From the NCBI GenBank assembly GCA_948470565.1, contig CAOKPF010000013.1, positions 1 to 34,844 on the forward strand: a stretch of 34,844 nucleotides of DNA, read 5' to 3'. Positions 1 to 34,844 of the stretch are shown here, piece by piece. The stretch comes from an uncultured Clostridium sp. Lineage in GTDB: Bacteria; Bacillota; Clostridia; TANB77; CAG-465. The notes under the pieces were generated by a model. It searched no databases. It was not told where the DNA came from and worked only from the letters and a program-made list of their open reading frames with translations. The number at the start of each line of letters is the position of its first letter. Position 1 is the stretch's first letter. The position numbers and the translations under genes are program-made.

Positions 1-403
1 TAGCTTTTTTTCGGCAAAAAGTGTCATAACTGACTTGACATTATACTATATTTTAAGTAAAATGTAAAGTTAGTGGTACAATATTCCGTACTTAGAACAA
101 AATGTTTTTGTACATTTTTGCACGTTTTTATTTTGTCTTTTTTGTACATTTATATTTGACCACTAACAATTATCAATACTTACATGGATTTTTATCTATT
201 ATTTTTTAGTTTTTTTAGAAAATATCTATAAGCCTATTTCATTTTTTAAAAGAAAGAAATACAATATCAATTGCTATTCTACACTATTTTTTCTAAATGC
301 ATACTATTCTCGTAATTTTCCATATGTTTATATATTATATCATAAAATAAAAACATACTTTGTCAAAAATTATAATATATACTAATTTATATTAATATAC
401 CAT
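1..403. other. Non-coding left end with promoter-like boxes
   Basis: No convincing gene lies here. On the minus strand there is a promoter-like pair TTTACA (68-63), 17 bp, TATAAT (45-40) that would fire leftward out of the window, probably serving a gene beyond the edge. A plus-strand pair TTGACA (35-40), 17 bp, TAAAAT (58-63) overlaps it, but no plus-strand gene follows. A second minus-strand pair TTGACA (366-361), 16 bp, TATGAT (344-339) lies just past the end of jetD. The rest is very AT-rich. Only the boxes are seen; promoter activity is inferred. Confidence 0.4.
69..167. repeat. 9-bp inverted repeat enclosing two direct repeats
   Basis: GTTAGTGGT at 69-77 is inverted as ACCACTAAC at 159-167. 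Between them, TTTTTGTACATTTTT (105-119) recurs as TTTTTGTACATTTAT (139-153), and TTTTTGTACA is followed directly by TTTTTGCACG. Such short phased repeats can be protein-binding sites, for example integrase arm or regulator sites. AT-rich chance repetition is also possible. Confidence 0.35.
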
Positions 404-1681
404 TCACTTATTAATTAAAAAATTATATAACTCTTTTAAATTTAATTCCTCGTATGCTGCTAATTTATGCTTTAACAATAATTCTTTTATTTCAAATAAT
501 TCTTCTGAATTTATACACTGTAATTTTTTTATTCTCTTATCGCTTAACAGCTCATTGGATATATTATTTACATATGTTTTCTCATCAAAATATATTAAAT
601 CTATATTATCACCATATCTTTGTTTCAACTTATCTGCAATTATTAACCCCTCTGGATCAATATCACCTGAATAATATATATACGTATTTTCTTTTACTAG
701 CATATCCAAAAGATATATTGCAGAAAGTTTAATTTGACCATATGTACATACTAAACTTACCCTTTTTGTATCTAACATACTTTCAAGCGAAGTAAACACA
801 TTTGGATTTTCAACAACTAAAACAAAATCATTATATGCTTTAACCCTGCTTACATTAGATAGATTTGAAAGTGTAATTTGAAGTGATTCATTAGTCTTAC
901 ACATACTCTCCCATATTGGGTGAATTTGCTTATTACTCGTATATCCAATTAAATTTTTGCAAAGTACCATATTAGATACATCATCAATTAGTATATTATT
1001 CATATATAAAATCTGAGATATACTCTCTGTATTATTGCTTTTTGGAAAATTACATATATATGTGAGTGCATCTATAAGTAATTTTCCAGCAATTCTATCA
1101 TAATCAAAATAGTGCGGATTTTTGGTAATATTAGCAGAAAATATGGATAATTTTTGACTGGTTTTAGGTAGATTATCTACTGCTAAACATACCATATTAA
1201 TTACTTCAAAAAAATACCTTTTATCATTATTATATAGTTCTATTACCCTTTTATACATACCCTTTTTATCAACTAGTAAACTATATATATATTCATATGA
1301 TTTTTTAGAAATATGGGCATTTAATATTTCAGAAAAATCTTTACTCTTTGTAGTTTCATAGTCTTCTTTTATTTCCCTTTTAGAAACTAACTCACTTCCA
1401 AAATATTCACTTAAAATATGTTTAAAGTCAATTCCTGAAAATCTAGTTTCATTTAGTCTTTTTGAAAATCTTACTAAATCTATACTAATGCTTTTATTCC
1501 TAGAATAGTCTTTTTTCATAAATCCAGATAGTGCTTGTCTTTCCATATTTGTTGGATTATTTATAACTATAGTGCCTGATATTTTCCCAAGAGACTCATA
1601 TTTACTTTTTGTTTTCTCCATAAATCTTGTAAAACCGATATTTGACTTAAAATAATTTAAACATTCATCAAAACATTCCAT
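404..1681 (-). CDS. jetD: Wadjet JetD, Toprim-type nuclease subunit (DUF2399-like)
   Basis: Fourth gene of a Wadjet operon. JetD is the topoisomerase VI-like nuclease that cuts circular plasmid DNA after the SMC motor JetABC has extruded it. The C-terminal half carries the Toprim signature: the glutamate motif VVENPNVF (about residues 288-295) and YYSGDIDPEGL with the metal-binding D-x-D (about 340-342). This layout fits the DUF2399/TIGR02679 class found with DUF2397 and DUF2398 partners. The longest reading frame opens at a GTG at 1696, but a GGAG sits just before the ATG at 1681, so that start (425 aa) is preferred. It lies 26 bp after jetC. Family call is strong; nuclease activity is inferred from the family. 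Confidence 0.9.
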   Translation of the reverse strand: MECFDECLNYFKSNIGFTRFMEKTKSKYESLGKISGTIVINNPTNMERQALSGFMKKDYSRNKSISIDLVRFSKRLNETRFSGIDFKHILSEYFGSELVSKREIKEDYETTKSKDFSEILNAHISKKSYEYIYSLLVDKKGMYKRVIELYNNDKRYFFEVINMVCLAVDNLPKTSQKLSIFSANITKNPHYFDYDRIAGKLLIDALTYICNFPKSNNTESISQILYMNNILIDDVSNMVLCKNLIGYTSNKQIHPIWESMCKTNESLQITLSNLSNVSRVKAYNDFVLVVENPNVFTSLESMLDTKRVSLVCTYGQIKLSAIYLLDMLVKENTYIYYSGDIDPEGLIIADKLKQRYGDNIDLIYFDEKTYVNNISNELLSDKRIKKLQCINSEELFEIKELLLKHKLAAYEELNLKELYNFLINK

Positions 1682-1707
1682 TTTTTCTCCTAACACACAC
1701 TAAAATA

Positions 1708-4700
1708 CTAATCTAACAAAACTCTCTTTTTACCATCCCATCTATATCTAAGTATTGTTACAAAATCAACATTATCTGGCTTAATAAGTTCATATATCGC
1801 AATTTGTGGTATAGTTTCATAATCTCCCCATAAAACTTGTGAATTTATAATATAATCTAACTCCAATTCAGTAAGTACTCTAAACATATCAGTTATATTT
1901 CTATCATCTACTCCGGCAAAAGCCTCATCCAAAGAGATAATTCTTAAACAATCCTTTCTTGCATTATCATATCTTGAATAAACAGATGCAAATAATGGTA
2001 TATACATAGCCATTGCCTTTTCACCACCACTAAATTTATAGAATGCATTGTTAGTAAGTTCTTTTTTCTGTTCCCCAGCCCTTTTGTAGATAAATACAAA
2101 TTCAAACCAATTTCTATAATCTAGTGCCTCTTTTATATTTGCATGAAAAGAAGCTTGTGTTCCCTGTTCTTTTGATTTACTTTCTGCCTTTGCAATTTTA
2201 CTTCTAAAATGCTTAGATATCTTTTTACTTTCATCTTCTCTTAATAAACTTGCATCAGAGTTTAATATATCAACTAATTCCTTTGTATCCATTTCCTCTT
2301 CCGTTTGTGCAGTTTTAGGTTTCCAATTTATACTAAATGATAATCCACTAGACGTATTCATTGACTCCATAAGATGGTTCATATTCTTTACCCACTCATT
2401 AGCCTTATATATCTTAGCCCTTATTTTTCTTCCAACAGTATTAGTAAGTATATCCTCAAATATTTTCCTATCCTTCTGTTCTATTAACTCTTCAAGCTCT
2501 CTTAAAGATGCTGTAACTTCATTAAATAAGACATTTAAACTTACTCTCCTACCATTTATAAAGCCTGTAATATCTTTTCTTATCTGTGTAGAAACTAATT
2601 CATTTATCTCACCAGATTCACTTTTTTGATTTTCAGTAGGTACAAAAATATCATCTATTGAAATATTTTGCTCAATTAAATCATCAGAATTTTGCATATA
2701 CTTTTCTATAAATGTACTTAAATAATAAGTTTCATTTTTCCCATCACTTTCAAAATATTTATATTCTTTAACAATATCATTAATCAATTTTTTATAAGTA
2801 TTGTCATCTATATTTTCATTAAATTTAGTTTCATCATACACATAAAATAACTCTATCTCTTTTCTTACTATATCAAATGCTATATCATTTTTTTGTTTAT
2901 ATAACGATATATTGTTCTGTAATTCTTCTACTTTTTCTTCACTTGTTTTTACTTCAATTTCAAGTGCCGTTTGTCTTTGTGTAAACTCCTTTTGAATTTT
3001 TGGAAAATCAGCAATAACTCTTTGACACTCCTCGATTTTTTTACTTAAATCTTCAAATCCCGAAGAATTTAAAAGTTCCTTTATTTCATTAACATTTGCT
3101 GTATTAACTTTTATTTTTCCTTCTAATGTATCAATTTCATATTTTAAATTGTCAATATCTAATATAACATCATCTAAATTTGACTTTAATGATATTATAG
3201 TTTCATTTTTATTAACTAAATTAGTTTGAATATTAATTAACATATAAAGCTTTTCTGTAAATTGCATTGACTTATTATACGCCTCTTTATATGCATCATA
3301 TGTAAGTGTAATATACATATCTTTTGAAACTTCTTTTGTATATTCCTTGCAATTTTTAAGCTCCATATATGAAGTTTCTACATCAATATTTTTAAGTTCA
3401 ATTTGCCTCTTCAATGAATTCATATGCAAGATTTCCTCATTTAACATTTTATATGCAACTTCCAAATCATCTTTAGAAGGAATATTTTTAAATTCTAAAT
3501 CTATAGTATTTAAAATTACATTTATACCATCTAGCTTATCATTCATACTTTTTAGTTCATCGTTTAACTCCAAAATTTTGTTTTCTAATTCTTGGATAAT
3601 TTTAAGTTTTGTATTTTTCCTAGTTTCCACACCAATAAATTGTGCCTTGTAAATAGTACTAGCTTTTCCTTTTATTATACCATTTGAATAATTACCTTTA
3701 TCATCTATACTTACTAAATATTCATTATTACTTTCATCATAAGATAATATTGACCTTAAAATTTCATCTACATATTTAACATCTATTTTCACATTTTCTG
3801 GTATCGTAATATCAAATATTGATGAAAGGTCATTTTTCATAATTGTAGGCTTTGGAACAATATATCTATCTACAAAGGCTCTATCTAGCCTCAAAGCTTT
3901 ACCTAGTTCATTTTTAGGTATTACCAAAGCATCAAGTAGTCCACTGTCAAGAAGTGCTGATTCTATATTATTCTTTACATTATCATCAACATTTTTCTTA
4001 AAATCAATTAAATTATATAGTGGCATAAATGTTATACCATTTTTAGCAAGCATTTCTCTATTAGAAATTACAGATTCTGATCTAACAGGTTCAGGTTCCT
4101 TTTTTTGCTTCCATTCTTGAATTTCTTTACTATTTTGTTCAATTTCCTCAATTTTTGCTTGAATGCTATTTTCCAGCATTAACACTTCATTTCTATATTT
4201 ATCAGACAAAGAATTTTGTACTTGTCTTACATATTGTTTTATATCATCATAAGTATATGGTTCATTATAATTATTAACATATTCAAATATTTTAAATTTT
4301 ACATCTTCTGGTATTTTTAAGTAAGTATTGTCTGCATCAAATTGTTGAAATCTATCAATAAATTCATCCTTTAAAGTGTTAAAATACTCTCTTGCTTTAT
4401 CTATTTTACTATCCAAGTTGGCTTTATCATTTTTTAATTTATCATAATCTTGTAAATTCTTTTCATACTCTCTTATATACACTTTTTCTTTTTCTAAAGC
4501 GTCTTTTACATTTTCTATTTTATTTATATAAAGTTTTAACTCTTTTTCAAAAACTGCATATTCATATAATTTGTTAATATCCTTGTTTATATCATCTAAA
4601 ACAAATGGAAATTCCTCAAATTTAAAATCTTGTGCTATATCTAACATCTCTTCAGTAATGCTTTTGAATTCTTTCTCTAATGTATAATATCTATCTAAAT

Positions 4701-5847
4701 TACTACTTATATCATTATCTAAACTTCTTTTATTATTTTGTTTTTGTAATAATATGCTATTTTTCTGTTCTAAAGTAATAGTATCACTTTTTATAGTTTC
4801 TTCTAATTTACTTATTTGTTCCTTTTTATTCCAAAGCTCGTTATCTCTAAGTCTACTTTCATTTTCTTTTGCAACTTGATATTTTGTTTCCTCATCAAAC
4901 AAATTGCTTTTTATCTTTTCTATTTGGTCTTTATTATTCTCAGTCTGTTTTTCAAGTTCTGTTTTTTGATTAATAAATTTACACAAAGAACTGTTTATAT
5001 GAGTGTAATTTTTAGCCTTTTTATACAATACAAATTTGTTATATGTATCATAATATCCAGTTAATTTTTTTAAAGCTTTCTGGCTCTTTTCCATCATTTC
5101 TAACTTGTCTTTTATACTATTCATATTCTCTATTGATTCAGATACATATCTTAAATCTTCATCTGATAACTCTTGCAATGAATTAGACATTATTTCAGTT
5201 ATTATAGATGGTTTAAAGCCCTCTTTAGATAATTTAGGTGTACGTATTTCTATCAATAATTTTATAAAATCTTGATATTCTTCGTCAGTTTCAAAACCAA
5301 ATAAACTCTCATTTACTATTTTGGCATACTCTTTTTGAGTATTTACAACCTGTCCACCCTCACCTATTCTATTTTTTAATTCCTGCTTTGTAAGTGGAAT
5401 TTTATTATTTACATCTTTGTACAGATATATATCTTTTCCAACTCTTCTTAAGTCTTTTATAACAAAGCCCCAAAACTCTACACCTTTACCCCTTTTTCCT
5501 CTTAATCCCATACCTATTGTAATGTAATTATCAGAATTTTTCTTTTTTAATTCCATATACAAATAACTTATATTTTCTTCTTTTATATTGTCCCCATATC
5601 CTAATACATAGTCCTCAATTTTCCTTGCTCTACTATTAAATGGATCTAATCTTTCAGGTGACCTATTTCCATCTAAAAGTAATGGTATAAAACTTTGCAT
5701 TGTTACAGACTTACCAGAACCATTAGTTCCACGAAGTAGCATTCTTCCATCTGCAAATTCAAACTCTTCTTCATCGTAACACCAATAGTTTATGATACCT
5801 ATTTTATTAATACTCCATCTATTTTTATCTACACTTATATTTTCCAA
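1708..5847 (-). CDS. jetC: Wadjet JetC, SMC-like ATPase
   Basis: Condensin-like (MukB-like) ATPase of the Wadjet system, about 1379 aa, matching the TIGR02680 class. Walker A GTNGSGKS is at residues 40-47. Long charged coiled-coil arms are interrupted mid-protein by a hinge-like globular stretch. The C-terminal head carries the ABC signature FSGGEKAMAM and Walker B IISLDEAFAGVD. The frame extends upstream to 5925, but that would overlap jetB by 74 bp. A GGAGG that overlaps the jetB stop is followed 9 nt later by TTG (5847-5845), giving the start MENISVDKNRW, which is preferred. JetC dimers with JetA and JetB should extrude DNA loops and sense small circular DNA; this is established for the family and inferred here. 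Confidence 0.93.
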   Translation of the reverse strand: MENISVDKNRWSINKIGIINYWCYDEEEFEFADGRMLLRGTNGSGKSVTMQSFIPLLLDGNRSPERLDPFNSRARKIEDYVLGYGDNIKEENISYLYMELKKKNSDNYITIGMGLRGKRGKGVEFWGFVIKDLRRVGKDIYLYKDVNNKIPLTKQELKNRIGEGGQVVNTQKEYAKIVNESLFGFETDEEYQDFIKLLIEIRTPKLSKEGFKPSIITEIMSNSLQELSDEDLRYVSESIENMNSIKDKLEMMEKSQKALKKLTGYYDTYNKFVLYKKAKNYTHINSSLCKFINQKTELEKQTENNKDQIEKIKSNLFDEETKYQVAKENESRLRDNELWNKKEQISKLEETIKSDTITLEQKNSILLQKQNNKRSLDNDISSNLDRYYTLEKEFKSITEEMLDIAQDFKFEEFPFVLDDINKDINKLYEYAVFEKELKLYINKIENVKDALEKEKVYIREYEKNLQDYDKLKNDKANLDSKIDKAREYFNTLKDEFIDRFQQFDADNTYLKIPEDVKFKIFEYVNNYNEPYTYDDIKQYVRQVQNSLSDKYRNEVLMLENSIQAKIEEIEQNSKEIQEWKQKKEPEPVRSESVISNREMLAKNGITFMPLYNLIDFKKNVDDNVKNNIESALLDSGLLDALVIPKNELGKALRLDRAFVDRYIVPKPTIMKNDLSSIFDITIPENVKIDVKYVDEILRSILSYDESNNEYLVSIDDKGNYSNGIIKGKASTIYKAQFIGVETRKNTKLKIIQELENKILELNDELKSMNDKLDGINVILNTIDLEFKNIPSKDDLEVAYKMLNEEILHMNSLKRQIELKNIDVETSYMELKNCKEYTKEVSKDMYITLTYDAYKEAYNKSMQFTEKLYMLINIQTNLVNKNETIISLKSNLDDVILDIDNLKYEIDTLEGKIKVNTANVNEIKELLNSSGFEDLSKKIEECQRVIADFPKIQKEFTQRQTALEIEVKTSEEKVEELQNNISLYKQKNDIAFDIVRKEIELFYVYDETKFNENIDDNTYKKLINDIVKEYKYFESDGKNETYYLSTFIEKYMQNSDDLIEQNISIDDIFVPTENQKSESGEINELVSTQIRKDITGFINGRRVSLNVLFNEVTASLRELEELIEQKDRKIFEDILTNTVGRKIRAKIYKANEWVKNMNHLMESMNTSSGLSFSINWKPKTAQTEEEMDTKELVDILNSDASLLREDESKKISKHFRSKIAKAESKSKEQGTQASFHANIKEALDYRNWFEFVFIYKRAGEQKKELTNNAFYKFSGGEKAMAMYIPLFASVYSRYDNARKDCLRIISLDEAFAGVDDRNITDMFRVLTELELDYIINSQVLWGDYETIPQIAIYELIKPDNVDFVTILRYRWDGKKRVLLD

Positions 5848-5851
5848 TATT

Positions 5852-7006
5852 TTATTCCTCCACAAACTCAAAAAATTCTTTTGGATATTTCCCTGTAATT
5901 CTTGCAAACATAGGCAATAACTCATATTCTAGTGTGTCCGAGTTATACCTTATCATACCATATTTTTTCATATATAAAATTACAGTATTTACAAAATTTT
6001 CATCTGTCATCTCTTTGTATTCTTTTGTAAATCCATTTTTACACAATTCTTTTGTATCTATTATATATGTACTTAATTTTGTACTGGTTATTTCTATTAT
6101 ATCGTCTTTTCTTCTTTCTATATTTGTATTTTTAAACTCTTCTCTTAATTTATTACATACTAAAAGTACAATATCTGATATTATTTTATTAGATGGATGT
6201 GTATCTTTAAAATTCTTAGACATATCTAACAATATATATGCACCATTTTTGTGTACTGCAAATTGTGAGTCTAAATATTTTTCAATATCTTGTGCAATTA
6301 TATTTCTGTAATTTTTTACGTACAAATAGTCTTGCTCGTTGCTAGGAGTGTTATATATTACTGCCTCAGTAAATAATCTTTTATATACCCTTTGCCTTCT
6401 TCTTGCTCCTACATCTTGTTCTAATCCTAGTTCCTCACTTTGCAATATATCAGAATAGTTTTTGCAACTAGATATATTAGTTGAAAAATTCCTTACAAAA
6501 TATTTTGATATACCTGTTACATTATACAAAACTTCTGCATCTCTGTCTTGTGCAAATCTTTGCTCATCTCCATCAAACGCTTTTATAAACGACATATTAC
6601 TTACATATTGCAATACTCGTACCATAGACTTTCTATTACTGTACAATGTAAAATCTATGGATATATCTCCGTGGTCTATATCAAAAAAATTAGTTTGTAT
6701 AAAATCAATAAGCTGTGATAATACAAATTGTTCTCCTGCTATTTTTTCTTCTAAAAACAACAACACTAACATAAATAATATATAATCTAATTTATCTGTG
6801 AAAGTTTCTATTCCCATAAATTCAGATGGTATACTTGGCAACTTTTCTAGTTTTATTAGTTTATCATTTTGTATTATTTTCCAACCTAACTTTTGTTTTA
6901 CGATTTCATTTAGTTTTCCTAAATTATCTTTTATTTTATAATATAATTCTTCATCATCAGACTTTAAAATCCAATAATTTTCTAACAATGTTTCAAATAT
7001 TTTCAT
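5852..7006 (-). CDS. jetB: Wadjet JetB, DUF2398-like kleisin partner
   Basis: 384 aa, TIGR02678/DUF2398-like. In Wadjet this subunit partners the kleisin and SMC proteins, in a role comparable to MukE. The N-terminus (LLENYWILKSDDEELYYKI, then LGWKIIQNDKLIKLEKLPSIP) matches the family pattern of a short helical start followed by a basic winged-helix-like segment. No catalytic motif is expected or seen. The ATG at 7006 follows GGGAGAAA and lies 14 bp after jetA. Its TAA stop overlaps the GGAGG that serves jetC, with only 4 bp to the jetC TTG, indicating translational coupling. The subunit name rests on position and family resemblance rather than a single diagnostic motif. Confidence 0.85.
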   Translation of the reverse strand: MKIFETLLENYWILKSDDEELYYKIKDNLGKLNEIVKQKLGWKIIQNDKLIKLEKLPSIPSEFMGIETFTDKLDYILFMLVLLFLEEKIAGEQFVLSQLIDFIQTNFFDIDHGDISIDFTLYSNRKSMVRVLQYVSNMSFIKAFDGDEQRFAQDRDAEVLYNVTGISKYFVRNFSTNISSCKNYSDILQSEELGLEQDVGARRRQRVYKRLFTEAVIYNTPSNEQDYLYVKNYRNIIAQDIEKYLDSQFAVHKNGAYILLDMSKNFKDTHPSNKIISDIVLLVCNKLREEFKNTNIERRKDDIIEITSTKLSTYIIDTKELCKNGFTKEYKEMTDENFVNTVILYMKKYGMIRYNSDTLEYELLPMFARITGKYPKEFFEFVEE

Positions 7007-7020
7007 GACTTTCTCCCTAA

Positions 7021-8508
7021 CTAGAATATCTTTAACTTAAAGGCTGGCATTGTAAGATCTCCATCTTCTGAGGTTAATACACATTCTTTATATGGTGATG
7101 GATATTCTAGTACTACATTTTTTCCATCCTCTGTTTTTATTTTTTTATCTGGCATTTGATTTGCTTTTGATATCCATTTTAATAGTGTTATACGTACCTG
7201 ATTTGATACTTTTGGCAATTCTTCTATCACTATTTGTCCATCTTTTATATATGACCTTAAAAGTTCATTTTCTTTCTGGATTTTTTCTAAATACTCTTTT
7301 CTTAACCTTTCTTTTTGCTCTTTCTTACTTACAATTGCCTCTTTACTCTTCTTTTCTTTAACCATTCTAATTCGTGGTTTTAATATTGTTTCTATTGGTT
7401 CTTCATCTAATATACTAGTATTTGTACTATCAGTTTTTCTCTCATCACTTGATTTGTAATATCTTGAATTTGATATACCAAATACAACTGAGGATAATTT
7501 ATGAGCCTCATTTATATCATCAGCCATACAAAACAATTCACATAATTTTCTATAAGCTTCTTTTCTTGTACTTACATTTCCCCTTGCTTCTGCTATTTGT
7601 GAGGCATATCTTGTTATTTTTCTTATTATATCATTTGTTATACCATATATCCTTAGAACTTCACTCTCTTTACTTCCTGTGCCTAAAAACCATTTTTTGA
7701 AATTTTCCCATTTTCCTTTATTTATTTCATTTAACAATCTATCGTCTTCTTCTTTACTTTCTAGCCTATCTATCCTTATGACTGCACTTTGTGCTATATT
7801 TATTTTTTCTAATAGCTTTAATTCTGTTTCATAATCAATTCTTTTTAAGCTATCCTCTATTACATAAGAGTTTTGTTGAAGCGATGTTATAAAATCACGT
7901 AAGTACTTTACTAATTGATTTTTATATATTATAAATTGTGTGCTTTTTATTATCTCATCTAGTTTTATATTGTAAAATGTTTTTATATAATCTTGATAAT
8001 TTTGATTTAATTTTTTAAAATTTGTATTTATACTATCCCACCAACCACTTACTTTAGATATATCACCTTCTACAATAGAAGGTATTTTTAGCACATCATT
8101 CCTTATTCTCTCAAATAATGATGGTTCTAACGATGCTCCCTCTATCCCTAGATTTTCTAACCTTATTACCATTCTTTCTATTTCTACAGCGTATGGTGTT
8201 AATTCATACCTAAATTTCCTGTTTTTAAATTCTTCTATTGTGTTTACTGTTGACGTATCTTGTATTGCTGTTAAGTTCTCCCATTCAACTAATGAATTTA
8301 AGTCAGATTCACATTGTTCTATTGTATATCCTATAAATTCATCATGTTTTTTCATTTCATTATATACATCTTCTTTGTACAACATATAATTTATCTTTTC
8401 GTGTTCTTCATAAAAAAATCTGATAATTGGTCTGTATCTTCTAGTATTTTCTGTACTTAGATATTTTGTTTCTTCTATTTGTTTTAATAATTTTTCATTT
8501 ATTTGCAT
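7021..8508 (-). CDS. jetA: Wadjet JetA, DUF2397-like kleisin subunit
   Basis: 495 aa, first gene of the operon. The opening YLSTENTRRYRPIIRFFYEEHEKINYMLY fits DUF2397/TIGR02677 proteins, the kleisin-like JetA subunit that bridges the JetC heads. It is largely helical. A highly charged segment near residues 370-420 (KKEQKERLRKEYLEKIQKENE) looks like a coiled coil. The ATG at 8508 follows AGGAAG. A strong promoter lies upstream (8569-8540), so all four jet genes are probably one transcript. The DUF2397/2398/2399 set is the class usually called type II Wadjet; I am confident of the family and less so of the type number. Confidence 0.87.
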   Translation of the reverse strand: MQINEKLLKQIEETKYLSTENTRRYRPIIRFFYEEHEKINYMLYKEDVYNEMKKHDEFIGYTIEQCESDLNSLVEWENLTAIQDTSTVNTIEEFKNRKFRYELTPYAVEIERMVIRLENLGIEGASLEPSLFERIRNDVLKIPSIVEGDISKVSGWWDSINTNFKKLNQNYQDYIKTFYNIKLDEIIKSTQFIIYKNQLVKYLRDFITSLQQNSYVIEDSLKRIDYETELKLLEKINIAQSAVIRIDRLESKEEDDRLLNEINKGKWENFKKWFLGTGSKESEVLRIYGITNDIIRKITRYASQIAEARGNVSTRKEAYRKLCELFCMADDINEAHKLSSVVFGISNSRYYKSSDERKTDSTNTSILDEEPIETILKPRIRMVKEKKSKEAIVSKKEQKERLRKEYLEKIQKENELLRSYIKDGQIVIEELPKVSNQVRITLLKWISKANQMPDKKIKTEDGKNVVLEYPSPYKECVLTSEDGDLTMPAFKLKIF

Positions 8509-8539
8509 ACTATACTTCCTATTTTTTCCATTTTATGCA

Positions 8540-8569
8540 ATTATACCATATGTTTATATAACGTGTAAA
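8540..8569 (-). promoter_or_regulatory. Promoter of the jetABCD operon
   Basis: On the minus strand, TTTACA (8569-8564) is followed by 18 bp and TATAAT (8545-8540), 31 bp before the jetA ATG. Shifting the -35 by one base (TTACAC) gives a 17-bp spacer. No clear operator palindrome is seen. Confidence 0.65.
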
Positions 8570-8693
8570 TAGTAGAGTAAAAATTTGTTGAATTTTGTCG
8601 ATACAAATTATTTGTTGAGGATTAATATAATTCTAAGATTTTTTTTATATTAATAGTTTTTTTGCTAAAATTATATCAAATTTTACATAATGC

Positions 8694-8722
8694 TTGTTTT
8701 TTTATTAGAGTTATGATATAAT
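8694..8722 (+). promoter_or_regulatory. Promoter of the gene at 8772
   Basis: TTGTTT (8694-8699), a 17-bp spacer and a perfect TATAAT (8717-8722) lie 50 bp before the ATG at 8772. It diverges from the Wadjet promoter, with about 125 bp between the two -35 boxes. Confidence 0.7.
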
Positions 8723-8771
8723 ATTTATGTAAATTATATATACTTTTATTTAATAATAAGGAGGAATTACT

Positions 8772-9212
8772 ATGGAATTTAATGATACTTTAGTAAATAT
8801 TTCAGAAAATGTTGATTTTGAAAAACAGATATGGGAGGAATTTAAACCATATTTAACAGAAATTGCAAAAAAAGACCATCCATATGGGTGTGTTGTAATA
8901 TTCCAAAACTTTAAAGATAGCTTTTATAAAGCAATAAACGATATAATAAAAAAAGATATAATTTTTTCATTACCATTTTTTATTGATGGTTTACCATCGT
9001 TTAGCTATTCTCATTCTTTTGGGCGTGTTTTAATTTGGAATAAAAAATCAAAAGATAAATACTCTCGTTTATATGTAGATATAAGTTCTTATATATTAAT
9101 AGTAACAAATACAGATGATAAAATTAACTTTGAAATAAGAGAGCTAAATAAAGATGAAAAAAGTGCGTCAGAGAGTTTATACCATCTTGAAGAACGTTAT
9201 TTTTTTACATAA
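8772..9212 (+). CDS. Unrecognised protein divergent from Wadjet
   Basis: 146 aa, not recognised. It is a soluble, mixed alpha/beta-looking protein with no signal peptide, membrane segment or cysteine cluster. The N-terminal third is acidic (KQIWEEFKPYLTEIAKK). The centre is aromatic and glycine-containing (FSLPFFIDGLPSFSYSHSFGRVLIW), and the C-terminal half reads like alternating beta strands (SSYILIVTNTDDKINFEIREL). The ATG follows an ideal AAGGAGG. It has its own promoter and a strong terminator, so it is a monocistronic unit. It is the only plus-strand gene in the left 21 kb and diverges from jetA. A regulatory or defence link to Wadjet is possible but is only a positional guess. Confidence 0.85.
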   Translation: MEFNDTLVNISENVDFEKQIWEEFKPYLTEIAKKDHPYGCVVIFQNFKDSFYKAINDIIKKDIIFSLPFFIDGLPSFSYSHSFGRVLIWNKKSKDKYSRLYVDISSYILIVTNTDDKINFEIRELNKDEKSASESLYHLEERYFFT

Positions 9213-9240
9213 TAAATAGTATATTTTAAATATTGTTTTA

Positions 9241-9277
9241 AAGAACGCTGAGTTTTTAATTTTCAGCGTTCTTTTTT
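9241..9277 (+). terminator. Rho-independent terminator
   Basis: A perfect 11-bp stem, AAGAACGCTGA (9241-9251) pairing with TCAGCGTTCTT (9263-9273), has an 11-nt loop and a T run to 9277. It lies 28 bp after the stop at 9212. Confidence 0.92.
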
Positions 9278-9623
9278 GATATATTCTTTTACTACTGTAT
9301 ACTTTATTATTAAAAATATACTAACTTTTACAACTCCAGTAGTGTTAGACATAAATTTCTGTGAACAAAATACTTTAAAATAATTTAACTTAGCTGATTA
9401 TATTAGCTTTGCGCTCTTTCAATTTTATAAAGAACACATAAAAACTACTATTGAAATTAATTAGAAATTATTTAGAATTTATAAAGAAGATAAACTAGTT
9501 AGTTACTATATTAATACCTATATCTTTTGCTCCCATGGAATTTATAGTTTCACTACTATTATTTACAAATCTAAAATAATATACAAATACGTTTTATCTG
9601 TTCTTATTACATTCCTAATATGC
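9278..9623. other. Gene-free AT-rich spacer with a possible coding remnant
   Basis: No intact gene is present. On the minus strand, about 9590 to 9495 reads open for some 31 codons (ending SSETINSMGAKDIGINIVTN, then stop) and looks more protein-like than its surroundings. It has no start codon or ribosome-binding site and is closed upstream by a stop. It may be the tail of a lost gene whose front has decayed. Otherwise I see nothing here. Confidence 0.3.
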
Positions 9624-9660
9624 AAAAAAGTAGACTTATCATTTGTTATAAATCTACTTT
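9624..9660 (-). terminator. Terminator after the gene at 9674
   Basis: Read on the minus strand, AAAGTAGA (9660-9653) pairs with TCTACTTT (9634-9627) and continues into a six-T run (9629-9624). The stem is short and AT-rich with an 18-nt loop, so its strength is moderate. Confidence 0.6.
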
Positions 9661-9673
9661 AATTTATAATTGA

Positions 9674-10426
9674 TTAAAATGGAAAATCATCATCGTCTAT
9701 ATCTTGCATACAGTCTTCCAATAAATTTATATCAAGCATTCTTTCTAGATTATCTAAAATATTATCTTCTTGAAGACTAATCATAAAATCAGCCATATCA
9801 CTTACACTATTTCCTCCTGCTTTCCATGCTATGGAATTATTAAGAACATCATACATCTTTTCTTTTATATTAGCGAATACTTCACCTGATATTTTTTTCT
9901 TTTTTGAATTAACTAATTCATCAAACAATAGTACTTCTAATTCCTTAGTATTATCCTCATAATTTAAATTTCTAAATACCACTTCCATTATTCTTTCTAA
10001 TGTTTCTTTTTCAAAATATTCTTGCAAAATTGAAATTAGACTACTAATGTTTTTATCATTTATATTCATACCATATTTAGAATATATTAATATCTCATCT
10101 TTTTTTAGTTTTTTTCTTTTTATTACCAATAATGAAGTAGCTGCCTCATCTAAGAAATTTTTCTTTAATTTTTTATATACAACACAGTCGAATTTTCCAC
10201 AATCTGTATTAATTTGTTTCATTTTAAAGTATTTTGATATAGTCTCATCTTTATTTATAATTGATACTAAATTTGTTCTTCTTAAGTTTCTATTATATTT
10301 TTTTACTATTTTATATAATTCTTCAAACGTAATAAGACCGTAGGCGTATAATACACCTCTTGTTATTAATACATTTATGTCTAAATTTTTAAGTTCTTCT
10401 TCTGTATATGCAATTTTTTTACTCAT
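9674..10426 (-). CDS. Unrecognised protein with an SSB-like acidic C-terminal tail
   Basis: 250 aa, not recognised. The first 60 residues (EELKNLDINVLITRGVLYAYGLITFEELYKIVKKY) could form a small helical or winged-helix domain. A basic linker (KKLKKNFLDEAATSLLVIKRKKLKKDE) follows, then a helical C-terminal half. The last residues are DIDDDDFPF, which closely match the tip of single-stranded DNA-binding proteins (DDDIPF or DDDLPF) that recruits DNA repair and replication enzymes. No OB fold is apparent, so this is not itself an SSB. The ATG follows AAAGGAG and lies 18 bp after the deacetylase gene, so the two are probably co-transcribed. The function and the meaning of the tail are unknown. Confidence 0.85.
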   Translation of the reverse strand: MSKKIAYTEEELKNLDINVLITRGVLYAYGLITFEELYKIVKKYNRNLRRTNLVSIINKDETISKYFKMKQINTDCGKFDCVVYKKLKKNFLDEAATSLLVIKRKKLKKDEILIYSKYGMNINDKNISSLISILQEYFEKETLERIMEVVFRNLNYEDNTKELEVLLFDELVNSKKKKISGEVFANIKEKMYDVLNNSIAWKAGGNSVSDMADFMISLQEDNILDNLERMLDINLLEDCMQDIDDDDFPF

Positions 10427-10444
10427 AAATTTCTCCTTTATATA

Positions 10445-11383
10445 TTACTCCCACTCAACTTCTACGTGTGCCTTACTTGCATAATTTACAAACGTATCTA
10501 GTGACATTGATCTTGTAGCATAAATTCTTGGTATTTTTAACGGATCAATATGTTTCGCCGTATAATATACTCCTCCATCCATATCTAGCCCATATATATA
10601 CCCTGCCTCTTTTGATAATTCTATCGTATTATTGTTACGTGAACCATAAGGATAGCATATCACTGTTGAATTTATTCCATAAGTTTCTTTTAAATACTCC
10701 TTGGAATTAAACAACTCGTTTTTTTGTTTTTCATATGATAATTGTGCTAAATATGGGTGTGTAACAGTATGTGATTGTATATCTACAAGTCCACTAGCTT
10801 GCATTTCTTTTAGTTGTGCCTCATCGCAATAACCTGGTGTTCCTACCATATCTTTTATTATATACATAGAATATTTTATATTATACTGTTTGGCTAGTGG
10901 AAACATATATAAATATACATCTAACCAACCATCATCAAATGTCAAAGCTACTGGCTTTTCATATTTATATATTTTTTCTAAATCTGTTATCCAGATTAAA
11001 TCATAGTTATTACTAACTAAATATTTTATTTGTTCCGTTAATGTACTTGGTCTAACCATATTTTCTGGCCATGGATAATCTCCAGTGTCATCTCTTACCC
11101 AATGGTACATGTATATTGGTACTGCTGCTGTATATGATATGGGTACTTTTTCTACTTCTGGTTCTTTTTGTATAATTGGTTCCTCTTGTGCATTCTCTTC
11201 TACTGGTAATGTGTTAGAAGCAGTTTCAGAAACATTTTCCGCTGGAAATATATCTTCAGTTTGACTGTTACTAATATTATCTTCACTTTCTTTGCCAATT
11301 TTATTTAGACTAAAATATAAAAGACTTAAAATTATTACTAAAAATACAGTAACTAAGGATAATAATACTTTTTTGTTCTTCAT
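10445..11383 (-). CDS. Membrane-anchored polysaccharide deacetylase (NodB family)
   Basis: 312 aa carbohydrate esterase 4-type enzyme that would remove acetyl or related groups from a surface or wall polysaccharide outside the cell. Residues 6-25 form one hydrophobic anchor after a lysine-rich start. A Ser/Glu/Pro-rich spacer runs to about residue 85. The catalytic NodB domain then shows TFDDGW (aspartates near 150-151), SHTVTHP (metal-binding histidines near 205 and 209) and the substrate-groove motif YPYGSRN (244-250). The frame extends to 11446, but AAGGAGGTGTAC directly precedes the ATG at 11383, which also gives the proper anchor start. The substrate cannot be told from sequence. It heads a two-gene operon with the SSB-tailed protein. 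Confidence 0.9.
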   Translation of the reverse strand: MKNKKVLLSLVTVFLVIILSLLYFSLNKIGKESEDNISNSQTEDIFPAENVSETASNTLPVEENAQEEPIIQKEPEVEKVPISYTAAVPIYMYHWVRDDTGDYPWPENMVRPSTLTEQIKYLVSNNYDLIWITDLEKIYKYEKPVALTFDDGWLDVYLYMFPLAKQYNIKYSMYIIKDMVGTPGYCDEAQLKEMQASGLVDIQSHTVTHPYLAQLSYEKQKNELFNSKEYLKETYGINSTVICYPYGSRNNNTIELSKEAGYIYGLDMDGGVYYTAKHIDPLKIPRIYATRSMSLDTFVNYASKAHVEVEWE

Positions 11384-11501
11384 GTACACCTCCTTACTAA
11401 AAAGAAAATTTTGTAGTTTTTTTAGAATTATACGTTTGATTATCATTTTGCAATATAATTTAGACTATCTTCATTTTTCTACTTATTTTTTACTTTTGAT
11501 A

Positions 11502-11530
11502 ATTATACAATTATTATATGAAAAAGTCAA
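11502..11530 (-). promoter_or_regulatory. Promoter of the deacetylase operon
   Basis: On the minus strand, TTGACT (11530-11525), 17 bp and TATAAT (11507-11502). This leaves an untranslated leader of roughly 110 nt before the ATG at 11383. Confidence 0.75.
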
Positions 11531-12024
11531 TATAATATTAAGAAGTATCAGGATAACTTGAGCCAAAAAACTGTTACTATTATAAAAAAACATATGTACA
11601 TTCTAATTAATACATATTTTAATTGTATTGTCAGTTTTCATTTTCATCTTTCTTTTAAATGAATTTTATCCTTATTTTTACTTTCTAAAAATAATATTTC
11701 TTTTAATAACATTCACCTTATTTAAACTTTATTTAGTAGATATTATACTAAATTTTTGATAACCTAATTTTTTCACTTTCAGTATATGTAAATTATATAT
11801 TAATTAAATTTTTTACAACAATATTCATATACTACTTATTTTCTATTTCAATAATATATAAATTATATATTTGATTATAAGATTGTTACAATATCTAAAT
11901 TTTCTATTTATAATTTTTGAAACATCTTTTTTCACTCTAGTTTTACTTTTCTCATTGTATATACACCATTTATTTGTATCAAAATATTAATTTATTCTAA
12001 TATTGTCACAATTATTTTTAAATA
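11531..12024. other. AT-rich spacer between the deacetylase promoter and the CRISPR array
   Basis: About 490 bp without a gene, at the leader-distal end of the CRISPR array. It is extremely AT-rich. A TAAATTATATATT-type string recurs near 11787 and 11859, each in a similar context, which may be an old duplication. No further recognisable CRISPR repeat copies and no terminator hairpin with a GC stem are seen. Confidence 0.5.
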
Positions 12025-12517
12025 TTTTATCTACAACCATTGTTAAAGTTAAACTTACTACAAGCTAATGCATTAAGTGTAATCATACTAAGATTTAAAT
12101 ACAACTATTGTTAAAGTTAAACTGTTTTACAATATCATTCCAAAGGCTTATTCTACCATTTAAATACAACTATTGTTAAAGTTAAACAAAGGAGAGTTTA
12201 AAGATACACGTTTTGAACTACAATTTAAATACAACTATTGTTAAAGTTAAACAACAAGCTTGTCGAGTTTTTTAATTTTCTTGCGAAAATTTAAATACAA
12301 CTATTGTTAAAGTTAAACAAAATATAGAGGGGTGGAGTGAAAGTTACGCTACACCATTTAAATACAACTATTGTTAAAGTTAAACAAGAAATAGCATTTA
12401 AGTGGAAAATAAGAAAAGAGGATTTAAATACAACTATTGTTAAAATTAAACAAGATTTTATATGTTCGCAAAAGTAAATATAGATTAATTTAAATACAAC
12501 TATTGTTAAAGTTAAAC
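12025..12517 (-). CRISPR. Type I-B CRISPR array, 8 repeats and 7 spacers
   Basis: The 30-bp repeats start at 12025, 12093, 12158, 12223, 12289, 12356, 12422 and 12488. On the plus strand each reads ATTTAAATACAACT followed by ATTGTTAAAGTTAAAC. Spacers are 38, 35, 35, 36, 37, 36 and 36 bp. Read with the cas genes (minus strand) the repeat begins GTTTAACTTT and ends TATTTAAAT, as in clostridial I-B systems, whose Cas6-made crRNAs keep the last 8 nt as 5' handle. The copy at 12025-12054 differs at four positions and marks the old, leader-distal end. The copy at 12422 has one G-to-A change near its end. The leader is therefore on the high-coordinate side, next to cas2. Confidence 0.97.
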
Positions 12518-12654
12518 CTAACGAAAAATCAACATTTTCTAAAAATATAATCTTTAAAATTCATTGATATTTAAACCTTTTTTTATTTTTTTCCAGCAAT
12601 TTATCATTTTCCAACTTTCGCTATATAACTGCATTATATCATTTTAGCTGGAAA
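12518..12654 (-). promoter_or_regulatory. CRISPR leader
   Basis: AT-rich segment between the cas2 stop and the leader-proximal repeat at 12488-12517. It contains a minus-strand TATAAT (12638-12633) that could drive the array, without an obvious -35. An 8-bp inverted repeat, TTTCCAGC (12590-12597) against GCTGGAAA (12647-12654), spans half of it and touches the cas2 stop codon. Leader identity follows from the repeat degeneration at the other end and the cas gene direction. Confidence 0.7.
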
Positions 12655-12948
12655 TCATAGAAATAAATCTTCTGTATTTTTATCAATACTACCTAGTGTC
12701 GTTTCACCAATAGTTTTGAAATTAACTATCTTAATTATAGATATGAAATCTTCTTTTTCATCTATAATTTTCTTTAATTCATTTTCTAATTCAATAATTT
12801 CAGATGGTAAAATTGAACCTCTAAATACAGATTTTTGCCAGTGATTTAAATATTTTTTACACTTTTTAAATACCTTATTTACCCTATTTTCTTTTACATC
12901 ATAAAATAAAAATATGTAGTTATAATTTACATTATTTTTCTCTTTCAT
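12655..12948 (-). CDS. cas2: Cas2, adaptation-complex subunit
   Basis: 97 aa, the usual Cas2 size. The N-terminal beta strand ending in an aspartate (YIFLFYDVKENRVNKVFKKCKKYL) and the following helix are typical, as is the second half (SVFRGSILPSEIIELENELKKIID). Cas2 forms a dimer that bridges two Cas1 dimers to insert new spacers. The ATG overlaps the cas1 TGA by 4 bp (ATGA), so the two are coupled. It is the last gene of the cas operon and faces the array. Confidence 0.95.
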   Translation of the reverse strand: MKEKNNVNYNYIFLFYDVKENRVNKVFKKCKKYLNHWQKSVFRGSILPSEIIELENELKKIIDEKEDFISIIKIVNFKTIGETTLGSIDKNTEDLFL

Positions 12949-13946
12949 TGTTTTTCTCCAAAATCAAATGGTTTAAATTCTTTTCCTTCAATAATATATT
13001 TTATTAATTTATATCCATCTAACTTAATTGCATGTAAGTATGATATTTGTCTCTTTAATTTAGAATGCATAAAAGTTTGATTAATTCTTTCTTCAAATGC
13101 GTCAATAAAAATTTTTTTACCTTCATCATTTAACAGTGCATAATTATATTTCTTATCAAAATGCTTTTCAACTTTTAATTTCTTATTTTTTACTAATTCA
13201 AATATTGTTTTATATACTATTATTGGCTTAAAAACCTCACTTAAATCCAATGATAAAGAAAATCTTGCTTCACTTGGCTCATGTAAAAAGGATATTGTTT
13301 GATTTAAATGAGTATTATATATCTGAGCAATAGTCTTTGTATATAATAAAGAATTACCAAATGAAACTAATGCATTCATTGGATTATCAGGTGGTCTTTT
13401 TACTCTCTTATTCATTAGAAATTCTTCAGGTAAAAAGTACTTGAAACTATCATAAAATTTTAACCATATTCTTCCCTCTATTGCCAAAATTTCCTTTATT
13501 TCATTTACCTTTAACAAAAGAGAATCAACATCTTTCCTATAAAAATCTAATAATGGTTTTAAATCATTTACATCATGTCTATAATAATGATATAAAGTTT
13601 GATATATATTATTTGCTATTCCCTTAACAAAAGCTTTGGCTATTATTTCCCTATCTTGTGTATAAGTAATAGCTTGCTTTACAACTATATTTCCACTAAT
13701 CAAACTTTCTTTTGGATAAAAAGATCCAACATAATTTCCATAATAATTAAAGAAATTAACTATAATCCCTGCTCTTGCTAATACATCTAATAATTTAGTC
13801 GATAAAGTTATATCATTAAAACAATATATTTCTTTTATTTTTTGTATTGGTAAATAAAAATTTCCTTTTTCATTTTTATATTTTATAGAAAAATCTTGTC
13901 TACTCAAATCACCCTTTGAAAAGATATATTTACTTTCTTCTTTCAT
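12945..13946 (-). CDS. cas1: Cas1, spacer integrase
   Basis: 333 aa, normal size for type I-B Cas1. It inserts new spacers at the leader end. The metal-binding residues are visible: E157 in the EGRIW motif, H222 in FLHEPSEARFSLSLDL, and D234/E237 in LDLSEVFKP. The N-terminal beta domain (YIFSKGDLSRQD, then YLPIQKIKEIYCFNDITLS) is standard. The start follows AGAGAGG, 15 bp after cas4. It should act with Cas2 and the adjacent Cas4. Confidence 0.97.
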   Translation of the reverse strand: MKEESKYIFSKGDLSRQDFSIKYKNEKGNFYLPIQKIKEIYCFNDITLSTKLLDVLARAGIIVNFFNYYGNYVGSFYPKESLISGNIVVKQAITYTQDREIIAKAFVKGIANNIYQTLYHYYRHDVNDLKPLLDFYRKDVDSLLLKVNEIKEILAIEGRIWLKFYDSFKYFLPEEFLMNKRVKRPPDNPMNALVSFGNSLLYTKTIAQIYNTHLNQTISFLHEPSEARFSLSLDLSEVFKPIIVYKTIFELVKNKKLKVEKHFDKKYNYALLNDEGKKIFIDAFEERINQTFMHSKLKRQISYLHAIKLDGYKLIKYIIEGKEFKPFDFGEKQ

Positions 13947-13961
13947 TTTAACCTCTCTTAC

Positions 13962-14453
13962 TTATAGATAACAATACTCATAATATGCACACTTTTTGCA
14001 ACCCTTTATTAGTTTTGCTTCTGGAACGCATTTTGAATTCAATAATTTTTCTACTTCTTTTATACAATTATTTAATTCTAACTTTGTTTGCTCATTTAAT
14101 TTTATAATATCCACTTTTTCACTATTATTTCTTTCATTAAATACCAACTTACCATCTTTCTTTATTCCTTTTTCTTGTAGTTTACTTAAAATTAATAATA
14201 CCTGCATTCGTGCAGCTTTAATATCAGCATCACTCTTTTTTAACTCAACTACATATTTGTCTGTAATTTTATCTACTGATATATTTTCAAATCTTACTTC
14301 CGTATTATTTCCATCTAGCGCTTTTATTTCATGTAATACTCTACCAATTTTAACATCTTCTGAATTGTCTTCTAAATTAATTCTATTATAAAATAAATAA
14401 CATTGTCTTTTACAATGAAAGTAATAATTTATAAGAGTTCCTGTAATTTTCAT
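13962..14453 (-). CDS. cas4: Cas4, RecB-like Fe-S nuclease of adaptation
   Basis: 163 aa, a compact Cas4. It trims and orients prespacers by recognising the PAM before Cas1-Cas2 integrate them. The iron-sulphur cysteines are C14 (with C18 nearby) at the N-terminus and C152, C155 and C161 at the C-terminus (KGCKKCAYYEYCYL). The RecB-type nuclease core is seen as IGRVLHE, then EVRFENISVDKI and VVELKKSD (the E-x-K motif). The ATG overlaps the cas3 TGA by 4 bp and uses a GGAGG inside the cas3 end. Confidence 0.95.
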   Translation of the reverse strand: MKITGTLINYYFHCKRQCYLFYNRINLEDNSEDVKIGRVLHEIKALDGNNTEVRFENISVDKITDKYVVELKKSDADIKAARMQVLLILSKLQEKGIKKDGKLVFNERNNSEKVDIIKLNEQTKLELNNCIKEVEKLLNSKCVPEAKLIKGCKKCAYYEYCYL

Positions 14454-16912
14454 AAGAATATTCCTCCTGTGTACGAAATATACTTTTCTCTATCAAATTT
14501 ACCATTTTGTATAAATTCATCGCCATTATTTACATAATATATATTTCCAAACTCCTCATCATAATAATTAATATTACTATTTTTAGTTTTATATATTGAG
14601 TATGTAAATAAATTAAATTTAGGTTTTATTTTAGATAATTCTATTTGCTTTTTTGCATATGAAATTTCATCATTTTGTAATAATTCTTTATATGCTCTCC
14701 ATATATTTTCTCCAATAATTTTTTCTCCATTTATGTTAATCGTATAATTTAGAAATATTTGTCTTGTATTAGTATCAATTAATTTTAATCTTTCATTAAT
14801 TTCCAAGAAATTTAAAGTGCTACAATACTTATATAAATTAGAAATATTATCACTATTATATTTTTCTGTATATGTATAAATTTTATCCATTACATTTTTA
14901 TAATATTTTTCAAATTCCTTTGTTTCTAAAATATTTCTTATACTTTCTTCCTTTACTGTATATTCAGCTCTATAATCATTTTTGTATATTTTACTTTCAT
15001 CATCTAAATTAAAAAAATATGCTACACAGTTTTCCTTTTTTGACGAACGGTTAATTCTACCTAAGAATTGTTCTTCACTATCTAAAAATGATATATCTTT
15101 AAATCCTATATCCATATCAATATCAATTCCCGCCTCTATAGTTTGAGTAGCAACTAAAATTATACTTTTTGTATTATTTATTTTATTTATAATTTTTTCT
15201 CTTGTATATGAATTATCATCTCCTGTTAATTCATATACTTCTTCTATATTTAAATCTTTTAATTTTTTATAAAATATAGCAGATGATTTTTTAGTAATAA
15301 ATTCAATTAATACTTTTTTATCTTTATATTGAAGTACTTTTTCTATTAAAATATCTAAAATATCTTCTTTATTTTCATTTAATAATGAAAAATTGATTTT
15401 TACTCTTTCTCTAAATAATTTATTTTCAAAATACTTTTCTTTATTTTTTATCAAGCTACAAATTTCATTACTTCCATTATCTATATGATCTTTTAAAAGG
15501 TAATTCAGCTTTGGCAAAGTAGCTGACATTATTACAATTTTTATATTTAAAAATTTAGCAAATTTGTATAACATGATTATCATATCACGCCATATTTTAT
15601 TTGAATATGCTTGAATTTCATCTAATACAACAACACTATTGGATAGATCATAAAAATTATATTTACTTTCTTTTGAAGTTCCAAAAATAATATCAAAAAA
15701 ATTAACATGTGATGTTAATTTTATATCATATTGTCTAAATTCACTTTTTATATATGCAATTTCATAATTTAATATTTCCTTTTTTTCATCAATTATAGGA
15801 GTACAGGAATTTATTACAACAAAATCTTCATATTCTTTAAAATAGTTACAAAATGTATTTTTTGTTTGGTCTATCAATGTGTTAAATGGAAAAATATAAT
15901 TAACAGATGTTATTTTATTGTTACTTTCATATAATATTCTAGCTAAATTTATAGCCATATTAGTTTTTCCACTTCCTGTTGGTGCCTCTAAATAATATAT
16001 TATTTTATCTAAATTGTCATTAATAGTATTTTCTGTTTCAATATACATATCACTTCTTAATTTATTTATTCCTGATAATTCTATATCTCCACATTTATAT
16101 TTATAAATTGTTTTAAATAATTCACTATTTTTGTAATTTTTAAATAGATCACTATTTCTTTGTCTCTTTATCTCTATTTTTTGATTATTCATAAATTCTG
16201 ATGTAGCCAAAAAGTCCGCTGTTACTAGGCAAGAATATAGCAATTCACATAAAATATATAATAAAATTTCATCTACTTCAAAAACTGATATAAACTTTTC
16301 TAATCTACTTGGTATAAAACTACTATTGTTCTCATTTTCCTCAAATTCTACATTATATATACCATATAATTCTACAATTGAAAGTTTAGCTAAATATTCC
16401 TTCATATTCATTAATCTTGAATGATGTCTAGAAATAATATAACTAAAATAATAAATAATGTATTCCAAGAATTTTGAATTTTCTCTACCATACTTAAGTA
16501 AATTTTGTGGCTCAACATTCTCCCTTTTAAAAGCGTCTAAATATATTCTAGCAGAAATTAAAGAGTGCTCCGTAGAGCCAGTTATATTAGAATTTACATC
16601 ATTTCCCATATTTATCCTTTGAAAATTTGGATTTAATTTTCCAATATCATGATAATATATAGCAGATTTAAATAATTCATATATTTTTTGTATAGTGTCT
16701 TGACTTAGTTTTATTTTTCTTGTTAAATTTTCTACTATATTTATTACTATTTTATCTAAACCTTTGTACTCTTCCATTTCTTTATAATATGAAAGTGTTA
16801 GATCCATATGTTCAAATAATAATTCCCTAATACATTTTCCATCATTTTCTTTTTTATGTGCATAATTATTTATATTTTTATTTAATATTTCTTCAATATA
16901 TTTGTTTTTCAC
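14450..16912 (-). CDS. cas3: Cas3, HD nuclease-helicase of type I interference
   Basis: 820 aa single-chain Cas3. It is recruited to Cascade-bound targets, where it nicks and degrades DNA while moving 3' to 5'. The HD nuclease domain carries H35 (FEHMD), H88-D89 (YYHDIGK), H116, H163-H164 and D233 (TADF). The helicase domain carries Walker A APTGSGKT (310-317), DEIQ (431-434), SAT (463-465) and motif VI-type QFLGRINRS near 640. All key residues appear intact. The start is GTG, four bases after GGAGG, 8 bp past the cas5 stop. Confidence 0.96.
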   Translation of the reverse strand: MKNKYIEEILNKNINNYAHKKENDGKCIRELLFEHMDLTLSYYKEMEEYKGLDKIVINIVENLTRKIKLSQDTIQKIYELFKSAIYYHDIGKLNPNFQRINMGNDVNSNITGSTEHSLISARIYLDAFKRENVEPQNLLKYGRENSKFLEYIIYYFSYIISRHHSRLMNMKEYLAKLSIVELYGIYNVEFEENENNSSFIPSRLEKFISVFEVDEILLYILCELLYSCLVTADFLATSEFMNNQKIEIKRQRNSDLFKNYKNSELFKTIYKYKCGDIELSGINKLRSDMYIETENTINDNLDKIIYYLEAPTGSGKTNMAINLARILYESNNKITSVNYIFPFNTLIDQTKNTFCNYFKEYEDFVVINSCTPIIDEKKEILNYEIAYIKSEFRQYDIKLTSHVNFFDIIFGTSKESKYNFYDLSNSVVVLDEIQAYSNKIWRDMIIMLYKFAKFLNIKIVIMSATLPKLNYLLKDHIDNGSNEICSLIKNKEKYFENKLFRERVKINFSLLNENKEDILDILIEKVLQYKDKKVLIEFITKKSSAIFYKKLKDLNIEEVYELTGDDNSYTREKIINKINNTKSIILVATQTIEAGIDIDMDIGFKDISFLDSEEQFLGRINRSSKKENCVAYFFNLDDESKIYKNDYRAEYTVKEESIRNILETKEFEKYYKNVMDKIYTYTEKYNSDNISNLYKYCSTLNFLEINERLKLIDTNTRQIFLNYTININGEKIIGENIWRAYKELLQNDEISYAKKQIELSKIKPKFNLFTYSIYKTKNSNINYYDEEFGNIYYVNNGDEFIQNGKFDREKYISYTGGIFL

Positions 16913-16920
16913 AATTCCTC

Positions 16921-17700
16921 CTAAAAGAAATATATATTTTTATCATTTACTAAATAAATACTTTCTGCTTTTTTTATTTCTATTTTTTTATTTGTAAATG
17001 TAAATTTTTTAAAATCAGTATAACCTATATCTGAATTTAATTTTGTTGGCATAACTTCTATATATTCAAATTGCATTTCATTATCTGAATATAACATTGG
17101 TTCAAAAAAATCATCTATAACTTCATAAATATTATCTGTAAATATCGATTCTACAGTACCTAAAATATTATTGCATTCTTGCGCATTTAATACCTCTACA
17201 TTACTTATATCTGCAAAATGCTCATTTTTTCCTATATAAGGTATGTATTCGCATTTTTTATTTAGTAAATATTCTTTTATTTTTAAATACTTTCCTGACT
17301 GATTTGATAATATATATATATCCCAACTTGGATTTTCTAAATATTGTTCTGTTATAATCAAGTTATTCCCTTCTTCTTTAGAAGCATATCCTACACTATT
17401 ATTAAATTGTTGAATTTTCTTTTCAAAAGTACCCATTTTAGAATTTGGAACTACTGCTATTTTTAAGTCCTTTAAATTATTGTAAAATTCTGGAAGTTGC
17501 TTTATAATATTTTTATTTTTAATATCTAACTCGGTCTTTAATTGATTATAATTATATCCATTTTCTCCAATAATAGCGCCTAATATTCCTAATATCATTA
17601 TTTTGTGAACATTATTATATGTAAAATATACACTATTGCTTTCAGGCTTTCTAATAACAGCATTTGGTCCCCTAAGTTCAAATTTTATCACTTCTTCCAT
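16921..17700 (-). CDS. cas5: Cas5, Cascade foot subunit
   Basis: 259 aa. The N-terminal RAMP signature FELRGPNAVIRKPESNS, followed by KIMILGILGAIIGENG, is typical of Cas5 of the I-B/Hmari class. Cas5 caps the 5' handle of the crRNA and contacts Cas8b. In this class Cas5 is normally not the crRNA nuclease, because Cas6 is present. The ATG has an AGGAGG and is 14 bp after cas7. Confidence 0.93.
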   Translation of the reverse strand: MEEVIKFELRGPNAVIRKPESNSVYFTYNNVHKIMILGILGAIIGENGYNYNQLKTELDIKNKNIIKQLPEFYNNLKDLKIAVVPNSKMGTFEKKIQQFNNSVGYASKEEGNNLIITEQYLENPSWDIYILSNQSGKYLKIKEYLLNKKCEYIPYIGKNEHFADISNVEVLNAQECNNILGTVESIFTDNIYEVIDDFFEPMLYSDNEMQFEYIEVMPTKLNSDIGYTDFKKFTFTNKKIEIKKAESIYLVNDKNIYFF

Positions 17701-17714
17701 TTTGAACCTCCTCT

Positions 17715-18635
17715 CTAAAATAGATATTTTTCTATGTAATTTTCTTCCATACCTTTAATTTCAATTGTGTATTTATTATAATATACCTCTACATTTTCTA
17801 TTTCAGCTTTGTAATTTTTTAGTAATTTTGATAATTCAGTTATATCTATTATATCTTTACCTTCTTGACACTTTTCAAATTTAATATATTGATCTAAATT
17901 GGCAAGATATAGTTTACTTTCTTCTTTACATTCAACAAATATAGCAAATTCATTTTCACAACCCATTTTACTGTTAGTATTATATGCTGTTGCTGCTACT
18001 AAACAGCCTTTCTTAAATTCATTATATGCCTCTTTAGTGTATGCTGCAAATTCACCTAATACTTCTTTGTAAACATCATAATTTTGTGGATTTACAGAAA
18101 ATGGATACATATAGTGTGCCTCATCTGAAACTATTTTAGTACCAATTGAACTATTTTGTGCATCCTCTTTTTTTGAATCCCTAAATGGAGATAAAATATC
18201 AATTATTTCAATATTTGTATTATCATATTTATTATATCCTTGTCCAATTTGAACAGCGCCTGTTATACTAATATTATTTTTTTCTTCTGCAAATGTAGCT
18301 CCAAAATTTAATACATCTATAGCACTAAATAATTTTTTAAAAATTTCTTCCTTTTTCTTCATAGACTTTAAATCTGCACTAAATAATTCATTAAACCTTT
18401 CTGAAAGATTTTGTGCTTGAATATTATCTTTTTCATTTTTATATGACTTTACATATAATACTTTTTTGCCTTGTGTTTCCCACATCTTTTTTATTGGAAA
18501 CTTAAAAGCTTTATCACTTCCAAATATTTTTCCATCTGATGTAGTTTTCGGATTTCCAGTAAAATCTGCATTCCAATTGGCCATTATACTTTTTATTCCT
18601 ACAACTCCATATACTCTATTTTTCATTTCTTCCAT
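17715..18635 (-). CDS. cas7: Cas7, Cascade backbone subunit (Csh2-like)
   Basis: 306 aa, RAMP protein forming the helical crRNA-binding backbone of type I-B Cascade. NRVYGVVGIKSIMANWNADF followed by GNPKT is the clear Csh2 start. The C-terminal half (VEVYYNKYTIEIKGME) closes the RRM-like fold. The ATG has TAGGAGG and is 11 bp after cas8b. Several copies of this protein per complex are expected. Confidence 0.96.
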   Translation of the reverse strand: MEEMKNRVYGVVGIKSIMANWNADFTGNPKTTSDGKIFGSDKAFKFPIKKMWETQGKKVLYVKSYKNEKDNIQAQNLSERFNELFSADLKSMKKKEEIFKKLFSAIDVLNFGATFAEEKNNISITGAVQIGQGYNKYDNTNIEIIDILSPFRDSKKEDAQNSSIGTKIVSDEAHYMYPFSVNPQNYDVYKEVLGEFAAYTKEAYNEFKKGCLVAATAYNTNSKMGCENEFAIFVECKEESKLYLANLDQYIKFEKCQEGKDIIDITELSKLLKNYKAEIENVEVYYNKYTIEIKGMEENYIEKYLF

Positions 18636-18646
18636 TTTAAATCCTC

Positions 18647-20455
18647 CTAATTTATACTTTCTATTTTTAAATTATTTTCTTCTTTAGAAGCTTCATCAGC
18701 CTTTAAATAAAATAAATTTTCTTCTAAAAATCCAGCTAATATATATTTTCTATTTTTTACAATGTCTTTTTCTATATCATCTACTAATATTTGTTTTAAT
18801 ATATTATCAAATCTGTTGTTATTTAATGCTAAATCATAGCTATATTTATCTCTCATATGTAAAATAATAGATATAAGTTTATCTTGTTTACTAACTTTCA
18901 TAATTGGATCGATTAATGACTGTGTTTTAGTATTAGCTTTACTCTTGCTTAACAGATATTTTGCAACTTGTCCAACCATAAAAAAGTACATTTCATCTGT
19001 TTGTATTTTGCCATTATTTAAAACTATTTCTTTTGATTTTAAATATATATCATTTTTTATCATTTTAAAATTTCCCCCTAAATATTCGTCAAAAGCAATC
19101 CATAAATTTATTACTTTTGTTGAATTAAATATTTTTCCCTCTTTATATTCATCTAATAATGTTCTATAACAAATTTCAAAAGCTATTCTATCTAATTTCT
19201 GCTTTAATGGTCTAATATTTGATTTGTGAAAAAATTCAAAAAATATATTTGCATTTTCTTTCAATATTTCTTTTTTCCAAGTAGGTACCATTGTTCTTTT
19301 CGATACTATATCTTTAAAATTATAATATGATTCTCTTAAACTGTTTGAAAACCATATTTTACTTACTCTTCTTTCTAATTCATATATATTTTGGGTTATA
19401 AACTCACATTCATCTAAATTAAAATTATTAGTAAAGTAATTAGTACACTTAAAAGTTTTAATTGTTTCACTATAAAAAGGAATATAATCAAAATCCTCTA
19501 TTTTAGCTGTTCCATTATCATTTTTTACCGTTAATAAATAAACAGGCTTCCCTTTTATTTCCAAATCATCTAAACCTTTAAAATCAAAATCTAATGGTAT
19601 TTTTACAAAATCTTTTGTTGTAGTATTTTTCAATAACCATATGTACATGTTTCTTATAACCTTTATATCTTCTAAACTTACCATAGAGGCTACTTTAAAT
19701 GAAGTAGATTTAAGTTCTGTAAAAGGCTTTTTACCTGTTGTATATCCAAAATTATAATTATTTATACCATATACCTCTTCATTTTCAATCTTGTTTTCGT
19801 CATTTTTATTAAATAATTTTAAATATGTATATTTTAATGAGGCTTTTTCATAATCTAACACATCTGCTTCTAAAAATACTTTTATCCATGTATCTTTTGT
19901 AAGCTCTTCGTTTTTTAATAATTCAACTGTTTCTAAAAATTTTTGTTTTATTATTTCTTTATTTTGAAGTATTTCTTCATCTGTAGATATATTGTCCTTT
20001 ATTTTATCTAATATCATTTCTGTATTTTTATCGTTTTTTCCAAGGTTTATCATAGAATCAAAATATTTATCTATTCCTTTTAAAAATATATCAACAGGTA
20101 TTGTATCTTTAGGATCTTTTATAAGTCCTTCAACAAATCTATTTTTAAAAAATAATGTATAATGATTATTACTACATATCTTTTTTAACATTGAGTACTC
20201 GGTTGAGTTCCTTTTTTCTTTATAAGATGTATCTAGTGCCTTATTTGAATCTATATAATTACTATAAAAATCTCTTATTTTTATATATTCATATAATGTA
20301 CTAGTACTATTTGTTTCCTTATCTACCTTTAAAAATTCATGTGTACCATCTTTTTTAAATAATATATATATTCCATTTTGTAACCTATATGAACTTAAAA
20401 CTACTTTTTCATCTTCAAAATACTTTCTATAACTGTTCACTAAATCAAAAATCAT
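18647..20455 (-). CDS. cas8b: Cas8b, large Cascade subunit (Csh1-like)
   Basis: 602 aa, the size and position of the type I-B large subunit that recognises the PAM and recruits Cas3. Conservation is low in this family, so the call rests on position between cas6 and cas7, length, and Csh1-like features: the N-terminal YILFKKDG strand and the helical C-terminal third (FFMVGQVAKYLLSKSKAN) that replaces a separate small subunit. No zinc-binding cysteine cluster is evident. The ATG follows AGGAGGTG, 11 bp after cas6. Confidence 0.9.
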   Translation of the reverse strand: MIFDLVNSYRKYFEDEKVVLSSYRLQNGIYILFKKDGTHEFLKVDKETNSTSTLYEYIKIRDFYSNYIDSNKALDTSYKEKRNSTEYSMLKKICSNNHYTLFFKNRFVEGLIKDPKDTIPVDIFLKGIDKYFDSMINLGKNDKNTEMILDKIKDNISTDEEILQNKEIIKQKFLETVELLKNEELTKDTWIKVFLEADVLDYEKASLKYTYLKLFNKNDENKIENEEVYGINNYNFGYTTGKKPFTELKSTSFKVASMVSLEDIKVIRNMYIWLLKNTTTKDFVKIPLDFDFKGLDDLEIKGKPVYLLTVKNDNGTAKIEDFDYIPFYSETIKTFKCTNYFTNNFNLDECEFITQNIYELERRVSKIWFSNSLRESYYNFKDIVSKRTMVPTWKKEILKENANIFFEFFHKSNIRPLKQKLDRIAFEICYRTLLDEYKEGKIFNSTKVINLWIAFDEYLGGNFKMIKNDIYLKSKEIVLNNGKIQTDEMYFFMVGQVAKYLLSKSKANTKTQSLIDPIMKVSKQDKLISIILHMRDKYSYDLALNNNRFDNILKQILVDDIEKDIVKNRKYILAGFLEENLFYLKADEASKEENNLKIESIN

Positions 20456-20466
20456 ATTTTCACCTC

Positions 20467-21147
20467 CTATCTTGCTTTACAAAATCCGTATCCTTGTGAA
20501 TTTTTTTCCAAAATTCCAGTAGATAAAGCCAAATGTGCAAGCTTTTGCGATAATTCATCTTGATTTATTTGAATTTCAAATTTATTTCCTAATAAAAATA
20601 TATTTTTGTATGGCAATTTAATAGGTTTCCTATTCGTTTGTATAATACTATTAATGAAGTTTGCTTCTACTTTTATACCATATATTTGCTTATACTTTTT
20701 TTCAATACCTGCTAATATTCTACTTTTTACAAGTTCTAGATCTCCATCTACTTTGTAATCGCCATTATTTTTCGTTAAAATGCATGGTGTTAATGTAATT
20801 AATTTATTTATCTTTCTATATTCATTTACTTGAATGTTAGACATTATTACTTGAATGTCATTATTTTTTACAACAGATAATAATTGCTTAATTTTCATTG
20901 CAAATTCCATCTCTACAAATTTTATATCAAATGTATAAATTTTATTTTTTTTGTAAATACCATCTTTTTCAAATGGATATAATGAACAAAAATTGTACAT
21001 TTTATATGTATTTTCTTCATGCAATTTTTTCGTTTTTTCATCTTGTAACATGGCAAACGCAATAAGATCTGATATTTTTTGATATGTATTTTCATATTTT
21101 ATATCTTTATTCAAAGATGCCATGATTTTTAAATTATAATATACCAT
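20467..21147 (-). CDS. cas6: Cas6, crRNA-processing endoribonuclease
   Basis: 226 aa. It cuts the CRISPR transcript inside each repeat, leaving an 8-nt 5' handle. LHEENTYKMYNF has the family histidine (H43), followed by GIYKKNKIYTFDIKF. The C-terminal glycine-rich loop is G211-x7-G219-Y-G221 (GILEKNSQGYGFCKAR). It is the first gene of the cas operon. The ATG follows AGGTGG, about 25 bp downstream of the -10 box. Confidence 0.95.
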   Translation of the reverse strand: MVYYNLKIMASLNKDIKYENTYQKISDLIAFAMLQDEKTKKLHEENTYKMYNFCSLYPFEKDGIYKKNKIYTFDIKFVEMEFAMKIKQLLSVVKNNDIQVIMSNIQVNEYRKINKLITLTPCILTKNNGDYKVDGDLELVKSRILAGIEKKYKQIYGIKVEANFINSIIQTNRKPIKLPYKNIFLLGNKFEIQINQDELSQKLAHLALSTGILEKNSQGYGFCKAR

Positions 21148-21171
21148 ATTTTTCCACCTTTTCTTAAAAAA

Positions 21172-21199
21172 ATTATATCATAGATATAGTACATGTCAA
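21172..21199 (-). promoter_or_regulatory. Promoter of the cas operon
   Basis: On the minus strand, a perfect TTGACA (21199-21194), 16 bp and a perfect TATAAT (21177-21172), 25 bp before the cas6 ATG. It probably drives all eight cas genes. Confidence 0.85.
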
Positions 21200-21235
21200 T
21201 AAAAATGTATAAATTGGTGCAAAATATGTTGATTT

Positions 21236-21261
21236 TTCTGATTTTTTCTGAAAAATCAGAA
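21236..21261. repeat. Perfect 11-bp hairpin upstream of the cas promoter
   Basis: TTCTGATTTTT (21236-21246) and AAAAATCAGAA (21251-21261) form a perfect inverted repeat with a 4-nt TCTG loop. It lies 37 bp upstream of the cas -35 box. It could be a regulator site or the scar of a terminator. An open frame that runs through it is probably not a gene. Confidence 0.6.
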
Positions 21262-21428
21262 TTATGGAAATTTATCTATGAATATATATTGATATTAAAG
21301 TATAATGTAAAAAATACTTTTCTTAAATTATTTTTGCATTTTATCAAAAAATATAAAGGAAAAATATTATATATATTCTATACTTTATAAAATTCAATAC
21401 GAGATAAAAAATGAAAATCTGAATAATT

Positions 21429-21449
21429 TGCGACCTTCGGGTTATGAGC
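21429..21449 (-). other. Initiator-tRNA anticodon-arm fragment, possible att core
   Basis: Read on the minus strand this is GCTCATAACCCGAAGGTCG plus CA, which is the anticodon loop (CAT), 3' anticodon stem and variable loop of bacterial tRNA-fMet. The flanks on both sides do not continue as tRNA, so it is neither a gene nor a simple pseudogene. A 17-bp part (21433-21449) recurs with one mismatch at 33846-33862 in the same orientation. Such fragments are typical crossover cores of integrases that use tRNA genes. Confidence 0.6.
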
Positions 21450-21663
21450 TACGATTGAACGGTTTTGTGAAATTGTGAAAATTAAAGTTTTTATTAGTAT
21501 TTAGGTATTTGCAAGAATTTTAATTTGTAGAATATTTGTACATTTTTGGAGAAGATTTTACCCAATTTTTACCCAACTCGTGTAGTACATTTGTTCTTGT
21601 AATCTTAACTCTTGTAGGTGCATTTTTGAAAATGAAAATTTTTAATTTTGGAGGATTTAGATT
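21450..21663. repeat. Spacer with an 11-bp-period tandem repeat, possible integrase arm sites
   Basis: TTTTACCCAA occurs at 21556-21565 and again at 21567-21576, an exact 11-bp period (one helical turn), followed by CTCGT. It starts about 107 bp from the tRNA-like core. The spacing and helical phasing resemble arm-type sites bound by tyrosine integrases. No integrase gene is next to it. The rest up to 21663 is the upstream region of the small gene that follows. Confidence 0.5.
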
Positions 21664-21960
21664 ATGAATAATTTTAGAGAGGTTAATGAAGATGATATTT
21701 TAAGAGATTGGTTTAATTTTAGAGAAGATACTATTGCTAGTCTTACTTGTGCAGAAGATAAAAAGCATTTTATTTGTTTTGAAGAAATTTATGAAAAGAT
21801 TTTGAGAAATGTTCCTAAGCGGAATAAAAAATATGTTGAGAGACAATTAAAGCTGCTTGATGATAATTTCTTTGATTATATTTGCTATTGGAATGAGAAG
21901 TATTATAGAAATGGTTTTTGTGATGGAGTGCAGTTGATTGATAGATGCTATGAGGAATAA
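21664..21960 (+). CDS. Small acidic protein, possibly DUF6809-like
   Basis: 98 aa, function unknown. It is rich in acidic and aromatic residues (EDDILRDWFNFRED, FFDYICYWNEKYYRNGFCDGVQL). The closing YxxGFxxGxxL pattern resembles small proteins labelled DUF6809 that are common on clostridial mobile elements, but I am not sure of the family. The ATG follows GGAGG nine bases upstream, and a strong hairpin terminator follows the stop. It stands alone on the plus strand inside the segment bracketed by the tRNA-like cores. Confidence 0.8.
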   Translation: MNNFREVNEDDILRDWFNFREDTIASLTCAEDKKHFICFEEIYEKILRNVPKRNKKYVERQLKLLDDNFFDYICYWNEKYYRNGFCDGVQLIDRCYEE

Positions 21961-21962
21961 TT

Positions 21963-22006
21963 AAAAAATACAATTGTACTACAAATTTGGCACAATTGTA
22001 TTTTTT
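21963..22006. terminator. Bidirectional terminator
   Basis: A perfect 15-bp stem: AAAAAATACAATTGT (21963-21977) pairs with ACAATTGTATTTTTT (21992-22006) around a 14-nt loop. It sits between two converging genes and has an A tract on one side and a T tract on the other, so it can stop transcription from both. Confidence 0.9.
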
Positions 22007-22013
22007 GCTTTTA

Positions 22014-22859
22014 CTACTCTTCACTATTTTTGTGATAATATGCAATATTAGCAACTTTATCATACATTGTAAAAAGATAGTCTGCTATTTCATTAAAAAT
22101 CAATGTCTTAGATTTATCTACAATATTTACATCAACTGAATATGAAGATTTAATATTTGATAGATTCTTATTCCAAACTTCTTCATTTTCTGTTTTCCAT
22201 TCTTGTTTTTCATTATAAAATATTTCTTTTTGAAGTTTGTTTAATTTACGTGCATTAACATAATAGTTACCATTGTTTGAATTCTTGTATATTTTAAAGT
22301 GATATGCATCTTCACGTATTTTATTTATTTTAATATTAACATAGTTAAAGATTTCATTCCAAAATTCTTTCTTCTTTTTATTTTTATAATCAAAAAGGAA
22401 ATCTAAATCTCTATATAAATCCCAAAAATCATTTAAATTAATTTCTGAAAGATTTATATAATCAACTATTATTTTTTCTAAATCTTTTTTATTTTCAGTA
22501 TCAACATATCGTTTTATTTCTTCTATTGTTTTTGGATTTATATCTTCATCATCTTTTTTATTAGCCTCAAGCATGTTCTCAACACTTTTCTCTTTAAAGT
22601 ATGTTAATCCATTAAATTCTACGGCAAAAAACTGACATTGTTTCATTATCGATTCCAAACATTCTCTTCTTTTTATGAAATAATCAAACAAAGAAGTAAA
22701 AATTAGAACTATAAGACCTGCTAATATATTTAATAAAATATTAGCTATATATTGAGCTATTTCATTGTTTTTAAAAGCAAATACTAATAAAGTTGCTATT
22801 ACTAAAATACATATACTAGATATTGTGCTAAAATAGAATATTCTTTTATTAAGCTTCAT
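22014..22859 (-). CDS. Two-TM membrane protein of unknown function
   Basis: 281 aa, not recognised. Two adjacent hydrophobic helices (about residues 8-28 and 37-60; SSICILVIATLLVFAF and ILLNILAGLIVLIFTSLFDYF) are followed by the basic KRRE stop and a roughly 215-residue, charged, helical cytosolic domain. That domain is rich in Lys, Asn, Asp and Trp (DFWDLYRDLDFLFDYKNKKKKEFWNEI). No catalytic motif is visible. The ATG has GGAGG but at a long 14-nt spacing, so translation may be weak. It follows the DUF6414-like gene by 63 bp and is probably in the same operon. An N-terminal TM pair with a cytosolic domain is a common effector layout in defence systems, but that is only an analogy. Confidence 0.82.
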   Translation of the reverse strand: MKLNKRIFYFSTISSICILVIATLLVFAFKNNEIAQYIANILLNILAGLIVLIFTSLFDYFIKRRECLESIMKQCQFFAVEFNGLTYFKEKSVENMLEANKKDDEDINPKTIEEIKRYVDTENKKDLEKIIVDYINLSEINLNDFWDLYRDLDFLFDYKNKKKKEFWNEIFNYVNIKINKIREDAYHFKIYKNSNNGNYYVNARKLNKLQKEIFYNEKQEWKTENEEVWNKNLSNIKSSYSVDVNIVDKSKTLIFNEIADYLFTMYDKVANIAYYHKNSEE

Positions 22860-22922
22860 TTTGTTATTGTTTTCCTCCTCGTATAATCTTATTTCTTTAC
22901 TGCTTCACTTTCTTTTATTATT

Positions 22923-23756
22923 CTATCCAAAATATAATGCTATTGGTGTTATAATAAATGATTGTTTATATTTAGGCAAAAAAATCTTATACATTGCATC
23001 TTTTACCTCTTGTATAGATTTTCCAAATTCTTTATTATATAATCCAAAAAAATTTTCATCTTTACCACAATCTTTTGTTACTTTTCCAATTACTTTAATA
23101 TTGCCACCATATTTGAAATCTATCATACTTGGATCCTCTCTTAAGCAAGTATCTTTAATTGGAATTATTAAATTATCAGTAATTATTAATTGTTTTGCTG
23201 GAAAACAAGATTCAAAAAATATAGTAAAATTTGATATTAATTCCATAGCACCTTTAGCCTGTTTTGTTGTTTTATCATTACTATTAGATGTTATATTCAT
23301 TATTTTTACAAAAGCATCCTTGAATTGCTTATTGCTTATAGAGTTTAGATACTCGTGATTTACAAAATTAAATGGTACTTCCAATGAAATATAACTTCCA
23401 TATTCAATTTCGCTACTATTTTGTATTATCTTTTCATTGTTAGTTATGTACTCAATTAAGTTATCTAATAGATTATCATGATATATCTTTTCAACTACTT
23501 CCTTAGATGTATTAGTTCCTATTAAAGATTTAGTTTCTTTTTCTTTTGCATCATACTCTGTTTCTATATCACCTGAAATTATTCCAGGTAGTCCCCCTTT
23601 AACAGTTGCCTTAATTTTTTCTTCAGGAGTGTCTAATTGATGTCCCTCCTCTATTTTATTGGATTTTTCTGTTTGTCCTTTGTTTAGTATTCCTCCATAT
23701 ATTTGTGATATATATGAGTTTACAATTTCTTTATCTATATAAATATAATGTTTCAA
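22923..23756 (-). CDS. DUF6414-like protein of unknown function
   Basis: 277 aa. The opening YIDKEIVNSYISQIYGGI, the middle SYISLEVPFNF and the closing KQSFIITPIALYFG fit what I recall of the DUF6414 family, whose function is not established. The protein looks soluble, with a low-complexity charged insert near residues 30-80 (EEGHQLDTPEEKIKATVKGG). The start is TTG, nine bases after AGGAG. It precedes the two-TM gene and follows the Panacea antitoxin gene by 70 bp, so all four genes could share transcription from the toxin promoter. There may also be an independent weak promoter in the 70-bp gap, but no good -35 is seen. Confidence 0.7.
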   Translation of the reverse strand: MKHYIYIDKEIVNSYISQIYGGILNKGQTEKSNKIEEGHQLDTPEEKIKATVKGGLPGIISGDIETEYDAKEKETKSLIGTNTSKEVVEKIYHDNLLDNLIEYITNNEKIIQNSSEIEYGSYISLEVPFNFVNHEYLNSISNKQFKDAFVKIMNITSNSNDKTTKQAKGAMELISNFTIFFESCFPAKQLIITDNLIIPIKDTCLREDPSMIDFKYGGNIKVIGKVTKDCGKDENFFGLYNKEFGKSIQEVKDAMYKIFLPKYKQSFIITPIALYFG

Positions 23757-23826
23757 ATTTATTTCTCCTTTCCAAACAAAAAGTAAAACATTCTAGTAAA
23801 AACTAAAATATTTTGCTTCTATCCTT

Positions 23827-24843
23827 TTATTTAACTATATTTAAATTCATAGCATATTCAAATGATATTTTTTCAAATCTTTTAGTTTTTTTCCATCCAT
23901 CCTCTCTATGTGACAATTCAGATATATCTGTCACATTTTTATTCTTTAGTAATTTTATTATTGTGTCTATTATTTCTTTTTCACTATCACTTATTTTGTC
24001 TAAATTATAATTATTATTACTTATGATTCTTGTTGTATTACCATTTTCAGTTTCAATATCTTCTCTTATATATTTATCATCTAATAATGATATTTCATCA
24101 TATTTTTTATCTATTATAGTAGGTCCAAATTTTTGATTTTGATATGTTAAACCAGTAATTGCTATACTTCTTTGGTTAAAAGATAATATATCTATAAACC
24201 ATAAATACTTATTTAAACTTGTAATAGTTAGATTTTTTACTTTGCTAGCAATATAAGAAATAATATTTTCAACTTTCTCTATATCTAATGATTTATAACC
24301 ATTATATATATCAGGTTTTCTATTTAATGTATACCATAAATATCTTCTTATATTATTTTGAATTTCTTCTTTACTAATACTAGTATTTAACTTTCCAGAC
24401 ACTATCTTTTCGTAAGTCTTATCATTAATCTTACCATTTTTATATGCTTCTTTTGCTTTTTCTAAAAATTTATTATCATCATCTATTAATAATTTTATAT
24501 AATCGCTTTGAGATTTTGTTGGTACTCCACCTCTTTCATATCTATTAATAGTCATTTTTCCAAATCCAAGAATAGCAGTTAGCTCTCTTTGTGATATATC
24601 ATACTTTTCTCTTAAATCTATAATATCTTGTGGTTTAATTATATTTGCTTTTTCTCTATATAATTCATATATTCTTTTATTATTTTTTTCTTCAATTTCA
24701 TTTACATATAAATCTTGATGGCATTCTTTACATACAGCTACATTTTCATAGGTATTTATTTCTATTCCTCTAAATTCCTTTAAATCTCTTTTTTCAACTT
24801 TATACTCTACTTCTTTTTTACAATATGGACAATATACTCTCAT
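23827..24843 (-). CDS. Antitoxin with MqsA-type zinc finger, XRE HTH and Panacea domain
   Basis: 338 aa, three parts. Residues 1-45 hold a zinc site (C5, C8, C38, C41) as in MqsA/YgiT antitoxins. Residues about 72-108 are an XRE-type helix-turn-helix (DISQRELTAILGFGKMTINRYERG). The C-terminal 150 residues match the Panacea (DUF4065) domain: NKYLWFIDILSFNQRSIAITGLTYQNQKFGP, then SHREDGW. It should neutralise the toxin encoded immediately before it (1 bp away) and repress their shared promoter. GAGGTGA in the toxin end is its ribosome-binding site, so the two genes are translationally coupled. The order, toxin first, is as in mqsRA. DNA binding and neutralisation are inferred from the families. 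Confidence 0.87.
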   Translation of the reverse strand: MRVYCPYCKKEVEYKVEKRDLKEFRGIEINTYENVAVCKECHQDLYVNEIEEKNNKRIYELYREKANIIKPQDIIDLREKYDISQRELTAILGFGKMTINRYERGGVPTKSQSDYIKLLIDDDNKFLEKAKEAYKNGKINDKTYEKIVSGKLNTSISKEEIQNNIRRYLWYTLNRKPDIYNGYKSLDIEKVENIISYIASKVKNLTITSLNKYLWFIDILSFNQRSIAITGLTYQNQKFGPTIIDKKYDEISLLDDKYIREDIETENGNTTRIISNNNYNLDKISDSEKEIIDTIIKLLKNKNVTDISELSHREDGWKKTKRFEKISFEYAMNLNIVK

Positions 24844-24844
24844 T

Positions 24845-25201
24845 TTAACTCACCTCATCATATTTACCAAATTCATGTACTGACAAACAAACTGACCTTT
24901 CTGTACTCTCTACCCTAATCTTAATATACAGCTTAATTCCTTCAAATAAAGGACTAAATTTAAATATCCACCCTTCATATTGTAGATCTCTGTCTTTTTC
25001 TGGACCTGCAAAGCAATCATCTACTGAGAGTTTTCTAATTATGTTTTTAATATCATCATCATTTAGGCTATACTCTCTCATAAACTCTACATTTTTCTTT
25101 GTTCTGACAATAACAAATTTATCTCCATTATTATCATTTTCTACAATTTTTTTAATCTTCAGTAAATTTTGACTTTGAATTTTACCTCCTATTGTATTCA
25201 T
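24845..25201 (-). CDS. MqsR-like toxin
   Basis: 118 aa, RelE-fold mRNA interferase type. The segment DDCFAGPEKDRDLQYEGWIFKF, followed by LYIKIRVE and VCLSVHEF, fits the C-terminal half of MqsR-like toxins, where a YIK strand is followed by the closing SFHE-type strand. The N-terminus shows a typical helix (LLKIKKIVENDN). An upstream in-frame ATG at 25225 lacks a ribosome-binding site, while AAGGAG precedes the ATG at 25201, which is preferred. It is expressed with its antitoxin from the strong promoter at 25278-25250. RNase activity is inferred from the family only. Confidence 0.78.
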   Translation of the reverse strand: MNTIGGKIQSQNLLKIKKIVENDNNGDKFVIVRTKKNVEFMREYSLNDDDIKNIIRKLSVDDCFAGPEKDRDLQYEGWIFKFSPLFEGIKLYIKIRVESTERSVCLSVHEFGKYDEVS

Positions 25202-25241
25202 TATATGCCATCTCCTTATATTCATGTGCCACTTTTTGATG

Positions 25242-25278
25242 ACAATTTAATTGTACCATGGCTATGAACAAAAGTCAA
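25242..25278 (-). promoter_or_regulatory. TA promoter with operator palindrome over the -10
   Basis: On the minus strand, TTGACT (25278-25273), 17 bp and TACAAT (25255-25250). A perfect 13-bp palindrome ACAATTTAATTGT (25242-25254) overlaps the -10 box, a natural operator for the HTH antitoxin encoded downstream. Promoter well supported; operator role inferred. Confidence 0.75.
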
Positions 25279-25306
25279 CACTTTATTAAAATTTTACGAA
25301 ATTCTC

Positions 25307-26494
25307 TTATAGTGGAATAGCACCATATCTTCTGGATAAATAATCTTTATTGTAGGTTGCATCATTTCTTACTTTTAAATCATTAATCTTGTAATCAGCC
25401 AAAGAATATATTGTAGAACTTCCTTCTTTATCTTTTTCTGTAAACCAAATTTCATCTCTTCTAAATGTTTCCTTATTCAAATTTACAGTATCATGTGTTG
25501 AATATATTAACTGTCCATTGCCTTTATTTGTTTCACTATTATGGAATAAATTATAATATACCTAATTAATAACGGATATAATTTTGCATCTAATTCATCG
25601 ACAAATAATACCATACCATTTTTTAATGCATCCATAAAGAAATCAAATAGCTGAAACATTTTTCTAGTACCATTTGATTCTAAATAAAATGGTAATGATT
25701 TCAATTCTTTATTTTCTCCCTTATGAATTATTTCAATATCTATAATACCATTATTGCTTTTCATTACTTCTATTGAATCTGGTATTGTTTTTATTCCTTC
25801 AATTTCAAAGTCAAATTTCTTTATAAATTTTAATAGTTCTTTTTTATAATTTTCATCGCTTAATGTTTTTAACGAAACTCTACTATTAATAAATCTTTCA
25901 AAATTAGGATTACCTAAGTCCAAATATGTGCTGTTTACAAACCAATCATATACGTAATTAAAATCTTCATTATCTTTATCAATTTTGCTATATATATTGA
26001 AAAATAAAGTCCTTCCATCTATATTAGCAAATTTAGAAAGTTTATTATCTTTCATCATTTTTATATTGTTATTTTCTCTTTCAAATATATAATAAAATTT
26101 ATTAACTCTTTTTTCATACAGCCATTCTGAAATTATATTATCTTTTACTAATTAAAATCGTATTTATATATTTTATTGTTTTTTGCTAATATTTCTACTT
26201 CTAAAGCAATTGGCGCATTATTTATCATGAAACTATAAACATTTTCTTCATCTATTGGTGGGTTCTTTTTAGAGTCATCACTTACTATTATTCTTTTTTG
26301 CATATAATCAAAAGCTTGTAACACATTAGTTTTTCCACTAGCATTGGCGTAATAAAATGCAGATACTTTTATATATTCACCACTATCTGTTTAGCTACAT
26401 TATATTCATGTTCTTTTAACGATGTTGCTTCCATATCTAAACAATTTTCATCTTTGAAAGATTTGAAATTTTTAAAACTAAATCTTATTAACAT
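25307..26494 (-). pseudogene. Frameshifted AAA15-family ATPase (COG1106-like)
   Basis: The ATG at 26494 (after AGAGGATTT) begins MLIRFSFKNFKSFKDENCLDMEAT, the classic start of AAA15/COG1106 ATPases, which are common abortive-infection and RM-associated proteins. Joined across three frames the protein runs to a family-typical end YLSRRYGAIPL (stop 25307-25309), roughly 395 codons. Single-base shifts lie near 26390, 26153 and 25550. Walker A reads YANASGKT where GANASGKT is expected. The signature LESNGTRKMF and Walker B LFVDELDAKL lie in the longest surviving piece (25507-26058), and the histidine-containing STHDT motif follows the last shift. It is probably inactive. Sequencing error could explain the shifts but not the Walker A change. 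Confidence 0.88.
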
Positions 26495-26520
26495 TTTTAA
26501 ATCCTCTTTTACTTTATATA

Positions 26521-26729
26521 TTATATGCTAAATTTAAAAAATATCAACTCTTCATCACTTGCTAATACTTCTGTATCATCATCAAAAATAATTAAAATTT
26601 TACTAAGCTCTTTTCCTTTAAAGCGTAAATTTACCTACAGCAATATAGCAACTTTCACATTTACAATAACTAAATTATACATACTTTTGAAACAATTATA
26701 TCTTTACAAACTAGACATTTTATTTTAAC
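26521..26729 (-). pseudogene. Decayed small zinc-ribbon protein (DUF7695-like)
   Basis: Read across three frames on the minus strand this gives KIKCLVCKDIIVSKVCI, then SYCKCESCYIAVGKFTL, then RFKGKELSKILIIFDDDTEV and LASDEELIFFKFSI with a stop at 26521. The CxxC ... CxCxxC layout matches small zinc-ribbon proteins of the KCxxCGDIIESK type (DUF7695, from memory). Frame changes lie near 26675 and 26627, and the expected start codon reads GTT (26729-26727). It ends 26 bp before the decayed ATPase, so both were probably once one operon. Confidence 0.65.
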
Positions 26730-26755
26730 TTAAATTCCTTATCTCTATATTTTTA

Positions 26756-29700
26756 TTATTCATATCTATATTCTTCACTATCTTCAGCTACCATGTCTAG
26801 TCCCTCACTACTTTCATCATTTTTAACTTCATATAAAAATTCACTATCTTCATTGTCAAGACTGCCTAATCCAAAATACTTTTCAAAGAATTTCTTTATT
26901 TTTTCAATTATTGATTCCTTTCTTTCAGCTCTATTACCCCCTCCAAATCTTCTCATTGGTGGTAATATTTTTTCAATATCTGTACCTGTTGTTTTTACTT
27001 GTCCATCTCTAAAAGAATTGTCTATAAATTTCCTCGTCTCTTCATTATTAAGATTTTCTTCCTCAATTAAGCTTTTTAAATCTATTTCTTCTTGTTCTTT
27101 AATAAATTTATACCAGTCATTCATTATATCGGTATTTGTATTTATTTTTGATATAAATGTTTCAATAAGTTCTTTTTTAGAGCGAAGCGCTAAACTCGAT
27201 CTTATTGCTTTATCTATAGAACCTAGTATTTCTTTATCCATACAATTAGATTGATGATATTTTGAAACTAACATCAATATATAATCAATATTTACTTCCA
27301 CTTGTTTTACAAGTTCCATTTCAAATACTATATCATCTTTTATACTTTCTACCTCTCTTTTATTCTTTTCCGGTTTAAATTCTTCGTATAAATCAGTATA
27401 GGTTCCAATATAATCTTGGTAATCTCTCTTTGAAAGTATTTCATTATCTTTAAATTTATCAAATGAAGATAATATATTTCTTAATCTTAAAATATTACCA
27501 ATTTCAACAATAAAGTCTTTCTTTGCTTGTTCCCCTATTATTTCCTCACCTAAAGGATATTTTTTTAATAATTCAGCTATTCTTTCTTCGTAACCTTTTT
27601 GTTTTCTTCCTTTATCATCTTCATATCCATAATAGTAATCTTCATAGGATTTTAATAAAACTATTCCTGAGGCATTTTTATCTCCAAATAATGCAATAGC
27701 ATCATTTGTCTGTTCCTGTAAATCTCTAAAGCATACTATATTTCCGTAAGACTTAACAGAGTTTAGAATACGATTTGTCCTTGAATATGCCTGAATAAGT
27801 CCATGTTGTTTTAGATTTTTATCCACCCACAATGTATTTAATGTTGTAGCATCAAAGCCTGTTAAAAACATATTTACAACTATAAGTAAATCAATTTCTC
27901 TCTTTTTAACTCTATCAGATAGATCCTTATAATAATCTTGAAATCCATTTCCATCTGATGAGAAATTTGTTCTAAATTTCTTATTATATTCTCCTATTAC
28001 ATAGTCTAAAAATTCTCTTGAGCTTTGGTCTAATAACTCTGTTTCAAAACCTTCTTCATCTAATATTCCATCTGATGTATCTTCTTCATTTGCTGCAAAA
28101 GAATATATTGTTGCAATAGATAAATCTTTGTGTTTTTCTTCTAATTGTTTTTTTAATTCTAAATAATATTTCTTTGCCATTGGTATTGAGCTAACTGCAA
28201 ACATTGAATTAAATCCATTTACTCTCTGTCCTTTTAAATCGTAAAATGAATTTCTCTTTGTCTTTTGATCAAAGTGCTCAATTATATAGTTTACTACATT
28301 ACTTATTCTTTCGTGAGAAGATAAAGCCTCCTCAGTATTTATAGCTTGTACTTCTTTATCAGTCATTTTCTCTTTTTTCTTAATTGTATTGATATAATCT
28401 ATTCTAAAAGGTAATACATTTCCATCATTAATAGCATCTACTATTGTATATGTATGTAATTTATCTCCAAAAACTTGTTCTGTAGTACAAAAGTCAGGAT
28501 TAGATTTATTTACTGCATTTTTTGAAAATATTGGTGTACCTGTAAAGCCAAATAAATGATAATTTTTAAAATTTTTTACTATCATTTTATGCATATCTCC
28601 AAATTGAGATCTGTGACATTCATCAAATATCATAACTAAATGTTTTTGAAATATTGGATGATTTATATTTCTTTTTATAAACTCACTTAATTTTTGAATT
28701 GTTGTAACGATTATTCTTGATGTTGTATCTTCTAATTGTTTTTGAAGTATTTTTGTACTTCTATTTCCATTGGCAGCACCCTTTTGAAACCTATCATATT
28801 CTCTCATTGTTTGATAATCTAAGTCTTTTCTATCTACAACAAATAATACTTTATCAATATATTCTAAATTGGTTGCAAGTTGAGCAGTTTTAAAAGATGT
28901 TAATGTTTTTCCAGAGCCAGTAGTATGCCAAATATATCCACCCGCCTCTATTTTTCCCATCTTTTTATAGTTAGTCGATACTTCTATTTTATTCAAGATT
29001 CTTTCAGTTGCTACAATTTGATATGGTCGCATAACTAATAATAATTCTTCAGAAGTGAATACACAATATTTTGTTAATATATTCAATATAGTATGTTTTG
29101 ACAAAAATGTTCTAGTAAAATCTACTAAATCATTTATCACTCTATTATTAGCATCTGCCCAATAACTTGTAAATTCGAAACTATTGCTTGTCTTTTTACT
29201 TTTATTTCTTTTAGAAACTTGCTCTTTAATATGACTTTCTCTTGTTGTATTAGAATAGTATTTAGTATTAGTTCCATTTGAAATTACAAATATTTGAACA
29301 TATTCATATAAACCACTTCCTGCCCAAAAACTATCTCTTTGATATCTATTTATTTGATTAAAAGCTTCTTTTAATGCGACACCTCTTCTCTTTAATTCAA
29401 CATGAACTAAAGGGAGTCCATTTACAAGTATAGTTACATCATACCTATTATCATGTTTTCCACTATTTTCTACATATTGATTTATTACTTGTAATCTATT
29501 ATTATGAATATTCTTTTTATCTAACAAATAAATATTTTTACTAGTTCCATCATCTTTTTTTAAAACTTGTATATAATCTTCCTGAATTTTTCTTGTTTTT
29601 TCAATTATGCCATCGTTATTATTAGCTATATTATTATTGAAAAATCTCTCCCATTCTCTATCAGTAAAACTATAATCATTTAATAATTCTAATTTTGTAC

Positions 29701-29890
29701 GAAGATTTTTTATTAAAGTTTCTTTTTCATGTATTTCTAAATAATCATACCCTTGCTCAGTGAGCATATTTATAAACTCTTTTTCAAGTGCTGCTTCACT
29801 TTGATATTCTTCTGATTTTCTTTTTAATGGTTCATATTCTGATACTACTGTTGAATTACTTGTTTCCATTACTACATTATATTTTCTCAT
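26756..29890 (-). CDS. hsdR: Type I restriction endonuclease subunit R
   Basis: 1044 aa, close to the 1038 aa of EcoR124I HsdR. It is the ATP-driven DNA translocase and nuclease of the complex. The PD-(D/E)xK nuclease site is D151 with E165-L-K167 (RYDVTILV, then HVELKRRG). The SF2 motor has Walker A TTGSGKT (323-329), DECH (423-426) and the motif FGFTGTP. The C-terminal helical domain binds the methylase. The ATG at 29890 overlaps the hsdS end by 14 bp with AAGGAG upstream. No frameshift or missing catalytic residue is seen. It should cut far from unmethylated recognition sites. Confidence 0.96.
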   Translation of the reverse strand: MRKYNVVMETSNSTVVSEYEPLKRKSEEYQSEAALEKEFINMLTEQGYDYLEIHEKETLIKNLRTKLELLNDYSFTDREWERFFNNNIANNNDGIIEKTRKIQEDYIQVLKKDDGTSKNIYLLDKKNIHNNRLQVINQYVENSGKHDNRYDVTILVNGLPLVHVELKRRGVALKEAFNQINRYQRDSFWAGSGLYEYVQIFVISNGTNTKYYSNTTRESHIKEQVSKRNKSKKTSNSFEFTSYWADANNRVINDLVDFTRTFLSKHTILNILTKYCVFTSEELLLVMRPYQIVATERILNKIEVSTNYKKMGKIEAGGYIWHTTGSGKTLTSFKTAQLATNLEYIDKVLFVVDRKDLDYQTMREYDRFQKGAANGNRSTKILQKQLEDTTSRIIVTTIQKLSEFIKRNINHPIFQKHLVMIFDECHRSQFGDMHKMIVKNFKNYHLFGFTGTPIFSKNAVNKSNPDFCTTEQVFGDKLHTYTIVDAINDGNVLPFRIDYINTIKKKEKMTDKEVQAINTEEALSSHERISNVVNYIIEHFDQKTKRNSFYDLKGQRVNGFNSMFAVSSIPMAKKYYLELKKQLEEKHKDLSIATIYSFAANEEDTSDGILDEEGFETELLDQSSREFLDYVIGEYNKKFRTNFSSDGNGFQDYYKDLSDRVKKREIDLLIVVNMFLTGFDATTLNTLWVDKNLKQHGLIQAYSRTNRILNSVKSYGNIVCFRDLQEQTNDAIALFGDKNASGIVLLKSYEDYYYGYEDDKGRKQKGYEERIAELLKKYPLGEEIIGEQAKKDFIVEIGNILRLRNILSSFDKFKDNEILSKRDYQDYIGTYTDLYEEFKPEKNKREVESIKDDIVFEMELVKQVEVNIDYILMLVSKYHQSNCMDKEILGSIDKAIRSSLALRSKKELIETFISKINTNTDIMNDWYKFIKEQEEIDLKSLIEEENLNNEETRKFIDNSFRDGQVKTTGTDIEKILPPMRRFGGGNRAERKESIIEKIKKFFEKYFGLGSLDNEDSEFLYEVKNDESSEGLDMVAEDSEEYRYE

Positions 29891-31154
29891 TTACTTTTAA
29901 CTCCTTAAATGTCAATAATTTATTTCTATAATACTCATATTGCTTTTGTCTTGCTTCTATTTCAGCAGGTAATCCTTCTGAAATATTATTACATAATTTA
30001 TCAAATCTGTCTAAAATAGATACTATCCTTTCTTGTTCTTCAAGTAATGGTACTGGAATATTAATATTTCTTAATTCTTTCATTGGAATACTTTTCACAG
30101 TTCCATTAGTTATTTTTTTTCTATATATTTCTTTTATATATGAAACATTTAATAAATACATTAAATATTTGGAATTTATTTTATCCTTCTGTGGTTTTAA
30201 TACATATACTCCCTCTTTTATATTCCAATTTAATGGAGTTTCCTTTATTATAGCTGTTTGACCTATTGTACCTGTACCTGAAAAAATAACATCACCTTTT
30301 TCTAAATTTGAGCGATTATTACATAATTCCAGTGCTTCATCATTTATTCTATCAGTATTATTATTAAAAATAATTTTATTATTTTTTATTTCTCTTATAG
30401 TCACATAATAATTTTTCGCATCATCTGTATTTAATCTAAAAAATTTTCTTGGATTTAAACCTGTATTTAAAGATATTATAACATCATTTAATTTTTTCCA
30501 TAAAACTTTATTGTCAAAAATGAATAATTCATTTTTGTAATACTCATACTGCTTTTGTCTAGCTTTTAGCTCAGCTGAAAGCTCAGCTGAAAGCTCAGCT
30601 GAAAGTAAAGTGAAATTGTCCAAAATATGGACAATTTCGCTTTGTACCTCAATTGGAGGTACAGGAATCTTCATATCTAATATATTTTTCATACTAGGAT
30701 GTTTAATTCCAGAACCTCTATAAAAACTAGCTATAACTTTAATATTTGATTGCATCCAGTAATATAAAAATTTATTATTTAAAATACTTTTATCAAGTGA
30801 AGTTGCAATTCTATTATCCCCTGTTACAAATTTTCCCATATGATACTTCACATTTGGTGTTCCACCCCACGGAATACAAACAATTTCTCCTTCTAACACA
30901 TAATCTTTAGCAAGTTCCTCAGTAGTATATCTATCTTCCCCTGAAATCCCTGTTGAAATATATTTTATATTCCCATTTTCCCTTTCTACTTTATTAAAAT
31001 CTGCTGATAAATAATATTTATACTGTATTACTTTTTTTTGTTTTGATTTATCAACCCCTTTAAATTTCTTATCCCATGCAGTTAATGACCACAATGGTTG
31101 AAATGGTACTCCATTAGGGCATAACTTTTCCATTAACTCCTTTACCTTACTCAT
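29877..31154 (-). CDS. hsdS: Type I specificity subunit S with SAEL repeats
   Basis: 425 aa. It determines the two half-sites recognised by the RM complex. Two target-recognition domains (about residues 10-165 and 215-375) alternate with two conserved helical spacers. The spacers share ARQKQYEYY followed by KNEL or RNKL, and the IPVPxxExQ/ERIVxILD motifs also repeat. The central spacer contains SAEL three times (185-196), the counterpart of the TAEL repeats of EcoR124. This puts the system near family IC. The ATG has GAGGTG upstream and is 2 bp after hsdM. The recognition sequence cannot be read from the protein. Confidence 0.95.
   Translation of the reverse strand: MSKVKELMEKLCPNGVPFQPLWSLTAWDKKFKGVDKSKQKKVIQYKYYLSADFNKVERENGNIKYISTGISGEDRYTTEELAKDYVLEGEIVCIPWGGTPNVKYHMGKFVTGDNRIATSLDKSILNNKFLYYWMQSNIKVIASFYRGSGIKHPSMKNILDMKIPVPPIEVQSEIVHILDNFTLLSAELSAELSAELKARQKQYEYYKNELFIFDNKVLWKKLNDVIISLNTGLNPRKFFRLNTDDAKNYYVTIREIKNNKIIFNNNTDRINDEALELCNNRSNLEKGDVIFSGTGTIGQTAIIKETPLNWNIKEGVYVLKPQKDKINSKYLMYLLNVSYIKEIYRKKITNGTVKSIPMKELRNINIPVPLLEEQERIVSILDRFDKLCNNISEGLPAEIEARQKQYEYYRNKLLTFKELKVNEKI
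30569..30604 (-). repeat. Three perfect 12-bp tandem repeats inside hsdS
   Basis: GCTCAGCTGAAA is repeated exactly at 30569-30580, 30581-30592 and 30593-30604. On the coding strand each unit encodes one SAEL. Slippage by one unit stays in frame and changes the length of the helical spacer between the two recognition domains. Confidence 0.97.
30612..30663. repeat. Two perfect hairpins next to the hsdS tandem repeat
   Basis: GAAATTGTCC (30612-30621) is inverted as GGACAATTTC (30629-30638), and TGTACCTC (30643-30650) as GAGGTACA (30656-30663). Both are inside codons of the conserved EVQSEIVHILDNFTL segment and begin 8 bp from the 12-bp repeats. They may favour replication slippage or recombination between hsdS domains. 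Confidence 0.75.
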
Positions 31155-31156
31155 TA

Positions 31157-32716
31157 CTACACCTCAATTTCAGCAATAATTTTATCTATTTCACTACGAA
31201 GTACATTTTCTCTTGCTACTATTTCTGCTATTTCATTATTTAATTTACTTATGTCAATTTTTTCTCTTGTATCTTCTTTCTCTACATAAGTTGAAACTGA
31301 TAAATTATAATCATTTTCTGCTATTTCTAAATTAGAAACTATTTTTGAAACATATTTTTTATCCTCTCTTGATTTAAATATATTAACAATATTCTCTATA
31401 TTTTTCTCTGTTAATTTATTATTATTAGTTACTTTTATACATTCATTTGTTGCATCTATAAACAATGTACTATTATCTTTTTTGCTTTTCTTTAAAACCA
31501 TTATACAAGTGGCAATACTTGTCCCAAAAAACAAATTATCAGGTAATTGTATTAAGCAATCTACAAAGTTATTATCAATTAAATATTTCCTTATTTTTTG
31601 TTCTGCTCCTCCTCTATATAATATTCCAGGAAAACAAACTATTGATGCTGTACCATTTTCAGCTAACCAAGCTAAAGAATGCATTATAAATGCAAAGTCC
31701 GCTTTCGATTTTGGCGCTAGAACACCAGCTGGGGAATATCTTGGATCATTTATTAAAGTAGCATTGTCATCTCCTGCCCATTTTATTGAATATGGTGGAT
31801 TTGATACTATTACCTCAAACGGTTCATTATCCCAATGTTGTGGTGATACCAATGTATCTTCACATGCAATATCAAATTTATCATATCCAATATCATGTAA
31901 AAACATATTTATTCTACAAAGATTATATGTAGTTAAATTAATTTCTTGTCCAAAAAAACCATTTCTCACATTGTCTTTTCCTAATATTTTAGCTGATTTT
32001 AACAAAAGTGAACCAGAACCACAAGCTGGATCATATACTTTATTAACTGATTTTTTTCCTAAAATAGCAATCTTTGTTAATAATTCACTAACTTCTTGTG
32101 GTGTATAAAATTCTCCACCTGATTTACCAGCATTAGAAGCATACATTGACATTAAAAATTCATATGCATCACCAAATGCATCTATACTATTATCTTGATA
32201 ATTACCCAAATTTATATTAGAAATACCATCTAAAATTTTAATAATCTTTTCATTTCTTTTTGCAACTGTTGCACCTAGTTTATTATTATTAACATCTATA
32301 TCATCAAATAACCCCGAAAAATTCCCTTCACTTTCTGCACCTTTAGCACTATTTTCAATATTATTAAATATTCTTTCCAGTGTCTCATTTAAGTTATCAT
32401 CATTTTTTGCTCTTTTACATAAATTACAAAACAATTCAGATGGTAATATAAAAAATCCTTTTACTTTAACTAAATCTTCTCTTACGCTTTCTGCATCATA
32501 ATCTGAGATATTAGCATAATCAAAAGTGGTATCTCCCGCTTTTCTTTCATCATCATTAATATAATTTGTTATATTTTCCGATATATATCTATAAAACATT
32601 ATACCTAAAATATATTGCTTAAAATCCCAGCCATCTACTGAACCTCTTAAATCATCTGCAATAGACCATATAGCTTTATGTATCTCTTCTCTTTCTTTAA
32701 TATTTTTAACATTCAT
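31157..32716 (-). CDS. hsdM: Type I methyltransferase subunit M
   Basis: 519 aa, almost the length of EcoR124I HsdM. It methylates adenine (N6) in the host recognition site and is required for restriction. The helical N-terminal domain (KAIWSIADDLRGSVDGWDFKQYILGIMFYRY) is followed by the SAM-binding motif VYDPACGSGSLL (228-238) and the catalytic NPPY (306-309). The C-terminal coiled coil (NEIAEIVARENVLRSEIDKIIAEIEV) contacts HsdS. AAGGAG lies 12 bases before the ATG. It is the first hsd gene of a tight M-S-R operon. Confidence 0.97.
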   Translation of the reverse strand: MNVKNIKEREEIHKAIWSIADDLRGSVDGWDFKQYILGIMFYRYISENITNYINDDERKAGDTTFDYANISDYDAESVREDLVKVKGFFILPSELFCNLCKRAKNDDNLNETLERIFNNIENSAKGAESEGNFSGLFDDIDVNNNKLGATVAKRNEKIIKILDGISNINLGNYQDNSIDAFGDAYEFLMSMYASNAGKSGGEFYTPQEVSELLTKIAILGKKSVNKVYDPACGSGSLLLKSAKILGKDNVRNGFFGQEINLTTYNLCRINMFLHDIGYDKFDIACEDTLVSPQHWDNEPFEVIVSNPPYSIKWAGDDNATLINDPRYSPAGVLAPKSKADFAFIMHSLAWLAENGTASIVCFPGILYRGGAEQKIRKYLIDNNFVDCLIQLPDNLFFGTSIATCIMVLKKSKKDNSTLFIDATNECIKVTNNNKLTEKNIENIVNIFKSREDKKYVSKIVSNLEIAENDYNLSVSTYVEKEDTREKIDISKLNNEIAEIVARENVLRSEIDKIIAEIEV

Positions 32717-32834
32717 ACTATCTACCTACTCCTTATAAACACTTATTTCTAATAAAATTTATCAAATAAGAATATTTTTTATCTTACTCCTTAATTAATA
32801 TGCTATAAATTTATTTCATTTGGACATATTTACA

Positions 32835-33662
32835 TCAATTAATTATATCCTTTAACATTTTTCCCTCTTTATTTTTCCATACAATAGGTCCACTATTGCT
32901 ATATCCTGAAATAACATTAGCAGCAGCTGATGAACTACTAAATGTATAATTTGAGGTAAATTCATAGTTTTCATTAATTATATTTTCTCTTTGCAACCTT
33001 TCACGTAATGCTTTGTATCCTTTACATATTGAGTTTTTTGGAGGCATATCGGATACTTTTGAACCCTTTAATACCATAAAACCTTCATTAGTAATTACAC
33101 CTCTTGCTTCTAACTTTTTTGTTTTAAAATATAATATATTTTTATTATCTACCTTTTGTTTTTTTTCATATAAAAAAACTTTATAGCCCAAAGCATTTGT
33201 AAGCATTTTTACATTATCAATTATTTCTTTCATTTCAGCCTCTTCAAATTCAGATAATGTAGACTGAGTTGGAATAGAACTATTATCAACTTCATATCTT
33301 GCAGCCTTTTTAGCTTCCGAATACAAAATGTTTTCAATATATTTTATATGTGCTTTATTCAAACTATTATCTTTTCTTGTAAATAAAACACATTCTGTCC
33401 AGAAATCCTTATCATCACTTAAATGTTGAATTAACCTATTATATAAAACTTCACTTTCTCCAACATAGATATATGGTATTCCTTCTTGTTCACCTATAAG
33501 AAAATATATTCCAGTATTATATATATATTTCAAATCTTTACTTTCTTTTAACATAGTTTTAGGAAGTTTGTAGGCTATTCCATCCCAATTACTTAACTCA
33601 CATATTATTCTTTCATTTGGATCTCCATCTTTCAAAAATAGCTTTATTGTTTTTTGATACAT
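32835..33662 (-). CDS. GIY-YIG nuclease with C-terminal DUF4357
   Basis: 275 aa. The GIY-YIG core has G51-I-Y, YIYVG (64-68), the catalytic arginine R76 and the metal-binding glutamate E110. Residues about 210-270 (KGYKALRERLQRE, then SSAAANVISGYSNSGPIVWKNKEG) match DUF4357, a small domain often attached to such nucleases near type I RM loci. It may be an accessory nuclease or DNA-modification-linked factor; its exact role is not established. It lies 118 bp upstream of hsdM on the same strand, possibly co-transcribed. The ATG follows GAGAGAGGGG. Confidence 0.9.
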   Translation of the reverse strand: MYQKTIKLFLKDGDPNERIICELSNWDGIAYKLPKTMLKESKDLKYIYNTGIYFLIGEQEGIPYIYVGESEVLYNRLIQHLSDDKDFWTECVLFTRKDNSLNKAHIKYIENILYSEAKKAARYEVDNSSIPTQSTLSEFEEAEMKEIIDNVKMLTNALGYKVFLYEKKQKVDNKNILYFKTKKLEARGVITNEGFMVLKGSKVSDMPPKNSICKGYKALRERLQRENIINENYEFTSNYTFSSSSAAANVISGYSNSGPIVWKNKEGKMLKDIIN

Positions 33663-33780
33663 CTAATCCCCTCTCTCAAAACATATATTTTTAGTTTTAA
33701 TATAGTTTTTTATATGTTATTTTTATAAACATTTTTACTTTCATTATTTTTATTAGCTTTTTGTAACTTTTTTGAATAAC

Positions 33781-33811
33781 AAAAAAATCAAGGAACAGTG
33801 AATCCCTTGAT
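33781..33811 (-). terminator. Terminator behind the tRNA fragment
   Basis: On the minus strand ATCAAGG (33811-33805) pairs with CCTTGAT (33793-33787) and runs into seven T. It starts 5 bp after the CCA of the truncated tRNA, as a native tRNA terminator would. Confidence 0.7.
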
Positions 33812-33816
33812 AAATC

Positions 33817-33862
33817 TGGTTGTGGGGGTAAGACTCAAACTTACTACCTTCGAGTTATGAGC
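33817..33862 (-). pseudogene. 3' half of a tRNA-fMet-like gene, probable att remnant
   Basis: Read on the minus strand: anticodon loop CTCATAA (CAT anticodon), 3' anticodon strand CTCGA, variable AGGTA, T stem GTAAG/CTTAC with loop TTTGAGT, acceptor strand CCCCACA, discriminator A and encoded CCA (33819-33817). The acceptor and anticodon sequence fit initiator tRNA. The 5' half is missing: the match breaks just before the anticodon loop, at 33863. The T loop has TTT where TTC is expected, so it is decaying. This is what is left when an element integrates at a tRNA anticodon loop and displaces the 3' end. Confidence 0.78.
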
Positions 33863-34113
33863 CTATTAAAACATTTGTTTTGAATTATCATAAATTGCTA
33901 CAATATGCTTTATACTAAGCTTTTATAAAGGATCAAACTATTCTATGCTATTATTATTTATTATATATTTTTTGTACTTTGTTGGCTTTTTGTTGGCTCG
34001 TTTTTTATTTGATATTATCTAGATATTAAGCCTCTTTTTAAGGACTCGGAAAACTCGGGATAAGTTTTAAAAAAAATATATATTATACTAACAAATACCA
34101 ACATAATATCTCT
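33863..34113. repeat. Gene-free spacer with an 11-bp-period tandem repeat
   Basis: TTTGTTGGCT occurs at 33978-33987 and 33989-33998, exactly one helical turn apart, followed by CGT. It lies about 116 bp from the tRNA-like core. This matches the layout near 21556 (different unit, same 11-bp period, same side of the core, same CTCGT ending), as expected for integrase arm sites. No integrase gene or other gene is seen in this stretch. Confidence 0.5.
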
Positions 34114-34386
34114 TTAAAACAAATTTGAATGAGTTTCAATATCGAATAATAATATTATTAACTTTTCTTTTTCAATTTTATATATTAAAACTAAATCAGG
34201 TAAAACGTGACAATCGCAAAAACCTTTTAAATTTCCTTTAAGTGGATGGTTTTTATATTTTTCTGGTAGTGTTTCGCCTTTTGCCAATATATCGACTACA
34301 TTATATATTAAATCAGTGTTTATTCCGTCTTTTTTTGCTTTCTTTATACTTTGCTTAAATCTATTTGTTACTTCTATTTTATACAT
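34114..34386 (-). CDS. yafQ: YafQ-family mRNA interferase toxin
   Basis: 90 aa RelE-superfamily toxin that would cleave mRNA in the ribosome. The YafQ catalytic set is present with correct spacing: H47 (KNHPLKG), H60 and D64 (CDCHVLPD), H86 and F90 (THSNLF at the C-terminus). The common RTG before the last histidine is replaced by DIE, which could change activity. It follows the antitoxin gene by 6 bp, using the GGAGG that overlaps the antitoxin stop. Confidence 0.92.
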   Translation of the reverse strand: MYKIEVTNRFKQSIKKAKKDGINTDLIYNVVDILAKGETLPEKYKNHPLKGNLKGFCDCHVLPDLVLIYKIEKEKLIILLFDIETHSNLF

Positions 34387-34392
34387 TGTTTT

Positions 34393-34695
34393 TTATTCCT
34401 CCAATGCCTTTTTTAATTCTTCTACATTGTCAAAAGCTCTTTCATCAACATCTTTTACTATTTCGTCAAAGTTCATTTTGCTGTAATCATGTAAATGTCC
34501 ATACTCACATATATAAGAACCATGCCCATCATTTAGTTCGACTATTCCTTTTCTTTTTAAGCTAAACGGTATACCATTATTTAATTTAATTTGATGTAAA
34601 AATATATTTATTGCCTCGCTTAAAGATAAGCCTAAATCGTCTAATATTGGTGTAACTTCTTTTTTTATATTATCATTTATTCTAACTGTTGACAT
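34393..34695 (-). CDS. dinJ: DinJ/RelB-family antitoxin
   Basis: 100 aa. The N-terminal ribbon-helix-helix (STVRINDNIKKEVTPILDDLGLSLSEAINIFLHQIKLNNGIPF) is the DinJ DNA-binding and dimerisation domain. The C-terminal half, which includes FDEIVKDVDERAFDNVEELKKAL, should wrap the YafQ toxin. The ATG follows AGGAGTG. It is the first gene of the pair and, with the toxin, should repress the promoter at 34772-34744. Confidence 0.93.
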   Translation of the reverse strand: MSTVRINDNIKKEVTPILDDLGLSLSEAINIFLHQIKLNNGIPFSLKRKGIVELNDGHGSYICEYGHLHDYSKMNFDEIVKDVDERAFDNVEELKKALEE

Positions 34696-34743
34696 TTTTT
34701 ATCACTCCTTTTAATTATTTTTTATAATCTATACACTTATTAT

Positions 34744-34784
34744 ATTATATTATATTCGTATACATTTGTCAACATTTTGTATAC
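34744..34784 (-). promoter_or_regulatory. dinJ-yafQ promoter with twin GTATAC operators
   Basis: On the minus strand, a perfect TTGACA (34772-34767), 17 bp and TATAAT (34749-34744). Two GTATAC palindromes (34758-34763 and 34779-34784) are centred 21 bp apart, two helical turns, flanking the -35 box. This is the layout expected for a ribbon-helix-helix autorepressor. Confidence 0.82.
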
Positions 34785-34844
34785 ATTTACAGTAATAACG
34801 AATGAAATTTTATAATAGCTAAATTTAAGAAAAAATATGTATTT

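Follow-up and report, generated by a model that had tools for sequence, protein, structure and literature searches.

The locus and the surrounding defence island

The window, that is, the whole analysed stretch of 34,844 nucleotides from an uncultured Clostridium sp. (contig CAOKPF010000013.1, assembly GCA_948470565.1), is a defence island. Besides a type I restriction enzyme, it contains a Wadjet type II system, in which PADLOC recognised JetA2, JetB2 and JetD2 and Pfam an SbcC-type ATPase, and a type I CRISPR-Cas set that includes an array with eight copies (12025-12526). Two genes of the cas operon, at 16921-17700 (-) and 18647-20455 (-), occupy the places expected for Cas5 and Cas8 and have no convincing Pfam match.

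On the minus strand, an open reading frame with an ATG start (9674..10426, -) encodes a protein of 250 amino acids with an SSB-like C-terminal tip. Its translation ends in CMQDIDDDDFPF, bearing out the terminal DIDDDDFPF given in an earlier, sequence-only reading of this DNA; the codons for these nine residues, located by the ORF and by a genome-wide pattern, lie at 9677..9703 (-). The gene upstream of it, apparently part of the same transcription unit, encodes a polysaccharide deacetylase (10445..11446, -; Pfam Polysacc_deac_1, 1.3e-29), and the 18-nt gap behind this deacetylase gene holds the ribosome-binding site AAGGAG (10433..10438, -). Directly downstream of the gene for the 250-aa protein, a terminator-like hairpin with a U-run (9627..9660, -; fold -12.8 kcal/mol, z -3.6) was found, which a GC-based scan passed over. 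A divergent ORF of 146 aa, with no Pfam or PADLOC match, is located between the Wadjet genes and this gene (8772-9212, +).

The co-transcription with the deacetylase proposed in the sequence-only reading holds locally, with the 18-nt gap and the U-tailed hairpin in its favour, but the pairing is not conserved, nor can it be, since a significant homologue of the 250-aa protein is missing from 26 of the other 27 genomes in the genus. In the relatives with a parsable locus, the deacetylase gene sits among envelope-sugar genes or beside a glycosyltransferase, or is followed by no close same-strand gene of at least 70 aa. Because none of these seven loci has a gene of the target family behind the deacetylase, and nearly all genomes of the genus lack the 250-aa protein, the deacetylase was rejected as a functional partner. 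The pairing is particular to this genome, and the link between the two genes looks incidental.

Relatives and predicted fold of the protein

The 250-aa protein has no significant match in Pfam, NCBIfam, PHROGs, PADLOC or the PDB sequences, and none of the PADLOC models of known anti-phage defence families recognises it. UPF0180 and SbnB were discarded as identities, their matches being below the cut-off. The SSB domain PF00436 has no Pfam match in the protein, and the matches of the genome to this domain lie elsewhere. The AlphaFold2 model, built on a two-sequence alignment, is poor (mean pLDDT 48.7); it predicts a winged-helix N-terminus followed by helices, with residues 11-90 modelled at a pLDDT of about 55-84. 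Residues 9-84 (10175..10402, -) follow the order of elements of a winged helix, and the Foldseek matches of the model are weak, mostly to PadR-type winged helices, none of the 50 listed being below E 0.001. No OB fold was recognised among these 50 matches of the low-confidence model. A winged helix plus a helical domain is the likely fold of the body, as far as the model goes, and the sequence comparisons support a body that is not an SSB. The description of a non-SSB protein carrying an SSB-type tip is supported by the sequence databases, which returned no significant SSB or OB-fold match.

Only one recognisable homologue was found, a protein of 369 aa in genome G017 (L031) with 27% identity over 200 residues, which has an extra N-terminal domain and ends in NNGEKNE, without an SSB-like tip; the adjoining gene is, by its sequence, presumably hflX (GTPase). 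Genome contigs, viral contigs, plasmids and phages contained no close homologue beyond that one, and the weak matches L003-L007 were judged to be due to chance. In profile comparisons, the pair formed by the 250-aa protein and its G017 homologue is remotely linked to proteins of about 330 aa (L014-L018) that stop right behind NNSPQYxLGGYSP, and also to Clostridia proteins with NNTRxWxLKGHTP, which in most cases run on into a SEC-C zinc motif; L024 lacks both, and in L027 the frame closes at the start of the SEC-C motif. The comparison with the SEC-C-type relatives reached an hhalign probability of 95 over 168 columns, its E-values being those of a single comparison of shallow profiles. Viral matches of L023 were set aside as relatives, being mostly SEC-C motifs and none with the family motif.

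The counterpart of both relatives' motifs in the 250-aa protein is, by alignments and profile comparisons, NNSIAWKAGGNS (residues 196-207; 9806..9841, -). The remote similarity to the SEC-C proteins (L023, L025-L030) and the short-ended relatives (L014-L018), at hhalign 91-95%, covers the predicted winged helix, with x-LYxYG-[ILV], and the helical region, where NN[ST]..[WY].x.GG/GH-[ST]-P is located, whereas these proteins have a SEC-C zinc motif, or nothing, where the 250-aa protein has its acidic-PF tail. The SEC-C motif is absent from the latter in the alignment, and the place of this module is taken by an extension of about 37 residues that ends in the tip (residues about 214-250; 9677..9787, -), delimited by alignments and modelled with pLDDT of 30-35. 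Taking into account that the G017 homologue has no tail and that the other relatives end earlier or carry SEC-C, the acidic-PF tail is, as judged from these alignments, an accessory to the family body. According to the sequence-only reading, homologues should keep the tail, which the sole recognisable one does not; this was counted as only a partial refutation, as the family is variable in its C-terminal module.

The tip in the host genome, in the clade and on other proteins

The SSB of the host genome ends in ...ITIDDTEELPF, while a second host protein with two SSB-type domains (L009:156-827, 223 aa) is without an acidic PF tip. The pattern GAYGAYNWNCCNTTYTRR has one match genome-wide, the gene for the 250-aa protein, and GANGANNNNCCNTTYTRR ([DE][DE]xPF-stop) has two in the 2.1-Mb genome, SSB and this gene only; the reversed-pattern control for GANGANNNNCCNTTYTRR gave 2 matches, in any frame. 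By chance, about 0.007-0.06 genes per genome are expected to end in acidic-x-PF, i.e., about 0.007 per 2000 genes under independence and 0.01-0.06 with acidic clustering allowed, in a rough estimate from the C-terminal composition of clade ORFs, a small and biased sample from chosen loci.

In the order, a scan of 385 genomes located 97 DDDxPF-stop sites, 82 of which are SSBs, and the reversed control pattern matched 3 times, in any frame. At six more sites, the product resembles a phage ssDNA-binding protein: Pfam or PHROGs confirmed one as gp32-like and two as DUF669, and three are of DUF669 type by sequence resemblance. The remainder comprises short or truncated ORFs, two short proteins without confident assignment, the 250-aa protein of the window and one kinase. 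Among 331 genomes of the class, a sample that overlaps that of the order in a few genomes, the window's own included, SSBs account for 93 of the 108 sites. In this clade, DDDxPF-stop is close to a signature of ssDNA-binding proteins, so that its presence on the 250-aa protein is meaningful, and it is very unlikely that this protein has its SSB-like tip by chance.

Similar ends were found on several other non-SSB proteins. Three PD-T4-6-like Ser/Thr kinases, each from a different family of the class, end in EDDDLPF (L235:4617-5753), IDDDLPF (L344:5206-6345) and EPDYPF (L351:1498-2658); the first was assigned by a PADLOC match and the other two by homology to it, L351 coming from a profile search of the 331 genomes with L235 and L344 and not being picked for its tip. 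The D, P and F do not vary among the three homologues found, in contrast to the region before them. These kinases resemble the 250-aa protein in being non-SSB, defence-type proteins with an SSB-like tip, but they have an unrelated body and a tip that is conserved among the three. The L235 kinase gene adjoins a PD-Lambda-3_A-like gene and lies near a type I restriction gene, and that of L351 has a SEFIR/TIR gene beside it.

A Shedu-type nuclease (L346:5854-6459; SduA_C 9.7e-25), with an Eco57I-type DNA methylase in its neighbourhood, ends in EQEYDDDLPF, and an IrrE/ImmA-type peptidase with zinc-ribbon-like stretches (L345:5852-6991), encoded beside what we take to be a serine recombinase gene, ends in DDDDDDDLPF. 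DUF927-type proteins (L299 by Pfam, L324 and L339 by resemblance) end in DDDLPF, and a DUF6291/HTH protein of 196 aa (L331) in DDDDIPF. The tips on other non-SSB proteins are few and were noticed post hoc; they are consistent with accessory proteins that borrow the tip of SSB.

Proposed function of the tip

SSB is a hub at replication forks. At its binding sites for the C-terminal tip (SSB-Ct), a hydrophobic pocket buries the C-terminal Phe and a basic lip binds the carboxylate (PMC10164576), and in B. subtilis at least 12 partners are known, including PriA, RecG, RecQ, RecJ and RecO (PMC3000357). The 250-aa protein shares with SSB-Ct an acidic run and x-P-F at the extreme C-terminus, behind a low-confidence predicted segment, but carries them on an unrelated body without an SSB or OB-fold domain. 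A precedent for a tip on another protein is the PriB-SSBc chimera, in which the SSB C-terminal domain fused to PriB suffices to stimulate PriA, although this is a laboratory construct with the whole C-terminal domain and an OB-fold carrier (PMC8509808). Since proteins with this motif are nearly always ssDNA-binding ones in the clade, and given this precedent, it is plausible, by analogy with SSB-Ct, that the tail docks on host enzymes of repair or replication, in their pockets for the SSB tip; we take this as the likeliest reading, with the chances for and against it about equal. No report of SSB-tip mimicry by non-SSB proteins was found in open-licence PMC papers.

The best joint explanation, which in our opinion stands at the balance point between holding and failing, would be that of an accessory protein of the defence island, whose SEC-C-type-related body probably consists of a winged helix and a helical domain, and in which an extension of about 37 residues, with DIDDDDFPF as a functional SSB-type docking tip at its end, has replaced the usual C-terminal module. 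The terminal Phe, the alpha-carboxylate and the acidic run would fill the SSB-Ct pocket of RecG, RecQ, RecJ, PriA, RecO and others, and docking would bring the protein to forks, recruit the enzymes to whatever its body binds, or compete with SSB. A candidate role in defence is drawn from the gene neighbourhood and from the similar tips of other defence-type proteins; the family has, to our knowledge, no known function in defence.

Other explanations have to be weighed against docking. The acidic PF end could be a neutral or accidental tail of a fast-evolving orphan, binding nothing in particular, as might be expected of a protein present in one genome only, whose single homologue has no tail and whose tip was singled out from an effectively very large gene sample; purely acidic low-complexity proteins (L314, L315) likewise end in DDDFPF. 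However, only about 0.007-0.06 such tips are expected per genome, the reversed-pattern control gave 3 matches in any frame in 385 genomes, and D-I-D-D-D-D-F-P-F is like SSB-Ct across nine residues, so we regard an accidental tail as unlikely. Alternatively, the acidic tail could mimic DNA and regulate in cis, folding onto the winged helix of its own protein and keeping it off DNA until displaced, which we find distinctly improbable: DNA binding by the body is itself only putative, and a DNA mimic would not need the terminal P-F, a specific feature of SSB-Ct, although the predicted winged-helix region occurs together with a low-confidence acidic tail and acidic C-termini are known to autoregulate other nucleic-acid-binding proteins, e.g., Hfq (PMC5606850).

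A highly diverged phage-derived ssDNA-binding protein with an ordinary SSB tip is very improbable. Several phage ssDNA-binding families of the order (DUF669, gp32-like) do bear the same tip, but the body of the 250-aa protein aligns with SEC-C-type proteins, its model has no OB barrel, and the searches of phages and viral contigs gave no relative.

Beyond this protein, accessory immune proteins of bacteria, with unrelated bodies, may repeatedly have come to use tagging with an SSB tip, a device that has gone unnoticed so far; we offer this generalisation tentatively and regard it as somewhat doubtful. A SEC-C-like protein, a PD-T4-6-like kinase, a Shedu-type nuclease and an IrrE-type peptidase would each have gained an SSB-Ct-like tip, plugging them into the SSB network of the host, where they would be positioned at repair enzymes, or released from them, during infection. 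Short peptides and established binding assays offer a direct test of the docking idea. Sensing linked to SSB is an established theme in phage defence, phage SSBs being thought to be sensed by Hachiman, retron Eco8, Nhi and AbpAB (PMC12904381, PMC10732053). Non-SSB proteins with an SSB docking tip would show immune genes tapping the SSB hub from the other side.
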